Source of the DNA: an uncultured SAR86 cluster bacterium
GTDB lineage: Bacteria > Pseudomonadota > Gammaproteobacteria > Magnimaribacterales > D2472
Length of the DNA stretch: 64,000 bases
Assembly (NCBI GenBank): GCA_902599315.1
Contig: CACKEY010000001.1
Span: forward strand, 485,328 to 549,327
Direction: 5' to 3'
The notes under the pieces: generated by a model
The model's database searches: none
Seen by the model: the letters and a program-made list of their open reading frames with translations, nothing else
Told to the model about the DNA's origin: nothing
Shown: positions 1 to 64,000 of the stretch, in pieces
How the letters are laid out: every line of letters starts with the position of its first letter
Numbering within the stretch: position 1 is the stretch's first letter
Program-made: the position numbers and the translations under genes

Positions 1-660
1 CTTGGCTTGAGAGATAACTTAATTTTTTGCACGCAGGTCATGCTAGTTTTTTCAATTCTTAAAAGATATTTCTTTTTTTCAACATTTTTATTGATTGCTC
101 TTTCTGCAATTAAAATTCAAAATGGAATAGTATTTTCTTTCCTTTACTTTGGAGTTTTTATCTTTCAAGCAGATAAAACTTTTAAAGCTTTTTATTCATA
201 TTGCATATTAGTTTTTTTTGCAATGTTAATTATGGGAGATATATTATTGGCAACACTAAACTACTTTAAACTTGCTTTTTTAAATGAAGATAATGCAATT
301 GCAAATATAAAAAGTTTTGTTCCTTTTAAGTCAGTAATAGAAATAATTTTTATTTCACCATTAAGTTTTCTTGAGGGCTTGATAAGACCACTTCCGCTAA
401 GTATAAGTTATGGAATATTTTTCATTGAATCAATAATTCATATTTTTTTAATTACCTTTTTGCTTAAAAATGTTGTAAGGAAAGATTTCTACAACCCACA
501 ATTTCTAATTGTATTCTTAACATTTTTCATAGGCATCGTTTTAAATAGTTTAGTAATTGAAAATGACTTTACTTATGTTAGGTATAAGTATACTTTTGTG
601 TCCATGTTCATCATCTACCTATTAATATATAAAAATATTTCTAAAAAAACCATTCAGTGA
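1..660 (+). CDS. Polytopic membrane protein, 5'-truncated by window edge
   Basis: The frame is open to the left edge, so the real start lies outside the window; the first usable start inside is a TTG at 7. About 219 residues are visible, with six or seven hydrophobic segments and a short basic C-terminus (KNISKKTIQ). I see no catalytic motif. An LIRPLPL motif followed by long hydrophobic helices is seen in many inner-membrane proteins of O-antigen/exopolysaccharide loci, and a glycosyltransferase gene follows after 4 bp. A role in surface-polysaccharide assembly (polymerase-like or GT-C-like) is inference from context; the function is not recognised from the sequence itself. Confidence 0.6.
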   Translation, partial: LGLRDNLIFCTQVMLVFSILKRYFFFSTFLLIALSAIKIQNGIVFSFLYFGVFIFQADKTFKAFYSYCILVFFAMLIMGDILLATLNYFKLAFLNEDNAIANIKSFVPFKSVIEIIFISPLSFLEGLIRPLPLSISYGIFFIESIIHIFLITFLLKNVVRKDFYNPQFLIVFLTFFIGIVLNSLVIENDFTYVRYKYTFVSMFIIYLLIYKNISKKTIQ

Positions 661-664
661 ATTT

Positions 665-1762
665 ATGGTAAAACCAAAAAAAAGAATTTTAGTAATATGC
701 CCTTACCCAGAAGGCTATGCTGCTAGTCAGAGATTGAAATATGAACAATACTTTGACCTATGGAAAGAATCAGGTTATGAAATCACCGTTTCTTCTTTTT
801 TTAATTTTAATACATGGAAAATTTTATATGAGGATGGATTCTTTTTTAGAAAAATTTTAGGAACTTTAAGGGGTTATATTATAAGATTTTTAGACTTGTT
901 TAGACTATCGCAGTTCGATCATATTTATGTTTGCATGTGGGTGACTCCTCTAATAGATTCAATATTTGAGAGATTATTTTTAAGAATATCAAATCACTTA
1001 ATTTATGATTTTGATGACGCAATTCATACTGAAAAAGATCCAAATAATCAAAGCTTTTTAAAAAAAATTTTTAAAGGTCAAAAAAAAATTAAGCTCCTTA
1101 TAAAAAAATCTGATTCAGTAATAACTAGTTCTCCATTTAATTTACAATATTGTAAAGATAACAATTATTTCGAACGTGCGGCCTATATTCCATGTTCTTT
1201 AAATATTAAAAGGTTTATTCCTGATTATAAAGACTATAATAAAACCAAGCTATCAATTGGGTGGACTGGAACTTATACTTCAGCTGCATATTTAGATTCA
1301 ATTAAGGACATCCTTCATGAAGTATGTATTAACCTTGATTTGAAATTAATTTTAATTACAAATTTTGATTACGACATTCCTGATATTGACATCGAGGTAA
1401 TCCGATGGTCAAAAGAATCTGAGATATCTGATTTGCAAAAAATAGATATCGGTTTATACCCACTAATAGAGAGCCCATGGGCATTAGGAAAGGGTGGACT
1501 AAAGGTTTTGCAATATATGTCATTGGGAATACCTTCAATCTCATCAAATTTTGGTACGGCCCAATATATTGTAAAAGATGGAATTAATGGATTTTTAGTA
1601 GATACTAAAAGTGAATGGATTGATAGAATATCAGCACTTGTTGGAGATAAAGATCTGAGAAAAAAAATGGGTACGGAGGCAAGAAGACATATCGAAAGTA
1701 ATTACTCTACAGAAGTGATTAATGGGCTTTATTTAGCTTCAATCAACGAATCAATCAAATGA
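665..1762 (+). CDS. Glycosyltransferase, GT4-like (GT-B fold)
   Basis: Cytoplasmic sugar transferase expected to add one sugar to a lipid-linked glycan. The N-terminal Rossmann half starts at KRILVICPYPEG (residues 5-16) and contains YDFDDAIH near 115, typical of GT4 relatives. The C-terminal donor-binding half begins near IGWTGT (about 198) and carries the GGLKVLQYMSLGIPS segment near 277-291. That segment aligns with the E-x7-E nucleotide-sugar motif, with Lys in place of the first Glu, a known variant. At 365 residues it is of ordinary family length. The ATG lies 4 bp after the upstream stop, and the stop overlaps the next ATG (ATGA), so it is translationally coupled to the C-methyltransferase. 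Donor and acceptor cannot be told from the sequence. Confidence 0.85.
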   Translation: MVKPKKRILVICPYPEGYAASQRLKYEQYFDLWKESGYEITVSSFFNFNTWKILYEDGFFFRKILGTLRGYIIRFLDLFRLSQFDHIYVCMWVTPLIDSIFERLFLRISNHLIYDFDDAIHTEKDPNNQSFLKKIFKGQKKIKLLIKKSDSVITSSPFNLQYCKDNNYFERAAYIPCSLNIKRFIPDYKDYNKTKLSIGWTGTYTSAAYLDSIKDILHEVCINLDLKLILITNFDYDIPDIDIEVIRWSKESEISDLQKIDIGLYPLIESPWALGKGGLKVLQYMSLGIPSISSNFGTAQYIVKDGINGFLVDTKSEWIDRISALVGDKDLRKKMGTEARRHIESNYSTEVINGLYLASINESIK

Positions 1763-2985
1763 TTACTGAGAGTAAATCTTGTAGATTGTGTGGCGGACTA
1801 ATTAAGGAAATTGCTTATCTGTGTGACTCACCGCCTGCCAACAATTTTGATTCAACTTTTCAGAAAAATAAAACTCTAGCTTTCCCTTTGGCAATAGATT
1901 TTTGTAAAAATTGTTCTAATATTCAGCTACGACACTGCCTTGGAGAAGATCTTTTATATTCAGATTATACTTACATAACACCAAAATCTGAATCACTTCA
2001 AAATCATTATGATTCATTAAAGTGTTACTCAGTAAAAAAAATTAAAAATCTTAAAGATATTGATGTTGTTGAGATTGGTTCCAACAGCGGAGATCTTTTA
2101 AAGTTTTTAAAGCCCTTTGTAGGCTCTGTTCTCGGAGTCGATCCAGCAAAAAACGTTGCCAAGATTGCTAATGAAGCTGGAATAGAAACCCTCAATTGTT
2201 TTTTTAATCAATCTATTGCAGATAAGATTAAGCTAAATAAAAAACTTGTTAACTTAGTTATTGCACGTCACATGTTCGCGCATAATTCAAATCCCTCGGA
2301 AATGTTGAATGGAATGAAAAATCTTATTAATGATGATGGTTTAATTTTTATAGAAAATGCTTATGCAATTGATACTTTCATGCATGGAGAATTTGATCAA
2401 ATTTATCATGAACATATGTTTTTTTACTCAGTGAAGAGCATGGAAAATTTGTTAATTAAAAATGGACTACACCTTCATGATATTCTTTTTTCTGATGTTC
2501 ATGGTGGCTCAATTGTATTCATTGTTACTAAAAGAAATATCGGTAAAACTGAAAAACTTAAAGCTCAAATTAAACTAGAAGATAGTCTTTTCAAAGATGA
2601 TAAAATTTTTAAGGTATTCATAAATAAAATTGAGGAAGTTAAAAAATTTATAAATAAAAAAATAAAATACGCAAAAGAAAATAATTTAACTATTGCAGCA
2701 TATGGCGCACCAGCAAAAGCATTTACAATGTTTGCTTTGCTTGGTCTAAATAAGGAAACCATAAAATTTTGTGTAGATACTTCACCTACTAAGATTGGAA
2801 AATCTTTTCCAATATTTGACATACCAATTATTTCAGAAGAAGCAATGCAAGACGAAAGTTATGATGTTCTTTTAGTTACCGCATGGAATTATAAAAGTGA
2901 TATTTTAAATAAGGCACCAAAAATTTTTCAATCTGGGACAGAATTAATATTTCCTCTTCCAGAGCCAACCAGCATGAAAGTCTAA
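1759..2985 (+). CDS. Sugar C-methyltransferase (zinc-binding N-domain, SAM-dependent)
   Basis: Three-domain enzyme of the TylC3/NovU/EvaC type, which C-methylates dTDP-4-keto-6-deoxy sugars. The N-terminal zinc site has two CxxC pairs (Cys8/Cys11 and about Cys49/Cys52). The SAM-binding motif VVEIGSNSGD lies near 103-112. The YHEHMFFYS segment near 215 matches the conserved catalytic His/Tyr region of the family. The C-terminal Rossmann-like domain starts near 310 with AAYGAPAKA. The length of 408 residues is standard. It lies directly upstream of a complete dTDP-rhamnose gene set, with ATGA-type overlap on both sides, so its substrate is plausibly a dTDP-4-keto-6-deoxyhexose drawn from that pathway. 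The position methylated is unknown. A paralogue lies at 48003-49253. Confidence 0.86.
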   Translation: MITESKSCRLCGGLIKEIAYLCDSPPANNFDSTFQKNKTLAFPLAIDFCKNCSNIQLRHCLGEDLLYSDYTYITPKSESLQNHYDSLKCYSVKKIKNLKDIDVVEIGSNSGDLLKFLKPFVGSVLGVDPAKNVAKIANEAGIETLNCFFNQSIADKIKLNKKLVNLVIARHMFAHNSNPSEMLNGMKNLINDDGLIFIENAYAIDTFMHGEFDQIYHEHMFFYSVKSMENLLIKNGLHLHDILFSDVHGGSIVFIVTKRNIGKTEKLKAQIKLEDSLFKDDKIFKVFINKIEEVKKFINKKIKYAKENNLTIAAYGAPAKAFTMFALLGLNKETIKFCVDTSPTKIGKSFPIFDIPIISEEAMQDESYDVLLVTAWNYKSDILNKAPKIFQSGTELIFPLPEPTSMKV

Positions 2986-3521
2986 TGGCACTAATTGAAA
3001 CTAATGTTTTTGAGGGCGTCAAAGTGCTTGAAAAAACTATTTTTTATTCAGATCTTGGTTATTTTTCTACAATTTTTAGTGCCGAAAACTTAAATATTAA
3101 TTTTGTTCAGGATAGTGTCTCTAAATCAATGCATGTTGGAACAATCCGAGGAATGCACTTTCAAAAAGGAAAAAACGCACAGGCTAAATTAATTAATGTC
3201 ATTGAAGGCTCTATATTAGACATTTTTGTAGATTTAAGAGAAACCTCGTCAACCTATTTGTCATATGGCTCTATTTTGTTAGATGCTGCCCATGGGAAAT
3301 CATTATTTATTCCTAGAGGATTTGCGCATGGTTTTATTACTTTAAAAGAAAATTCAATTATTAGTTACAAATTGGATAATTTTTATAATCCTGAATCTGA
3401 GGAAACACTTTTATGGAATGATCCTGATATTGGTATAATATGGCCTAAAATGGATAGCTATAAACTTTCTCAAAAAGATCAAGAGGGTAAAAACCTTAAA
3501 CAAATTCTTTCACAGAAATAA
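2985..3521 (+). CDS. rmlC: dTDP-4-dehydrorhamnose 3,5-epimerase
   Basis: Cupin-fold epimerase that converts dTDP-4-keto-6-deoxy-D-glucose to the L-lyxo epimer. The catalytic His is in RGMHFQ (His58). A second conserved His is in RGFAHGF (His115), and the Tyr-bearing segment YKLDNFYNPESE (128-139) matches the family's active-site region. The 178 residues are close to the usual 180-185. The start ATG uses the last base of the upstream TAA stop. It is followed by rmlB, rmlD and rmlA in a tight operon, which makes rmlC far more likely than a stand-alone 3-epimerase. Because a C-methyltransferase precedes it, a 3-epimerase role on a methylated sugar cannot be excluded. Confidence 0.93.
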   Translation: MALIETNVFEGVKVLEKTIFYSDLGYFSTIFSAENLNINFVQDSVSKSMHVGTIRGMHFQKGKNAQAKLINVIEGSILDIFVDLRETSSTYLSYGSILLDAAHGKSLFIPRGFAHGFITLKENSIISYKLDNFYNPESEETLLWNDPDIGIIWPKMDSYKLSQKDQEGKNLKQILSQK

Positions 3522-3529
3522 GCATTATT

Positions 3530-4546
3530 ATGATTCCAAATTCTAAGATAAATAGAATTCTTGTTACTGGCGGCATGGGTTTTATAGGCTCTAGTTTTTT
3601 GTTGAAGTGTTGCAAAAAATTTCCCAACATAGAATTTATTAATGCAGACAATTTAAGCTACTCTTTCTCACCAAAAACTCAAGAGGAGCTCAATTTACAT
3701 AAGAATCATTCCTTTTTGAAAACTGATATATGTGACATTGATGCTTTGGAGAATATCTTTAGAAATTATCAAATTAATATGATTGTTCATTTTGCCGCAG
3801 AATCTCATGTTGATAACTCGATTGAGGCTCCCTTGAGATTCATTAATACAAATATTTCAGGAACTTTTAATTTATTAACAATCGTTAAACAGCAACAAGA
3901 AAAAGGAAATAGCATTTATTTTCATCATATTTCAACAGATGAAGTTTATGGCTCATTGAACGAAATAGAATCTCCTTTTACAGAAAAATCTAATTTTGCT
4001 CCAAGCTCTCCTTATTCCGCAACTAAGGCAGCTTCTGATTTATTGGTTGAGGCATGGGGAAAAACTTACGGATTGAAGTACCTCATTACTAATTGCAGTA
4101 ATAACTTTGGTCCTAGACAGTTTAGTGAAAAGCTTATACCAAAGGTTATTCACAATTGCATAAATAAAGAAAATATTCCTATCTATGGTTCTGGATCAAA
4201 TATCAGAGATTGGTTATATGTAGAAGATCATATTGATGCAATCTTATCTTTATATAAAAAAGGTTTATTTATCAATGAAAGATTTAATATTGGAGGTGGA
4301 TATGAAGTTACTAATATTGAAATTGTAAAAATTATTTTAGGTATTCTTGAAAAGGATCATGGTTATAGCGGCTCAGAAATGCTTATTAAGTATGTTGAGG
4401 ATAGAAAAGGTCATGACTTTAGATATTCTATTAATAATAGTAAATTAAGACTTGCAACCGGCTGGAAACCAGTGGCAAGTTTTCATGAGCAGCTCAAGAC
4501 CACAATCAATTGGTATGTAAAAAATAAAAACTGGTGGAAAAAATGA
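3530..4546 (+). CDS. rmlB: dTDP-glucose 4,6-dehydratase
   Basis: Extended SDR that makes dTDP-4-keto-6-deoxyglucose in the cytoplasm, the second step of dTDP-rhamnose synthesis. The NAD-binding motif GGMGFIG spans 14-20 and AAESHVDNS lies near 86-96. The catalytic STDEVYG segment is near 135-142, the active-site YSATK is Tyr162/Lys166, and NCSNNFGPRQF follows near 187. Length 338 is typical. The gene sits 8 bp after rmlC, and its TGA overlaps the ATG of rmlD (ATGA). No strong ribosome-binding site is visible before the ATG, which is common in this AT-rich operon. Confidence 0.95.
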   Translation: MIPNSKINRILVTGGMGFIGSSFLLKCCKKFPNIEFINADNLSYSFSPKTQEELNLHKNHSFLKTDICDIDALENIFRNYQINMIVHFAAESHVDNSIEAPLRFINTNISGTFNLLTIVKQQQEKGNSIYFHHISTDEVYGSLNEIESPFTEKSNFAPSSPYSATKAASDLLVEAWGKTYGLKYLITNCSNNFGPRQFSEKLIPKVIHNCINKENIPIYGSGSNIRDWLYVEDHIDAILSLYKKGLFINERFNIGGGYEVTNIEIVKIILGILEKDHGYSGSEMLIKYVEDRKGHDFRYSINNSKLRLATGWKPVASFHEQLKTTINWYVKNKNWWKK

Positions 4547-5400
4547 TTACCATTTTGGGAAAAAATAGTCAGTTAGCACAATGCCTTATTAAAAAAATAA
4601 AATGTCCTATTAATATTCTCTCTTCAAATGAAATAGATTTCCGTGATTATAATAATATTGAAGTAGTTTTAAGTAAATTTTCAAACAAGATAATAATTAA
4701 TTGTTTTGCGTTTAATGATGTCGAGGATGCAGAATCTAACCAAGATGCATATAAAATAAACCATATTGGTTTAGAAAAAGTTGCAAAATTCTGCGCTAAA
4801 AATAATATTGTATTGATTCATATTTCAACAGATTTTATTTTTGATGGAAATAAAGGCCATTACATAGAAACTGATCCTGCTAATCCAATTAATCATTACG
4901 GTAAATCAAAAGCACTTGGTGAGCTTTCAATTCAGAAGTACTGTAGGAAGTATATTATTCTCAGGACTTCTTGGCTGTATAGTCATTTGGAAACTAAAAA
5001 TAATTTTTTATTTAAGATTAAAACTTTAGCTTTAGAGGATAAGAAGGACTTATTTGGCGCTGAAGATATAGTTGGTTCTCCAACATCCTCACTGAGCTTA
5101 GCTGACGGTATCTATAAATTGCTTGAGTCAATTGATACTTATGATTTCTCTTTGAAGTTATTTCATTTTTCAGACTTGGGATCTGTGTCTCGATTTACTT
5201 TTCTTGAGGAAATAGTAAAAAAACTTAATCTAAAATTTAATCTGTCAAATTCAGTTCATCCCACTCAAAATAGTTATTTTAATTTAATTGCTCCAAGGCC
5301 CTATAATACAAGCCTTAACTCATCTTTATTTTCGGAAACATTTAACTTTAGATCACAAGATTGGAAAAAAGCTTTAAACAAAACAATTGAATTATTATGA
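4543..5400 (+). CDS. rmlD: dTDP-4-dehydrorhamnose reductase
   Basis: NAD(P)H-dependent reductase that makes dTDP-L-rhamnose. It begins MITILGKNSQLAQ, a compact GxxxQL nucleotide-binding motif typical of RmlD. STDFIFDG lies near 96, YGKSK gives Tyr119/Lys123, ILRTSWLY is near 140 and the substrate-binding RPYNTSL lies near the C-terminus. I chose the ATG that overlaps the rmlB stop (ATGA); a GTG nine bases upstream would add three residues but has no better support. At 285 residues it has the usual length. Its own stop overlaps the rmlA start, again ATGA. Confidence 0.93.
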   Translation: MITILGKNSQLAQCLIKKIKCPINILSSNEIDFRDYNNIEVVLSKFSNKIIINCFAFNDVEDAESNQDAYKINHIGLEKVAKFCAKNNIVLIHISTDFIFDGNKGHYIETDPANPINHYGKSKALGELSIQKYCRKYIILRTSWLYSHLETKNNFLFKIKTLALEDKKDLFGAEDIVGSPTSSLSLADGIYKLLESIDTYDFSLKLFHFSDLGSVSRFTFLEEIVKKLNLKFNLSNSVHPTQNSYFNLIAPRPYNTSLNSSLFSETFNFRSQDWKKALNKTIELL

Positions 5401-6251
5401 AAGGTATTATTTTAGCTGGCGGATCGGGTACACGACTTCATCCACTAACATCAGTAAGATCTAAACAATTATTACCTATTTTTGATAAACCGTTAATTTA
5501 TCATCCCTTAACGACTTTAATTTCATTAGGTTTAAATGATATTTTAATAATTTCTAATCCTAATCAAATTAATGACTTTAAGTTTTTGCTTGGAGATGGT
5601 TTAAATTTTGGTATAAATTTGTCATATGAAATACAGGAAAGACCTAATGGAATTGCTGAAGCCTTGATAATTGGGGAATCATTTCTTGGGAATGATAAAT
5701 GTGCGTTAATTTTAGGCGACAATATATTTATTTCAGACAAGTTAAATTCCTCTCAAATTACAGATTTTAAAAGTGGAGCTAAGATCTTTACAATTGCTGT
5801 AAATGATCCTGAAAGGTATGGAGTAGTTAAAATTATAGAAAATAAAGTAATGGATATTGTAGAAAAACCCAATGAATTTATTTCAAACAGTGCAGTTACA
5901 GGATTGTACTTCTATGACAGTGAGGTTTCCTCAATATGCAAAACCCTTTCTCCATCAGAAAGAAATGAGTTAGAGATTACTGACTTAAATAAGGTTTATT
6001 TAAAAAATGAGTCACTTGAAGTATTCCAGTTAGAAGACAATGATGTATGGATGGATGCAGGAACTTTTGGATCTTTATTAGACGCTGGAAATTACATTTC
6101 TGCTTTACAAAAAAGAGCAGGAAGGCTCTATGGTTCTCCAGAATTAGCAGCATATAATCAAGGCTTTTTAACAAAAAAGCATATTAAAGATCTTATAAAA
6201 AATTCTCCAAAGAATTCATACTATTGTTTGCTAGAAAAAATAATTATTTAG
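5397..6251 (+). CDS. rmlA: Glucose-1-phosphate thymidylyltransferase
   Basis: First enzyme of dTDP-rhamnose synthesis: dTTP plus glucose-1-phosphate gives dTDP-glucose. The N-terminal signature GIILAGGSGTRLHPLT with KQLLPIFDKP is intact. GDNIF (near 103), VEKPNEF and VTGLYFYD (near 155-176) and WMDAGTF (near 216) are the expected substrate and metal sites. The 284 residues match the short RmlA form. It is the last gene of the C-methyltransferase-rmlCBDA run; after it, 139 bp of AT-rich sequence with a putative promoter separates it from the export genes. Confidence 0.95.
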   Translation: MKGIILAGGSGTRLHPLTSVRSKQLLPIFDKPLIYHPLTTLISLGLNDILIISNPNQINDFKFLLGDGLNFGINLSYEIQERPNGIAEALIIGESFLGNDKCALILGDNIFISDKLNSSQITDFKSGAKIFTIAVNDPERYGVVKIIENKVMDIVEKPNEFISNSAVTGLYFYDSEVSSICKTLSPSERNELEITDLNKVYLKNESLEVFQLEDNDVWMDAGTFGSLLDAGNYISALQKRAGRLYGSPELAAYNQGFLTKKHIKDLIKNSPKNSYYCLLEKIII

Positions 6252-6317
6252 GTTTAATCTAAGTTTATCTGACAAGATCTGTTTACATTATTATGGCAAA
6301 GTTACATACCCATAAGC

Positions 6318-6323
6318 TATAAT
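6318..6323 (+). promoter_or_regulatory. Putative -10 box upstream of the export operon
   Basis: A perfect TATAAT lies 67 bp before the SLBB export protein start, in the only sizeable gap between rmlA and the export genes. The region at 6294-6299 (TGGCAA, 18 bp spacer) is a poor -35. A start point near 6330 would give a leader of about 60 nt ending in a GGAG ribosome-binding site near 6379. This suggests the export genes can be transcribed separately from the sugar-precursor genes. Confidence 0.35.
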
Positions 6324-6390
6324 CACATATCACTAAAAATGTTTAAATTATCTAAAATTAATTTAATAGTATACAGATGGAGTTAGTTTT

Positions 6391-8238
6391 ATGAGTAAGA
6401 TATATAATTTTTGTACAACAACCTTTATAACTTTTCTTTTACTCCCAACCTTGATCTCTGCTCAGACTTCGTCAAATCTTGATGAAGACTTTATGAAAAG
6501 CTTGCCAGAGGAACTCCAACAAGAATTAAATACAGAGAATAATGAAGAAAATCAGGTAGACAAGCTCTTAAATTCAAAAACATCATCACTTAAAAATAAA
6601 GAAGCACTCAAATTGCTTAAGCAAAAGCTTGAAGAATTAGATATGAGAATTAATAAGTCTTCTGACATGAATCCACAGGATAGTTTAGAAAGATTTGGAG
6701 ATTCATTTTTTAGTACTATTCAGTCAACTTTTATGCCAGTAAATGTTCCTAATCTAAGAGAGGATTATATCCTTGGTATCGGCGATAAGTTATCTATTCA
6801 GATGGTAGGTGAAAGATCAGAAATTTCTAATGGGCTAACCATTGAAAGAGACGGTTCATTAAGTATTCCAGATCTAGGAAAAGTTTTTCTTGCCGGCACC
6901 AAACTTAGTGAGGCTAAAAGCATCATTAATAATTATGTTCAATCAAAAACCATTGGCAATGAAGTTTTTGTAACACTATCAGAATTGAGAGATATATCGG
7001 TAATTATTCTTGGAGCAGAAAATCCAGGAGTTTATACCATATCTGGGGGTTCAAATATTTTACATGCTATAAATGTTGCTGGTGGGATTTCAGAATCAGG
7101 GTCATATAGAAAAGTACAAATTTTAAGAAAAGGTGAATTAGTTCAAATAATAGATTTATACGAAACCTTAATTTTTGGGAAAGGCATTTTTGATTTTGAT
7201 CTTCGCTCTGGGGATACTATTTTAATTGAGCCATTGGGTTTTTTGGTTGCATTATCAGGTGGTGTAAACAAATCAGCCTTGTTTGAAATGAAGAGTGGGG
7301 AGACTATTAATGATTTAATTCGATTTGCAGGAGGATTCAGTCAGGACCATGACAAGACACAAAATATTATTCTTGAGAGAGATACATTGAATGGGTCTAA
7401 TATCATTCCAATAACTTTAGGTAAGACTAAAAATATGTCATTGCTCCCTAGAGACTCTGTTATTGTACCTATGTTTGCAAAAATTTTACCAACAGCTTTG
7501 AAGGTAAAGCTTTCTGGTATGGTAAAAAGACCGGGTATTTATAATATTCAAGAAGGCGAAACTCTGTCTGGTTTAATTTCAAGAGCAGGTGGTTATAAAG
7601 AAAATGCTTATCCATATGGAGGAGTTTTTTTCAGAAAGTCTGCCGAAGAAATGTCAGCTAAGTTTAATAAAAGAATCTATTCAGACACTATAAATTTTTT
7701 AGTATCAAATTTAGGCTCTGGAGGAGGAAATTCATCTCAACCTCTTACAGGGGATTTTTTAAAGATTTTAATCGAAGAATCGAAAGCTCAAGATTCCATT
7801 GGAAGGATTGTTACTGAATTTGATCTTAATAAGATTAAAGCCTCTCCAATGTTAGATACGAAACTCAAGGACAATGATGTAATTAATGTTCCTGCTTTGT
7901 CTCAGCAAGTATATCTATTTGGTGATTTCAATCAGCCTCTTATCTTGCCTTATAATCCAGAATTTACCCCAGAGCAATATGTAAGTTTAGCTGCAGGTAA
8001 AAAAACAAGTGCAACTAAACATACTGTAATTATTGATCCAGATGGAAAGTCTCATTATTTTGCATCATCTAAATTTAGCCTCTTTAACGAAAATATAGAT
8101 GTTTATCCTGGAACTATTATTTACTTGCCTCGTGAATTAGGAAAAGTAAATGGAGTTCAGTTTGCTGCTGCAGTAGCTCCAATTTTAAGTAGTTTAACTT
8201 TATCACTAGCCTCCATAAACACAATTACTGATGATTAG
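6391..8238 (+). CDS. Polysaccharide export protein with SLBB repeats (OPX family)
   Basis: Predicted secreted outer-membrane polysaccharide export protein. A signal peptide (MSKIYNFCTTTFITFLLLPTLISAQ) precedes an acidic, Glu/Asn-rich spacer and a short helical region to about residue 90. A Wza-like poly-export domain starts near 120 (LREDYILGIGDKLSIQMVG) and runs to about 200. Several SLBB-type domains follow (about 200-295, 300-360, 370-480 and 510-595). At 615 residues it is much longer than Wza (about 380), placing it with the multi-SLBB OPX proteins. There is no lipobox Cys at the cleavage site, unlike Wza. It is followed by yjbH- and yjbF-like genes, a set known from the Gfc/Yjb exopolysaccharide systems. 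Confidence 0.86.
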   Translation: MSKIYNFCTTTFITFLLLPTLISAQTSSNLDEDFMKSLPEELQQELNTENNEENQVDKLLNSKTSSLKNKEALKLLKQKLEELDMRINKSSDMNPQDSLERFGDSFFSTIQSTFMPVNVPNLREDYILGIGDKLSIQMVGERSEISNGLTIERDGSLSIPDLGKVFLAGTKLSEAKSIINNYVQSKTIGNEVFVTLSELRDISVIILGAENPGVYTISGGSNILHAINVAGGISESGSYRKVQILRKGELVQIIDLYETLIFGKGIFDFDLRSGDTILIEPLGFLVALSGGVNKSALFEMKSGETINDLIRFAGGFSQDHDKTQNIILERDTLNGSNIIPITLGKTKNMSLLPRDSVIVPMFAKILPTALKVKLSGMVKRPGIYNIQEGETLSGLISRAGGYKENAYPYGGVFFRKSAEEMSAKFNKRIYSDTINFLVSNLGSGGGNSSQPLTGDFLKILIEESKAQDSIGRIVTEFDLNKIKASPMLDTKLKDNDVINVPALSQQVYLFGDFNQPLILPYNPEFTPEQYVSLAAGKKTSATKHTVIIDPDGKSHYFASSKFSLFNENIDVYPGTIIYLPRELGKVNGVQFAAAVAPILSSLTLSLASINTITDD

Positions 8239-8270
8239 ACTATATTCAATAATATAGTTACTTATAAAAA

Positions 8271-10454
8271 ATGAGGCCATTCATACTGAGATTTTTTTTC
8301 TCAACAATACTATTTGTATTCTGCATAGAGTCTTTTGCTTCAAATTTGTATGATTATATTTATCCAAAAAAAGAGCCAAGTTTTTCAAATTATGGAACAA
8401 CTGGATTAATCCAAATGCCTTCAGCAAGACTTTACGATGCTGGAAGCTTAGCTTTGAGTTGGTCTCATAATGATCCCTATCTTCGGGGCAGCATCATTGC
8501 GTACCCATTTGAATGGTTTGAGGCAACTTACGGATATACAGATATTAATAATGCTTTATATAGTAACGTTCCTGATTTTAGTGGATCTCAAAGTTATAAA
8601 GATAAAGGATTCGACATAAAATTACGGATCTTAAAGGAAACAGATTTCATGCCAAGTATTGCTTTTGGAATTCGTGACCTAGCTGGAAGTAACCAATTTG
8701 AAGCTGAATATTTAGTTGCTTCAAAATTTATTAGAAACATTGATTTCACATTAGGAATTGGCTGGGGCGATCTTTCTCATGGAGCTTATAAAAATCCCTT
8801 TTCTGTACTTGGAGATGGATTGAATAATAGGGTAAGTAATAATGAAGGAGGACAAGGCGGTGAATTCGTTACTGATAGGTACTTCCGAGGATCAGTTGGA
8901 GTTTTTGGAGGCATAGAATTATTTCTTCCTAATACTAATGGCGCAAGAATAAAAATTGAATATGATTCAACAAATTATCTTGAAGAAGCTTTTGGATTAG
9001 GTCGCATAGCATCAAATTTTGCATTCGAGCCAGTTAAAGATACTGAGTCAAGGATTAATTATGGACTTGTTTATCCATTTAATGAGAATTTTCAAATAAA
9101 AGCTAGCTTTGTTAAAGGTAATACTTTCAATTTTGGTTTTTCATATGCGATAAATTTTTTAAAAAAGAATCAAAAATTAAAAAAAATTAATCCACCCATT
9201 CCTGTAGAAAAACCCGAAATTGTGCGCAAAGTAAACGCTCAAAATGACTTATTTTACTTTCGCTCTATGTTAAAAAATCTAGATGAGAGGAATTTATATC
9301 TCCAAAAGGCCTCAGTTGAAGATGAATCAGTTACAGTTGCATTTTCTCAATCAACTTATCCAAGTCACATGCAAGCGGCAGGAAGAGTCGCGAGAGTATT
9401 AGATCAAGTGAGCCCAGATAAAATTAAAAAATTTAATTTAATTAATGTAAATGCTGGCATGGCTATGTATTCAATGGAGATTGACAGATCATTGTTTTCA
9501 AGAAATAGAACAGGTAACAATTATAAGTTGGCTAAGAGAGGTATAAAAATATCTAGCGAAAAATATGAGGATAGATCATATTCTTATAATCCCTCTAAAC
9601 CTTTTCCTGCACACTTCTACAACATTGAGCCAACCTTAAGAACTCAAATAGGTGGTCCGGATGGATTCTTCTTTGGGGACCTAAGATTAACTTTAGATAG
9701 CGAGCTTGTTTTTGATGAAGGCCTGTCATTATCAACAAGTGCATCGATCGGAGTAACAGATAACTTGGACAATCTGAAGCTTGCATCGGATAGTATTCTG
9801 CCTCACGTAAGAACAGATATTGTTAAATATTTAAAAAACAGTAGGGACTATAATATTGATAGACTTCAGTTAAATTATTTCTTAAATCCATCTCCAAATA
9901 TTTATGGGAAAGTTTCAGTTGGTATTTTAGAAACAATGTTTACTGGCATAGGCACAGAATTTTTGTATAGACCATTTGACAAAAATTTTGGAATAGGGGC
10001 TGAATTATTTGCAGTTCAACAAAGAGATTATGATTTATTATTTGGTTTAAGAGACTATAAAACTACTACAGGACATTTAAATCTTTATTATATTGAACCA
10101 AAAACAAAAGTTTTATTTGCAGTAAGAGGGGGAAGATTCTTAGCTAAAGATTCTGGATTTAATTTTGATTTTTCAAGAAGATTTAAAAGCGGATTCCAAT
10201 TAGGAGTTTTTTTCTCTCTAACTGATATTAGTAAAAGGGAATTTGGAGAGGGAAGTTTTGATAAAGGATTTTATTTTCATGTTCCTCTAGATTTCTTTTC
10301 TACAAATTATAATAAGGACGTTTTTACATATGGCTTAAGACCCTTGACAAGGGATGGAGCCGCATCACTTAATCATGGTTTCTATCTTTGGGGTGTAACA
10401 GAGCAAGCTCACAAAGAAACATTTTTCAGAGATTGGGATGATTTGTATGATTAA
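8271..10454 (+). CDS. yjbH: YjbH/GfcD-like outer-membrane exopolysaccharide protein
   Basis: A signal peptide (residues 1-24) is followed by the hallmark NYGTTGLIQMPSARL at about 40-54. Long stretches of alternating beta-barrel-like sequence and a central soluble part near 300-420 complete the protein, as in YjbH/GfcD family members (DUF940, about 700 residues; here 727). YjbH-type proteins form outer-membrane barrels associated with exopolysaccharide secretion (E. coli yjbEFGH and gfcABCDE). No Cys lipobox is obvious. It follows the SLBB export gene by 32 bp and overlaps the yjbF-like gene by 8 bp. The exact role in export is not established even for the family. Confidence 0.85.
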   Translation: MRPFILRFFFSTILFVFCIESFASNLYDYIYPKKEPSFSNYGTTGLIQMPSARLYDAGSLALSWSHNDPYLRGSIIAYPFEWFEATYGYTDINNALYSNVPDFSGSQSYKDKGFDIKLRILKETDFMPSIAFGIRDLAGSNQFEAEYLVASKFIRNIDFTLGIGWGDLSHGAYKNPFSVLGDGLNNRVSNNEGGQGGEFVTDRYFRGSVGVFGGIELFLPNTNGARIKIEYDSTNYLEEAFGLGRIASNFAFEPVKDTESRINYGLVYPFNENFQIKASFVKGNTFNFGFSYAINFLKKNQKLKKINPPIPVEKPEIVRKVNAQNDLFYFRSMLKNLDERNLYLQKASVEDESVTVAFSQSTYPSHMQAAGRVARVLDQVSPDKIKKFNLINVNAGMAMYSMEIDRSLFSRNRTGNNYKLAKRGIKISSEKYEDRSYSYNPSKPFPAHFYNIEPTLRTQIGGPDGFFFGDLRLTLDSELVFDEGLSLSTSASIGVTDNLDNLKLASDSILPHVRTDIVKYLKNSRDYNIDRLQLNYFLNPSPNIYGKVSVGILETMFTGIGTEFLYRPFDKNFGIGAELFAVQQRDYDLLFGLRDYKTTTGHLNLYYIEPKTKVLFAVRGGRFLAKDSGFNFDFSRRFKSGFQLGVFFSLTDISKREFGEGSFDKGFYFHVPLDFFSTNYNKDVFTYGLRPLTRDGAASLNHGFYLWGVTEQAHKETFFRDWDDLYD

Positions 10455-11055
10455 AAGATTTACATTATTAATTCTTCTTCTTCAATCATGTGCTGTTGTT
10501 GATTACAAAGATGTACCAGCATTAGCAAGATCTATTTTATTTGGCGCCCCTGATCAGGAGGTCACTGATTCATTTTATGAAAACATGCCTTATTCATTTG
10601 CTAAGATAAGAATAGGAAGATCAAGAATTGGTTTTATGGTCCTTTTATCTATAGAGAATGACATTTATGAATGGATTGGGTCTTATGACGAAAGAATATT
10701 AACAAAGCATGGAAAGATTATTAGCACTTCAGGACTAGACTACAATATTAATTTTATAAACTCTGGAGATTCAAACGTAAACTGTAATAATTGTTCAGCT
10801 ACTTACCAAATTCAATTAGATAATCCTGAGGCCCTTTTAATACAAAAAGTTACAAATAGTTTTATCAAAAATGAGGAGATAACTTTGATGAATCAAATAA
10901 GTGTTGCTTCTTATGTAGAAAAATTTGAAACTATTAAACTTAGATGGAAAGGAGAAAACTTCTATTGGTTTAACAATAACGGACAGCCAATTAAATCAGT
11001 TCAAGAAATTCATCCTACACTTGGCAAAATAGAAATAACTTTTTTCTATAAGTAA
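10447..11055 (+). CDS. yjbF: YjbF/GfcB-like lipoprotein
   Basis: Small outer-membrane lipoprotein of the YjbF/GfcB family. The start MIKRFTLLILLLQSC gives a short signal peptide with a lipobox ending LQSC; an ATG nine bases upstream is also in frame. The body carries the family pattern of a WIGSYDERILTKHGKIISTSGLDYNI-like region (near 75-100), where the residues GKIISTSGL match the 'NGRIVRTAGL' pattern of YjbF. Cys-Asn-Asn-Cys (NCNNCS) near 117 is an extra feature that may form a disulfide. It overlaps the yjbH-like stop, supporting coexpression, and ends just before a shared hairpin terminator. Confidence 0.8.
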   Translation: MIKRFTLLILLLQSCAVVDYKDVPALARSILFGAPDQEVTDSFYENMPYSFAKIRIGRSRIGFMVLLSIENDIYEWIGSYDERILTKHGKIISTSGLDYNINFINSGDSNVNCNNCSATYQIQLDNPEALLIQKVTNSFIKNEEITLMNQISVASYVEKFETIKLRWKGENFYWFNNNGQPIKSVQEIHPTLGKIEITFFYK

Positions 11056-11061
11056 ATGAAT

Positions 11062-11090
11062 AAAAAAAAGGAGCATTATAAGCTCCTTTC
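11062..11090. terminator. Hairpin terminator between convergent genes
   Basis: Stem AAAGGAGC (11067-11074) pairs with GCTCCTTT (11082-11089) around a 7-nt loop. Read on the minus strand, the stem is followed by a run of eight T (the A run at 11062-11069), so it is a good intrinsic terminator for the Ala/Pro/Thr-rich gene. On the plus strand it is followed only by TTTC and A/T sequence, so it may also slow transcription from the yjbF-like gene. Confidence 0.75.
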
Positions 11091-11109
11091 TAATATAACT
11101 TTGATTAAA

Positions 11110-12051
11110 TTAATCTGATACTAACCTCGTAGCAGTAGCGGTAGCAGTTTTGGTTCCTGCAACTGAGGTGGTAACATCTTGGACTGTGGTTACATCAACA
11201 GTTGTTTCAGCTTCAATTACGAGCTCAACTTCATAGGGATCACTAGTGACCTGGTTGACAACCTCGTACTCATAAACCTCTTCACCAGCTGCAACTGCAT
11301 CATCTATAACATAGGTTTCAACACCAATATATTCTTCAACGACCGTTGCATCTCGAGTAAACTCAATAATATAAACTGGCTTTCCTCCGACTTGGTGACT
11401 TCCACCATTTAACCTGGCGTCTCCAGAAGATAGCGGTGTGGCACTTGTACCAGGGTTTCTTAAATTGAAATCTGTTCCAGTTGCTGTATAGGTTTCAGTC
11501 CCATCTGCAAACCTTGTCATTACTGCTGTTTGAGTAGCAGTTGTACCAGAGGCATCAACGGCTGCTGTAGCTCTAGTAGCTGTTGCTGTACTAGTAACAT
11601 CTGAATCAGTGGTTGTAAATGCAAGAGATGTTACTGCAGCAATAGTTGATTGCACAGTAGTTTCAGATTGAGTAGTTTGATCTACCATGGTATCGACCAC
11701 AACTTCTGCTTCATAAATTTCAGTAGGTGCAGGAGTCGGTGCAGGAGTCGGTGCAGGAGTCGGTGCAGGAGTCGGTGCAGGAGTCGGTGCTGGTGTTGGT
11801 GCTGGTGTTGGTGCTGGTGTTGGTGCTGGTGTTGGTGCAGGAGATGAATCATCATCATTTGCAGCCGCTATTGCAGCTGCTGCAGCCACTGCTGCGGCAA
11901 TTGCGCCAGCACTCAAAGAGCCGCTAGCGGCTTCTTTAGCTTTCTCAACAGATTCAGCACTAGCTGGTTCATCATCAGCTATTAAGCTTGTTGAAAAAGC
12001 GGGCGTTATCAATGCAAGCAAGTATGCTAGTTTATTTTTGATTTTGGCCAT
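11110..12051 (-). CDS. Secreted Ala/Pro/Thr-rich repeat protein, GfcA/YjbE-like N-terminus
   Basis: A 313-residue exported protein. A signal peptide ends near ADDEP (residue 27). An Ala-rich hydrophobic helix (about 46-65) runs into AAANDDDSS. Ten PAPT repeats (about 71-110) follow, and then a Thr/Val-rich domain (112-313) with many short beta-like TAT, TTV and VYEYEVV stretches. Small-protein partners in Gfc/Yjb loci (GfcA, YjbE) have the same order: signal peptide, a Gly/Ala/Thr-rich hydrophobic stretch, then a short acidic Asn-Asp tail. This gene faces the yjbF/yjbH-like genes, so I infer an enlarged GfcA/YjbE-type component, possibly surface-exposed. A ribosome-binding site (AGGAG, 9 nt spacing) supports the start. 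No enzyme motif is seen. Confidence 0.65.
11726..11845 (-). repeat. 12-bp tandem repeat encoding PAPT
   Basis: Five copies of GGTGCAGGAGTC (plus-strand sequence, 11726-11785) are followed by four copies of GGTGCTGGTGTT (11786-11833) and one degenerate copy (11834-11845). All encode Pro-Ala-Pro-Thr on the minus strand, but the two blocks use different synonymous codons at three of four positions. The sharp switch implies separate expansion of two variant units, and changes in copy number would stay in frame. Confidence 0.95.
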
Positions 12052-12083
12052 CTTAGTAAACTCCTCTGAAACGGTTAAATTGT

Positions 12084-12112
12084 ATTATCATAAATAAAAC
12101 ATATAAAAGCAA
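12084..12112 (-). promoter_or_regulatory. Putative sigma70 promoter of the GfcA-like gene
   Basis: Read on the minus strand, TTGCTT (12107-12112) and GATAAT (12084-12089) are separated by exactly 17 bp. A start near 12077 would leave a leader of about 25 nt holding the AGGAG ribosome-binding site. The gene would then be expressed independently of the export genes it faces. Confidence 0.45.
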
Positions 12113-12397
12113 CATTTTGAACTAATCTTTGATTAATAAGCCAATTAGAGCAATATTTTTCTTTCATGATTATTTTAGCGGTAGAATATTATCTTAGTAA
12201 TAGTCTTAATGCAATTATTAAAATACCATCTTCTCATAATTGCATATTAGAAATCCAGTGAACATGAATTGTCTTATTGGTAATTTATAGGTAAATAGCC
12301 ATTAATTAATATGATTTTGATGTTAGAAATATTATTGATATAAATTCAATGAATATTGATATAAAAAATCATCAAAATTAGAGTATATTGACTTTTT
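12113..12397. other. AT-rich intergenic region
   Basis: No coding potential or known RNA is seen. It holds a direct repeat of TATTGATATAAA (12333-12344 and 12354-12365, 21 bp apart, about two helical turns). This is framed by the inverted pair ATTTTGATG (12314-12322) and CATCAAAAT (12370-12378). A TATATT at 12384-12389 just before the tRNA could serve as its -10 box, but no matching -35 is at the right distance. Confidence 0.4.
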
Positions 12398-12474
12398 CGG
12401 GATGTAGCGCAGTCTGGTAGCGCACCTCGCTGGGGGTGAGGTGGTCGTCGGTTCAAATCCGGCCATCCCGACCA
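12398..12474 (+). tRNA. tRNA-Pro (anticodon GGG)
   Basis: A complete 77-nt cloverleaf. The acceptor CGGGATG/CATCCCG is followed by A73 and an encoded CCA (12472-12474). The D stem GCGC/GCGC closes loop AGTCTGGTA. The anticodon stem CCTCG/TGAGG holds loop CTGGGGG, placing GGG at 12432-12434. The T arm contains GTTCAAATC. GGG reads CCC and CCU. No other tRNA adjoins it, so it is a single-gene unit. The end of the minus-strand oxidoreductase gene is only 1 bp away, with no terminator visible between them. Confidence 0.95.
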
Positions 12475-12475
12475 T

Positions 12476-13354
12476 TTATTTTGATTTATTGATTACTTCC
12501 TCAGCGTACCAATTTATTTCAGCAATCATTCCCTCAAGGGTCCTTTCATCTTCTCCGCCCTCGTAAGCATTCCTAAATGCAACAATTACCTCAGTTGCCC
12601 CTAGATCCTCAAGATTTTTAATTCCATCAGGAGAATAAGCTGCCTCACCCATTACTTGAAATTGATAGTTCGGATGATCTAGTGTTCCAAATTCTTTTCT
12701 GAAAGTATTTATTTGATCAATAAATTCTTTAGTTTCTTCAAGGGTTATACCAGCACTAATCCATCCATCCCCAACACGGGCTGCTCTCTTAAGTGCAAGT
12801 TTTGAGTGACCGCCTATAAGAATTGGAACAGGTTTACTAGGTGCAGGACAGAGTTTTAATTCAGGTATATCATAAAACTCTCCTTTAAAAGAGAAATAAT
12901 TACCATTCATTAATCCTTTCAGAATATCTATTTGCTCATCCATTCTTTTGCCACGCTTTTCCCATCTCTCTCCAGTAGCTAAAAAATCTTCATACCATGG
13001 ACTAACACCAATACCAAAATGAAATCTGTTGTTTGTCATTACTCCTAATGTTGTAACAAATTTTGCTGTAGTCACTGCCTGTCTGGGAGCAAGTTTATAT
13101 ACTGAAGTTGAGAATTCTAACTTGTCAGTGACAGCTGCAATTGCAGGTATAACTGAAAATGGTTCCAAAAAAGGAACTCCGTCAAGGAACTCTCTGCTTC
13201 CATCATCATTATAGGGATATGTTGAGTCACATTCTTTTGGATAACAGATGCTATCTGGAAATGTAATACAATCAAAACCAGCGGCTTCGGCTGCTTTTCC
13301 AAGCTCTAAATAATATGAAGGGTCACACATAGTTGGATGATATGAAAAACGCAT
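12476..13354 (-). CDS. Luciferase-like (LLM class) flavin-dependent oxidoreductase
   Basis: TIM-barrel enzyme of the bacterial luciferase/F420- or FMN-dependent superfamily. Family landmarks: the N-terminal RFSYHPT strand, EAAGFDCITFPDS (near 24-36), the RQAVTTAKFVTTLGVMTNNRFHFGIGVSPW core (about 90-120), RGKRMDEQIDILKGL (near 133) and VPILIGGHSKLALKRAARVGDGW (about 175-197). At 292 residues it fits the short LLM oxidoreductases, which act on aldehydes, hydroxyl groups or C-C bonds of small organics. The substrate and the cofactor (FMN or F420) cannot be told. The gene diverges from an SDR gene 61 bp away, and a flavin monooxygenase lies just beyond, suggesting a shared catabolic role. Confidence 0.85.
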   Translation of the reverse strand: MRFSYHPTMCDPSYYLELGKAAEAAGFDCITFPDSICYPKECDSTYPYNDDGSREFLDGVPFLEPFSVIPAIAAVTDKLEFSTSVYKLAPRQAVTTAKFVTTLGVMTNNRFHFGIGVSPWYEDFLATGERWEKRGKRMDEQIDILKGLMNGNYFSFKGEFYDIPELKLCPAPSKPVPILIGGHSKLALKRAARVGDGWISAGITLEETKEFIDQINTFRKEFGTLDHPNYQFQVMGEAAYSPDGIKNLEDLGATEVIVAFRNAYEGGEDERTLEGMIAEINWYAEEVINKSK

Positions 13355-13368
13355 AATTAGTTACCTTT

Positions 13369-13396
13369 TTGTTTAATTTACTAGAAACAATATAAT
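13369..13396 (+). promoter_or_regulatory. Putative promoter of the SDR gene
   Basis: TATAAT at 13391-13396 is preceded by TTGTTT at 13369-13374 (16 bp spacer). A start near 13403 would give a very short leader that just includes the AGAGG ribosome-binding site (13403-13407) before the ATG at 13416. The evidence is positional only. Confidence 0.35.
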
Positions 13397-13415
13397 AACA
13401 AAAGAGGTAAAAAAA

Positions 13416-14180
13416 ATGGATAAAAGTTTTGAAAATGGATGTGTTCTTATTGTTGGTGGAAGTGGTGGCATTGGCTCTTTGTGTGCACAAGAATTTTCCC
13501 AATCCGGCGCCAGGGTGGCAATTACTTATTACAAAAATGAACAAGCCGCTATTGATGTTGCTAATGAAATAAATAAAGATGTAGAAATTTATCAATTAGA
13601 TAACAGCGATCCTAAATCAGTAGAAGAAACTTTTAAAAAAGTTGTAAATGATCATGGGTCTATAAATACCTTGGTTAATGCAGCTGGATTTGATATACCT
13701 CAAAAATTTATCAGCGAAATAGATATTGATTTATGGAAAGGAGTGATTGATGCTGATATAAATGGATTTTTTAATCTTGTTAAATTTGGATTGCCTCATC
13801 TAAGAGACTCTCAAGGATCTATTGTTTTTATAAGTTCTGCAGGATTGTTTAAGTACCCTCCGGGAGATATTCTTTCAGTCGCCCCAAAAGCAACCATCGA
13901 GCATGTTCTTAAAGGTATCGCTAAAGAGGAGGGAAAGAATGGAGTTAGAGCAAATTCTATTGCGTTAGGTGTAATAGATACAGGAATATTTCATAGGCTT
14001 CGAGAGGAAAACAACACTTTCTTTGACGATGCATGGCATGAAGCAGTCATGAACACACTAGCTATAAAAAGATTTGGTTATCCAAAAGAAGTTGCTGATG
14101 CGGCTGTATTTTTAGCTTCCAGCAAAGGTGGTTATATCACTGGACATTGCATTCCAGTTGATGGGGGATACCACCTATAG
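13416..14180 (+). CDS. Short-chain dehydrogenase/reductase with atypical active site
   Basis: Classical-length SDR of 254 residues. The Rossmann motif GGSGGIG is at 14-20, NAAG near 87-90 and the catalytic-Ser segment FISSAG near 138-143. The C-terminus has the usual FLASSKGGYITGHCIPVDGGYH. The active-site YxxxK is not intact: the aligned segment is SVAPK (Ser154 to Lys158), so Ser replaces the catalytic Tyr. Tyr147, seven residues earlier, is the nearest other Tyr. The enzyme may use a different general acid, act on an unusual substrate, or have lost catalysis. A good RBS (AGAGG) precedes the ATG. It diverges from the LLM oxidoreductase and converges on the flavin monooxygenase gene with only 3 bp between stops. 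Confidence 0.85.
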   Translation: MDKSFENGCVLIVGGSGGIGSLCAQEFSQSGARVAITYYKNEQAAIDVANEINKDVEIYQLDNSDPKSVEETFKKVVNDHGSINTLVNAAGFDIPQKFISEIDIDLWKGVIDADINGFFNLVKFGLPHLRDSQGSIVFISSAGLFKYPPGDILSVAPKATIEHVLKGIAKEEGKNGVRANSIALGVIDTGIFHRLREENNTFFDDAWHEAVMNTLAIKRFGYPKEVADAAVFLASSKGGYITGHCIPVDGGYHL

Positions 14181-14183
14181 AAA

Positions 14184-15383
14184 TTATACAAAATAATCTG
14201 TATTCTCAACTCCAAGCTGCATCGCGCCATAATTTCTTGAAAAGCTTACTGGATTATTTGCAACGTGAGCTCTAGATGTATGCACATCTAGGAAAATCTT
14301 TTGGATATCACTTCCAGCAAATACTGCACCACCACCAGCATTTGAGAATAATGTATCAACGACTTCTAGACATTTCTCTATAACTAAAGATGCGTCATAT
14401 CTAAATTTCACCCTATCAATCATAGGGATTCCTCCTTGATTGCCAGCTTTATCTACCATTACATCATAGTTTCTAAACATTACAGTTTCGATCGCATCTA
14501 ACTTAGCTGCTGCTTCGGCAACAATTGTTTGAGTATGAGTGTCTCCAGCTAGCTTTGAAGGGTCACTAGAGGCCTTGTTATTAGCTCCATCAATAAAAAG
14601 TTCTAGCATTTTTTTTGTAGCTCCAATGGCCGGAGTTGATACGGCTCTTACAAATAATTGTCCCCAAGGGATTTTATAAAGATCATTTTTGTTTACTTCA
14701 TATCCAGGATTAGTGAGGTTAAACCCGTCAGATTGCTTATGAGTTCGATATTCTGGAACGAAAACATCATTCACGTGTATATCTTGACTACCTGTTGCTT
14801 TTAAACCCATTGAGTACCAAGTATCTTTAATTTCATAGTCGCTTTTTGGAATAAGAAAAGTTCTATATTCTGGAGCACCACCTTCTGGAGGAAAAATTAA
14901 TCCACCCAGCAAGGCCCAATCACAATGCTCAGAGCCACTAGACCACTGCCAATGACCTGAAAATTTGAAACCTCCATCAACAGGAGTAACTTGACCCATT
15001 GGAGCATATGATGATGATACTAAAGTATTGTCATTTTCGCCCCAAACCTCTTGTTGAGCCTTATCATCGTAAAGAGCAAGTTGAAAGGGATGGATGCCTA
15101 TAACACCCAAAACCCATGCAGTAGACATGCAGCCTTGAGAAATTCTTAGTTGCACTTCGGAAAATGTATGAGGATCTAACTCAAAACCACCATATTGCTT
15201 TGGTTGTAGGATTTTAAAAAAGCCAGCATCCTTCATATCCTGCATAGTTTCTTTGGGAATTCTTCTATCTACATTTGCTGATTCGGATCTTTCTTTCAAA
15301 ACCGGAATAAGTTCCTCAGCTCTCTTGATCATTTCATTATGAAGATCTATGTTAGTTCTTTCTACTGCAGCTGCTAATGCCAT
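14184..15383 (-). CDS. Flavin-dependent monooxygenase, acyl-CoA-dehydrogenase fold (HsaA/HpaB-like)
   Basis: 399-residue protein with the acyl-CoA-dehydrogenase fold, best matching the oxygenase subunits of two-component FADH2 monooxygenases (HsaA of steroid ring cleavage, related hydroxylases). Visible landmarks: RRIPKETMQDMKDAGFFKIL (about 41-60), YGGFELDP, STAWVLGV (near 87), GHWQWSSGSEHCDW (near 143-156), GLKATGSQDIHVNDVFVP (near 193-210) and the helical C-terminal domain with NAGGGAVFAGSDIQKIFLDVH (near 350-370). These motifs distinguish it from true acyl-CoA dehydrogenases, which have a catalytic Glu and an MGG(Y/M)G pattern. A flavin reductase partner is not adjacent. A clear RBS (AGAGGTG) precedes the start. 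The substrate is likely a phenol or sterol-derived ring, but this is inference. Confidence 0.75.
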   Translation of the reverse strand: MALAAAVERTNIDLHNEMIKRAEELIPVLKERSESANVDRRIPKETMQDMKDAGFFKILQPKQYGGFELDPHTFSEVQLRISQGCMSTAWVLGVIGIHPFQLALYDDKAQQEVWGENDNTLVSSSYAPMGQVTPVDGGFKFSGHWQWSSGSEHCDWALLGGLIFPPEGGAPEYRTFLIPKSDYEIKDTWYSMGLKATGSQDIHVNDVFVPEYRTHKQSDGFNLTNPGYEVNKNDLYKIPWGQLFVRAVSTPAIGATKKMLELFIDGANNKASSDPSKLAGDTHTQTIVAEAAAKLDAIETVMFRNYDVMVDKAGNQGGIPMIDRVKFRYDASLVIEKCLEVVDTLFSNAGGGAVFAGSDIQKIFLDVHTSRAHVANNPVSFSRNYGAMQLGVENTDYFV

Positions 15384-15551
15384 AATTCACCTCTTAGATA
15401 AGTTAATAATGATTTTTCCACCATTTCTCTATTCAATCAACTATATAATTCAAATTATTTTTATAAAATTTTACGAATTAATCAAAAAGAATCAACATTA
15501 ATTCTTTTTTATTTATTTTTCTTACTAAAATAAATATTTTAATAATGTAAT

Positions 15552-15557
15552 TATACT
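15552..15557 (+). promoter_or_regulatory. Putative -10 box close to the esterase start
   Basis: TATACT lies six bases upstream of the ATG at 15564, with no Shine-Dalgarno sequence in between. If used, the transcript would begin at or next to the ATG (leaderless). The remaining 160 bp of the gap back to the monooxygenase gene is AT-rich with no other feature seen. See also 36372, 41699 and 53255. Confidence 0.3.
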
Positions 15558-15563
15558 TATCTT

Positions 15564-17069
15564 ATGACTGATATAACTGTTAGCTGCAAAGCAGGAAAAG
15601 TTTCTGGAATCAAAAAGAACAACATGAATTTATTCTATGGTATTCCTTATGCGAAAACCCTTACTAATCAAACTCAGTGGTTACCCCCAGAAAGGCTTAA
15701 TTCAGAAATCTCACTTCAAGCTGTAAATAAAGGTTTTAGTGCACCTCAAACAGTTTACAAAGAGTCTTTTTTAACAGATCTGTCAATGCCAGAGGAATCA
15801 ATAGATTGTCTTTCATTAAATGTAGCGTCAAAAGATGTTAGCGCGAACATGCCTGTAATGATTTGGATTCATGGCGGAGCATATATAACAGGCTCATCTA
15901 ATTCAGTTGTTTATGATCTTGATTATCTGCCTTTACACGAAATTGTAATGGTAACAATTAATTATCGTTTGGGCCCGTTTGGTTTTTTAAAGTTGGATGA
16001 AGTAACAAATGGTCAGATTAAATCCACTGGCAATGAAGGTTTAATGGATCAACAGTTAGCCATAGAATGGGTAAGAGAAAATATAAATGAGTTTGGCGGT
16101 AATCCGGAAAATATAACACTATTTGGAGAATCTGCTGGAGCATGGAGTGTTGCTTTGCAGTCCTCTATTAGTCCTGACGGTAACTCATTTTCAAAGGCCA
16201 TATGTCAAAGTGGAGGCATGAATGCTTTTTTCGATATTGATAGAGGAAACAGATGGGGCGAGTTATTTATTAAAACAGCACACGAAAAAGGGTTCAAAAT
16301 TAACGATTTACATAATCTAGATCATCGACAGATAACAAAAATATCCTCTCAAATGAAGCATACAATGATATCTACTGGAGTTTGGCTTTCTCCAGAAGTT
16401 GGCTTTGCTCCTATTGCAGATGGAAATTTTCTTGCTTTAGATCCTATTAAAAATTTTAAAAATTCATCAATTAGATTAATCATCGGAACTACTTCAGATG
16501 AATATAGGCTCTGGTCTGAGTTTGAGCCTTACTATCTTAATTTAGATAAAGAAAATTTTTATAAGAGATTAGAAAAGATCTTTAAAAAAGATACTGTAAG
16601 AAAAATTGCAGATATTTATTTAGGGGACTTAGGTGATAATCAGGAGGGAAATAAATACAAGCATGCACTTTCTAATTTAATGACTGATTGGACATTTGGA
16701 ATGCATGCATTAGATCTTCTTGAGCTACATCAAGATAAGTCTTACGGATATTTCTTTAATGAACCTAGTCCATTGCTTGATGGAAGATTAGGTGCTTATC
16801 ATGCAAGCGAATTACCATATGTTTTTGGTTCAGCAAATAAAAAATTTTTTAAAGATATTTGTTCTGAATATAGTGATGAAATTTCAAATTTTTTTCAATT
16901 ATCATGGAGTCAATTTGCGAAAACCGGCTCTCCATCATCTCACTTAATGGACTGGGAAGTTTATGAAAATAATTCATCCATTACATATATAAACTCTGTT
17001 CCAAAAATTAAAACATTTAAAAATAAAGATAGGATAAAATTGCTTAATGAATCCAAACTTAACTTTTAG
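15564..17069 (+). CDS. Carboxylesterase (type B, alpha/beta hydrolase)
   Basis: 501-residue carboxylesterase/lipase type B. The oxyanion-hole HGGAY starts at His103. The nucleophile elbow GESAGAWS puts Ser190 in the active site, Glu313 (SDEYRLW) is the likely acid, and His413 (AYHASELPYVFG) completes the triad. No signal peptide is visible, so it is probably cytoplasmic. It overlaps the next gene by 23 bp, and that gene encodes a second esterase carrying a lipoprotein signal. The pair plus the DUF3604 gene form one operon. Substrates of this family are broad (esters of organic acids or alcohols); nothing in the sequence fixes this one. Confidence 0.9.
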   Translation: MTDITVSCKAGKVSGIKKNNMNLFYGIPYAKTLTNQTQWLPPERLNSEISLQAVNKGFSAPQTVYKESFLTDLSMPEESIDCLSLNVASKDVSANMPVMIWIHGGAYITGSSNSVVYDLDYLPLHEIVMVTINYRLGPFGFLKLDEVTNGQIKSTGNEGLMDQQLAIEWVRENINEFGGNPENITLFGESAGAWSVALQSSISPDGNSFSKAICQSGGMNAFFDIDRGNRWGELFIKTAHEKGFKINDLHNLDHRQITKISSQMKHTMISTGVWLSPEVGFAPIADGNFLALDPIKNFKNSSIRLIIGTTSDEYRLWSEFEPYYLNLDKENFYKRLEKIFKKDTVRKIADIYLGDLGDNQEGNKYKHALSNLMTDWTFGMHALDLLELHQDKSYGYFFNEPSPLLDGRLGAYHASELPYVFGSANKKFFKDICSEYSDEISNFFQLSWSQFAKTGSPSSHLMDWEVYENNSSITYINSVPKIKTFKNKDRIKLLNESKLNF

Positions 17070-18888
17070 AAATTTTATAATTTTTTCTTGCCTTTTAATT
17101 TTAGGATCATGTTTAAGTCCTATTCAAGAAAATAATTCTCTATCTATCTCAACTTCATCAGGTGTTGCTCAGGGCACATTAAAAAAAAACGTAATTTCAT
17201 GGGAAGATATTCCTTATGCGATTCCTCCCGAAGGAGATTTGCGTTGGAAAGCACCCAGGCCGTTGGTTGCACCAAATTTAGTTATTCAACCTCAAGACGG
17301 GAACGGTTGTTTGCAGGAAGCGAGCATTTATGCGGGTATTCAAGGTAAAGGCATTGTTGGCCAAGAGGATTGTTTGTATTTAGATATAAAAGCACCCGTC
17401 AATAATTTAAACAGAAGATTGCCCGTCATGTTTTGGATTCATGGAGGCGCTAATACATCAGGCATCAAAGATTACTATGATTTTTCTGAATTGATTCGAA
17501 GACATCAAGTGCTCGTTGTGACAATAAACTATCGTTTAGGCCCTTTAGGTTGGTTTACGCATCCTGCAATTCAAGGACTACAAAATGGACTTGATAAAAC
17601 ATCTAATTTTGGAACTTTGGATATAATTGAGGCTTTAAAATGGGTTCAAGAGAATATTCAAAATTTTGGCGGAGATCCAGATAACATTACAATCTTTGGT
17701 GAGTCTGCTGGAGGTCATAATGTCCTTTCTTTGCTTGCCTCACCTTTGGCTGAGGGCTTATTTCATAAAGCAATATCTCAGTCAGGATATACAACAAGCT
17801 TTAGTGTTGAGGAAGCATACGGCATGGATCAAATAGCGACACCTAGCAATAAATTAGCTTCTGATAAAGTATTATCCACTCATGACTTGTCAGGATATGA
17901 ATCTATAAAAAATCTATTTCTTAGCAATCGGCAAAGATATGGTGAAGATTTTCAAAGATATTTAAGATCAATTGATGGAAAGGCTCTTTTAGAAACATAT
18001 AAACAAATTTCTAAAGATACATATGATCGGCTACCAATTCTAACTAGAGATGGGATTGTAGTGCATATTGACGGAGTCAGCGCAGGATTAGCGGCTGCTA
18101 AAAATAAAAATAATATTCCAGTCATTGCCGGATCAAATCAAGACGAACTTTCTCTTTGGCTTGCTTCAAATAGATACTTTGTGAATGCTTCTTATCCTTT
18201 TACTAAACTTGTCCCATTACCAAAAATTAAATTTAAAAGAGAGGATCTTTATAAACTATGGGTGGAAACTCGCTCACAGGGTTGGAAATTAAGAGGTGTT
18301 GATGAACCTCTTATAGAACTAGAGAAGTCTGGAAATAATTCCCTATACGCATATAGATTTGATTGGGATGATCAAGCACAATCTTATTTTGCAGATTTTC
18401 CAAGTCTTATTGGGTCTGCTCATGGTATTGAGATTTCATTTGTCACAGGAGATTTTAAGTTTGGTCCAATAGGAAGATTTGTATATCCAAAGGGAGAGCT
18501 CCGAAATCAAATGCAAGATACCATGATGAATGCTTGGGCAACTTTTGCAAAAACAGGTGTTCCAAAAACTGGAAAAAGTGTTGAGTGGGAAAAATTTGAT
18601 TCTGAAAATAGAAAATTTCTAAAACTTGATTCTGATGAATATTTATCTCTTGATAGAGAGATGTTATCCCTTGAGTTCATTTTAGGGAATCTTAGATTAT
18701 CCCCAACGGGAAATCTTTTGGAGAAATGTCTTTTGGCTGAAGAAACATTTTTTAATATTGGAGATAGAATGGATGAGGAGTTTTTGGAATGGAATAATGG
18801 TGTTTGTAAGCAGTTTGATATGTATAAAGAAAGAAAAAAAATTGAAACTGATTTAGTTGAAGAATATGGTTCAGCCAGCGTCTTCTAA
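17047..18888 (+). CDS. Carboxylesterase lipoprotein (type B)
   Basis: 613-residue exported esterase. The signal peptide ends in a lipobox LILGSC (Cys24 or so), and the following residues SPIQENN lack Asp at +2, consistent with outer-membrane sorting. The catalytic set is complete: HGGAN at His132, GESAGGHN with Ser220, QDELSLW with Glu367 and GSAHGIEISF with His459. The C-terminus (about 560-613) is longer than usual and rich in charged residues with two Cys that may pair. Placement in the cell envelope next to a cytoplasmic paralogue suggests stepwise hydrolysis of an imported ester substrate. The stop overlaps the DUF3604 start (TAATG). Confidence 0.9.
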   Translation: MNPNLTFRNFIIFSCLLILGSCLSPIQENNSLSISTSSGVAQGTLKKNVISWEDIPYAIPPEGDLRWKAPRPLVAPNLVIQPQDGNGCLQEASIYAGIQGKGIVGQEDCLYLDIKAPVNNLNRRLPVMFWIHGGANTSGIKDYYDFSELIRRHQVLVVTINYRLGPLGWFTHPAIQGLQNGLDKTSNFGTLDIIEALKWVQENIQNFGGDPDNITIFGESAGGHNVLSLLASPLAEGLFHKAISQSGYTTSFSVEEAYGMDQIATPSNKLASDKVLSTHDLSGYESIKNLFLSNRQRYGEDFQRYLRSIDGKALLETYKQISKDTYDRLPILTRDGIVVHIDGVSAGLAAAKNKNNIPVIAGSNQDELSLWLASNRYFVNASYPFTKLVPLPKIKFKREDLYKLWVETRSQGWKLRGVDEPLIELEKSGNNSLYAYRFDWDDQAQSYFADFPSLIGSAHGIEISFVTGDFKFGPIGRFVYPKGELRNQMQDTMMNAWATFAKTGVPKTGKSVEWEKFDSENRKFLKLDSDEYLSLDREMLSLEFILGNLRLSPTGNLLEKCLLAEETFFNIGDRMDEEFLEWNNGVCKQFDMYKERKKIETDLVEEYGSASVF

Positions 18889-21050
18889 TGATGCTCTTAT
18901 CGTCTAAAAAAATATTTCTAACGTTTTTTGGTCTAATGTTCCTTCTTGGCTGCGGTTCTGATGTTGATCCAGGAAAGATTGAGGGTGCTCCTCGATCTAG
19001 CGAATCTATATATAAACAAGACTTAAATTTTTTTAGGACAAAAGATGCATTATTAGGTGGTGATTCAAGTGATGCATCACAAATATTATTCGGAGATTTA
19101 CATGTTCATACAACTTATTCAATAGATGCATTCACTTTAGAATTACCAATGATGGGACTTCAAGGTGCGCACGATAGTTCAATGGCATGTGATTTTGCGC
19201 GCTATTGCGCAAATTTAGATTTTTTTAGTTTCAATGATCATGCTGAAGGCTTAACACCTGAACATTGGCGTCAGCAAAACAAGATTGTTGAGCAATGCAA
19301 TATTTCAAATGATGATCCCGTAACGAATGATTTGGTTGTTTTTCCTGGTTGGGAATGGACACAAATTGGTACGACGAAAGAAAATCATTGGGGTCATAGA
19401 AATGTAATCTTCAAGGACATATATAACTTGCCCGCAAGGCCAATTGGCGCAAGAACTCCAAACTCTGGTTTAGGAGTCTTTGATACCACTGAGCAAGCTG
19501 TGGGTGCTAGATGGTTAGATATCTTCAATTTTAAACGCTATTCAGATTTGAAATGGTTCTTGAACGAGGTTAGGAACATTCCTTATTGTGAAGCAGGAGT
19601 GACTTCAACAGAATTACCATTAGATTGTTATGAGTATGCAAGTTCGCCTAAAGAGCTTTTTTCCAAGCTCGATGAATGGAATTATGACAACATCGTTATT
19701 CCCCATGGACAGTCTTGGGGCTTCCATGTTCCATTAGGAACTTCTTGGGATAATCGTTTGAATGCAGAGGGTCATGATCCAGATAAGCAAATATTATTAG
19801 AAATAATGTCGGGTCATGGTAATAGTGAGGAATACAGAGATATCGCATCAACAAATTTCTCTCAAGATGATGAGATGATTTGCCCTGAACCAACCGATGA
19901 CTTTTTACCATGTTGTTGGCAAGCAGGTGAAATGCAAAAAAAACGTTGTGATGGACTCTCTGAAGAAGAATGTAGTGCAAGAGTTGAGTTAGCAAAAAGA
20001 TACACCTTGGCCGGGGGTCCGTATACAAATATGGTATTTCCAGAAGCAAAGCCAGAGGAATGGTTGAGTTGCGATCAATGTACTGATTGTTTTAAACCAG
20101 CATTTAATTATAGACCGAAACAATCTGCTCAATATGCATTAGCGATTTCTAATTTTGATCAATCTGAAGAGGATCCACAAAGATATAACTTTGGTTTTAT
20201 TGCATCGACAGATGACCACACTGCGCGACCTGGGACTGGTTATAAACAATATGAAAGACGAAAAATGACCTTTGCTACAGGAGTTAAATCAAGAATTTGG
20301 GAATATCAATACAAAGCTGAAGATCCAAATTTTCCAGAGATTCCAAAAATTGCACCAGGTGAAAGCCAGCCTGATAGTGAGAGAGTATCGAGCTTTGTTT
20401 ACCCTGGAGGAATTTTAGCAGTTCACTCAGATGGACGAGGCAAAGATGCAATCTGGACTGCTTTAAAAAATAAAAATGTATATGGAACAAGTGGACCTAG
20501 AATACTCCTATGGTTCGATTTAGTTAATTCACCTGAGGGCAAGGCCACTATGGGATCTGAAATTACGATGAGTCAAAATCCAAGATTTGTTGTTAGAGCT
20601 GCCGGTAGCTTTAAACAAAATAGTGGCTGCTCTATTGAATCAGTAGATGCGCTTTCGTCAGATAGACTAGAGTATCTTTGCGCTGGAGAATGTTATAACC
20701 CATCCAATGAAAGACATATTTTGGATCATATAGAGGTCATAAAAATTACACCGCAATCATATGCTGGAGAATCTATCAAGCCATTAATACAAGATCCATG
20801 GATGACAATTCCATGCAATGGAACAGGTGAGTGTATTGTAGAATTTGAAGATCAAAATTTTTCTCGAGATAGCGTTTACTATGTAAGAGCTATTCAAGAG
20901 GCAACTCCAGCAATTAATGGATCTTCTATCTCACAAAGAGAGGATTTTAAACTATGCAAAGGAAGCTTTAGAACAGACTTTGATGATGACTGCTTGAGCC
21001 CTGCAAACGAAAGAGCTTGGTCATCACCAATTTATATTAATAAACCTTAA
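18888..21050 (+). CDS. DUF3604 family lipoprotein (PHP-like metal-dependent)
   Basis: 720-residue predicted lipoprotein: MMLLSSKKIFLTFFGLMFLLGC has a lipobox LLGC followed by Gly-Ser. The body is DUF3604, a family with PHP-phosphoesterase-like metal ligands. GDLHVHTTYS (His72, His74) and NDHAEG (His118) match metal-binding positions. ASTDDHTARPGTGYKQYERR near 441-460 is the other conserved block. Many Cys residues (for example around 325-400 and 580-600) suggest disulfides, fitting an extracytoplasmic location. The family's biochemical function is not established. It is often found in marine proteobacteria near esterases and TonB receptors. It is coupled to the lipoprotein esterase and ends in a 4-bp overlap with a convergent gene. 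Confidence 0.85.
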   Translation: MMLLSSKKIFLTFFGLMFLLGCGSDVDPGKIEGAPRSSESIYKQDLNFFRTKDALLGGDSSDASQILFGDLHVHTTYSIDAFTLELPMMGLQGAHDSSMACDFARYCANLDFFSFNDHAEGLTPEHWRQQNKIVEQCNISNDDPVTNDLVVFPGWEWTQIGTTKENHWGHRNVIFKDIYNLPARPIGARTPNSGLGVFDTTEQAVGARWLDIFNFKRYSDLKWFLNEVRNIPYCEAGVTSTELPLDCYEYASSPKELFSKLDEWNYDNIVIPHGQSWGFHVPLGTSWDNRLNAEGHDPDKQILLEIMSGHGNSEEYRDIASTNFSQDDEMICPEPTDDFLPCCWQAGEMQKKRCDGLSEEECSARVELAKRYTLAGGPYTNMVFPEAKPEEWLSCDQCTDCFKPAFNYRPKQSAQYALAISNFDQSEEDPQRYNFGFIASTDDHTARPGTGYKQYERRKMTFATGVKSRIWEYQYKAEDPNFPEIPKIAPGESQPDSERVSSFVYPGGILAVHSDGRGKDAIWTALKNKNVYGTSGPRILLWFDLVNSPEGKATMGSEITMSQNPRFVVRAAGSFKQNSGCSIESVDALSSDRLEYLCAGECYNPSNERHILDHIEVIKITPQSYAGESIKPLIQDPWMTIPCNGTGECIVEFEDQNFSRDSVYYVRAIQEATPAINGSSISQREDFKLCKGSFRTDFDDDCLSPANERAWSSPIYINKP

Positions 21051-21469
21051 GCAGAATTTTCTTGCTTGATTTGATTTGCAATAGATCTCTTAATTTTAAT
21101 TAATTCAGCAATTTTAAAGTAAAGATTCTCTTCATATGAGTCAATTACTTTATCAGCAGTAACAAGCTCCCATAAAACTTTTAATAAATCTTTTTTATCT
21201 TCGATTGAGTGAGTGGCATTAATTTTTTCTACATACGGATAAAAGGAAACAGATTCTTCAGTTTCATCAATAATTTTTTTTACTATAGTGGAAGCTTTTT
21301 CATCCTTAGACGCAATTTTATTTGCTCTTTCTTTGATAATGTCCAGCTCAGCACTATCTAATTTACCGTCACTTATTGCAATTTCAAACATCAACCTGAG
21401 TGCTACATCTGCTTCATGAGTATTGACTAGATCTAATGATGGCTTCCTTTTGAAAAGATTTTTAATCAT
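21047..21469 (-). CDS. TerB-like protein
   Basis: 140-residue helical protein of the TerB-like family (tellurite-resistance-type TerB fold). The conserved pattern appears twice: ALRLMFEIAISDGKLDSAELDII (about 25-47) and LKVLWELVTADKVIDSYEENLYFKIAELI (about 95-123). Each has the Asp/Glu-rich loop that in TerB-like proteins may bind a metal. It sits 2 bp after the phosphoglycosyl transferase gene on the same strand, so the two are probably cotranscribed. Its stop overlaps the convergent DUF3604 stop by 4 bp. TerB-like proteins in such isolated contexts have no defined role, and tellurite resistance should not be assumed. Confidence 0.7.
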   Translation of the reverse strand: MIKNLFKRKPSLDLVNTHEADVALRLMFEIAISDGKLDSAELDIIKERANKIASKDEKASTIVKKIIDETEESVSFYPYVEKINATHSIEDKKDLLKVLWELVTADKVIDSYEENLYFKIAELIKIKRSIANQIKQENSA

Positions 21470-21471
21470 TG

Positions 21472-22047
21472 TTAAATTTTAAGTTTAATTTTTAATTTTT
21501 GTCTAGGATAAGTAAAAAAAGTTCCCAAGATTATACACAAATCTAAAAATAGTGATTTATTAACAATATATTTTTCATCTATTTCGGCCAGTCTTTCAGG
21601 ATCACTCATATCATATCCAAGTATTTGTGCTAATCCTGTGATGCCTGGTTTTACTGCATAAATATTTTTTAGCGATCTTGCATTCAACAATTCATTTTGA
21701 CCGACTAGTCCAGGTCGAGGCCCAACTATATTTATGTCACCTTTTAATACATTTACGAGTTGAGGAAATTCATCAAGTTTTATTTTTCTTATCCATTTTC
21801 CATTAACTAGAAGATGCCTACTTTGAAGTTCATGAGTCCCAGTATTTGGAGTATTTTTTTGCAAGGTTCTTATTTTTATAATGTCAAAAAATTTTTTATC
21901 TTTTCCTACCCTTTTTTGTATAAAGAATATTGGAAAACCATCTTCAAAAATAATTATTAAACTTGCTAGAATTAAAAACGGAGATATGGCTATTAATCCA
22001 ATTAAACATAATATATTTCTGGCTAATTTAATAATTTTTTTAAGCAT
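21472..22047 (-). CDS. Initiating sugar phosphate transferase (monotopic phosphoglycosyl transferase)
   Basis: Bacterial sugar transferase (PF02397 type, PglC/WcaJ catalytic core) that moves a sugar-1-phosphate from a UDP-sugar to undecaprenyl phosphate, starting a lipid-linked glycan. A hydrophobic re-entrant helix lies at about 12-32. FFIQKRVGKD and FDIIKIRTL follow. The catalytic Asp-Glu dyad is in KLDEFPQ (Asp92-Glu93), and NIVGPRPGL and VKPGITGLAQ (about 107-140) are the other signatures. At 191 residues it is the minimal form without the WcaJ N-terminal domain. I chose the ATG; an in-frame GTG one codon earlier is possible. It diverges from SDR and WbpM-type genes, which could supply a UDP-QuiNAc or UDP-FucNAc substrate. 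Confidence 0.9.
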   Translation of the reverse strand: MLKKIIKLARNILCLIGLIAISPFLILASLIIIFEDGFPIFFIQKRVGKDKKFFDIIKIRTLQKNTPNTGTHELQSRHLLVNGKWIRKIKLDEFPQLVNVLKGDINIVGPRPGLVGQNELLNARSLKNIYAVKPGITGLAQILGYDMSDPERLAEIDEKYIVNKSLFLDLCIILGTFFTYPRQKLKIKLKI

Positions 22048-22080
22048 CACTTTGTGAGGTAAAATATATACCTATTTTAA

Positions 22081-22947
22081 ATGATTAATATGAATATTGC
22101 TTTAACTGGTTCGTCTGGATCAATAGGATCTTTGTTAAGCAAAGATCTTAAAAAGGCTGGTCATGAAGTTTTGAGTATATCCTCTTCGAAATCAATGCAA
22201 CATCAGAATATATTTAGTTATGAAGAAGTAATTTTAGGCAAAACAGATATTAAAGTAGATTTTATTATTCATCTAGCATCTGCTAACTCAACTATAGACG
22301 CATTTCAAATTGATGAAGAAGTTGATTTAGCGAAAAAAGTTTTAAAATCTATGGATGCGCTAGCCTGCAAAAATTTAATATATTTTAGTTCAATAAAGGT
22401 TTATGGAGAATATTCATCCGGAGACAAATTATTTACTGAAGAATCTTTATTAGAGCCAAAATCTCCTTATGGAGAGGCAAAAAGGAAATGTGAAAATTTT
22501 TTTATTGACATGGCTTCAATTAAAAATTTTAGGTATATTATTTTACGGTTGCCTCCAATGATTATTGATAATCCAGGTTCAAATGTTGGTAAATTTTTTT
22601 ATTTTATTAAAAGAGGACTTCCCATACCATCCTTCCTCAGGGGGAGTGAAAATCAAAAGAGTTTTTTAACTTACGAAAACTTATTTACCTCATTAGAATT
22701 AATTTTTAATAACAGCAAAAAAATTAATAATGGAATTTTTAATTTAGCTGACCCAACTTCCATTTCAACGAATTCTCTTTTAAGGAAAATTGGAGGCATC
22801 TTAGGTAAAGAACCAAAAATAATTCACTTACCTGACTTTATCTTCAAACTTATGATGAGAGTTAATATATTACAATCAATATTAAATCGTATATATGGAA
22901 ACTTTAATGTCTCAAGCAAGAAGTTTAAAAATACTTTCGGCTTATAA
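22081..22947 (+). CDS. NAD-dependent sugar epimerase/reductase (extended SDR, WbpV-like)
   Basis: 288-residue extended SDR. The nucleotide-binding motif TGSSGSIGS is near 9-17, YFSSIKVYG lies near 100-108 and the active site is YGEAK with Tyr130/Lys134. In several O-antigen loci an SDR of this size (WbpV, WreQ) sits between an initiating transferase and a WbpM-type dehydratase. It reduces the 4-keto intermediate to UDP-N-acetylquinovosamine. The arrangement here is the same, with the transferase divergent and wbpM-like 27 bp downstream, so that role is a reasonable inference. A second ATG three codons in (22090) is an alternative start; no clear RBS decides between them. Confidence 0.8.
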   Translation: MINMNIALTGSSGSIGSLLSKDLKKAGHEVLSISSSKSMQHQNIFSYEEVILGKTDIKVDFIIHLASANSTIDAFQIDEEVDLAKKVLKSMDALACKNLIYFSSIKVYGEYSSGDKLFTEESLLEPKSPYGEAKRKCENFFIDMASIKNFRYIILRLPPMIIDNPGSNVGKFFYFIKRGLPIPSFLRGSENQKSFLTYENLFTSLELIFNNSKKINNGIFNLADPTSISTNSLLRKIGGILGKEPKIIHLPDFIFKLMMRVNILQSILNRIYGNFNVSSKKFKNTFGL

Positions 22948-22974
22948 TTAGGGGATGAATTTTATATCTTAAGT

Positions 22975-24876
22975 ATGAATTTAATCGGACAGAAATTAAA
23001 CGAATTATCTAGATTTTACAAAATTATTCTAGTTTTACTTAATGATTTATTTTTAGCCTTTACATGTTGGATGGTCTTTGGTCCTCCAATGGCTTCTATT
23101 ATTTCCAGTGAGATCACGATTAGTTTATTTGATCTAGTTAAATCCCAGATATATTCATTTATCATTCCAGCTATTTTGTTTTTATCTTATTTCTATTTTT
23201 TCGGTTATTACAAGTCAGTTATGCGATTTTTTGATTCCAGGGATTCCATTTTTTTGTGTGTTTCAGGTTCTTTAGTCTTTGGATTTTCATGGGCAATAAT
23301 TTATATTCTCCAATTTGATCTCATAGAAACAAGCTTGCTTTCAGTTATCTTACTTCAGGGATTACTCTTATCTTCAGTTCTGTATGCATTTGTAAATATT
23401 TCAAGAGATGTAGCAAAGTACTTTATTTATCCATATGAAAAAGATAAACATGCTTTGCCAATTGTAATTTTTGGTTCTGGTAAGTCAGCCAAGGATTTAC
23501 TAGATACATTAATGAATGATCCTTTAAAAAAAGTTATTGCTATATATGACGATTCGCCGACATTTAAAAATTTGCGAATTAATAATGTACCAATAATATC
23601 AAAATTTAAGAATCTAAAGGATCTAAAAGCAAAGCATGAAAATTTGCAGGTATTTTTAGCCATACCAAATATTAAAACAGAGACAAGAAGAAAAATTATT
23701 GAAGACTTAGAAACTATAAAGGTTGCTGTAAGAACCATTCCCACTCTAACTGATCTGATATCTGATCAAAAAAAAATGAGTGATATTCAAGAGCTTTCAA
23801 TTGACGATATTTTGCCTGGAGCAAGAATTTCAAATACCCAATTGGAAAATGCTGATTCTAAAATATTTTTTATTTCTGGGGCAGGAGGCTCGATAGGATC
23901 AGAAATTACAAGACAGCTATTATTAAGCAATCCCAAGAAGATCATTTTATTTGAGATCTCTGAATTTAATCTTTTTAAGATTGAGGGTGAGTGTAATGCC
24001 ATCATTGATTCTAAGAATCTTCAATCTAAAATTGTCCCAATCCTTGGCGACATAAGAGATAAAAAGAATTTAAGTTTTATTTTCAAAAAATTTGAAATAA
24101 ATCATGTATACCATGCTGCAGCTTATAAGCATGTACCCTTAGTTGAAAATGAAAATAATTTAGGTAAAGCAGCTGAAAATAACATTATAGGTACACATAA
24201 TCTTGCTGAAGTCTCTTTGGAAAATCATGTTAACTCTTTTGTAATGATCTCCACTGATAAAGCAGTTCGCCCCTCAAATATTATGGGCGCCACAAAGAGA
24301 TTTGCTGAAATCATTATTCAATCAATTAATGATAAATCAAGTTCTACAAAGTTTAGTATGGTCAGATTTGGTAATGTAATTAATTCTTCTGGCTCAGTAA
24401 TACCGTTATTTCTTGATCAAATTTCTCAGGGAGGACCAGTTACAGTTACTGATAAGGAAGTAAAGCGATATTTTATGACTATACCTGAAGCATCAAGTCT
24501 AGTATTACAGGCAGGTGAAATGTCTTTGGGAGGAGAAGTTTTCATTTTAGATATGGGCGAGCAAGTTAGAATTTATGATCTTGCAAAAAAATTAATCCAT
24601 TTGTCAGGAAGAAATTATGTAGAAAAACAAGATGAAGATGGAATTCAAATTTTGGAGATCGGATTAAGGCCTGGTGAAAAGATGTATGAAGAATTATTAA
24701 TATCTGGATCAGAGATTAAAACTAAAAATAAAAAAATTTTTAAAGCAAACGAAAGCTTTATTGATCAAAAAAACTTGATTCCCATTATTAAAAGCTTACA
24801 AAATTTAATTAATAATAATGATAATGAAGGGATTTTAAAAATTTTAACTGAAAACGTGGAAGGATTTAACCGATGA
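22975..24876 (+). CDS. wbpM: UDP-sugar 4,6-dehydratase, membrane-anchored WbpM/CapD type
   Basis: 633-residue polysaccharide biosynthesis protein. Four N-terminal membrane helices lie at about 18-38, 48-75, 88-112 and 120-140. A first nucleotide-binding fold begins near 163 (VIFGSGKSAKDLL). The catalytic SDR domain starts near 300 with GAGGSIGS. The Ser-Thr segment MISTDKA (about 424-430) and MGATK (Met437/Lys441) show the Met-for-Tyr replacement typical of large WbpM-type dehydratases. These convert UDP-GlcNAc to the 4-keto-6-deoxy intermediate for QuiNAc or FucNAc synthesis. The stop overlaps the next gene start (ATGA). The gene symbol is by family resemblance. Confidence 0.88.
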   Translation: MNLIGQKLNELSRFYKIILVLLNDLFLAFTCWMVFGPPMASIISSEITISLFDLVKSQIYSFIIPAILFLSYFYFFGYYKSVMRFFDSRDSIFLCVSGSLVFGFSWAIIYILQFDLIETSLLSVILLQGLLLSSVLYAFVNISRDVAKYFIYPYEKDKHALPIVIFGSGKSAKDLLDTLMNDPLKKVIAIYDDSPTFKNLRINNVPIISKFKNLKDLKAKHENLQVFLAIPNIKTETRRKIIEDLETIKVAVRTIPTLTDLISDQKKMSDIQELSIDDILPGARISNTQLENADSKIFFISGAGGSIGSEITRQLLLSNPKKIILFEISEFNLFKIEGECNAIIDSKNLQSKIVPILGDIRDKKNLSFIFKKFEINHVYHAAAYKHVPLVENENNLGKAAENNIIGTHNLAEVSLENHVNSFVMISTDKAVRPSNIMGATKRFAEIIIQSINDKSSSTKFSMVRFGNVINSSGSVIPLFLDQISQGGPVTVTDKEVKRYFMTIPEASSLVLQAGEMSLGGEVFILDMGEQVRIYDLAKKLIHLSGRNYVEKQDEDGIQILEIGLRPGEKMYEELLISGSEIKTKNKKIFKANESFIDQKNLIPIIKSLQNLINNNDNEGILKILTENVEGFNR

Positions 24877-25982
24877 AAAAATACATAAATTTAAGTGCAT
24901 TTTTATGCATTGCATCATTAAGCATGATTATTTCGTCTCAGATCTTAGATGATTTACTGCTTGAGCCAGGATTTAAGATTTCAATTTATGCAGATAAATT
25001 AGATTCACCCAGACAAATGGCTGAGGGAGAGAATGGAACGATTTTTGTTGGTGAAAGAAACGGTAAAATCATAGCACTTCGCGATTCAGATAATAATGGT
25101 CAGGCAGATTCAAAAATTACAGTTGCAGACGGACTCACCTATTCCACAGGTGTAAGCTTGTTTAATGGTGATTTGTATTTTTCTGAAATAAGCCAGATTT
25201 GGAAAATTGAAAATATTGAAAATTGGATTGCTAATTACTCTGTGAATTCAAAATTGCCTGAAAAAATTTTAGTGGTTGATAACTTGCCAGATGATAAATG
25301 GCATGGTTGGAAGTGGCTTCAACATGATCAAGATGGAAGTCTGTATTTTAATATTGGCGCTCCATGTAACATTTGTTTATCAGAGAATCCTCAGTTTGCT
25401 TCAATTTTAAAATATAAAGATGGCAATCTAAGTTATGTAGCTAAAGGAGTTAGAAATACAGTTGGATTCGATTTTCATCCAATAACTAAAAAGCTCTATT
25501 TTACTGATAATGGAAGGGACTGGCTTGGTGATGATTCTCCATCCTGTGAGCTAAACAGGCTTGATTTTGAAGGGCAATTTTTTGGTTATCCATTCAAACA
25601 TGCATCAGATGTAATTGATCCAGAGTTTGGTAACATTAATCCAGGCTATGATTTTGTAGATCCTATATTAGAATTAGGGGCACATGTCGCACCTACTGGG
25701 GTTAGTTTTTATGATGGTGACATGTTCCCTGAAAAAATGCGAAATAATCTTTTTATTGCATTGCATGGATCATGGAATCGAACCAAAAAAGTTGGTTATA
25801 AACTGATTCGCGTTCAAATAGATAAGGAAGGCAACGTTTTAAATACATCTGACTTTGTAAGTGGTTGGCTGAGGGATGAAAAGGTTTCTGGCAGACCTTC
25901 TGCACCTATCATGAAAAGTGACGGCAGCTTATTATTATCTGATGATAAGGCAAATGTTATTTATAGAATTACATATAAATAA
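24873..25982 (+). CDS. Sorbosone dehydrogenase-like PQQ-type beta-propeller protein
   Basis: 369-residue predicted secreted protein. The N-terminal hydrophobic segment (about 5-25) looks like a signal peptide or anchor. The body has the glucose/sorbosone dehydrogenase propeller pattern: FKISIYADKLDSPRQMA, GTIFVGERNGKI, DGLTYSTGVSL, VRNTVGFDFHP (about 190-200), HVAPTGVSFYDGDMFP (about 272-287) and LFIALHGSWNR (about 292-302). Family members oxidise sugars with PQQ, or bind sugars in the periplasm. Its ATG overlaps the wbpM-type stop, so it is translated with a cytoplasmic sugar-nucleotide enzyme, which is unusual. Whether PQQ is available cannot be seen here, because no pqq genes are in the window. 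Confidence 0.78.
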   Translation: MKKYINLSAFLCIASLSMIISSQILDDLLLEPGFKISIYADKLDSPRQMAEGENGTIFVGERNGKIIALRDSDNNGQADSKITVADGLTYSTGVSLFNGDLYFSEISQIWKIENIENWIANYSVNSKLPEKILVVDNLPDDKWHGWKWLQHDQDGSLYFNIGAPCNICLSENPQFASILKYKDGNLSYVAKGVRNTVGFDFHPITKKLYFTDNGRDWLGDDSPSCELNRLDFEGQFFGYPFKHASDVIDPEFGNINPGYDFVDPILELGAHVAPTGVSFYDGDMFPEKMRNNLFIALHGSWNRTKKVGYKLIRVQIDKEGNVLNTSDFVSGWLRDEKVSGRPSAPIMKSDGSLLLSDDKANVIYRITYK

Positions 25983-25987
25983 TTATT

Positions 25988-27010
25988 ATGAGGGTAGGTA
26001 TTGCTGGATATGGCGTTGTTGGAAAAAAAAGATATTCTTCCATCATTAAAAATACCTCATTTAAAGTAACTGATATTTCAGAGGTTAATCCCACTGCTAG
26101 AGATGAGATACCTGATGGAGTAAATGTTTTTAATAATTATCAAGATCTTATTTTAAAGGCTGATTTAGATATTATCTTTATAAGCTTGCCAAATAAATAT
26201 GCCTCAGACGCAGTTTCATTAAGTCTAAAAAAAGGCTTGAATGTTTTTTGTGAAAAACCTCCAGCAAGAACACTTGAAGAGCTGCTGGAGGTTCAAAAAA
26301 TATATAAAAAAAATCCTCATGTAAAATTAATGTATGGATTCAACCATAGATTTCATTTGTCCGTAGAAGAAGCTAAAACAATAATTGATAGTAAAAATTA
26401 TGGAAAGGTTATTAATCTGAAAGGCGTTTATGGGAAGTCACAAATGATAGATTTCAACCAAACCGATTGGAGGACCAAAAGAGAGGAGTCTGGAGGGGGC
26501 ATATTATTAGATCAAGGAATACACATGCTTGACTTGATAAGGTATTTATCTGGAGAAAATTTCTCAAATGTCTTCTCTTTCATTAATAATGCATTCTGGA
26601 ATTTTGATGTCGAAGATAATGCATATGTTTTGATGCAATCTCCAAAAGGAGTAGTGGCGCAATTGCATTCATCGGCCACTCAGTGGAGACATGTATTTAA
26701 TTTAGAAATTACTCTTCAAAAAGGCTCGCTTTTGCTTGGAGGCCTGCTTACAGGCTCAAAAAGTTATGGTGATGAAACATTACGAATCATAACTTCTAAT
26801 CCTGAAAAAGATAAGGGGATGCCAGAAGAGACAACTAAAAAATATAATGAAGATGTATCATGGGATAATGAAATAAAGTATTTTTCAAACTGCTTGGCTA
26901 ACAATTCAGAAATTGAAAGGGGAAGCATTGGGGACGCTGTAGAAACAATGAAGTTGGTTGAAGCTATATATAAAGCAGACCCTGATTGGAAAAAGAAATA
27001 TTATAATTAA
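25988..27010 (+). CDS. Gfo/Idh/MocA family oxidoreductase
   Basis: 340-residue NAD(P)-dependent sugar oxidoreductase. The Rossmann motif is GIAGYGVVGKKR (4-15). The family signature EKP is at 89-91 (NVFCEKPPART). GGGILLDQGIHMLDLIRYL lies near 169-187, where Asp and His match the conserved catalytic DxxxH pattern. It follows the propeller protein by 5 bp and opens a run of sugar-acid genes (isomerase, phosphatase, 2-hydroxyacid dehydrogenase, aldolase, cytidylyltransferase). I infer that it oxidises or reduces a sugar intermediate in that pathway; the substrate is unknown. Confidence 0.86.
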   Translation: MRVGIAGYGVVGKKRYSSIIKNTSFKVTDISEVNPTARDEIPDGVNVFNNYQDLILKADLDIIFISLPNKYASDAVSLSLKKGLNVFCEKPPARTLEELLEVQKIYKKNPHVKLMYGFNHRFHLSVEEAKTIIDSKNYGKVINLKGVYGKSQMIDFNQTDWRTKREESGGGILLDQGIHMLDLIRYLSGENFSNVFSFINNAFWNFDVEDNAYVLMQSPKGVVAQLHSSATQWRHVFNLEITLQKGSLLLGGLLTGSKSYGDETLRIITSNPEKDKGMPEETTKKYNEDVSWDNEIKYFSNCLANNSEIERGSIGDAVETMKLVEAIYKADPDWKKKYYN

Positions 27011-27023
27011 ATTAGGATTCATT

Positions 27024-27602
27024 ATGAGCACATCTTCAGCATATTCAAATAATTACTTAGAGTATCTAACTGATCTTATTTCTCAATTAGATCGAGAGGC
27101 AATAGGCCAATTTGCAGATTTGCTTCTTGAATCTAGAGAGTCTTCAACTACTACATTTTTTCTCGGTAATGGAGGTAGTGCATCTACTGCCACTCATTTT
27201 GTTAACGATGTATCCCTTGGAAGTCGACAATTTGAGAAACCTTTTCGAGCAATCAGTCTTTGCGACAATCAGGCCGTTATAACAGCTATTGCAAATGATG
27301 ATGGATATGAAAATATATTTTTGCAACAGCTTCAAACCTTAGCTAAGCCCGGAGATAATATTGTTTGCATATCTGCATCAGGGAACTCTAAAAATTTAAT
27401 TAAAGCGGTTGAATATGCAAAAGATAATGGAATTTTTGTAGTTGGATTAACTGCTTTTGATGGGGGATATTTAAAAGATAATTGTAATTTAAATATTCAT
27501 GTTCCAACTAAAGTTGGTGAATATGGTCCCGCTGAAGATTTGCACATGGTAGTTTGTGGTTTAGTTGGATCTTATTTTAGAGAAAAATTTTTGAATGCTT
27601 GA
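27024..27602 (+). CDS. SIS-domain sugar isomerase (GmhA-like)
   Basis: 192-residue SIS protein of phosphoheptose isomerase type. The phosphate-binding GNGGSAST lies near 46-53, SASGNSKN near 116-123 and GLTAFDGG near 140-147. The EDLHM segment near the C-terminus carries the catalytic His of the GmhA family. The position of the GmhA catalytic Glu (FAEEL in E. coli) reads FVNDV, so Asp replaces Glu and the substrate may not be sedoheptulose-7-phosphate. I use the ATG at 27024, preceded by AGGA, because it gives the normal family length; a longer in-frame start overlaps the previous gene. It overlaps the phosphatase gene by 8 bp. Confidence 0.85.
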   Translation: MSTSSAYSNNYLEYLTDLISQLDREAIGQFADLLLESRESSTTTFFLGNGGSASTATHFVNDVSLGSRQFEKPFRAISLCDNQAVITAIANDDGYENIFLQQLQTLAKPGDNIVCISASGNSKNLIKAVEYAKDNGIFVVGLTAFDGGYLKDNCNLNIHVPTKVGEYGPAEDLHMVVCGLVGSYFREKFLNA

Positions 27603-28335
27603 TTTAAATCAATGCCTCAATACTGCAAAGTCTGCAGCTTTATTAGCTGGAAAGTACTTAGTAAATGCAAAAGGGCAAAGCTTGGAAGTATTATCAAATA
27701 CCGGCAGAGATCTTAAGCTTCAACTAGATATTGACACAGAAAAACTTATTAAAGACCATATAACTTCTGACAGCTCATATCCAATTTTAGGAGAGGAAAC
27801 AGGTTCAAGTGGAGATCTTGACAACACATATTGGGTTGTAGATCCTCTAGATGGAACTTCAAATTTTTTAAGGGGTATACCTATAAGCTGTGTTTCAATT
27901 GCCTTAATGCAAGAGATGAAACCCATGCTTGGAGTAATATACGATTTTAACCATGATGAAATATATTGGGGCCATAAGGAATCTAAAGCTTATATTGACG
28001 ACAAAGTAATAAGCGTCTCATCTCTTTCACAAAAAAGCGAGTCTACACTTGTGACTGGAATTCCAGCCAAAACAAATTATTCTGATAGCGAGTTTAGTGA
28101 AATGATATCTTATTTCCAGGCATGGAAAAAAATCAGAATGATCGGGTCTGCAGCTATGGCTGCATGCTATGTTGCTTCAGGAAAAGCTGAGACTTACAAA
28201 GAAGATGGAATTTTTCTTTGGGACATTGCAGCTGGCGCTGCTATTGTAAATGCTGCAGGAGGCCTTGCATCTATTACTAATATTCAAACTGATTATCGTG
28301 TAAATGCAAAATTTACCAATAATATAATAGAGTAA
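27595..28335 (+). CDS. Inositol-monophosphatase-family sugar phosphatase
   Basis: 246-residue Mg-dependent phosphatase of the IMPase/CysQ superfamily. Metal ligands are all visible: GEET (Glu67-Glu68 or so), WVVDPLDGTSNF (Asp83, Asp86) and LWDIAAGAAIV (Asp near 210). The superfamily hydrolyses inositol phosphates, PAP or sugar phosphates. Its position between a SIS isomerase and a pyruvate aldolase suggests it removes the phosphate from a sugar intermediate, taking the place KdsC or GmhB has in Kdo or heptose synthesis. That is inference from context. Confidence 0.86.
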   Translation: MLDLNQCLNTAKSAALLAGKYLVNAKGQSLEVLSNTGRDLKLQLDIDTEKLIKDHITSDSSYPILGEETGSSGDLDNTYWVVDPLDGTSNFLRGIPISCVSIALMQEMKPMLGVIYDFNHDEIYWGHKESKAYIDDKVISVSSLSQKSESTLVTGIPAKTNYSDSEFSEMISYFQAWKKIRMIGSAAMAACYVASGKAETYKEDGIFLWDIAAGAAIVNAAGGLASITNIQTDYRVNAKFTNNIIE

Positions 28336-28339
28336 TAAT

Positions 28340-29305
28340 TTGAATACGATAGATACAGTTGCAGTTGCATCAAGATCCTTTTCAAAAAATGATGACTTGG
28401 TAAAAAATCTGCAAAGCAAGTACTCATCAGTCATATTAAATAATTTTGGTAAAACTCTTCAAGGAGATGAGTTGGTTAATTTTTTGATGCCTGCAACAAA
28501 AGCAATAATAGGTATTGAAGAATTAACTGAGCCAGTTCTCGCTAAACTTACCAAACTAAAAGTTATCAGCAAATATGGCGTTGGTTTGAATAATCTTGAT
28601 TTAAAGCTTCTTAAAAAAAGAAATATTAGATTAGGATTTACTCCAGGTGTAAATAAACAGAGTGTTGCAGAATTGACGCTTACGCTAATACTAATTGGTC
28701 TTAAAAAAATTCAGGATAATAACATAGACATAATGAATGGTAACTGGTCACAGGAAAAAGGGTCAGAGCTTTATGGAAAAAATATTGGATTGCTTGGATT
28801 TGGAAATATTGGCCAAAAACTAGTATCGCTTTTGCAACCTTTTAACTGCAAGATCTCATTTTTTGATGAAAAAAAATTTTCTAAGGAGGATTTATCAAAT
28901 ATTTCATCAAACTTAAATTTTGAACCTAATTTGATAAAGCAAATGTCTTTAAAGCAGGTATTAAAAGAATCAGATATATTAAGTATTCATCTTCCCTTGA
29001 CTGCATCTACTGAGAATATAATCTCGTTAGATGAACTTAACGAATTGAGATCAAATGTTTGCATTATTAATACTGCAAGAGGCGGGATTGTAAATGAGAA
29101 GGATCTTTATATTTTTCTATCTGAAAATCCCTTTAGTTACGCAGGATTTGATGTTTACAAGGAAGAGCCTGCGATAAATAATTCATTGTTTAAATTAAGA
29201 AACTTTTTTGGGACCTCGCATCGGTCCAGCCTTACAAATGAAGGTATTCTTTCAATGGGTATGGCTGCTATAAATGGATTAGATGATAATATTAATATCA
29301 CCTAA
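28340..29305 (+). CDS. D-isomer-specific 2-hydroxyacid dehydrogenase
   Basis: 321-residue phosphoglycerate-dehydrogenase-like enzyme. The catalytic-domain segment KVISKYGVGLNNLD lies near 74-87. The NAD motif GLLGFGNIGQKL is near 150-161, NTARGGIVNE (catalytic Arg) near 245-254, DVYKEEP near 272, and the catalytic His in GTSHRSS near 293. The best start is a TTG, four bases after the phosphatase stop; no ATG lies near the expected N-terminus. It could oxidise or reduce a sugar-acid or feed pyruvate-like precursors to the aldolase that follows. Substrate unknown. Confidence 0.85.
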   Translation: MNTIDTVAVASRSFSKNDDLVKNLQSKYSSVILNNFGKTLQGDELVNFLMPATKAIIGIEELTEPVLAKLTKLKVISKYGVGLNNLDLKLLKKRNIRLGFTPGVNKQSVAELTLTLILIGLKKIQDNNIDIMNGNWSQEKGSELYGKNIGLLGFGNIGQKLVSLLQPFNCKISFFDEKKFSKEDLSNISSNLNFEPNLIKQMSLKQVLKESDILSIHLPLTASTENIISLDELNELRSNVCIINTARGGIVNEKDLYIFLSENPFSYAGFDVYKEEPAINNSLFKLRNFFGTSHRSSLTNEGILSMGMAAINGLDDNINIT

Positions 29306-29317
29306 CAGACTAACTTT

Positions 29318-30046
29318 ATGAGTAAACTTTCGATCGGTACATGGTTAAGCTTGCCTAATGAATCTATAGCTGAAATTTTTGCTAATGCTGGGTATGAATG
29401 GATTGTAATTGATCTTGAGCATAGCACCATTGGTATTAATCAAGCTGAACAATTAATTAGAGTTATAGATTTAGCAGGGTCAAAGCCATTTGTTAGATTG
29501 TCTTCGCATGATCCTTCACAGATAAAAAGGGTTTTAGATGCTGGAGCTAAAGGTATTTTAGCTCCAATGGTAGAAACTGTTCATCAAACAGAGAGCATAA
29601 TTTCAGCATGCCAATATCCACCTGATGGAATTAGAGGTATGGGACTGGCTAGAGCTCAAGGATATGGGGAAAATTCTGCAAAAAAAAAATATATCAATCA
29701 AAAAGTAAATGAGATTGAGATATATGTTCAAATTGAATCTAAAAAGGGCTTAAAAAATTGTAAAGAAATTTTTTCTAACAATATAAATGGTTATTTTATT
29801 GGTCCATATGATCTTTCAGCGTCTTTAAATAATCCAGGAAAATTTGATACCGATGAATTTTATAATGCTGAAAAAATTATATTATCTGCAGCAAAAGAGG
29901 AGGGCATTAAATGTGGGTACCATCTTGTTGAACCAGACAAAGACAAAATAAATGAACTAAATGATAAAGGGTATAATATGATTGCTTTTAGTGTTGATAT
30001 TAGAATGTTAGATGTCACTGCAAGACTTCCTTTTAACTTAAAATGA
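29318..30046 (+). CDS. HpcH/HpaI family aldolase
   Basis: 242-residue class II pyruvate aldolase. Family blocks: GTWLSLPN, WIVIDLEHSTIG (His about 38), RLSSHDPSQIKRVLDAGAKGILAPMV (about 62-87), YPPDGIRGMGLARAQGYG (about 101-118), QIESKKGL (Glu near 138, metal) and GYFIGPYDLSASL (Asp near 164, metal). These enzymes split or form 2-keto-3-deoxy acids from pyruvate and an aldehyde. Its stop overlaps the ATG of a KdsB-like cytidylyltransferase (ATGA), so the likely job is making a 3-deoxy-2-ulosonic acid that is then CMP-activated, rather than catabolism. This inference rests on translational coupling. Confidence 0.88.
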   Translation: MSKLSIGTWLSLPNESIAEIFANAGYEWIVIDLEHSTIGINQAEQLIRVIDLAGSKPFVRLSSHDPSQIKRVLDAGAKGILAPMVETVHQTESIISACQYPPDGIRGMGLARAQGYGENSAKKKYINQKVNEIEIYVQIESKKGLKNCKEIFSNNINGYFIGPYDLSASLNNPGKFDTDEFYNAEKIILSAAKEEGIKCGYHLVEPDKDKINELNDKGYNMIAFSVDIRMLDVTARLPFNLK

Positions 30047-30801
30047 AAAATACTTTAGGAGTTATTCCTGCAAGAATGGCCTCATCTCGATTTCCAGGAA
30101 AACCGCTTAAAAAGATCCTTAATATTCCAATGTTAGCTCACTGTTATGAAAGAGCGCTTTTATCAGGAGTCTGCGATAATTTAGTGATTGCAACACCAGA
30201 TCAAGAAATCATAGATTGGGCTACTCAATTTGAAATACCTTCGGTATTAACGAGTCATTCTCATAAGAGAGCTACTGAACGGGCAAAAGAGACATTAGAT
30301 ATTCTTACAAATGATGGTCTGCATTATGATTTAGTGCTTTTGTTGCAAGGAGATGAGCCTCAAATTTTTCCTCAAGATATTGGCAATCTTAAACAAGCAT
30401 TTTCTAATAAAGAACTTGAAGTAGTAAATTTAGTTTTTCCAATCTCAGATGATGACTTAGAGGATCCTAATGTAGTAAAAGTAGCTCTTGATCTAAATCT
30501 AACTATTCATTTTTTCTCAAGATCGCATATTCCACATGACTGCATAAGTGGATATAGACAGCTAGGCATGATAGGCCTGACAAAAAAAGCTCTTAATGAT
30601 TATGCCAGTCTTTTACCAACGGTTCTTGAAGAGGTTGAATCTATTGATATGATGAGATTTATTGAAAATGATTTTTCTATTCAAGGAGTTTTATCTAATT
30701 CACAAATCCTTGGTGTTGACACCCCGCAAGATTTAAAAAAGGTAGAAAAAATAATGATGAATGATAAATTTGTAAATTTATACAAAGAAAAATATATCTA
30801 G
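30043..30801 (+). CDS. KdsB-like CMP-ulosonic acid synthetase (cytidylyltransferase)
   Basis: 252-residue nucleotidyltransferase of the CMP-Kdo synthetase family. The N-terminal GVIPARMASSRFPGKPL (6-22) is the CTP-binding signature. LLLQGDEPQI (about 102-111) supplies the metal-binding Asp, and LGVDTPQDLKKVE lies near the C-terminus. Around residue 80, KdsB's SGTDR segment reads KRATERAKE, so sugar recognition may differ from Kdo. It is coupled to an HpcH/HpaI aldolase instead of kdsA/kdsC, which argues for a different ulosonic acid. A plain kdsB role for LPS Kdo remains possible if no other kdsB exists in the genome. Confidence 0.85.
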   Translation: MKNTLGVIPARMASSRFPGKPLKKILNIPMLAHCYERALLSGVCDNLVIATPDQEIIDWATQFEIPSVLTSHSHKRATERAKETLDILTNDGLHYDLVLLLQGDEPQIFPQDIGNLKQAFSNKELEVVNLVFPISDDDLEDPNVVKVALDLNLTIHFFSRSHIPHDCISGYRQLGMIGLTKKALNDYASLLPTVLEEVESIDMMRFIENDFSIQGVLSNSQILGVDTPQDLKKVEKIMMNDKFVNLYKEKYI

Positions 30802-30815
30802 GAGAATTCTATTTT

Positions 30816-32237
30816 ATGAGAGGTATTGTTTGGTTTAGAACAGATTTAAGGATTGATGACAATCCTGCATTACGTAATGCATTAGATAATTGTGAAGAGG
30901 TTATTGGAATATATATATTCTCTCAGCTCCAGTGGAAGGCTCACAATGAGTCCAGTGTAAAGCTTGAGTTTCTAATTAAGAATTTAATCCATCTAGAAAA
31001 ATCATTATCAAAATTAAATATCCCATTGATAACGATTAAGACTGAATCTTATGATTCTTTGCCTAAAGATTTATCTTCATTTGTAGTCTCGAATAAAGTT
31101 GGACAAATTTTTTGGAATAATGAATTTGGAGCTAATGAATCGAAAAGGGATTTGCTATCTTGCAAAATGCTTGAAAAAGAAAATGTCAAGACTTCAAGAT
31201 TTGATGATCAAGTTATTTATGAACCAGGATATCTTAAAACAGGACAAGGCAAACCTTTCTCTGTTTTCACTCCTTTTAAAAGAAGATGGATTGAAAATTT
31301 TGAAATGGATTTTTTGGATATCAATTACAAACACTCTATTAAAAAACCTATTAATATTAAAAGTGATCTATCCAAAATAGAATTTGTAAGAACCCATTCC
31401 GTCAACATGGATCTTTGGCCAGCAGGTGAAAGCGCAGCTCAAGAAAGACTTTCTAATTTTTTAAGCATAAAAGCAGAGTCATATAGTGAATCAAGAAATT
31501 CTCCGATCCTTGATGGAACAAGTAGAATCTCTCCTTATTTTGCGTTAGGTATTCTGTCTCCAAGAAGATGTATTTTAGAGGGTTTAAAGCTTAATAATTA
31601 TGAATTTACTTCTGGTAATAAAGGCATATGCAAATGGATTGATGAAATAGTTTGGAGAGAATTTTACAGAAATATAATGCATTGTTTTCCAAGAGTCAGC
31701 AAAAATAGACCTTTTCAAATACATACTGAGAATCTAGAATGGCGATACTCAGAAAAAGAGCTACAGGCTTTCTATTCAGGTAATACTGGTTTCCCAATAG
31801 TTGATGCAGGCATAAGACAAATGCTTGCCGAGGGCTGGATGCATAATAGATTGAGAATGGTGGTAGCAATGTTTTTTACAAAAAATATGCTCCATGATTG
31901 GAGATTAGGTGAAAAATTCTTTATGGAAAATTTAATTGATGGTGACTTTTCATCGAATAATGGAGGCTGGCAATGGAGTGCTTCAACTGGAACAGATGCA
32001 GCACCTTATTTTAGGATTTTTAATCCAATAACTCAGTCCACAAATTTTGACCCTGAGGGCAAATTTATCAAACAATTTATACCGGAGCTTAATATGCTCT
32101 CTAGCAAAGAAGTTCATCTGCCTTTAACAGATCTTTTAACAAGCTTCAGTTATCCCTCACCGATTCTGGATTTAAAGTCTTCTAGATTAAGAGCTATTGA
32201 GGTTTTTAAAGAAAATAATGCAACTAGAGATGCATAA
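30816..32237 (+). CDS. phrB: Deoxyribodipyrimidine photolyase (class I, CPD)
   Basis: 473-residue flavoprotein that repairs UV-induced cyclobutane pyrimidine dimers using light. The N-terminal antenna domain begins IVWFRTDLRIDDNPAL (4-19). The FAD domain has the expected blocks: WIDEIVWREFYRNIM (about 275-289), GFPIVDAGIRQML (about 325-337), GWMHNRLRMVVAMFFTKNML (near 341-360) and GDFSSNNGGWQWSASTGTDAAPYFR (near 378-402), with Asn and Trp positions typical of CPD photolyases rather than cryptochromes. A good RBS (AGGAG) precedes the ATG. It follows the sugar cassette by 14 bp but is functionally unrelated; it fits life in sunlit water. Confidence 0.95.
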   Translation: MRGIVWFRTDLRIDDNPALRNALDNCEEVIGIYIFSQLQWKAHNESSVKLEFLIKNLIHLEKSLSKLNIPLITIKTESYDSLPKDLSSFVVSNKVGQIFWNNEFGANESKRDLLSCKMLEKENVKTSRFDDQVIYEPGYLKTGQGKPFSVFTPFKRRWIENFEMDFLDINYKHSIKKPINIKSDLSKIEFVRTHSVNMDLWPAGESAAQERLSNFLSIKAESYSESRNSPILDGTSRISPYFALGILSPRRCILEGLKLNNYEFTSGNKGICKWIDEIVWREFYRNIMHCFPRVSKNRPFQIHTENLEWRYSEKELQAFYSGNTGFPIVDAGIRQMLAEGWMHNRLRMVVAMFFTKNMLHDWRLGEKFFMENLIDGDFSSNNGGWQWSASTGTDAAPYFRIFNPITQSTNFDPEGKFIKQFIPELNMLSSKEVHLPLTDLLTSFSYPSPILDLKSSRLRAIEVFKENNATRDA

Positions 32238-32278
32238 TTTCTTTAGTTATAATTGGACTCAAAAATAGGAAAATTTTT

Positions 32279-33700
32279 ATGAAAGAGATGCACAAATTTT
32301 ATATTGATGGTGAATGGGTAAACTCATTGGGCTCTGAAACTATTGAAGTAATCAATCCGTCAGATGAATCGATCATTGGATCAATTGCCGCTGGTACTAA
32401 AGAGGATATTGATGTCGCAGTAGCTGCCGCAAAAGAAGCATTTAAATCTTTTGGTTTTTCATCAAAGGAAGAAAGAATTGCATTGCTTGAAAATATAATT
32501 ATAGAGTATGAAAAAAGAGCTGAAGAATTAGCGCAGACTATATCTGCAGAAATGGGAGCACCATTATGGCTATCCAATGTAGCACAAGTCACATCAGGCC
32601 TATCTCATTTTAAAGACACATTAGGCGTATTAAAGTCATTTGAGTTTGAAACAACTGAAAATGAATATATTGTAAGAAAGGAGCCAATAGGTGTGATTGG
32701 AATGATAACACCCTGGAACTGGCCCATGAATCAAATGTGTACAAAGGTTGCTTCAGCAATTGCATCAGGTTGTACTATGGTTTTAAAGCCAAGCGAGATC
32801 ACTCCGTTTTGTGGGATTATATTTACTGAAATTTTGGATGCTGCAAATGTACCTGCTGGAGTTTTCAATCTAGTTAACGGGATGGGACCAATTGTTGGTG
32901 CCGCCCTTTCTGAACATCAAGACATTGATATGATGCACTTCACTGGTTCTACTAGAGCTGGAGTAGCTGTGGCAATTGCTTCTGCTCCAACTGTTAAAAG
33001 AGTTGCACAAGAGCTTGGTGGTAAATCAGCAAATATTATTTTAGATGATGCCGATATTGAAAAAGCAGCAGGAGCTGGGGCAAATCATTGCTTTATGAAT
33101 ACTGGTCAATCATGCAATGCTCCTACTAGAATGCTAGTTTCATCAAAAAATTATGACAAAGCAGTAGAGGCTGCAGTTCAAGTTGCAAATTCCACTATAG
33201 TAGGTGCTCCAGAAGATGAGGGAGTAAAAATTGGACCAATTTCGAATAAAGTTCAGTATGAAAAAGTTCAAAGATTGATCCAAATTGGGATTGATGAAGG
33301 CGCAAGACTTGTTGCAGGAGGGTTAGGGCGTCCTGATGGAATTTCAGAGGGATACTTTGTCAAACCTACCGTTTTTGCAGACGTTACTAATGATATGACC
33401 ATTGCTAGAGAAGAGATATTTGGACCTGTACTAAGTATTTTGAAATATGAGACGGAAGACGAAGCTATTGATATTGCAAATGATACAGAGTACGGATTAG
33501 CTGGATATGTTCAATCAGGGGACGAAAGCCATGCAAAGGACGTTGCAAGAAGAATCAGAGCAGGCCAGATTAGTATAAATAGAGGTAATACTGGCCCTGC
33601 AGCTCCTTTTGGAGGTTTTAAGACCTCTGGAAATGGTAGAGAGCATGGATTAAGCGGACTTAATGAATGCCTCGAGACAAAAGCTATATTAGGAAGTTAG
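32279..33700 (+). CDS. NAD(P)-dependent aldehyde dehydrogenase
   Basis: 473-residue ALDH superfamily enzyme oxidising an aldehyde to its acid. ITPWNWPMNQ near 141-150 binds the cofactor, FTGSTRAGV (about 221-229) is the Rossmann turn, the general base is Glu245 (QELGGKS) and the nucleophile is Cys279 (NTGQSCNAPTR). The late motif REEIFGPVLSI lies near 380-390. The family is broad; substrate not identifiable. An AGGAAA ribosome-binding site precedes the ATG. It converges with a class II aldolase gene with 13 bp between stops. Confidence 0.92.
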   Translation: MKEMHKFYIDGEWVNSLGSETIEVINPSDESIIGSIAAGTKEDIDVAVAAAKEAFKSFGFSSKEERIALLENIIIEYEKRAEELAQTISAEMGAPLWLSNVAQVTSGLSHFKDTLGVLKSFEFETTENEYIVRKEPIGVIGMITPWNWPMNQMCTKVASAIASGCTMVLKPSEITPFCGIIFTEILDAANVPAGVFNLVNGMGPIVGAALSEHQDIDMMHFTGSTRAGVAVAIASAPTVKRVAQELGGKSANIILDDADIEKAAGAGANHCFMNTGQSCNAPTRMLVSSKNYDKAVEAAVQVANSTIVGAPEDEGVKIGPISNKVQYEKVQRLIQIGIDEGARLVAGGLGRPDGISEGYFVKPTVFADVTNDMTIAREEIFGPVLSILKYETEDEAIDIANDTEYGLAGYVQSGDESHAKDVARRIRAGQISINRGNTGPAAPFGGFKTSGNGREHGLSGLNECLETKAILGS

Positions 33701-33713
33701 TTTTATCTAAAAA

Positions 33714-34526
33714 TTACTCGAATAAATCAGGTTCTTTTTGAGTAATCATATCGTACAGCGGCTGAAAACTTGCCCAAGCAGCAAGCTCATTAGCTATAAA
33801 ATCTCGTGTTTTAACGGCAGTTTCATGGGGAATCAAAGTCGGTTTCCCTGCTGCCTCAGCCATTAACTGTGATTGACAACACCTCTCCAAGGAAAAGAAA
33901 TACCAAAGAGCTATATCTATAGAAGAGCCTGTGGACAAAATTCCATGATTTTGCATTATAAGTACTTGTTTATCTCCAAGTGCATTAGCAATTCTTTCAC
34001 CTTCACTTGTGTCATCTGAGACACCAGAAAAATCATCGTAAATTGCTTGTCTCTCATAAAAAGCACATGAATCTTGAGAGATAGGATCAAGAAGTTTTCC
34101 AAGAGTTGCAAAAGTTTTACCATACATTGAATGAGAATGAGCTGCCGCATTGACATCGGGCCTTGCCATGTGAAGCCTTGAGTGGATGGTAAAGGCAGCG
34201 ATGTTTACAGATCTATCACCTTGAACAATGTCTCCCTCATGATTAACTAATAATAAATCTGAGACTTTTATTTGACCAAAGTGAACTCCAATTGGATTCA
34301 CCCAGAAATGGTCAGAAAATTCAGGATCTCGGACAGTAATGTGACCTGCAACTCCCTCATCATATCCAAAATATGAAAACAATCTAAATCCTGCAGTTAG
34401 TTTCTCAAGCTCATGCCTTCTTTTTTCCTCAATAGTTGAGTATTCAACCATTTCATTTATGCCTTTCGGTTTTTGAGGAAGCTTACCTTTGTTAATATCG
34501 ATGCTAATTGGTACAACTTTTGCCAT
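33714..34526 (-). CDS. Class II aldolase/adducin family protein
   Basis: 270-residue protein with the zinc-dependent class II aldolase/adducin fold. Zinc ligands are visible as AHSHSMYG (His130, His132) and QNHGILSTG (His194). GVAGHITVRDP (about 58-68) and NPIGVHFGQIKVSDLLLV (about 77-94) are family blocks. Enzymes of this family include fuculose-phosphate aldolase and decarboxylases, but members of this longer type in proteobacteria mostly have no assigned substrate. An AAGGA ribosome-binding site supports the ATG. It diverges from fumC with 48 bp between starts. Confidence 0.86.
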   Translation of the reverse strand: MAKVVPISIDINKGKLPQKPKGINEMVEYSTIEEKRRHELEKLTAGFRLFSYFGYDEGVAGHITVRDPEFSDHFWVNPIGVHFGQIKVSDLLLVNHEGDIVQGDRSVNIAAFTIHSRLHMARPDVNAAAHSHSMYGKTFATLGKLLDPISQDSCAFYERQAIYDDFSGVSDDTSEGERIANALGDKQVLIMQNHGILSTGSSIDIALWYFFSLERCCQSQLMAEAAGKPTLIPHETAVKTRDFIANELAAWASFQPLYDMITQKEPDLFE

Positions 34527-34574
34527 AATGAATTCCTTAAAGTGTAAAATAGTTTACCGAATTATGGAGCTAAT

Positions 34575-35960
34575 ATGAAATATAGAATTGAAAAAGACAC
34601 AATGGGTGAAGTTAAAGTTCCTCACGACGCACTTTGGGGACCTCAAACACAGCGTGCTTTAGAAAATTTTAAGATCAGTGGAATCAAATTTGCATTCCCA
34701 TTTGGTAGAAGCTTTATAGAAGCTATAGGAATTATTAAATTTGCCGCAGCTTCATCTAACCAAAAACTAAAATTACTTGATGTAAAGAAAGCTCAGGCAA
34801 TAAAGATTGCTGCAAAAGAGGTTATGTCAGGCAAACATGATAATCAATTCCCGCTTGATGTATTTCAAACAGGCTCTGGTACAAGTACCAACATGAATGC
34901 AAATGAAGTAATTTCTAATTTAGCCTCTAAGAAAGCTCGAATTAAAATCAATGCTAATGACCATGTAAACATGAGTCAAAGCAGTAATGATGTTATTCCA
35001 ACTGCGATTTGTATTTCTGCTTTATTAGATTCCCATCATCAATTACTGCCATCATTAGAGTTTTTAATAAAGACAGTTGATAAAAAGGCTTCATCTCTAA
35101 AAGGCCAAATTAAAACTGGGAGAACACATCTCATGGACGCTATGCCTATAGACTTTTCTCAAGAATTATCGGGCTGGAGCTCTCAATTAAAATCTTGCAG
35201 TGCTTCGCTTAGATCTGCATTAAAAGATATATCCTATCTTCCCCAGGGAGGAACTGCAATTGGAACTGGTGTAAATGCACATAGAGATTTTGGAAAAGTT
35301 TTTGCTTCAGAAGTCAGCAAAATATCAAAGCTTAAGGTAAAAACTTCGTCGAATTATTTCAAATCTCTAAGTGCGCAAGACTCTGCTGCGCAACTATCCT
35401 CTAGTGTTAAAAATCTCAGCTTAGTACTAACCAAAATATCTAATGATTTGCGATGGATGAATAGTGGTCCACTGACAGGATTAGGAGAAATAGAACTTGA
35501 AGCTTTGCAACCTGGAAGTAGTATCATGCCAGGCAAAGTCAATCCAGTAATACCTGAAGCAGTGGCTATGGCTTGCGCAGATGTAATAGGGAATGACGTT
35601 ACCGTTTCAATTGCAAGTCAGTCTGGAAATTTTCAATTAAATGTAATGCTTCCAGTTATTGCATACAACCTTCTTAAAAGCATAAGTTTGATGTCTAACT
35701 CAATGCCTATTTTGGCAAATAAAGCTATTAAAACTTTTAAGGTTAATAAAAAAAATATTGCAGAATCTCTAGGAATGAATCCTATTTTGGTTACAGCGTT
35801 AAATAGAGAAATTGGATATGAAAAAGCAGCCCATATCGCCAAGAAGGCATACAAAGAAAAAAGATCAATCGTTGATGTTGCTCATGAGGAGACCGGACTG
35901 CCTGTTTCTAAGTTAAAAGTATTATTAAATCCAGCAAAACTAACCAAGGGTGGAGTATGA
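34575..35960 (+). CDS. fumC: Fumarate hydratase, class II
   Basis: 461-residue homotetrameric TCA-cycle enzyme interconverting fumarate and malate; no iron-sulfur cluster is needed. KDTMGEVKVPHDALWGPQTQRA (from residue 8), SGTSTNMNANEVISN (about 96-110), MSQSSNDVIPTA (about 134-145), GRTHLMDAMP (about 183-192) and the mobile-loop signature GSSIMPGKVNP (Ser315-Ser316 region) are all intact. The GGAG upstream and ATG fit the family N-terminus. The stop overlaps the phhB start (ATGA). Confidence 0.96.
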   Translation: MKYRIEKDTMGEVKVPHDALWGPQTQRALENFKISGIKFAFPFGRSFIEAIGIIKFAAASSNQKLKLLDVKKAQAIKIAAKEVMSGKHDNQFPLDVFQTGSGTSTNMNANEVISNLASKKARIKINANDHVNMSQSSNDVIPTAICISALLDSHHQLLPSLEFLIKTVDKKASSLKGQIKTGRTHLMDAMPIDFSQELSGWSSQLKSCSASLRSALKDISYLPQGGTAIGTGVNAHRDFGKVFASEVSKISKLKVKTSSNYFKSLSAQDSAAQLSSSVKNLSLVLTKISNDLRWMNSGPLTGLGEIELEALQPGSSIMPGKVNPVIPEAVAMACADVIGNDVTVSIASQSGNFQLNVMLPVIAYNLLKSISLMSNSMPILANKAIKTFKVNKKNIAESLGMNPILVTALNREIGYEKAAHIAKKAYKEKRSIVDVAHEETGLPVSKLKVLLNPAKLTKGGV

Positions 35961-36304
35961 GCAGTTTGTTAGAAAAAAAATGTACTGCTTGTGAGTTGGG
36001 AGCCCCACTAGTTCCTGATGAAAAGCAAAATGACCTTCTCAAAGATCTTAAGGGTTGGTTAATAGACAGATCAAATATTTCAAAATTATCGAAAACATAT
36101 AAGTTTAGCAATTATGCTTCAACTCTTAATTTTGTGAATTTAATTGCGGAGCTTTCAGAGTCTGAAGATCATCATCCAAAAATGACTGTTGAGTGGGGCA
36201 AGGTAAGTTTAGAGTGGTGGTCGCACAAAATAGAAGGCCTTCATATGAATGACTTTATATGTGCGGCTAAATCAGATGAAATTTTCTTAACTGTTGAGCA
36301 ATAA
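35957..36304 (+). CDS. phhB: 4a-hydroxytetrahydrobiopterin dehydratase (pterin carbinolamine dehydratase)
   Basis: 115-residue small enzyme that recycles the pterin cofactor in aromatic-amino-acid hydroxylation. The catalytic EDHHPKM (about 72-78) and the W-S-H-K-I-E-G-L-H-M-N-D-F segment (about 90-102) match the PhhB/DCoH active site. An extra N-terminal Cys pair (KCTACELG) is commonly present in marine members. It overlaps fumC by 4 bp. No phenylalanine hydroxylase lies in the window, so its substrate enzyme is elsewhere, or it has a wider pterin role. Confidence 0.92.
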   Translation: MSSLLEKKCTACELGAPLVPDEKQNDLLKDLKGWLIDRSNISKLSKTYKFSNYASTLNFVNLIAELSESEDHHPKMTVEWGKVSLEWWSHKIEGLHMNDFICAAKSDEIFLTVEQ

Positions 36305-36371
36305 TAAAACTCGAATAAGTAATCTTATTTAGTTAAATATTTAATATCTTTTTTTCAATAACAGCATGAGT

Positions 36372-36377
36372 TATAAT
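36372..36377 (+). promoter_or_regulatory. Putative -10 box of guaB, leaderless spacing
   Basis: A perfect TATAAT lies five bases before the guaB ATG, with no Shine-Dalgarno sequence. The usual 6-8 nt to the start site would place transcription at the A of ATG. The -35 region is only a T run (about 36349-36355). The 78-bp gap after phhB holds nothing else. Confidence 0.4.
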
Positions 36378-36382
36378 CTGTT

Positions 36383-37846
36383 ATGGAAAAGATCAAATAT
36401 AAAGCTCTAACCTTTGACGATGTATTGCTTTTACCAAGATATACAGACTTCCTTCCTGCTCAAGCTCAACTAGAAACAAAAGTTTCAAAAAATATCTCTC
36501 TAAAAATTCCTCTTGTCTCAGCTGCAATGGATACAGTAACAGAGGCCGCAATGGCAATTGCATTGGCTGAAAATGGCGGTATTGGAATCATTCATAAAAA
36601 CAATACCATTGAACACCAGGCTTTAGAAATTAAAACTGTTAAAAAATACGAGAGCGGTGTTGTAAGAGATCCTACAACCATCAGATCAACCAAAACTATT
36701 GATGAGTTAATGAAGTTAACTAATGAACTTAGTATTTCTGGAATGCCTGTTGTTGATGATGGAAAGTTAATGGGAATCGTGACTAGAAGAGATTTTAGAT
36801 ATGCTGAGGATTTATCTGCTTTGGTTTCTTCGATAATGACTCCACGAGAAAAACTAATAACTGTTAAAGAAGGTTTTGATCAGGATGATGTAAAAAAATT
36901 AATGTATAACAATCGAATTGAAAAAATTCTTGTTATTAACGAAGAAGACTCATTAACTGGTCTCGTAACAATGAAGGATATTGATAAATCTGCAGAACAT
37001 CCGCTCGCAACAAAAGATCCAAGAGGGCAATTGCAAGTTGGTGCTGCCCTTGGGACTGGTGGCGATACTTTAGAGAGAGCGTCAGCATTATCAGATGCAG
37101 GAGTCGATTTATTTGTCATTGACAGTGCTCATGGTCATTCAAAAAATGTATTAGAAACAATCAAGAACATAAAAAACAAATTCCCTGAAATAGACGTTAT
37201 GGGTGGAAATGTAGCAACTCCAGAAGGAGCTGAAGCGCTCATAGATGCTGGAGTGGATTCGGTTAAAATTGGGATGGGTCCTGGATCAATCTGTACAACT
37301 AGAATAATCGCAGGCATTGGAGTCCCTCAGATTACCGCTATTCTTTCCATAAAGGAGAAGCTTAAGTCTAATAACATCCCCTTAATTGCAGACGGAGGCA
37401 TCAGATTTTCCGGAGACATAGCTAAAGCAATTGCTGCCGGAGCAAATGCTGTGATGTTAGGAGGAATATTCGCTGGAACTGAAGAGGCTCCAGGTGAGTT
37501 GGAGCTTTTTCAGGGTCGAAGTTTCAAGACATACAGAGGGATGGGTTCAATTGGCGCCATGTCTGAAAGAAACGATTTAAATAGATACTCTCAAGATGGA
37601 GTGAGCACTGAAAAAATGGTCCCAGAAGGTGTTGAAGGCAGGGTTCCATTTAAGGGCTGGGTTGTAAATGTTATTGATCAGTTAATTGGAGGCATCAGAC
37701 AGAGCATGGGATACGTTGGATGTAAATCAATCGAAGAAATGCACAATGACACTCAATTTGTTGAAATTACAAATGCTGGAATTACCGAAAGTCACGTTCA
37801 TGATGTCATGATCACGAAAGAAGCACCAAACTATCAAAGAAGTTAA
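36383..37846 (+). CDS. guaB: IMP dehydrogenase
   Basis: 487-residue enzyme that makes XMP from IMP, the committed step to [21 protein letters not shown] (8-25) is the conserved start. Two CBS domains occupy about 95-205. The catalytic loop GPGSICTTR carries Cys304, [25 protein letters not shown] follows near 338, and the mobile flap with Arg ([17 protein letters not shown]) lies at about 392-430. Length is standard. guaA lies 4.5 kb downstream, with purine transport and salvage genes in between. It converges on the permease gene with 8 bp between stops and no visible hairpin. Confidence 0.97.
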
Positions 37847-37854
37847 ATAAATTT

Positions 37855-39144
37855 TTATAAAAATAAAAATTTAGATAGAAAAATCATAGTTAAAAACCAT
37901 GCTCCCGAAGATATTTTTTTAAATTGACCAGATGCAATTTTTAAAACTACATAAGATATAAACCCAAGAGCAATTCCATTTGCAATAGAAAAAGTTAAAG
38001 GGATCATTACAATAATTATTAGTGCTGGCAGAAGCTCAGAAGAATCTGACCAGTTTAGTTTTTCCATTCCGCTCATCATTAATATAGCAACATAAATTAG
38101 TGCCCCTGCAGTAGCATGAGCTGGAATTATGCTTGCTAAAGGTGAAAAAAATACTGCGATTAAGAATAAAAAACCTACGGTTACAGCGGTTAACCCAGTT
38201 CTTCCTCCAGCCTCAACTCCTGCTGAGCTCTCAACATAGCTTGTAACAGGCGCACACCCTAAAAATGCTCCAAAAGCACTAGACGAGCTATCAGCCTTTA
38301 GAGCTTTATCAAGATTATGAATATTGCCATCTTCATCAACTAATCTTGCTTGGTTAGCTACCCCTAGAAGAGTCCCAGCAGTATCAAATAGATTCACAAA
38401 CAAGAAAGACATAATTACGCTTATCATGGCTAAATCTAGCGCTCCTAATATGTCTAACTTCATAAATACCGGCATAAAAGCTGGAGGATAGGAAATTAAA
38501 CCCTGAAATTGAATAATGCCAACAAAGATTGATATAAGTGTAACCATCATCACACCAATCAGTATTGCGCCAGGAATTCTTCTTACTGCTAAAATTGCTA
38601 TCAAAAGAAAACCGAGCATTGCAAGCAGGGTCTCAACTTTCAGCAAATCACCAATACTTATAAGAGTGGCTTCATTTGAAACTATGATTCCCCCATTTTT
38701 TAATCCAATGAATCCAATGAACAGACCTACTCCTGATCCCATAGCAATTCTCAGATTCATAGGGATACTTTCTAACATCCACTGTCTTATAGGAGTAACA
38801 CTCATTATCCAAAATAAAATACCTGCAAGAAATACTGCGCCAAGAGCAATTTCCCACGTATAACCCATTTCTCCGACCACTGTATAGGTAAAGAAAGCAT
38901 TGAGTCCCATTCCAGGAGCTAATCCAATTGGCCAATTTGAATAAAATCCCATTGCAATGCATGCAATAGCTGCAGCAACGCAAGTACCCACAAAACTTGC
39001 CCCAAGATCCATACCAGTAGAGGACATCATTTGCGGATTGACAAAAATTATGTAAGCCATCGTAATGAAGGTAGTAAACCCAGCCAGCAGCTCAGTTTGA
39101 ATATTTGTATTGGATTCTTTTAATTTAAATAATTTTTCAAGCAT
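37855..39144 (-). CDS. NCS2-family purine permease (AzgA type)
   Basis: 429-residue inner-membrane transporter with about 12-14 hydrophobic segments. TELLAGFTTFITMAYIIFVNP near the N-terminus and GLAPGMGLNAFFTYT (near 74) are hallmarks of the AzgA-like hypoxanthine/guanine/adenine group of NCS2. LFDTAGTLLGVANQA (near 258) and APVTSYVESSAGVEAGGRTGLTA (near 295-318) contain the substrate-site residues. The ATG at 39144 gives the usual MLEKLFKL start; an in-frame TTG nine bases earlier is less likely. Its neighbours are guaB, a phosphoribosyltransferase and guaA, consistent with purine-base uptake. Confidence 0.9.
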   Translation of the reverse strand: MLEKLFKLKESNTNIQTELLAGFTTFITMAYIIFVNPQMMSSTGMDLGASFVGTCVAAAIACIAMGFYSNWPIGLAPGMGLNAFFTYTVVGEMGYTWEIALGAVFLAGILFWIMSVTPIRQWMLESIPMNLRIAMGSGVGLFIGFIGLKNGGIIVSNEATLISIGDLLKVETLLAMLGFLLIAILAVRRIPGAILIGVMMVTLISIFVGIIQFQGLISYPPAFMPVFMKLDILGALDLAMISVIMSFLFVNLFDTAGTLLGVANQARLVDEDGNIHNLDKALKADSSSSAFGAFLGCAPVTSYVESSAGVEAGGRTGLTAVTVGFLFLIAVFFSPLASIIPAHATAGALIYVAILMMSGMEKLNWSDSSELLPALIIIVMIPLTFSIANGIALGFISYVVLKIASGQFKKISSGAWFLTMIFLSKFLFL

Positions 39145-39179
39145 TAAATTCAATATTTCTATTTAAAAATTTAGTTTAC

Positions 39180-39207
39180 AACTTATACTATTACATTGTT
39201 ATAAGTT
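39180..39207. promoter_or_regulatory. Inverted repeat, possible operator
   Basis: AACTTATA (39180-39187) and TATAAGTT (39200-39207) form a perfect 8-bp inverted repeat with a 12-bp centre. It lies between the divergent purine permease and TonB receptor genes. The spacing of half-sites, about two helical turns centre to centre, suits a dimeric regulator. AT-richness makes chance occurrence quite possible. Confidence 0.25.
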
Positions 39208-39293
39208 CATAGATAACTTAAGGCAAAAATTAAATTAATTTGCAAATTTAATGCTAATGTAAATCTAGAAGTTTTTTAAATTATTTTAATTCT

Positions 39294-39310
39294 TTGGCAT
39301 AGATATTGCA
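39294..39310 (+). promoter_or_regulatory. Sigma54-like -24/-12 element
   Basis: TTGGCATAGATATTGCA matches the consensus with GG and GC exactly 10 bp apart (TGGCA-N7-TGCA). It is 54 bp before the TonB-receptor ATG, and a start near 39321 would leave a 44-nt leader. Whether this organism has RpoN cannot be seen. At this base composition roughly one such match is expected by chance over both strands of the window, though few would fall in a gap. Confidence 0.3.
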
Positions 39311-39364
39311 TCTTATTAAATATTAAGATTTTACAAAAATCTTTAACAAAACCTGGGGCATTTA

Positions 39365-41656
39365 ATGAACTACAACATTCTCTATAAACAAATTTTACTA
39401 ATTGTTTCTTTCCTTTTTTTCTGGACCTATGCATTTGCTCAAGAAAATGCTATTGAAGAGGTCTTTGTTACTGCAGAAAAAAGGTCAGAAAGCGTTCAAG
39501 ATATTTCTCAGGCTGTAACAGCTATAAGTAGTGACGAAATTGAATCTAAAAACATAACTTCCTTTGTTGATTTAAGTGCGATTGTGCCTGGAGTGACAGT
39601 CGCAAAAAATGAAGGTTACAAAACTGTTATCTCAATCAGAGGTGTTGGAAACGAAACAAACCAAAACGCAATTGCAGCGCCATCCGTCGCTTTTCATATG
39701 GATGGTATTTTTATCGCATCTCCATTTTCCCTACAAACAGATTTTATTGATGTAGATAGAATTGAGGTTCTTCGAGGCCCTCAAGGAACACTTTTTGGTC
39801 AAAATTCAACTGGTGGAGTAATTAATGTTGTAAGTAAGAAGCCTTCTATGGAAGGATATTTTGGAAAATCAGACATTACTTTCGGTAATTATGGGCTAAC
39901 AAAATTTCGATCTTCCAATAATTTTGTTTTAAGCGATTCAACTGCTGCGAGATTTTCAATCTCCACAACTGATAGAGATGGATTTAGCGATAATTTAGTT
40001 ACAGGACAGGACTTAGATGATGATAGCAATATTAGCTTACGTGCTGATTTCCTTATTGATCTTGGTGACAACTCCTCACTGAGATTTTTTGGTCAATATT
40101 TTGATGTTGATAGAAATGGCTCAGCAATGAAAGGTATCGATGATCCTACACCTAATCCAAGAGATTTAAGGCAAGACTCAGTATCAAATCATGAATTAAC
40201 CTCTTCTGTTTTTGCTGCAATTTATGAGTCTGACCTTGGTTATGCCAATTTGAAAATAATGGCTAGCATCCAAGAAGACGATATCTCAGTTACAAGAGAC
40301 AATGATCGTCACAATTTTGGAGATCCAGTTCTTGCAATTCCAGGACTTCCAGCAGGCTCAACATATCAAAGAGCAGAATTTCGTCCAGAAACATCTCTTG
40401 TAGATACAACAACTTTTGAAATAAATTTAGTTTCTAATGAACCGGCTATGGATGGAAAACTGGATTGGACCATTGGTGCTTTTTACATGGATCATGAAAT
40501 TGAAAATCATATTCGTGGTTACTTAGACGTTAATCGTGACGGAGAACTACAATATATTTGTTCATATCCATATGCTGATCCAAATAATTGTTGGGCTTCT
40601 TGGGCAGACGGTGGTGAATTTGATTTTGTTTCTGATGCATATCCAACTAGGGAGTCATACTCAGTATATGGTCAGACTACTTACAGCTTTTCAGATCAAT
40701 CTCGCCTTGTTAGTGGTCTTCGGTATTCAAAAGATGAAGTTGAAAGTTGTGTAAAAAATTTCTTTGCGCCTGTTTGTGATGACTTAAGCGGTAGCTCAGA
40801 TAAGACTACAGGTAAAGTGGCTTTAGAATTTGACTTAGATGATGACACACTTTTATATCTTGGATTAACAGCTGGATTCAAACCTGGTGGAACAAATCTT
40901 ACATATGGTTACGATAATGATAATGCTCCACCATTGGTTTTTCCTAATTTTGAAGCTGAGACAGTGGAATCAATGGAGCTTGGACTCAAAACAGATTTAT
41001 ATGATGGAAGGGCTAGAGCAAATATTGCATTTTTTTCTTATGAATACGAAAATCTCCAATTTCAAGCAACTGATCCTGATCCATATCGAGGCGGTGTTGC
41101 TAATATTCCCGAATCAGAAATGTCAGGTTTGGAACTAGAGCTTACTAGTTTAATATCTGATGAATTGACTTTAGATATGAATCTCGCATTTCTTGATTCT
41201 GAAGTAACCTCAGATTATATGGCCTTGGATAATGTAGATGCATACCAATATTTTTTTGGTGAAGAGGATCTTAGATATGGACTAAGAAAAAATATTAGTG
41301 GAAACGAACTTGCTAAAACTCCAGAATTTACAGCTGATATAACTCTAACCTATGAAACTATGATGTCGTCAGGAACTCAATTTACTGGAATTATGCAATT
41401 CATTAAAAGAGGAGAATTCCAGCAGCGTGTAAATAATAACCCGATTGTTGATGCTATCGATGAATACGATATCTTGAATTTTACTGCTAGCTTTGATTTT
41501 GTTGGAGATAAGTGGGGTCTTGATCTGATGATTTTAAATGCTTCTGATGAAGATGGAGTTAACTCAAGCATGACTGATGTTTTTGGCGTTGCTGCTTCAG
41601 GCATAGAGTTAATACCACCAAGGCAAATCATGGCTCGATTAAGCATGAATTATTGA
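39365..41656 (+). CDS. TonB-dependent outer-membrane receptor
   Basis: 763-residue active-transport porin. A signal peptide runs to about residue 25 (YAFAQ). A TonB-box-like segment AIEEVFVTAEKRSE (about 29-42) is followed by a plug domain to about 160 with VLRGPQGTLFGQNSTGGVINVVSKKP. A 22-strand-type barrel ends in a terminal aromatic, MARLSMNY. It belongs to the large iron-siderophore-like/CirA-type group whose ligands are diverse. It lies inside a purine gene cluster (permease divergent, phosphoribosyltransferase and guaA downstream), so purine-containing compounds are a reasonable ligand guess, but nothing in the sequence proves it. Confidence 0.93.
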   Translation: MNYNILYKQILLIVSFLFFWTYAFAQENAIEEVFVTAEKRSESVQDISQAVTAISSDEIESKNITSFVDLSAIVPGVTVAKNEGYKTVISIRGVGNETNQNAIAAPSVAFHMDGIFIASPFSLQTDFIDVDRIEVLRGPQGTLFGQNSTGGVINVVSKKPSMEGYFGKSDITFGNYGLTKFRSSNNFVLSDSTAARFSISTTDRDGFSDNLVTGQDLDDDSNISLRADFLIDLGDNSSLRFFGQYFDVDRNGSAMKGIDDPTPNPRDLRQDSVSNHELTSSVFAAIYESDLGYANLKIMASIQEDDISVTRDNDRHNFGDPVLAIPGLPAGSTYQRAEFRPETSLVDTTTFEINLVSNEPAMDGKLDWTIGAFYMDHEIENHIRGYLDVNRDGELQYICSYPYADPNNCWASWADGGEFDFVSDAYPTRESYSVYGQTTYSFSDQSRLVSGLRYSKDEVESCVKNFFAPVCDDLSGSSDKTTGKVALEFDLDDDTLLYLGLTAGFKPGGTNLTYGYDNDNAPPLVFPNFEAETVESMELGLKTDLYDGRARANIAFFSYEYENLQFQATDPDPYRGGVANIPESEMSGLELELTSLISDELTLDMNLAFLDSEVTSDYMALDNVDAYQYFFGEEDLRYGLRKNISGNELAKTPEFTADITLTYETMMSSGTQFTGIMQFIKRGEFQQRVNNNPIVDAIDEYDILNFTASFDFVGDKWGLDLMILNASDEDGVNSSMTDVFGVAASGIELIPPRQIMARLSMNY

Positions 41657-41698
41657 CTTAATTTATAAAAACTTTATCTCATGATCAAATTGTAAATT

Positions 41699-41707
41699 TG
41701 ATATAAT
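41699..41707 (+). promoter_or_regulatory. Extended -10 promoter, leaderless spacing
   Basis: TGATATAAT is a perfect extended -10 (TGnTATAAT) and ends five bases before the phosphoribosyltransferase ATG. There is no Shine-Dalgarno sequence. The predicted start site coincides with the A of ATG. Confidence 0.45.
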
Positions 41708-41712
41708 CCAAC

Positions 41713-42279
41713 ATGGATAAATTATTCATACAACCAGCAGAATTGCTGGAAGACTCTTTTAAGCTTGCTTGGCAAGTATATGAAAGTGGATATCGACCAA
41801 ATTATATTATTGGAGTGTGGAGAGGCGGAGCTCCAATTGGTATAGCTGTTCAAGAATTTCTTCACATATTAAAAGTCCCGTCAGATCATATCGCCATAAG
41901 AACTTCGTATTACAAAGGCATTGGAGAAACCCTAGAAAGCGTTCAGGTTTATGGCCTTAACTACGTAATCAAACAGGTTGAATCTGAAGACTCATTGTTA
42001 ATAGTCGATGATGTGCATGATACAGGAATATCAGTTCAGCAAATAATATCTGACCTTAAAACTGCCTGTAAAAAAAATACTCCTGAAATTAAAGTCGCAA
42101 CACCATATTTCAAACCCAGCAAAAATAAGACAAAAAGAAAACCAGATTTTTATATACATGAAACTGAAAAATGGCTTGTTTTTCCTCACGAACTTGAAGG
42201 TCTGTCCCTTGAAGAAATTATTAAAAACAAACCCTCATTAAATGAATTTTTTGAGAAGATTAAACCTTTTATTAAGTAA
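41713..42279 (+). CDS. Purine phosphoribosyltransferase (COG2236-like)
   Basis: 188-residue type I phosphoribosyltransferase. The PRPP-binding motif LLIVDDVHDTGIS (about 96-108) and the GVWRGGAPIG loop (about 35-44) are clear. The family (COG2236, including xanthine-guanine/hypoxanthine PRTs of archaea and proteobacteria) salvages purine bases to nucleotides. It lies between a TonB receptor and guaA with a purine permease nearby, so hypoxanthine, guanine or xanthine is the likely base. guaA starts 55 bp downstream. Confidence 0.87.
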   Translation: MDKLFIQPAELLEDSFKLAWQVYESGYRPNYIIGVWRGGAPIGIAVQEFLHILKVPSDHIAIRTSYYKGIGETLESVQVYGLNYVIKQVESEDSLLIVDDVHDTGISVQQIISDLKTACKKNTPEIKVATPYFKPSKNKTKRKPDFYIHETEKWLVFPHELEGLSLEEIIKNKPSLNEFFEKIKPFIK

Positions 42280-42334
42280 GCAAGATTTAATAAAGTTTCC
42301 TTTATAATATTTTAAAATAATTCAGACATATTAA

Positions 42335-43918
42335 ATGATTAATTCTGATAACTTTTCATTAGATAAAAAAAATATTGATACAATTTTAGTACTAGATTTT
42401 GGATCTCAATATACGCAGCTCATTGCGAGAAGAATTAGAGAGTTAAACGTATTTTCTGAAATACTTCCATGGGATATCTCTGTTGACAGAATAAAGTCTT
42501 TGAATCCCAAGGGAGTTATTCTTTCTGGAGGCCCTGAATCAGTTACTGAATCTAATACGCCAAGAATTCCGAAAACAATTTTCGAATTAGAGGTGCCAGT
42601 TTTAGGCATCTGTTACGGTATGCAAACTCTTGCAGAACAATTTGGTGGGCAAGTTACTTCTTCAAAAAATAAGGAATTTGGCCATGCTAAAATTTTTATA
42701 GAGAGTGCTTCGTTACTATTTGATGGATTTATCTCAGGATCTTCAGTTGATGTTTGGATGAGTCACGGAGATCATGTATCAACTCTTCCAGATGAATTTA
42801 ATTTAATAGCTTCTACTTCATCAGCCCCTATTGCTGGCATGGAGCATTCTAAAAAACCTATTTATGCATTACAGTTCCATCCTGAAGTCACTCATACTAA
42901 ACAAGGCAATATTATCTTAGAAAATTTTACTCACAAGATTTGTAAATGTTCTGCACAATGGAAAATAGAAAATCTTATTGAGCAAAGAATAGATGAGATC
43001 AAAGGAAAAGTAGGAGATCAAAAAGTATTATTAGGTTTATCAGGAGGAGTTGACTCTTCTGTTACAGCAATGCTTTTAGATAGATCGATTGGAAGAAATT
43101 TAATTTGTGTTTTTGTTGATAATGGATTGCTTCGAAAAAATGAAGCTGCAGATGTTGAGAAATTGTTTAAAGACAAGATGGATTTAAATTTATTAGTTGT
43201 TGATGCTAAAAAAGTTTTTTATAGACATCTTAAAGGTATCTCAGATCCAGAACAAAAAAGAAAAATTATTGGCAGAACTTTTATCGATATTTTTGATAAT
43301 GAGGCTGCTAAATTAAAAGAAGAAGTTAATTTTTTAGCGCAGGGCACCATTTATCCAGATGTGATTGAATCATCTGGATCAGAATCTAAAGAGGCCAGAG
43401 TGATTAAATCTCATCATAATGTTGGCGGTCTTCCTGATGATATGAAGATGGAATTAGTAGAACCCCTTCGCGATTTATTTAAGGATGAGGTGAGGAAAAT
43501 GGGTTCTGAGCTTGGCCTTCCATTGGAGATGTTGAATCGACATCCATTTCCAGGTCCAGGATTAGGAGTAAGAATCCTTGGAGAGATTTCTGAAAAAAAA
43601 GTTTTAATTCTTCAGAGTGCTGATGCCATATTTATAGAGGAGCTAACCAAAGCAGGCTTGTATGATCAAGTTAGCCAAGCATTCTGTGCATTTCTTCCAA
43701 TAAAATCAGTAGGAGTTGTTGGAGACGAGAGAAGATATGCAGATGTGATAGCAATAAGAGCAGTTGAGACAGTAGATTTTATGACTGCTACTTGGGCCAA
43801 GCTTCCTCATGATTTTTTGGCTCGTGTTTCTAATCGAATTGTGAATGAGTTAGAGGACGTCAGCAGGGTGGTTTATGACATTTCAAGTAAACCGCCAGCT
43901 ACAATTGAGTGGGAGTAA
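42335..43918 (+). CDS. guaA: GMP synthase (glutamine-hydrolysing)
   Basis: 527-residue two-domain enzyme converting XMP to GMP. The glutaminase domain has GICYGMQ with nucleophile Cys93 and QFHPEVTHT with His182 and Glu184. The ATP-pyrophosphatase P-loop LSGGVDSSV lies near 234-242. The C-terminal dimerisation domain has [15 protein letters not shown] and ends ATIEWE. The start adds about 15 residues before [15 protein letters not shown] compared with E. coli, but no nearer ATG is available. The last codons are repeated at 44472-44490 (see findings). Its stop overlaps the ATG of the next gene. Confidence 0.97.
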
Positions 43919-43919
43919 T
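43901..43919 (+). repeat. guaA 3'-end direct repeat, copy 1
   Basis: This 19-bp stretch encodes the final Thr-Ile-Glu-Trp-Glu-stop of guaA. It matches 44472-44490 at 18 of 19 positions, including the 16-mer ATTGAGTGGGAGTAAT. The 3' end of guaA is a known integration target for genomic islands carrying tyrosine recombinases. The copy also supplies the GGGAG ribosome-binding site of the downstream gene. Confidence 0.85.
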
Positions 43920-43920
43920 G

Positions 43921-44391
43921 ATGCGTACGCTAAAAATCAGCACCTATTTAGCAGCAGATTTAGAGACGGTTAAGAGTTATTTAATGACGCCAGCGCTACT
44001 CAATTATGTGGTGGCTGGTTTAATGAAATTCCATCCTATCGAACCAAATTTCTTTCCGTCAAAATGGGTTGAGGGGAAGTTCTCTGTAAAAATGTTCGCA
44101 TTTCATTTTTTACCCATCGGAAAACAAATTGTAGGTATAGAATTTCCACAAAAATCCGATCATTGGGTTCTCAGAGATAATGGAAGTGGTTCTATAGCAA
44201 AAACTTGGGATCATCTAATTTTTTTAGAATCGGAGGGAGGCGGAACTCGATATACAGATGAGGTTTCTATCGATGCTGGTCTTTTCACATTACCAATCTA
44301 TATCTACGCATTCATTTTTTACTCCTATAGACAAATGCGATGGCGGAAACTAGTAAATCTCAATTTTAGGGAGTTACAAAAGCAGAAATGA
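43921..44391 (+). CDS. SRPBCC (START-like) family protein
   Basis: About 157 residues with the SRPBCC/polyketide-cyclase-like fold: the N-terminal strand RTLKISTYLAADLETV, a long helix, a central beta-sheet (KIQKS-DHWVLRDN-like hairpins) and a C-terminal helix (YRQMRWRKLVNLNFRELQ). These proteins bind hydrophobic ligands or lipids; no specific ligand can be read. The second of two consecutive ATGs has the best spacing (5 nt) to the GGGAG site embedded in the guaA stop region. It is bracketed by a 19-bp direct repeat of the guaA end. A short ORF after the second repeat begins similarly (MTLK..., then DFE), suggesting a decayed duplicate. Confidence 0.75.
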   Translation: MRTLKISTYLAADLETVKSYLMTPALLNYVVAGLMKFHPIEPNFFPSKWVEGKFSVKMFAFHFLPIGKQIVGIEFPQKSDHWVLRDNGSGSIAKTWDHLIFLESEGGGTRYTDEVSIDAGLFTLPIYIYAFIFYSYRQMRWRKLVNLNFRELQKQK

Positions 44392-44399
44392 AGAACGAA

Positions 44400-44421
44400 A
44401 CTTGTAAACTACTTGTAAACT
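44400..44421 (+). repeat. Perfect tandem 11-bp repeat
   Basis: ACTTGTAAACT occurs twice head to tail, right after the SRPBCC stop. A related TTTGTAAAAG lies about 37 bp downstream, just before the second guaA-end repeat. Short direct repeats beside an att-like site resemble arm-type recombinase or excisionase binding sites; this is inference. Confidence 0.6.
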
Positions 44422-44471
44422 CAGTTTTGCCCCTCGCAAACCCTTGCTACATAAGGCTTTGTAAAAGTGTA

Positions 44472-44553
44472 ACTATTGAGTGGGAGTAATATAATGACTC
44501 TTAAATTTCATTTTTCTCTTTTAGTTGATTTTGAAATAAGTACAATCATTTGA
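44472..44553 (+). pseudogene. Duplicated guaA end plus remnant of an SRPBCC gene start
   Basis: The first 19 bp repeat the guaA 3' end (18 of 19 identical). After them a 19-codon frame starts at 44494 and ends at 44553. Its first residues MTLK and DFE line up with MRTLK and DLE at the start of the intact SRPBCC protein. A partial tandem duplication that decayed, or an att-site copy followed by chance similarity, would both explain it. No longer frame continues. Confidence 0.4.
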
Positions 44554-44579
44554 GAAAGATTTAGTAATTGCTTTATATT

Positions 44580-45314
44580 ATGAAAACCTCTAAGCCATTT
44601 TTGCCAACATTAATAGAACAAATAATTGACTTTATCGATATTTTTCACCAGTCAAGAATTTCAAGATTTTTTTCAAAAAAGAACTTAGATATTTTAATAG
44701 ACATAGGTGCCCATAAAGGTGAGTTTACCATTCATATGTTAAAAAATAATAATCTAAAAAAAATATATCTTTTCGAAGCTCAAAGTTCTGTTTTCAAGAA
44801 ATTGAAAGAAAATTTAAAGCCTCATCAGAAAAATCTTAGTGCATACAATATTGCATTAAATTCTTACGATGGAGTGGCAACTTTTTATGAAAATATTCTT
44901 TCAAGCACTTCATCATTCAAGCAGACCTCAAACTCGTCATGGGTTACTTTTAAAAAAACAGTTCTTGGATCCAAAGACATTATTAAATCCCAAGTTGATA
45001 TTGAAACTTATAAATTTGATACAGTTTATATGTCTTCTGAAAAAAAGATTGATCAAATCATGCCAGATGAAAATTCACTATTTAAAATAGATGTTGAGGG
45101 ATGTGAACTTGATGTGTTAAAGGGTGCTGACGAATTTATTACCAAAAGGATTCCTAAATATATACAAATAGAAGAAAACACTTTTAATATTTATCAAATC
45201 GATGATAGGGCCGCTGTTCGAAAATTTTTAAAAGATAGAGGATACATTAGAAAAAAGAGTTTTTTGTTTCCATTATGTAATTTCAAAGATATTATTTATC
45301 AGAGATCCAACTAA
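44580..45314 (+). CDS. FkbM-family methyltransferase
   Basis: 244-residue SAM-dependent methyltransferase of the FkbM type, usually an O-methyltransferase acting on sugars or natural products. ILIDIGAHKGEFTIHML (about 40-56) is the SAM motif, IYLFEAQSSVFKKLKENL (about 65-82) the second block, and SLFKIDVEGCELDVLKGAD (about 163-181) the signature FkbM DvEG motif. I chose the ATG at 44580 rather than a TTG four codons upstream. It is the first gene after the guaA-end repeat and opens the glycan region. It probably decorates a surface glycan; a second FkbM gene lies at 52392. Confidence 0.85.
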   Translation: MKTSKPFLPTLIEQIIDFIDIFHQSRISRFFSKKNLDILIDIGAHKGEFTIHMLKNNNLKKIYLFEAQSSVFKKLKENLKPHQKNLSAYNIALNSYDGVATFYENILSSTSSFKQTSNSSWVTFKKTVLGSKDIIKSQVDIETYKFDTVYMSSEKKIDQIMPDENSLFKIDVEGCELDVLKGADEFITKRIPKYIQIEENTFNIYQIDDRAAVRKFLKDRGYIRKKSFLFPLCNFKDIIYQRSN

Positions 45315-45350
45315 AGTGTATATGCTTATCATGAGGTTCAAAAAGTTAAA

Positions 45351-45956
45351 ATGGAAAAAAGTTTTGTAAAAAATTCTCTCTTTTCTACTCCCTTGTTTGA
45401 ATTTAATAATCTTGCTTTAGCGAATGAATTACGTTCTTATCTAACCTCCCTAAAAATAGATGGAATTGAATCACGTGTTGCAAAGCATATTAAACACAAT
45501 ATGTCTGAATCAAAATTCAATTTGTTTAATAGTGATGAAAAAATTATTAAGACAACACGTGCTTATATTGCATCTTGCATTAAAGATCTTTTAAATAATC
45601 TCACATCTAGAGACGATGATTATAAAATAGCATTCTCAGAAAGTTGGTATCATATAGGTGGCAAGAATAGTTCTCACGATGTTCATGCCCATATAAATTG
45701 CAGTTGGTGCGGTATATACTATATTGATTCGGGCGACAAAAATAAGGGCGGCCAAACCTTTTTTTGCAATCCGATTTTTTCGAATTTTCTAGATCTTGGG
45801 ACTTTACACCATAATGACACTGAGCATATTGTTACTCCAGAGGATGGCAAACTAATTCTTTTTCCATCCTACCTTAAGCATTTTCAATCTTTATACACAG
45901 GAGAGACAGAAAGAATTGTAATTGCTTTTAACTCTTCAATTATAGAAAAATTCTAA
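45351..45956 (+). CDS. 2OG-Fe(II) oxygenase (2OG-FeII_Oxy_5 type)
   Basis: 201-residue non-haem iron oxygenase. The double-stranded beta-helix landmarks are SESWYHIGG, the iron-ligand region HDVHAHINCSWCGIYYID (about 116-133), GGQTFFCNP, and KLILFPSYLKHFQSLYTGETERIVIAFN (about 170-196), with a distal His and a 2OG-binding Arg. The family is common in marine bacteria and cyanophages, and its substrates are mostly unknown. It lies 38 bp before a TPR-methyltransferase gene. A protein substrate (hydroxylation) or a glycan are both possible. Confidence 0.8.
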   Translation: MEKSFVKNSLFSTPLFEFNNLALANELRSYLTSLKIDGIESRVAKHIKHNMSESKFNLFNSDEKIIKTTRAYIASCIKDLLNNLTSRDDDYKIAFSESWYHIGGKNSSHDVHAHINCSWCGIYYIDSGDKNKGGQTFFCNPIFSNFLDLGTLHHNDTEHIVTPEDGKLILFPSYLKHFQSLYTGETERIVIAFNSSIIEKF

Positions 45957-45994
45957 TTAATATTAATTCAATTTAGATAGGTGAATTAATCATC

Positions 45995-47530
45995 ATGACA
46001 AGATCAAAAAGACCAGATCAATCTTCGCTTCAAAAATTATCAGATTATTATAAAAATAATAAATATATAGATGCTGAGAAACTTGCCACTTCTCTTACTA
46101 AAGCGTTCCCAAATCATGCATACAGTTGGAAAGTCCTTGGGGCAATATTTGGATTAACAAATAGGCAACTTGAGTGTTTGAATGCTTTTGAAACTGTCGT
46201 TAAATTGGAGCCAAATGATCCAGATGCACTTTTTAATTTAAGTATTGTTTTGCAAGATCTAGATAGATTCGAAGAAAGTAAAACAATTTGTGAACAGCTT
46301 CTTAAAATAAAACCAGATTTTGCAGCAGCTCATTTTAATTTAGGCTTCATTATGCAAAATTTAAATATACTCGATGGTAGTGAAAAAAGTTATAAAACCG
46401 CTATCTCTCTAAAACCGGATTGGGCAGAAGCATATTTTAATCTGGCTAACACTCAGCAAAAACTTAAAAAGCTTCAAGAAAGTGAATCTGCCTACAAGAG
46501 AGCAATTCAATACAAATCAAATTATTATGAGGCTTTCAATAACCTTGGAAATATTTATAAAACTCAAGGCAAATTTGATCTTGCAGCAGAAAATTATCAA
46601 TTAGCATTAAAAATAAATCCATCATATTCAGAAGCAAGAATAAATTTAAATACCGTTAACATGAGTTTAGTTCCAGCATGGCATTTAAAAATGATGAATG
46701 ATGAGATGAGGAATAAAGCTTATCTTGAGGCTATAAAATTAGCTGTTAATAATGAAAGCTATGTTCTTGAAGTAGGATCGGGTTCTGGTATTTTGTCTAT
46801 GATGGCTGCATCGTGCGGAGCAAAAAACATCATTTCATGTGAAAGTTCAAAATCAATATCAAATATTGCAAAAAAAGTAGTTTCAGAAAATGGATATGAA
46901 AATCAAATTTCTATAATAAATAAGCATTCTACTGAGTTAGTGATAGGAAGAGACCTTTCAAAAAAAGCCGACATCGTAATTTCTGAAATTCTTTCTGCAG
47001 GATTTGTAGGAGAGGCAGTGAGATCGACTATATTAGATGTAAAAGAAAGACTGCTTAAAAAAAATGGAAAAATTATTCCTGAAATGGGATTTATTAAAGT
47101 TGCTCTGGTTGAGGAAAATGATGAAATTTCAAATTCAGTTTTTGCATCCAAGTCTCAAGGCTTTGACCTATCTGAATTTAACTCAATTACTCAAACAGAA
47201 TTTAGTCTTAGTTTAAATCAAAAACCTAATTATTTAACTAATTCAATGAATGCTTTTTCAATTAATCTATATGAGGATGAGAGAATTGAAAAAAAAGAAA
47301 AAGTTATTAGGTTTGAAGTCACAAAGAGCGGATTGTGTTTGGGATTAATTCAGTGGCTAAAAATTAAAATTTATGATGATATTGAATATGAGAATAAGCC
47401 AGGTGAGGTAAATTCTCATTGGCCAACTCCTTTCTATAGGTTTGAGAAACCAATTAAATTAAAAAAAGGAGATTTAATTGAAATTAATGCATTCTTAGAT
47501 AAAGATGATATTTGTTTTTATAAATTATAG
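45995..47530 (+). CDS. TPR protein fused to an arginine-methyltransferase-like (PRMT) domain
   Basis: 511 residues. The N-terminal half (about 10-220) has five or six tetratricopeptide repeats (for example DALFNLSIVLQDLDRFEESK, AAHFNLGFIMQNL, AEAYFNLANTQQKL, YEAFNNLGNIYKTQGKF). The C-terminal half is a class I SAM fold with VLEVGSGSGILSMMAA (about 257-272). Two features are specific to protein arginine methyltransferases. The first is a double-Glu loop SEILSAGFVGE, with Glu331 and Glu340 nine residues apart as in PRMT1. The second is an HW loop, SHWPTPFYRF (His475-Trp476), in the position of the THW loop. Eukaryotic PRMT9 also joins TPRs to PRMT domains. Bacterial PRMT-like proteins are uncommon. 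Likely substrates are proteins recognised by the TPRs. Confidence 0.8.
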   Translation: MTRSKRPDQSSLQKLSDYYKNNKYIDAEKLATSLTKAFPNHAYSWKVLGAIFGLTNRQLECLNAFETVVKLEPNDPDALFNLSIVLQDLDRFEESKTICEQLLKIKPDFAAAHFNLGFIMQNLNILDGSEKSYKTAISLKPDWAEAYFNLANTQQKLKKLQESESAYKRAIQYKSNYYEAFNNLGNIYKTQGKFDLAAENYQLALKINPSYSEARINLNTVNMSLVPAWHLKMMNDEMRNKAYLEAIKLAVNNESYVLEVGSGSGILSMMAASCGAKNIISCESSKSISNIAKKVVSENGYENQISIINKHSTELVIGRDLSKKADIVISEILSAGFVGEAVRSTILDVKERLLKKNGKIIPEMGFIKVALVEENDEISNSVFASKSQGFDLSEFNSITQTEFSLSLNQKPNYLTNSMNAFSINLYEDERIEKKEKVIRFEVTKSGLCLGLIQWLKIKIYDDIEYENKPGEVNSHWPTPFYRFEKPIKLKKGDLIEINAFLDKDDICFYKL

Positions 47531-47542
47531 CTTTACTCGAGG

Positions 47543-47989
47543 CTAGATAATTTTTTCTGTATCTTTTTTAAATGCAAAAAATTTATAAAGTAAAAACGTT
47601 ATTAATGCGGGAAGACCTAATACAAATATATGGGCTATAGGCTCTGAAAATTTTTCAAATTCTGCTTTCATAAAAAGTTTTGTCAAAAAATCAAAAGCAA
47701 ACAATGCAAATGGAAGAAAAGAAAAATTTATTAGAAGAAACCTAATACCTTGTTTAGTTTTTGGAATATCTGAATAAGGGAAGACTAAATTTTGATACAA
47801 AATGAATGCTATAAATAATGAAATAATATAAGCACCTATAAAACTTATAACAGAGCTGAATTTTAAGAAGTTAAAAAAAATAATCCTTATTGAAAAGTTT
47901 GAAAGTGCAGCAAAACACCCTGCAAATACAAACTTTATAAATTGTTTAGAAAAGTACTGTAAAAGGAGATTTTTAAAAAAAAAATACAA
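47543..47989 (-). CDS. GtrA-family membrane protein
   Basis: 148-residue protein with four hydrophobic segments and the GtrA-family start QFIKFVFAGCFAALSNFSI. FILYQNLVF and the C-terminal FLLYKFFAF also match. GtrA-type proteins are thought to flip undecaprenyl-phosphate-linked sugars used to decorate O-antigen or teichoic acid. The only available start near the expected N-terminus is TTG. It follows the C-methyltransferase, GT2, SDR and membrane protein genes on the same strand, so it is the last gene of a four- or five-gene minus-strand operon. Confidence 0.8.
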   Translation of the reverse strand: MYFFFKNLLLQYFSKQFIKFVFAGCFAALSNFSIRIIFFNFLKFSSVISFIGAYIISLFIAFILYQNLVFPYSDIPKTKQGIRFLLINFSFLPFALFAFDFLTKLFMKAEFEKFSEPIAHIFVLGLPALITFLLYKFFAFKKDTEKII

Positions 47990-48002
47990 ATTTTTTTAGA
48001 AA

Positions 48003-49253
48003 TTATTCAATTATGTGGGGTTCAGGAAGGGGCACAATAAATTTTCCCTTGTAACCTAATTCTTTTAATTTTGGTATGAGCTCGTCAGCAATATGCCATG
48101 AAAATAATAAAGCATATTCAGGCTGCTTATCGTACAAATTATCTTCGTCTAAAACTGGTATTCTAGTTCCTGGCATATATTTACCGATTTTATGTGAGCC
48201 CTTAATTTCAACAATGCATTCAATTATATCTTGATCAAGCCCGACATAATTAACTAAAGTGCTAGCTCTTGATGGAGAGCTAATACCAAAAATTGTTTTA
48301 TTTTCATTCTTTATTGAACTCAATAAAGAATGAAGTTTGAGCTTTGACATTAAAACATCTTTTTTAAATTTATGAAGGCTGGGCAAGGATATTATTTCAG
48401 CTTCATCAGCCTTAATTTTTTCAATGCTTTTATCAACCTTTTGGAGATCACTTTTCGATGAATAAACTCTTATTGAGCCTCCGTGTGTAGGAATTTTTTT
48501 TGCAAAAAAAGGAGTTAAGTCGTTTTTCTTAAGAAGATAATCTAAGCTAGCCATTGAGTAATATCTTAAATGCTCGTGATAAATTGTGTCATATTGAAGT
48601 GTTTCTATTAGTGAAGCAAGGTAATGAGATTCGTTAATAAATATTCCATCATCAGTTAATAGTTTTGAAATAAGTTGAGTAACTTTATTTGGATCATCAA
48701 TATGGGCAAAAACATTCGTTGCCGTAATTAATCTAGCTTTCCCATGCTCTTTAAGAATTTTTTCAACAACGTCATCATTAAAATAATCTATTATCGTTGG
48801 TATACCCTTTTCAATAGCTAGCTTTCCAACTTCCTCTGGTGTAACGCCGAGCACTCTGTGACCATCTTTAAAGTTACTTAACAGGTTTCCATCATTAGAT
48901 CCAATATCAATTACTAAGTCATCCCCTTTTAAATTAAGCATTTTAGAGGACTCTTCATAAAGCTCAGCAAAATTTTCCCTTAAAATTTTGGTAGTACTAC
49001 TTGTATAAGGGTATTCAGGTGGGAATAGTACCGCTGCGTCAACTATTTGTCCTAACTGCACAAGTTTTGATTCTTCACAATACAAAAGCTCACAGGGATA
49101 TGATGGATTTTCATCTGCAGGCGTTCCAATTTTGACATAATCATTAACCGGAGGATGATAACCAAGAAATATAATTGACTCTAAATTCTTTGACCCAGAT
49201 ATTTGACACTCAGCAGAAATTCTAGAAGATTTTTTATTTTTTATGTTATTCAT
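48003..49253 (-). CDS. Sugar C-methyltransferase, second copy
   Basis: 416-residue paralogue of the 1759-2985 enzyme with the same three-domain plan. The SAM motif VIDIGSNDGN lies at 114-123, the YHEHLRYYS block near 225-233, and the C-terminal Rossmann-like domain begins near 320 (IFGISSPSRAS). The zinc site is imperfect: the first pair reads CQIS (Cys16 only) and the second CELLYC (Cys54, Cys59), so zinc binding may be altered. It overlaps the GT2 gene by 8 bp. The two copies are clearly diverged, so they probably act on different sugars. Confidence 0.84.
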   Translation of the reverse strand: MNNIKNKKSSRISAECQISGSKNLESIIFLGYHPPVNDYVKIGTPADENPSYPCELLYCEESKLVQLGQIVDAAVLFPPEYPYTSSTTKILRENFAELYEESSKMLNLKGDDLVIDIGSNDGNLLSNFKDGHRVLGVTPEEVGKLAIEKGIPTIIDYFNDDVVEKILKEHGKARLITATNVFAHIDDPNKVTQLISKLLTDDGIFINESHYLASLIETLQYDTIYHEHLRYYSMASLDYLLKKNDLTPFFAKKIPTHGGSIRVYSSKSDLQKVDKSIEKIKADEAEIISLPSLHKFKKDVLMSKLKLHSLLSSIKNENKTIFGISSPSRASTLVNYVGLDQDIIECIVEIKGSHKIGKYMPGTRIPVLDEDNLYDKQPEYALLFSWHIADELIPKLKELGYKGKFIVPLPEPHIIE

Positions 49254-50004
49254 TTATCATTCTCTGTTTTAAGCACAATGGAGTAATATTTTTTTGAAGC
49301 CATGTTGTCTCCAATCCATAAAAGTACCACCTAAGATACATTTTAAGCCAAAAAAACACTTTAAAATTACTTTTCCCTTCTTTTCTTTCAAGCCATTGAG
49401 CGGGGACCTCGTCTATTTGCCATTTTAATCTATTGCATTTAACAAGAATCTCCAAAGAATACGTAAATCCGTGAGTTGATTGAATATTTATTGTATTGAG
49501 GACTTTTCGAGAAAATAATCTAAATCCATTGCTGGCATCTCTAACGGGTATGCTTGAAAGAACATATAATGTAAATGAAGCTGTTCTTACAAGTATTGAT
49601 TTAATTATAGGACATCCAATCATAGAGCCTCCATCCATAAAACGGCTTGCAACGACAACCTCAGATCCATCAAGAAATTTTTGATACATTTCATCAATAA
49701 TTTTCTGATTGAATGTATCATCTCCTGGAAAAACGATTACACAATCAGCATTGCTTGCATCAAATCCAGATTTAACTGCATCACACGGCCCGGCTCCTTT
49801 ATTTTTAATAAATTCAATTTCACAAGCAGTTGATATTTTATTAATTGCTTCAAGGGTATTATCTTCATCAAAATCATAACAAATCAATATTCTAAACTTA
49901 GTTTTGACATGAAATTCAAGTAATTTAATAACTTCAATTATCGAGGCCCCCTCATTAAAAACTGGAATTACGATATCTATTGGATACTCTTCTATAAGTT
50001 TCAT
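49246..50004 (-). CDS. Glycosyltransferase family 2
   Basis: 252-residue GT-A enzyme, of the dolichyl-phosphate-mannose-synthase-like group. IDIVIPVFNEGASIIEV starts the nucleotide-binding fold (9-25). The DxD-like metal motif is in VFPGDDTFN near 90-98, and VASRFMDGGS and DASNGFRLFSRKVL (about 155-168) are characteristic. This group transfers sugars to undecaprenyl phosphate, often in partnership with GtrA-type flippases, and a gtrA gene lies two genes downstream. Start overlaps the SDR stop by ATGA on the minus strand. Confidence 0.88.
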   Translation of the reverse strand: MKLIEEYPIDIVIPVFNEGASIIEVIKLLEFHVKTKFRILICYDFDEDNTLEAINKISTACEIEFIKNKGAGPCDAVKSGFDASNADCVIVFPGDDTFNQKIIDEMYQKFLDGSEVVVASRFMDGGSMIGCPIIKSILVRTASFTLYVLSSIPVRDASNGFRLFSRKVLNTINIQSTHGFTYSLEILVKCNRLKWQIDEVPAQWLERKEGKSNFKVFFWLKMYLRWYFYGLETTWLQKNITPLCLKQRMINE

Positions 50005-50747
50005 GAACTTAAGATCTTCTTCATAAGTGAGATATTCATGGAAGCATTTTTAGCAATTTCAAAGTTGAGATTCTTGGTAATATCCGATCTTTTACATTTC
50101 TTTAGATTTGGTTTATGACTAATGTACCGTAAAAACTCAGTTGTTGCCTCATTACCAACATTTAAAACCCCATTGAATTCATCTTTTACTAAAAAATTAA
50201 TAATTTTTGCTAATCTATCTATTTCAATTGAGGAAGTAATTATGTCATCAGCAGATTCGCTGAATGGGATATTGAGCGGATCGAAGAATCTAGTTCTGAT
50301 TATGCAAAAATTTTCCAACGATCTTACAGTTGTTTCACCCCCAAGTTTTGACCAACCATAAATGTTATAAGGAATAGTAGGGGAATCCTCGTCATAGTTT
50401 CCATTGATGCATGGGTAAACTCCATCTGTCGAGATGTAGATAAATCTGATATTTGTTTTACAAGATTTTTCAATATCTCTTACTTTATTCACTAAATTGA
50501 GGGTTCCCTGTGTATTAATCAAGAAAGCCTTATTTGGATTTTCTTCACATTCCATCATTCTTGCCAATGCCGCACAATGAATAATTGTATTAAATGAATT
50601 TTGATTTAAAAATTTATTTACAGAAGTCTCTGAGGTTATATCAAGATCTTTGCTAGATGGAGATAAGAAAGATAAACCTTCATTAAATTCGAGTACTCTT
50701 TTACCAAGTTTGCCCGATGATCCAGTAATTAAAACTTTACTTCTCAT
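50001..50747 (-). CDS. RmlD-like sugar-nucleotide reductase (SDR)
   Basis: 248-residue SDR with RmlD-type layout. GSSGKLGKRVLE (9-20) is the NAD(P)-binding motif, ISTDGVYP (about 105-112) the Ser/Thr site, and YGWSK gives Tyr130/Lys134. CIIRTRFFDP follows. It may reduce a 4-keto-sugar in a second dTDP- or UDP-sugar branch alongside the C-methyltransferase of the same operon. It overlaps the upstream membrane-protein gene by 11 bp. Confidence 0.84.
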   Translation of the reverse strand: MRSKVLITGSSGKLGKRVLEFNEGLSFLSPSSKDLDITSETSVNKFLNQNSFNTIIHCAALARMMECEENPNKAFLINTQGTLNLVNKVRDIEKSCKTNIRFIYISTDGVYPCINGNYDEDSPTIPYNIYGWSKLGGETTVRSLENFCIIRTRFFDPLNIPFSESADDIITSSIEIDRLAKIINFLVKDEFNGVLNVGNEATTEFLRYISHKPNLKKCKRSDITKNLNFEIAKNASMNISLMKKILSS

Positions 50748-52212
50748 AATTTTTTTCTATATATTTTTTTAGTTCATTTGTATATTTAAAATTTCCAGCT
50801 TCATCCCATGTTTTAGGATTATTTAAATCTATTTTCCAAACTGTAGATCTTGCAGGCCAAATATTAGTTTTCTCTCTTAAATTAGGCCATATCTTTGGAT
50901 TATAATCAGCGTTTTCTTTCCAAATAGTTACTTCATTTTTCCAGTTAGGCCATTTCTGTTCATCAGCAGATCTAAAATCAGGCGAAAAACTAATTACTCT
51001 TGGATAGTATTCAATAAAGCCAATAAAGATTGAGAGAGAAATTATTATTTTGAGGAAATTTTTTTCAAATTTTGGGATACTAAAAAGCATTCTTTGTAAT
51101 AAAAAAAACAATAGTATAAATGAGGTCACGTAAGAATACCTATATCCCCCATGCCCGCCTAATGAAAGAATGGTAAGAACAAAACTGAGATACAAAAACA
51201 ATATCATAAGATAAGCTTTTTCATCACTATTTGTTCTTTTAAAAAAATATATAAAAATTGCAATCAGTAATGAAATCAATGTAATTGCAACAATTAAAAC
51301 CGCAAAGCTTACGATTGCTAGAGAAGTATCAGTATTTAAAGGAATAATTTCATATAAAAATTCAAGTTGATCAGATTTTTGATTACCAGCAATCATAATT
51401 GTTCTAAATCCAGTAGCAAAAAAATACCCAAACAATGGGAAAATTATGTTTGGTGAAACCCAATAAAAAAAACTATCTAGCCAAGAATTAGAAATGAAGA
51501 TTCCTCTATTTAGATTTCCGACTGTTGTTTCTAAGCTAAGCGAGATAAAAAAGTATGAAATTTGAAATAAACCGAACAAAAGAAATAAAAAACAATAGAT
51601 TAAAAAAACATATTCCTTATTTTTAATGAATCTATATAAAAAGAAGGGTGACATTAATAAGGAAATTGGACCAGTAAGGATAGCAAGTGATAGCAGTATT
51701 CCATAGAAAAAATTTTTATATTGGTTTTTGATATCTTCATCAATTAATATAAGAAAAGTCACAATAGCCATAATAAATCCTACATTAGTAGAGTTCATCC
51801 ATATTTCACCAGTACTGCATGAGAAGATAAGAAATGAGGTTAATATTAGTTTTTGACCGAGTGTTGACCAGTACCTACTATTTCCAAATACAATAATAAT
51901 AATTGGAATTAACAAGACTAACGTCCCACAAATTGTAGTTATCAATGCTGCATTTTCAGGTTGAACTAAACTTGCAAGTAGCCCAGAAATTCTTGGGATT
52001 AGCAAATAATAAGCTGGATATATTAATGCATTAAACCCATCAAGCAAATCCGAACTTGAGAAAAATGTTTCAAGATATATTGACTCTTCTGCCCAAATTC
52101 TAGGACTTGTTATGTAAGAGGGATACCTCAGTACTATTACTAGCACAGATAATGCAAACAATATGAATGATTGAAGCATACTCAATCTTTGATTTGAATG
52201 TAATAATTGCAT
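50737..52212 (-). CDS. Polytopic membrane protein, probable GT-C glycosyltransferase or polymerase-like
   Basis: 491 residues with about 11-12 hydrophobic segments. An acidic Glu-Glu pair (AEESIYLETFF, about 41-51) lies in the first periplasmic loop after TM1, the position of the catalytic acidic motif in GT-C enzymes. A hydrophilic C-terminal stretch rich in Trp and Pro (about 415-470) probably faces the periplasm. No family is firmly recognised. The neighbours are a GT2, an SDR and a C-methyltransferase, so a role in transferring a decorated sugar outside the membrane is an inference. It starts the minus-strand operon; the 179-bp gap to the divergent FkbM gene shows no clear promoter. Confidence 0.65.
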   Translation of the reverse strand: MQLLHSNQRLSMLQSFILFALSVLVIVLRYPSYITSPRIWAEESIYLETFFSSSDLLDGFNALIYPAYYLLIPRISGLLASLVQPENAALITTICGTLVLLIPIIIIVFGNSRYWSTLGQKLILTSFLIFSCSTGEIWMNSTNVGFIMAIVTFLILIDEDIKNQYKNFFYGILLSLAILTGPISLLMSPFFLYRFIKNKEYVFLIYCFLFLLFGLFQISYFFISLSLETTVGNLNRGIFISNSWLDSFFYWVSPNIIFPLFGYFFATGFRTIMIAGNQKSDQLEFLYEIIPLNTDTSLAIVSFAVLIVAITLISLLIAIFIYFFKRTNSDEKAYLMILFLYLSFVLTILSLGGHGGYRYSYVTSFILLFFLLQRMLFSIPKFEKNFLKIIISLSIFIGFIEYYPRVISFSPDFRSADEQKWPNWKNEVTIWKENADYNPKIWPNLREKTNIWPARSTVWKIDLNNPKTWDEAGNFKYTNELKKYIEKNYEK

Positions 52213-52391
52213 CTTTAAAATTACTTTTCTTTTTTAAATAGAAAGAAATTGTAACAAAATATATATTCTAATTATTTTGTGTATAAATAGTTTAGATATA
52301 AAATGTTTTTAAAATTTTTCTAAAAAATGTATCAATTTCGCACACTTTATCCGTGCCATATTCATGAATAACTCCAAAACATTAATTAAAG

Positions 52392-53213
52392 ATGATTATT
52401 GACACATTAAAATTATTTTTTAATAAATTTTGCTACTCTTTAAGTGGTAACTTATTTGCATGGGTTATGACTTTAAGGGCTTCAATTACTAATTCTGATG
52501 CAATTTTTAAATACAGCAAAAAATCTCAAGACTATACCGTTTCCTCAAAAAAATCATCTGAGGATAGAGTTTTGAAATTTAAGCATGAGCTTCAAGGAGG
52601 CCAAACATACCTTAAAGGGATTTATTTTAGGGGAGAGGAAATTGGAGAAAGATATCTTTTAAACAATATTGATTTTTTCCCAGGGGACATCATTTATGAT
52701 TGTGGCGCAAATCTAGGCGATTTGCTTTTGTGGTTTCAAAATAAGAAACTAAATATTTTATACCGAGCGTTTGAACCCTCACCACAAGAATTTCAATTAT
52801 TAAAACATAATATTGGCAAACATGACTCAGAACAAGTAGCTCTTTGGAATCAGTCAAAAATCCTTGATTTTTATGTTAGCTCTCAAACAGCGGACTCAAG
52901 TCTTATCAAGCCAAAAAATTATAGCAATATCTTAAAAATACCTGCTAAGAGATTAGATAGTTTTATTAATAAAAATATAAAACTTCTTAAGTTAGAAGCG
53001 GAAGGTGGAGAATTGGAGGTTCTTCAAGGGGCAGGCAATAAGATTTATAAAATTCAATATATTTCTGCAGATCTTGGACCTGAAAGAGGGGTGAATCAAG
53101 ATAGTACGTTTACCCCAGTATCAAACTTTTTAAAGCAAAAAAATTTTTATTTGATTGATTATAATTCGTATAGACATACTGCTCTATTTAAAAATAGTGA
53201 TAGTAATCTCTAA
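52392..53213 (+). CDS. FkbM-family methyltransferase, second copy
   Basis: 273-residue SAM-dependent methyltransferase. DIIYDCGANLGDLLLWF (about 98-114) is the SAM motif, AFEPSPQEFQLLKHNI (about 125-140) the second block, and KLLKLEAEGGELEVLQGA (about 197-214) the FkbM signature with E-A-E-G in place of DvEG. It differs clearly from the copy at 44580. Probable O-methylation of a sugar. It stands alone on its strand, 53 bp before a GT2 gene. Confidence 0.83.
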   Translation: MIIDTLKLFFNKFCYSLSGNLFAWVMTLRASITNSDAIFKYSKKSQDYTVSSKKSSEDRVLKFKHELQGGQTYLKGIYFRGEEIGERYLLNNIDFFPGDIIYDCGANLGDLLLWFQNKKLNILYRAFEPSPQEFQLLKHNIGKHDSEQVALWNQSKILDFYVSSQTADSSLIKPKNYSNILKIPAKRLDSFINKNIKLLKLEAEGGELEVLQGAGNKIYKIQYISADLGPERGVNQDSTFTPVSNFLKQKNFYLIDYNSYRHTALFKNSDSNL

Positions 53214-53254
53214 AACTTTATTGGATTATATTTATACAGAAATATTTAACTTCA

Positions 53255-53260
53255 TATAAT
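53255..53260 (+). promoter_or_regulatory. Putative -10 box close to the GT2 start
   Basis: A perfect TATAAT lies six bases before the ATG at 53267, with no Shine-Dalgarno sequence, again fitting a leaderless transcript. No convincing -35 is seen. Confidence 0.35.
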
Positions 53261-53266
53261 AATTTT

Positions 53267-54541
53267 ATGAACCAAAAAACAGAATTAGCTGATTTATCAA
53301 TTAGTGTAATTATTCCAGTTATGAATGATTGGGATAATCTAAAAAAAGTACTATCAGAACTGAATGAGCAAATTTTAAAGCCAGTAGAAATTATCATTGC
53401 TGATTCTAGTTTTGATGACAAGATAGAAAATTCATGCTCAAAGTTGAGTATTAATGTACCTATTAAGTATCTGAGGGTTGGAAAAGCATTTTGGATAGAT
53501 AGATTTTTAATTAAGTATTTTAAATTTTTTTTAAAAGATAAAAATGTAAAAGGGAGAGCCTATCCATATGAAGCAACTAATAGAGGGGCTGAAGTAGCAA
53601 AAGGAGACTGGCTAGCTTTCTTAGATTCTACAACCAATCCTCCTAAAAACTGGTTAAGCACTTACTCAAAACTTTTAATTCAGAAAGATTTAGATCTTGT
53701 TATTGGAAAGACTAAATATTATGCCTCGACAAAATTCCAACATTTATTAAGGGCGTGTACATATGGTTCATTTGGGCATGAAACTATGCCTGGATCGATT
53801 ATTAAAACAAGAATTTACTTAAATAACTACCTTATTAGAGAGGGTGTAAGAGCTGGAGGTGACGTTGAGTGGAGACAAAGAGTAAAAAGTAAATTTCGTT
53901 GGGAAACGGTCGATAATATTTTTTTGGTTTACTCAAATCTTCCCACAAGATTCTATCACGCCATAAAAAAAATGTTTATTTATCAACTTCATTCTGCTCG
54001 AGTTGATATTCAGCACAAGGTAAAGGATATTTATTTGGGGATATTTTTGTTCTTAACTGTGTTAATAATTCCTAAGTGGAACTCTATTGTTGGATGGGAA
54101 TCCAGCCCATTTTTTATTCCAAACATTACTAAGATATATTTGCTCTCAATGACAACCTTATTTTTTCTAACTCTTTTAATTGGAAGAGGAATTTTTAGAG
54201 ATTTAAAACTAAACAAATTTTTATTAAATTCTATGAGGTTTTCATATCTAATATTACTTTTTATAGTTGTTTATAACTGGAATGCATCAATAGCAGACTG
54301 GGTTGAGGATTCTGTTTGGTTTATTCCTCACATTACAAAAATCTTTATTTTTTCTTTGATCTCCATAGCATTGATTTATAGAGGGATATTTTTTCCATTA
54401 ACTCATGGAATTGAGAAAGATTATCTATTTCCAATTAATTGGCTTCCAGCTGGAATTTTGGGAGTGCTCTTAGATATTGTAAAAGCACCTGGTTATCTAA
54501 TAGGAGCATTCTTATCAATATTTATAAGGAAATTAGATTAG
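53267..54541 (+). CDS. Glycosyltransferase family 2 with C-terminal membrane domain
   Basis: 424 residues. The GT-A domain begins ISVIIPVMNDWDNLKKVLSELN (about 11-32). EIIIADSSFDD lies near 42-52, ATNRGAEVAKGDWLAFLDSTT (about 104-124) bears the DxT/DxD-like metal site, and REGVRAGGDVEWRQRV (about 193-208) the acceptor-loop ED-like residues. From about 255 onward there are four or five hydrophobic segments. Two of these repeat a similar pattern (SSPFFIPNITKIYLLSM and DSVWFIPHITKIFIFSL), an internal duplication of about 80 residues. Such membrane-linked GT2 proteins work on lipid-linked glycans. asnB follows. Confidence 0.84.
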   Translation: MNQKTELADLSISVIIPVMNDWDNLKKVLSELNEQILKPVEIIIADSSFDDKIENSCSKLSINVPIKYLRVGKAFWIDRFLIKYFKFFLKDKNVKGRAYPYEATNRGAEVAKGDWLAFLDSTTNPPKNWLSTYSKLLIQKDLDLVIGKTKYYASTKFQHLLRACTYGSFGHETMPGSIIKTRIYLNNYLIREGVRAGGDVEWRQRVKSKFRWETVDNIFLVYSNLPTRFYHAIKKMFIYQLHSARVDIQHKVKDIYLGIFLFLTVLIIPKWNSIVGWESSPFFIPNITKIYLLSMTTLFFLTLLIGRGIFRDLKLNKFLLNSMRFSYLILLFIVVYNWNASIADWVEDSVWFIPHITKIFIFSLISIALIYRGIFFPLTHGIEKDYLFPINWLPAGILGVLLDIVKAPGYLIGAFLSIFIRKLD

Positions 54542-54613
54542 TTGGCAATTAAGATATTCATTTCATTTATAATTTAGCAATATCAATAAAGATTAATTTT
54601 TTACAACTTATAT

Positions 54614-56506
54614 ATGTGCGGAATTGTTGGATACTCAATTATTAATTCCCCAAAGCAAAATATTTGTGCATTGGAATTAGGCATTAAAGCTTTGTCCCAT
54701 AGGGGCCCAGATAATTCTGGTATCTGGACTAATCATGACGGATCATTAGGAATGGCACACTCTAGATTATCTATTTTGGATTTGACTAAAAATTCAAATC
54801 AACCAATGGCAGATGAGAATCAAGATTTCATATTAGGATTCAACGGAGAAATTTATAATTTTATAGAAATTAGAGCAGATCTTAAGAAGCTCGGCTACAA
54901 ATTTACTACAAACTCTGATACTGAAGTTATATTGAAGGGTTATAAGGCTTGGAATAAAGATCTTTTTGAAAAATTAAGAGGGATGTTTGCAATTTCAATA
55001 TATGACATTTTGAATAAGGAGATTATTTTAGCGCGAGATCATTCAGGCCAAAAGCCTTTATATTATTCTTTCAATAAAAATAAAAACTCATTTATTTTTT
55101 CTTCAGAATTGAAAGGCATGTTTAATTTTGAGCTCTTTTCTCAATCTATTTCATATGATTCTTTAAGTAATTTATTAAATCAAGGTTACTGCAATGGCAC
55201 ATCATCAATTTATAAAAATATAAAAAAGCTGAATGCCGGCTCTTACCTAATTTTTGATCTATCTGAGAATCAAATAAGTATCAGCAGTTTTTGGTCGTTA
55301 AAAAAAATTCTTAAAAATAAAAAAAATAAACATATTACTGAAGAAAAGCTGATTAAAAATCTTGAAGATATTCTTTTAGAATCCATTGAAATGCAGTTCA
55401 GATCAGACGTTCCTGTGGGCATGCTGCTTAGTGGAGGAGTTGATTCAAGTTTAATAGTAGCACTAGCATCAAAAATTAAAGGAAATTTAGATACTTACAC
55501 TGTTAGGTTCTCTGAGTACAAAAAATTTGATGAGTCATATCATGCCCGATTAATAGCAGATCACTTCAAAACAAACCACCTTGAGCTAGAAGCCTCTAAA
55601 GTTGAACCAAGTATTTTTGAGGAGCTAGTTACTTTCTTTGACGAGCCAATATTTGACACATCGATAATACCTACTTATATGCTTTCAAAAATGATTTCTC
55701 AATACTGTAAAGTTGCAATTGGAGGTGATGGAGGAGATGAACTATTTGGAGGATATCCTCATTATAATAAACTACTAAGGATTGAAAGAAATTCAAAATA
55801 TTTTCCACATTACTTAAGATATAAAATTTTTAATCTATTAGATCTTACTCTTCCAATAGGCATAAGAGGTGCGAAGACATTAGAATTTTATGGCACTAAT
55901 TTTGTGAATGAATTTCCAAATATCTCCGAGTTTTTTAAATACAAAGAACAATGTAGGTTATTTGATAAAAATTTTGCTAGTAACATAAAACCAGTTGAAG
56001 CTAAAAAAATTAAATCTGTTATTTTTGAAAACATCGTTGAAACAGCAACTTTTCAAGACTTTAATAATTATTTAAGAGAAGATATTCTAGTTAAAGTCGA
56101 TCGAGCTAGCATGGCGAATTCACTAGAGATAAGATCACCTTTCCTAGATCACAAATTGATAGAGTTTGCTTTCAAAGAAGTACCAAATTATTTAAAAGTT
56201 GACTCAGTTAAAAGAAAAATTTTATTAAAAAAACTAGCAAAGAGACATTTACCAACTAAGTTTGATTTCAGTCGCAAACAAGGATTTTCGTTGCCGTTGA
56301 GGGAATTAATTAATAGTGAGATGTGGATAGAGTATATTTATTCAAAAATTCAGTCCTCAGATTCATCTATTTTTAATCATAAATATGCATATGATTTATT
56401 AAAAAAACAAAAATCTTATTACAACAATGCCGAGCGTATGGCAGCCTTGTTATTTTTTATGATTTGGGTTGAAAAATTCAATCCATTATTCGAATCAAAA
56501 AATTAA
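54614..56506 (+). CDS. asnB: Asparagine synthase (glutamine-hydrolysing)
   Basis: 630-residue two-domain enzyme. The mature N-terminal nucleophile Cys2 is in MCGIVGY. SHRGPDNSG and HSRLSILDL follow, and the glutaminase domain runs to about 200. The synthetase P-loop [10 protein letters not shown] lies near 270-279, and GGDGGDELFGGYPHY near 373-387. In surface-polysaccharide regions, AsnB-like proteins often amidate a uronic acid or a sugar carboxylate instead of aspartate. Either role is possible here, and this one sits among glycosyltransferases. It converges on a GT4 gene with a 12-bp overlap. Confidence 0.92.
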   Translation: MCGIVGYSIINSPKQNICALELGIKALSHRGPDNSGIWTNHDGSLGMAHSRLSILDLTKNSNQPMADENQDFILGFNGEIYNFIEIRADLKKLGYKFTTNSDTEVILKGYKAWNKDLFEKLRGMFAISIYDILNKEIILARDHSGQKPLYYSFNKNKNSFIFSSELKGMFNFELFSQSISYDSLSNLLNQGYCNGTSSIYKNIKKLNAGSYLIFDLSENQISISSFWSLKKILKNKKNKHITEEKLIKNLEDILLESIEMQFRSDVPVGMLLSGGVDSSLIVALASKIKGNLDTYTVRFSEYKKFDESYHARLIADHFKTNHLELEASKVEPSIFEELVTFFDEPIFDTSIIPTYMLSKMISQYCKVAIGGDGGDELFGGYPHYNKLLRIERNSKYFPHYLRYKIFNLLDLTLPIGIRGAKTLEFYGTNFVNEFPNISEFFKYKEQCRLFDKNFASNIKPVEAKKIKSVIFENIVETATFQDFNNYLREDILVKVDRASMANSLEIRSPFLDHKLIEFAFKEVPNYLKVDSVKRKILLKKLAKRHLPTKFDFSRKQGFSLPLRELINSEMWIEYIYSKIQSSDSSIFNHKYAYDLLKKQKSYYNNAERMAALLFFMIWVEKFNPLFESKN

Positions 56507-57649
56507 ATTTTTATAAGCATAATAGATTTCATTTATTGAGAATTTTTTCTCTATTATTTCTCTAGAAACTTGGCCCATTAAAGAAATTTGTTGTTGATTT
56601 AATATCATCCATTCCATTGCAGTTACTAAGCTTTGAACATCTTTACTTTTTATTAACAAACCATTTTTTTTATCATCAAGGCATTCTTTGCATCCCGAAA
56701 CATCCGATAAAATTAGGGGCATTCCCGAAGCAGCGGCTTCAAGTGCTGCTTTAGGCAGTCCCTCGCCATATGAAGGCAGAACAAAAATATCAGATTGCAT
56801 TAAAGTTTCTGCCATTTCGTCATGATTAATATCTCCAAGGTATTGAGCATGATTAGAAATCTCAATTTCCTTGAATAATTCTTCAGAAATCGTATCCGGA
56901 TCAGCTGGATCGTATTTTCCAGCAATATTTATCTTTATTTTAGGATATGCTTTTTTGATAATCTTTGCTGCATTTAAAAACTCTCTTATACCTTTAGCTT
57001 TAACAAGTCTTGATGCAAATATAAATGACAATGATTTGATATCATCTCTATTATGAAAATGATGTTTATTTAAATCAATTCCGCTCCCGCGAATAACAAC
57101 TGTCATTTTTTCCAATGTAAATCCAAGATTTATGAAAATATCTTTATCTTCGATATTTTGAAATATGAATTTATAATTACTGAGTCTTTTTTTAGTACTA
57201 AATATAAATTTAATTATGTGAAATAAAAATTTATTTTTTAAACTCTTAGCAAATAAAAATGGCCCAAATCCAGTAATCAAATAATAAAAGTCTATTTTCT
57301 TTTTAAAAAAACTAATTAAGGCGCCGAATAATGAAATTTCTAGCGTTACAAACAATATTGTTGATGGTTTTATTTTATTTATGAGTCTAAGCAAACCAAT
57401 AAAGTAAGAAAATAAAGCAATAAGACCTTTTGAGGAAGCTCTTGCCTTTAAAGTATGAATGTTAATATCAGCATCAATAATTTTTTTTATTATTTTCTTA
57501 TTTGTAAGCGAGACATCTGTAATTAAATATACTTCTGATAATGAGGCAAGTTTTTTAGCTAACTCAAACCGATGGCTATAAAAGAAACCACATTCATTCA
57601 CAACAAAACAGACTTTTCTTTTATGCGACGGATTTTCATTCGAAGTCAT
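56495..57649 (-). CDS. Glycosyltransferase family 4
   Basis: 384-residue GT-B enzyme. The start KVCFVVNECGFFYSHRFELAKKL (about 12-34) is the PglA/WbnK-like acceptor half. SFIFASRLVKAKGIREFLNAAKII (about 206-229) opens the donor half. The signature PSYGEGLPKAALEAAASGMPLILSDVSGC (about 296-324) includes the E-x7-E motif. It transfers a hexose or hexosamine to a growing lipid-linked glycan. It is the last gene of the glycan region before the conserved nitroreductase-tadA block, and its stop lies within the end of asnB. Confidence 0.9.
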   Translation of the reverse strand: MTSNENPSHKRKVCFVVNECGFFYSHRFELAKKLASLSEVYLITDVSLTNKKIIKKIIDADINIHTLKARASSKGLIALFSYFIGLLRLINKIKPSTILFVTLEISLFGALISFFKKKIDFYYLITGFGPFLFAKSLKNKFLFHIIKFIFSTKKRLSNYKFIFQNIEDKDIFINLGFTLEKMTVVIRGSGIDLNKHHFHNRDDIKSLSFIFASRLVKAKGIREFLNAAKIIKKAYPKIKINIAGKYDPADPDTISEELFKEIEISNHAQYLGDINHDEMAETLMQSDIFVLPSYGEGLPKAALEAAASGMPLILSDVSGCKECLDDKKNGLLIKSKDVQSLVTAMEWMILNQQQISLMGQVSREIIEKKFSINEIYYAYKNLIF

Positions 57650-57734
57650 GTTTTTAATGATACATTATGAGATTATCATTTAGATAAATGAATTATTATA
57701 TAAAAAATTCAACTACTTTAAGATTAAATTTCAT

Positions 57735-58388
57735 ATGAATGTATCAGACGCTGTAAATCAAAGAAGTTCCATAAGATCATTTCTAAACACACCGGTTTCA
57801 AATAAACTCATTAAAGAACTTTTAAAAAAATCATCTAGATCTGCATCAGGAGGCAACCTTCAACCATGGAAGATATTTGTCTTAAATAAGGCATCCATGA
57901 AAAATTTCTTAATATTTCAAGAAGCATGGGATAAACCTGAAAAACCTGCATATGATATATATCCGCCCAAATTAAAAGAACCTTATAGAACTTCAAGATT
58001 TGAACTAGGTGAGCAAATGTATAAGATTTTAGGAATTCCACGAGAAGATAAGGAAGCTCGTATTTCTCAAGTGATGAAAAATTTTAAGTTTTTTGGCGCT
58101 CCGTGCGCATTTTTTTGTTTTGTTGATCGTCAAATGGGCCCGCCTCAGTGGTCAGACTTGGGAATGTTTTTACAAACTTTCATGTTGCTTGCAAAGGAGG
58201 AGGGCTTAGATACATGCGCTCAAGAAGCTTGGTCTATCAAGAATGAAAGCGTTTCGGCATTTGTAAATCCTGATGAAGAAGACATATTATTTTGCGGTAT
58301 GTGCATAGGTTACAGAGATAAAGAAGACCCAATAAATTCTCTTCGGTCTAAAAGAAGGCCTTTAAAAGACTGGGCTAAATTTATATAA
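57735..58388 (+). CDS. Nitroreductase-family flavoprotein
   Basis: 217-residue FMN-dependent oxidoreductase. NQRSSIRSFLNTPVS (8-22) carries the FMN phosphate-binding Arg-Ser-Ile-Arg pattern, SASGGNLQPWKIFV (about 36-49) the flavin ring site, and EEGLDTCAQEAW (about 156-167) and CGMCIGYRDKEDP (about 191-203) the C-terminal lid and GY(R/P) motif. Members reduce nitroaromatics, quinones or enones using NAD(P)H. The true substrate is unknown. It lies 16 bp before tadA. Confidence 0.9.
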   Translation: MNVSDAVNQRSSIRSFLNTPVSNKLIKELLKKSSRSASGGNLQPWKIFVLNKASMKNFLIFQEAWDKPEKPAYDIYPPKLKEPYRTSRFELGEQMYKILGIPREDKEARISQVMKNFKFFGAPCAFFCFVDRQMGPPQWSDLGMFLQTFMLLAKEEGLDTCAQEAWSIKNESVSAFVNPDEEDILFCGMCIGYRDKEDPINSLRSKRRPLKDWAKFI

Positions 58389-58404
58389 AATTTAGTTTGT
58401 GTAA

Positions 58405-58857
58405 ATGTATTTAGATCGGCATATGACCCTAGCAATGAATTTGGCAAAATTAGCTTTTAACAAAGATGAAGTGCCAGTGGGGGCAGTTGTTGTAAAAGAT
58501 GGAATTGTAATCGGCCAAGGATATAACAAAGTAATATCTAAAAATTCAGTATCCTGTCATGCTGAGATACTTGCTATCAATGAAGCAAGTGATTTGTTAA
58601 AAAATTATAGACTTGGGGGGTGCGAAATATATGTCACACTTGAGCCGTGTCATATGTGTGCTAAGGCTATTGTGGATGCAAGAATTTCCAATCTGTATTT
58701 TGGAGCACACGAACCAAAAACAGGTGCAATAAAATCCATTGATCAATTTTTCGACAGAAAAGATCTTAATCATAGGGTAAGTTACAGTGGTGGATATATG
58801 GAGGAAAAATCTTCTGAACTTTTAAAGAGTTTTTTTAAATTTAAAAGAAAAAAATAA
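58405..58857 (+). CDS. tadA: tRNA-specific adenosine deaminase
   Basis: 150-residue zinc deaminase that makes inosine at the wobble position of tRNA-Arg(ACG). The CDA signature is complete: HAEI with His52 and catalytic Glu54, and PCHMC with Cys82 and Cys85. The TadA C-terminal block NHRVSYSGGYMEEKSSELLKSFF is present, which separates it from cytosine and guanine deaminases. In other gammaproteobacteria tadA lies close to guaA; here they are 14.5 kb apart with the glycan region between them. Confidence 0.94.
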   Translation: MYLDRHMTLAMNLAKLAFNKDEVPVGAVVVKDGIVIGQGYNKVISKNSVSCHAEILAINEASDLLKNYRLGGCEIYVTLEPCHMCAKAIVDARISNLYFGAHEPKTGAIKSIDQFFDRKDLNHRVSYSGGYMEEKSSELLKSFFKFKRKK

Positions 58858-58868
58858 TTTTTTTAATT

Positions 58869-59678
58869 TTATTTTAATTCTGCCCATATTGGGCAATGAT
58901 CAGATGGTTTATCCATAGATCTGGCCTCATAATCTATTCCAGTATTGAGTAATGAACCTTTTAAGTTTTCTGAAATTAATATGTGGTCAATTCTAAGGCC
59001 TCTTTTAGGATTGGCATCAAACATTCTTGAACGGTAGTCAAACCAAGAGTAAACAGAACCTTCTTCTGGATTTTGCATTCTCCAAGAATCAATAAAACCC
59101 AAGTTCTTAATTCGATTCCACATCTGAATTTCTTCTGGAAGAAATGCTGTTTTTCCTTCTCGTAACCACCTCTTTGCATTTTGTTCACCAATTCCAATAT
59201 CCAATTCTGAAGGAGCAACATTGAAATCACCCATTACAATTAGATTTTCTTCAATTTTTTGAAGTTTTTTTATGTGTCTTTCTAAATCATCGTAAAACTT
59301 AATTTTTTTTGGAAATTTAGTTTTATGTGATCGGTTTTCTCCCTGAGGAAAGTAACCATTCATGATTATAATTTTTTTTCTTTTCCACTTGAATGTAGCT
59401 TGAATAAATCTTTTTTGATCGTCCGCTGAATCCCCTACAAAACCTTTTTGAACATTTTCTGGTTTTTTTTTACTTAGAATAGCTACACCATAGTGGCCTT
59501 TTTGACCCCAAAACTCTGAGTGGTATCCAATTTTTTTAATTTCTTCAATTGGAAACTCAGGATCATTAACTTTGGTTTCTTGAATTCCAATTAGATCTGG
59601 ATCAATAGATTCTCTGAGATGAACAAGTTGATGAGGGCGAGCTCTTATACTATTAATATTAAAAGATACAATTTTCAT
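58869..59678 (-). CDS. xthA: Exodeoxyribonuclease III (AP endonuclease)
   Basis: 269-residue DNA repair nuclease. VSFNINSIRARPHQL (4-18) has the first catalytic Asn and QETKV the metal-binding Glu (near 35). GYFPQGENRS (near 110), GDFNVAPSELDIG (near 149-161) and the terminal SDHCPIWAEL provide the remaining active-site residues (Asp, Asn, Asp-His). Length is typical. It converges with tadA; the stops are 11 bp apart. Confidence 0.95.
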   Translation of the reverse strand: MKIVSFNINSIRARPHQLVHLRESIDPDLIGIQETKVNDPEFPIEEIKKIGYHSEFWGQKGHYGVAILSKKKPENVQKGFVGDSADDQKRFIQATFKWKRKKIIIMNGYFPQGENRSHKTKFPKKIKFYDDLERHIKKLQKIEENLIVMGDFNVAPSELDIGIGEQNAKRWLREGKTAFLPEEIQMWNRIKNLGFIDSWRMQNPEEGSVYSWFDYRSRMFDANPKRGLRIDHILISENLKGSLLNTGIDYEARSMDKPSDHCPIWAELK

Positions 59679-59684
59679 ATTTTT

Positions 59685-61802
59685 TTATGCTGCTTTGGAG
59701 AGATAAGTATTATTACTAAATATTGTATAGTCCAGAAGTATCTCTGCTCCCTCATTTAATAAATAATCATTATCAATATCAATTTCTACGTCTTTTTCAT
59801 TTTCCTCCGCTTTTTCAGTATCTTTAAAATCTTTCATGGCTTCATAGGAACTAAAAATTTCTAAATCAAGTGATGCACGTCTTTTATTTTCTGTATCTAA
59901 AGCCCATGATTGTCTTTCCTCTTTTTCAATTTTTCTGTTAATTAAATTTAAAGAAATTACTTCTTTGTTTTTTTGAATTTCATATCTTTGCCTCACATCA
60001 AGAATGTATTGCAAATTTGGATTTTGTTCGACTCTTTTTAAATGCTCATCATTTAATTGAGATATTAAATAAGATTCCAGGGAGAATTTTTGAAAACGTA
60101 AGGGTTGAATTTCATCCCATGGAAGGGCTGTTTTGTAGGAGCTTTCACCAATTTCTTCAATATCCCAAGTGCTAGGTAATGTAATATCTGGATGGATCCC
60201 TCTGCTTTGCATTCCAGCTCCAGTAATTCTATAAAACTTTGATTCAGTAATTTTTATTTGTCCCGAGCTCAGATCCTCTAATTTTTGAACTGTTCCTTTT
60301 CCAAATGTCTTTTGCCCTATTATTATCCCCCTTCGATAATCTTGAATAGCTCCTGCAAAAATTTCTGATGCTGAAGCTGAATACCTATCGACCATAACTG
60401 CCATTGGTTTTTTCCAAACTTGCTTAGCCCTAGCATCTCCCCAAGGCCTTACACTGCCATCACTCTCTTTCACTTGTAACGTTGCTCCAGAGGATACAAA
60501 CAATCCAGTTAATTTATTTGCTTCAAAAAGTGACCCACCTGAATTACCCCGAAGATCAATCAATACAGCATCAACACTTTGATCACTAAATTTATTAAGT
60601 ATGCTTTCTACATCTTTCGAGCTGCTTCTAAAATTAGGATCTCTATCTCGCCATGCATTGAAGTCTATATAAAAGGCGGGCAAATCTATTATTCCAATTT
60701 TTGTTGTTTGTAAATTTCTTTTGATTTCAATTATCCTAGATTTTGCCGCTTGCTCTTCTAGTTTCACTTCTTCACGCGTTATTGTTACAAATTTTCTTTC
60801 GCTAAAATCCTCTGTTTTTCCTGGAATTAATTCTAATTGAACCCTAGTGCCAGCTCTACCTCTAATTAATTGAACCACCTCATCTATTCTCCACCCCACA
60901 ACATCAGTTGGAGCCAAGTTCGATTCATCAACTTGAAATATCTTTACTATTTTGTCATCTGGATTAATTTTTCCAGTTTTTTCTGCTGGACCCCCTGGGA
61001 CAACACTCACTATGGTAGCGTAATCATTCTCAGTTGTGAGCAAAGCTCCAATTCCTTCAAGCTTCAGACTCATTGTCATTTCAAAATCCTCTGCTGATTT
61101 GGGAGAGAAATATGCAGAATGCGGATCAAAATAAGACGTTAAATTATCCATAGAAATTGAAAAGACATCTTCCTCATTTCTTTGGGTAATCCTGCGAAGT
61201 CTATTTTTATATCTTTTCTCAATAGTTTCAGTTGCTTCATCTAGCTCTTTATTAGTGATCATGGATGTTAAGACATCATTTTTTGCAAGTTTTCTCCATA
61301 TTTTTTTTAATTCAAATTTACTCCTCAGCCATTTCTTTTGATCATCATCAATTACAATGTATTCTTCTTTTGTAAAATCAAAGTTTTTTCTAGCAATTTC
61401 TTTCAGTTGATAATTTGTAGCCTCAAGTAGGCGGTTAAAGTATAAATTTATAAATGCATAATTAGACTTTAAATCTATAAAACAATGAGAAGGCTTAGAG
61501 TATTTTTTTTGATAGCTAATGAGCTTGTCAAATTTAGAAAATTTTTTTCTAAATGAGTTGATTTCATATTCGGTAAAATATATTTTCTGAGTATCTAGTT
61601 GATCAACCAATGAATCAAATATTTCAGAATTAATGAAGCTCAAGTCTTTGTTAACAAAGAAATGCTCGTTAGTCATTTTATAAAAAATTTCTTGGCACAG
61701 CTCTTGTTTTTCCTCTGAAGCAAGGATGTTGATCTTAGCTTCACAGAGCACGCTAAGAAGCATTATTGCTATTAAGCTCAAGGCTTTTTTCTGTTTAAAC
61801 AA
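59685..61802 (-). CDS. prc: Tail-specific C-terminal-processing protease
   Basis: 705-residue periplasmic protease of the Prc/Tsp type. A hydrophobic N-terminal signal (LSLIAIMLLSVL, then Cys20) is consistent with export. PDZ runs about 235-320 (KLEGIGALLTTENDYATIVSVVPGGPAEKTG). The S41 core has SASASE at 475-480 and GKGTVQ with Lys502; the 25-residue distance from Ser477 to Lys502 equals the catalytic Ser-Lys spacing in E. coli Tsp. The start is a TTG because no ATG fits a full signal peptide. It lies 6 bp from xthA on the same strand. A role in trimming periplasmic proteins (such as penicillin-binding-protein partners) is expected from the family. Confidence 0.94.
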   Translation of the reverse strand: MFKQKKALSLIAIMLLSVLCEAKINILASEEKQELCQEIFYKMTNEHFFVNKDLSFINSEIFDSLVDQLDTQKIYFTEYEINSFRKKFSKFDKLISYQKKYSKPSHCFIDLKSNYAFINLYFNRLLEATNYQLKEIARKNFDFTKEEYIVIDDDQKKWLRSKFELKKIWRKLAKNDVLTSMITNKELDEATETIEKRYKNRLRRITQRNEEDVFSISMDNLTSYFDPHSAYFSPKSAEDFEMTMSLKLEGIGALLTTENDYATIVSVVPGGPAEKTGKINPDDKIVKIFQVDESNLAPTDVVGWRIDEVVQLIRGRAGTRVQLELIPGKTEDFSERKFVTITREEVKLEEQAAKSRIIEIKRNLQTTKIGIIDLPAFYIDFNAWRDRDPNFRSSSKDVESILNKFSDQSVDAVLIDLRGNSGGSLFEANKLTGLFVSSGATLQVKESDGSVRPWGDARAKQVWKKPMAVMVDRYSASASEIFAGAIQDYRRGIIIGQKTFGKGTVQKLEDLSSGQIKITESKFYRITGAGMQSRGIHPDITLPSTWDIEEIGESSYKTALPWDEIQPLRFQKFSLESYLISQLNDEHLKRVEQNPNLQYILDVRQRYEIQKNKEVISLNLINRKIEKEERQSWALDTENKRRASLDLEIFSSYEAMKDFKDTEKAEENEKDVEIDIDNDYLLNEGAEILLDYTIFSNNTYLSKAA

Positions 61803-61827
61803 GATAATTAATTTACAATATTTATTA

Positions 61828-62442
61828 ATGATGAATGCTAACTATATAGAATTTTACTTTGACTGTTCAAGCCCTTGGACATATTTAGCTTTTAAAGAAA
61901 TTGTATCATTATCTCAAAGGCATGAGCTAGAAATAGACTGGAAGCCAGTCTTAGTTGGAGGAGTGTTTAATGCCGTAAATCAAGATGTATATGAGTTTAG
62001 AAAAAAGCCTAATCTTTTAAAATTGAACTATTCAAATAATGATTTAAATTTATGGTCAAAGGTTAGGGGAATTAGCATTAGCTTTCCGGAAGTATTTCCT
62101 GTTAATTCCGTCAAGGCTATGCGAGGATGCTTGTTTGCTCAGAAAGAAAATCAATTAATTGAGTTTACAGATAAGGTATTCCAAGCTTATTGGAGTAAAG
62201 GTAAAGATATCAGCAAGGAAGACTTATTGATCGATATTGCCAAAAATTTAAATCTAAATTCTGATGAATTTAAAAAATTTATATGTTCACAAGAGGCTAA
62301 AGACTTATTGATTAAAAATACTGATGAATTAATTGAGCGAGGTGGTTTTGGTTCTCCGACTTTTTTTTATAAAGAAAAAATGTTTTTTGGTAATGACCGA
62401 TTGCATCTTTTAGAGGAAGCAATTTCAAAAAATTTAATTTAA
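61828..62442 (+). CDS. DsbA-like thiol isomerase (2-hydroxychromene-2-carboxylate isomerase family)
   Basis: About 204-residue kappa-class GST-like/DsbA-fold protein. YIEFYFDCSSPWTYLAF (about 6-22) carries the catalytic Ser-Pro in place of CxxC. DWKPVLVGGVFNAV (about 37-50), SVKAMRGCLFA (about 91-101) and the RGGFGSPTFFYKEKMFFGNDRL (about 172-193) end are the HCCA isomerase family signature. These enzymes use glutathione, and the family includes naphthalene-pathway isomerases; the substrate here is unknown. The start is one of two consecutive ATGs (61828, 61831). The upstream frame extends over the prc start and is not credible. It converges on the acyl-CoA dehydrogenase gene with a 4-bp overlap. 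Confidence 0.86.
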   Translation: MMNANYIEFYFDCSSPWTYLAFKEIVSLSQRHELEIDWKPVLVGGVFNAVNQDVYEFRKKPNLLKLNYSNNDLNLWSKVRGISISFPEVFPVNSVKAMRGCLFAQKENQLIEFTDKVFQAYWSKGKDISKEDLLIDIAKNLNLNSDEFKKFICSQEAKDLLIKNTDELIERGGFGSPTFFYKEKMFFGNDRLHLLEEAISKNLI

Positions 62443-63524
62443 AGCTGTGTTCTATAAGCTTCTTCTCGAATAAGTTCTGGGCTACCGAGAATCTGACGAT
62501 TTAACCCAATGCGTTTGAACCAGTAATGGAGGCCAAGCAAGTCTGTGAAACCCATACCTCCATGAACCTCTGTAGCTTTCTTGGCTATGCTTTTACTCAT
62601 TTCGGAGACGTGTGCTTTTGCGTGACAGGCCATGAATTTCGATTCATCAGGAGAATGATTATGACAATGTGCAGCATGCCAAACCAGTGCATAGCATGGT
62701 TCTAGGTCAGCAGCCATCTCTGCACACATATGCTTTACGGCCTGAAATGATCCTATGGCTCTACCAAACTGTTTTCTCTCCTTAGCATAATCAACTGCTT
62801 TATCAATCATGGTTTGTGATGCGCCAAGAGAATCTGCAGCAAGCATAATCCTGCCGGCATCGATTGTTTGGTTGATTGGCTCTACAGAATCTGAAGAATT
62901 TTCTAGTAGTTCTACCTCTAAGTTTTTGCAAATCACTTCTGAATATTGCCTGGTTTTATCAACTGTTGTTAGTTTAACTATGAATATGTTTGCAGATTTT
63001 GCATCTACAACGAATATTTGACCTTGTTCATCTGCAAGTAATAGATGCGTTGCATTATCTGCATCGAGAACAAACATGGCTCTTCCGTTTAATGTATTGT
63101 CCGAAAAAGAAATTCCAGCATCATTTCTTTTACCTATAAATTCACTAAAACCAACTCCAAAACGGTATTCATTAGTAGCGATTTTTGAAAGATAGTTTTC
63201 TTGCTGAGATTTGCTACCCGCATGCTTAATAGCTGTAGGCGCCATGACATAGGGTGCAATAAATGGAGTAGGGCCGACACCGCCCCCTAAAGCTTCCGAA
63301 ACCACTGCTGCAAAGAGTAAATCCAGGCCTAGACCACCAAATTTTTCTGGAATTAAGAGTCCATTTATTCCTAGATTTAGAAGACCTTTATGAATTTCCG
63401 CAGAAAGATTTCTTTCATCCCCGCTAGTGATGTGCTTAATGTTATCTATGGTGGCATATTCTTCTAAATACCTTCTAACATTGTCCTGAAAAAAGGATTG
63501 TTCATCTGATAAGCCAAAATACAT
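62439..63524 (-). CDS. Acyl-CoA dehydrogenase (small subunit type)
   Basis: 361-residue FAD enzyme with the acyl-CoA-dehydrogenase fold. GLINLGINGLLIPEKFGGLGLDLLFAA-like sequence (about 48-70) and AGRIMLAADSLGASQTMIDKAVDYAKERKQFGRAIGSFQAVKHMCAEMA (about 218-266) match the C-terminal helical domain. EVHGGMGFTDLLGLHYWFKR (about 323-342) is present. The protein is shorter and more divergent than a typical homotetrameric enzyme. It directly follows a second acyl-CoA dehydrogenase gene (1 bp gap), as in heteromeric two-gene enzymes known from steroid side-chain degradation. I infer a heteromer; substrate unknown. Confidence 0.88.
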   Translation of the reverse strand: MYFGLSDEQSFFQDNVRRYLEEYATIDNIKHITSGDERNLSAEIHKGLLNLGINGLLIPEKFGGLGLDLLFAAVVSEALGGGVGPTPFIAPYVMAPTAIKHAGSKSQQENYLSKIATNEYRFGVGFSEFIGKRNDAGISFSDNTLNGRAMFVLDADNATHLLLADEQGQIFVVDAKSANIFIVKLTTVDKTRQYSEVICKNLEVELLENSSDSVEPINQTIDAGRIMLAADSLGASQTMIDKAVDYAKERKQFGRAIGSFQAVKHMCAEMAADLEPCYALVWHAAHCHNHSPDESKFMACHAKAHVSEMSKSIAKKATEVHGGMGFTDLLGLHYWFKRIGLNRQILGSPELIREEAYRTQL

Positions 63525-63525
63525 T

Positions 63526-64000
63526 TTATGCTCCCTCTACTTTTGGTTCTTTGGGCATACCTAGACCTCGCTCGGCAATTATATTCTTTTGAATTTGACT
63601 GGTACCTCCGCCGATAATGAGGCCCAGAAAATACATGTATATGAATTGCCATGTACCATCATTTTTAAGATGAGGACTATCTTCATATAAGGTTCCAATC
63701 TCACCCATAACATCAATGGCAAGGCCCTCTAATTCATGTCTAAGCTCTGTTCCAGTCAGCTTTTGAATCATTTTGCCTATCTTGACATCAGTTCCAGGAT
63801 TTAGCTTAGCTGAAAGCAGTCTTAAGGCATGAGATTGTTGGGCTAAAACTTTGCCTTGAATTTGCATCAAACGATCTCGATAAATTGGATGCTCAATTAG
63901 CGGTTTGCCATCAAGTGTTTCTTCTTTCATTAGATTTATCAACATGTTCACCCTATTCATGGTTGCATCTGGTGGAGCCAAGGAGCCTCTTTCATGCCCT
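63526..64000 (-). CDS. Acyl-CoA dehydrogenase, N-terminally truncated by window edge
   Basis: The frame stays open to the window edge; the coding sequence includes HERGSLAPPDATMNR before any start, so the N-terminal half lies outside. What is visible is the C-terminal helical domain: GKVLAQQSHALRLLSAKLNPG (about 45-65 of the visible part) and LIIGGGTSQIQKNIIAERGLGMP, the conserved family end that binds FAD of the partner subunit. It lies 1 bp upstream of another acyl-CoA dehydrogenase gene on the same strand, consistent with a heteromeric pair. It ends with VEGA. Confidence 0.88.
   Translation of the reverse strand, partial: GHERGSLAPPDATMNRVNMLINLMKEETLDGKPLIEHPIYRDRLMQIQGKVLAQQSHALRLLSAKLNPGTDVKIGKMIQKLTGTELRHELEGLAIDVMGEIGTLYEDSPHLKNDGTWQFIYMYFLGLIIGGGTSQIQKNIIAERGLGMPKEPKVEGA

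Follow-up and report, generated by a model that had tools for sequence, protein, structure and literature searches.

The window, a 64,000-nucleotide stretch of the genome of an uncultured SAR86 cluster bacterium, carries at positions 25988-30801 six genes that we predict, with a probability of roughly 0.6, to constitute an optional cassette for the synthesis of a non-Kdo ulosonic acid, which would be activated with CMP for use in a surface glycan. This acid is probably made by an aldolase. The surfaces of many bacteria are defined by CMP-activated ulosonic acids such as Kdo and the sialic, pseudaminic and legionaminic acids, and the cassette represents a candidate uncharacterised route to a compound of this kind in the largely uncultured marine SAR86.

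Organization of the locus

All six ORFs are located on the plus strand, and each of the encoded proteins was assigned to a family by Pfam with a score above the cut-off, in agreement with the preliminary description of the block. Meanwhile, none of the six exceeded the cut-off of any NCBIfam equivalog model. The first gene (25988-27010) codes for a Gfo/Idh/MocA oxidoreductase (GFO) and is variable in SAR86. It is followed by the gene of a sugar-phosphate isomerase that resembles GmhA but belongs to a separate subfamily (SIS; 27024-27602, the ATG at 27024 being the best start and the stop lying at 27602), an inositol-monophosphatase family phosphatase (IMPase, IMP in gene orders; 27595-28335), a SerA/GhrB-like D-2-hydroxyacid dehydrogenase with a TTG start (HDH; 28340-29305), an HpcH/HpaI class II 2-oxoacid aldolase of PF03328 (ALD; 29318-30046) and a KdsB-fold cytidylyltransferase (CMP in gene orders; 30043-30801). 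The aldolase and cytidylyltransferase genes do overlap by ATGA, as noted earlier, and the SIS and IMPase genes overlap as well.

The limits of the block proved less clear-cut than first described. The six genes are contiguous, but a gene coding for a glucose/sorbosone dehydrogenase-like protein (PF07995; 24873-25982, plus strand) also abuts the cassette and occurs without it too. In seven cassette-less congeners (L171-L177) the same site is organized as sorbosone dehydrogenase-IMPase-photolyase; since both the sorbosone dehydrogenase and the IMPase are kept in all seven of those checked, the two genes are to be regarded as residents of the locus. The variable genes flank the IMPase, with GFO and SIS on one side and HDH, ALD and the cytidylyltransferase on the other. 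Such retention of the IMPase leaves the suggestion that it replaces KdsC unsupported and weakens its candidacy as a cassette-specific substitute for this phosphatase. On the other hand, unrelated clusters (L132; Leisingera aquaemixtae) also have an IMPase next to SIS and HDH, and the enzyme may therefore still have a part in the pathway. Surface-glycan genes are often present in one and absent from another of two close relatives, and the distribution of the cassette resembles this behaviour.

The SIS protein scores far below the cut-off of the gmhA equivalog (102.6 versus 209.5 bits). It shares with GmhA, the sedoheptulose-7-phosphate isomerase, the SIS fold, the NGGSAS motif and the conserved C-terminal His, but differs from it in having Asp in place of the catalytic Glu and in the C-terminal motif GEYGPxED.H. 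The substitution, already pointed out for the window protein, is real and turned out to be general: all cassette SIS proteins have Asp at this position (as ND, QD or CD), whereas the GmhA-type proteins encoded at other loci have AEL.

The cytidylyltransferase

Judging from its sequence, the cytidylyltransferase of the cassette, CYTIDYLYLTRANSFERASE, is not a normal KdsB. Among the NCBIfam KdsB models it passes the subfamily model NF003952 only and remains below the cut-off of the kdsB equivalog TIGR00466 (139.6 versus 155.2 bits). The residues R10, R15, K19, Q98, D100 and D235 (E. coli numbering), whose roles in the binding of CTP and Mg by KdsB have been described (PMC3149649), are all retained, as is R157, and by the same sequence comparison the catalytic apparatus is intact while the sugar site is altered. 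The altered positions are those of H181, Y185, E210 and Q211 of E. coli KdsB, where the window protein has Q, I, D and M, so that RHLGIY ... EQLR reads RQLGMI ... ESIDMMR. These four residues are presumably the Kdo contacts seen in KdsB structures. The AlphaFold model of the protein (pLDDT 92) has KdsB structures as its best structural matches, including the CMP-Kdo complex 1gqc, with TM values of 0.89-0.92.

In a tree of 49 sequences the protein was placed in a separate clade with a support of 97/96, outside of which fall E. coli KdsB, KpsU and the KdsB of the same genome. The clade comprises 27 of the 28 HDH-linked sequences together with three located at contig ends or in fragments; the sole HDH-linked sequence outside it, L066, also lacks the motif. 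KpsU and the genome's own KdsB have the same four residues as E. coli KdsB, whereas almost all members of the clade have others, with L134 and L057 deviating partially from its sugar-site pattern. An HDH gene was found at a distance of at most 6 kb from 27 of the 30 clade members and from none of the 13 EQLR-type KdsBs, the Fisher value for this linkage taking no account of the relatedness of the sequences. Close copies of the window protein on plasmids or in phages were not found, all matches being at most about 36% identical.

The genome (1.44 Mb, approximately 90% complete) encodes canonical Kdo enzymes away from the cassette: kdsB is situated between lpxK and murB, kdsA between pyrG and eno, and kdsD adjoins lptA-lptB. 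Given these genes at other loci, the cytidylyltransferase of the cassette is an additional one and not the only KdsB-type enzyme of the genome. One could still assume that the cassette provides a second, capsule-type (KpsU-like) Kdo pathway, the remaining genes being mere neighbours. The KdsB fold, the CTP site and the score above the KdsB subfamily model would fit such an assumption, yet the enzyme belongs to a separate clade in which the EQLR motif and the H and Y positions are changed almost throughout, and the genome harbours no second kdsA. A second Kdo pathway is therefore rejected as very improbable. Proteins of the KdsB type that carry ESIDMMR rather than EQLR and are encoded beside a 2-hydroxyacid dehydrogenase are being annotated as Kdo enzymes, probably wrongly, and the signature allows annotators to tell this clade from true KdsB.

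The aldolase and the dehydrogenase

ALD is the only PF03328 protein of the genome, and its metal-binding and catalytic residues (H35, R60, E140, D165) are intact. The roles of the catalytic His and Arg and of the metal-binding Glu and Asp in this family have been established, and class II aldolases of PF03328 take both pyruvate and hydroxypyruvate (PMC7610986). Hence "pyruvate" and "3-deoxy" in the preliminary description are to be read as assumptions. Among the relatives of ALD in PDB are hydroxyketoacid aldolases (6r62 and kin). In comparison with the HpcH/HpaI, GarL and RhmA pyruvate aldolases, with which it shares the family and the conserved His, Arg, Glu and Asp, ALD lies below the NCBIfam equivalog cut-offs and its genomic context is that of CMP-sugar activation rather than catabolism.

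The best relatives of HDH are phosphoglycerate, glycerate and hydroxypyruvate dehydrogenases, and a probable 2-ketogluconate reductase is also found among its relatives in PDB. HDH is the steadiest partner of the cytidylyltransferase clade, and it is an enzyme with neither a counterpart nor a function required in a simple Kdo-like aldol route. The parallel with the Kdo pathway drawn earlier is thus kept only in part: ALD is still the probable carbon-adding enzyme, but the route as drawn leaves no place for HDH.

One version of the preferred reading would give the dehydrogenase a task: HDH would make hydroxypyruvate as the donor, ALD would add it to an aldose, and the product activated by the cytidylyltransferase would be a non-deoxy 3-hydroxy-2-ulosonic acid. 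The best relatives of HDH and the hydroxyketoacid aldolases among those of ALD, as well as the acceptance of hydroxypyruvate by the aldolase family, are consistent with such a route, which also accounts for the two genes staying together in SAR86. Since it does not explain HDH-cytidylyltransferase pairs without an aldolase, and the donor is not readable from sequence, this particular version is considered possible but somewhat unlikely. Being nested in this way, the probabilities of the alternatives overlap with that of the preferred reading.

Distribution within SAR86

A survey of 203 genomes of the same order showed that the cassette-type cytidylyltransferase and ALD have an identical distribution, both being present in 22 genomes, the same ones, of the family to which the window belongs. 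In the genus (26 genomes) HDH, ALD and the cytidylyltransferase mark the same 12 genomes, the HDH orthologues being at least 61% identical and confined to genomes bearing the cassette; by sequence comparison this co-occurrence is exact. The gene order is indeed conserved: sorbosone dehydrogenase-GFO-SIS-IMP-HDH-ALD-CMP is kept in SAR86 at 43-99% identity. In the SAR86 family ALD is found only with the block. SIS is absent from several SAR86 cassettes and GFO from two (L046, L051). The fixed core in the SAR86 family is accordingly HDH, ALD and the cytidylyltransferase.

This distribution bears on the view that catabolic or housekeeping genes have come together by chance, with ALD degrading a sugar acid and HDH being the SerA of the genome. 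The families concerned are widespread in catabolism, with HpaI, GarL and PGDH as the closest NCBIfam models. However, the genome contains separate, longer paralogues of HDH (∼380-400 aa) that are SerA/PdxB-like by length, and the identification of HDH with the housekeeping SerA was rejected on these grounds. The exact co-occurrence in the SAR86 family, the repeated reassembly of these roles in rearranged gene sets (see below) and the position of ALD apart from four catabolic reference aldolases, which group together with a support of 95/87 in a small tree, also stand against a chance grouping, and we regard it as most improbable.

Related gene sets in other bacteria

The same roles are encountered in other gene orders in unrelated bacteria. 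Reshuffled sets include L131, with CMP-GFO-SIS-HDH and ALD opposite, and L132, in which ALD accompanies IMP-HDH-SIS-GFO-CMP. On named marine plasmids the roles are combined with a NeuA-like cytidylyltransferase, as in Leisingera aquaemixtae (Gfo-SIS-IMPase-NeuA-like-HDH) and Acuticoccus (ALD-NeuA-like-HDH-HAD-SDR). In Leisingera caerulea an HMGL-type aldolase adjoins a KdsB-like enzyme. A second type of set was found in other families of the SAR86 order and, within the same class, in a distant genome (L128). Here HDH, ALD and the cytidylyltransferase are accompanied by an SDR, a phosphatase of the HAD type and a Pgl/NagB-like protein. Judging from their families, the latter three proteins may stand in for GFO, IMPase and SIS, respectively.

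Two genomes, G190 (95% complete) and G238 (99%), encode HDH and a cytidylyltransferase of the clade while no HpcH/HpaI aldolase was found in either of them; the aldolase is therefore not universal. The cluster of G190 is organized as Pgl-HDH-HAD-CMP-SDR, that of G238 (L134) includes an AroB-like cyclase and an SDR, and in L094-L096 a CMP-HDH pair has no adjoining aldolase. The two genomes argue, at least in their own case, either for a different aldolase or for an oxidative variant in which no new C-C bond is formed. In the latter, GFO or an SDR would give a lactone, a Pgl-like lactonase would open it, a phosphatase would free the aldonate, HDH would oxidise C2 to yield a 2-keto acid, and the cytidylyltransferase would activate the product, leaving the aldolase as an extra step or a sub-branch. 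The steadiness of the HDH-cytidylyltransferase core, the aldolase-free clusters and the probable 2-ketogluconate reductase among the relatives of HDH are in line with this scheme. For the window, however, it seems unlikely: the cassette contains no lactonase, and in the SAR86 family ALD never occurs apart from HDH and the cytidylyltransferase, with whose gene its own overlaps.

Considered together, these sets may tentatively be taken as forms of one modular route to CMP-activated sugar acids that crosses phyla, although we put the odds at below even. Its defining pair would be the 2-hydroxyacid dehydrogenase and a cytidylyltransferase. Different enzyme families could take the parts of isomerase or lactonase, of phosphatase, of sugar dehydrogenase and of carbon-joining enzyme, the type of the cytidylyltransferase being likewise exchangeable, and its product would be an ulosonic acid class not yet tied to genes.

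Proposed pathway and relation to known systems

According to the preferred reading, that of an aldolase-made non-Kdo ulosonic acid, SIS or another isomerase would provide an aldose phosphate, from which the resident IMPase would remove the phosphate. Pyruvate or hydroxypyruvate would serve as the small 2-oxo acid that the class II aldolase couples to the aldehyde thus formed, and the product would be linked to CMP by the KdsB-like enzyme. GFO and HDH would oxidise or reduce, with NAD(P), either the sugar precursor or the 2-oxo-acid donor; for HDH the conceivable tasks are formation of the donor, oxidation of an aldonate to a 2-keto acid and adjustment of the acceptor. Several observations sit uneasily with this scheme, namely that a simple aldol route can do without HDH, that some clusters do without the aldolase, that SIS or GFO is missing from several SAR86 cassettes and that the IMPase is not specific to the cassette.

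The Kdo pathway (KdsD-KdsA-KdsC-KdsB) likewise combines an isomerase, a carbon-adding enzyme, a phosphatase and a KdsB-fold CMP transferase with the same CTP and Mg residues. The cassette, which includes no PEP-dependent KdsA, differs in having a class II aldolase in its place and a GmhA-like protein for KdsD, in its two extra dehydrogenases and in the altered sugar-site residues, and the true Kdo genes are found at other loci. With the nonulosonic acid pathways (NeuB/NeuA; Pse, Leg) it would share the end point, a CMP-activated ulosonic acid, and some equivalents of the cassette share with them a NeuA-like cytidylyltransferase, whereas the SAR86 cassette uses a KdsB-fold enzyme. A NeuB-type PEP-dependent synthase, an aminotransferase and an N-acetyltransferase are absent from among the six cassette proteins. 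No description of the gene set was found in the open-access literature searched, which is not a proof of its absence. The component families and the CMP-ulosonic acid end point are known; the combination, the cytidylyltransferase clade and the dehydrogenase partner appear to be new.

Of 20 related SAR86 cassettes, 12 have a GT-B-like gene of the ELM1 family downstream of the cytidylyltransferase gene. In the window no such gene follows; the closest homologue that the genome encodes, 33% identical, lies at another place. The ELM1-like protein had no sequence match in PDB and its model bears only a general resemblance to GT-B structures (TM ∼0.5); where present, the protein may be the transferase for the product.

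The 1.44 Mb genome of this SAR86 bacterium harbours genes for three kinds of CMP-ulosonic acid, since, upstream of the window, it also has a NeuB-like and a NeuA-like gene (locus L003, contig C1:466454-470092). The kdsD gene of the same genome (locus L167, contig C7) is followed directly by lptA and then lptB, and kdsC is absent from this operon.

In 12 of the 20 SAR86 cassettes, a gene for an ELM1-family GT-B-like protein lies between the KdsB-fold cytidylyltransferase gene and a photolyase gene (10005-11009 in locus L042, and its equivalents); none is present at the cassette locus of the window. Several cytidylyltransferases of the HDH-linked clade are adjoined by TIGR04326-type surface carbohydrate proteins of ∼640 aa (L061, L063, L127 and L134, those in L061 and L127 being assigned by inspection of the sequence only), which could be the transferases. 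The cluster at L134 is ordered cytidylyltransferase-GFO-SIS-SDR-AroB-like cyclase (TIGR04425)-HDH-TIGR04326-like protein, and the genome carrying it (G238, 99% complete) lacks an HpcH/HpaI aldolase. On a plasmid of Leisingera caerulea (L154, 6386-8741), an HMGL-like (DRE-TIM) aldolase gene is located immediately 5' of a KdsB-like gene, the sugar-site motif of which is intermediate.

Elsewhere in the window, the protein encoded at 11110-12051 (minus strand) contains a long PTPAP low-complexity stretch.
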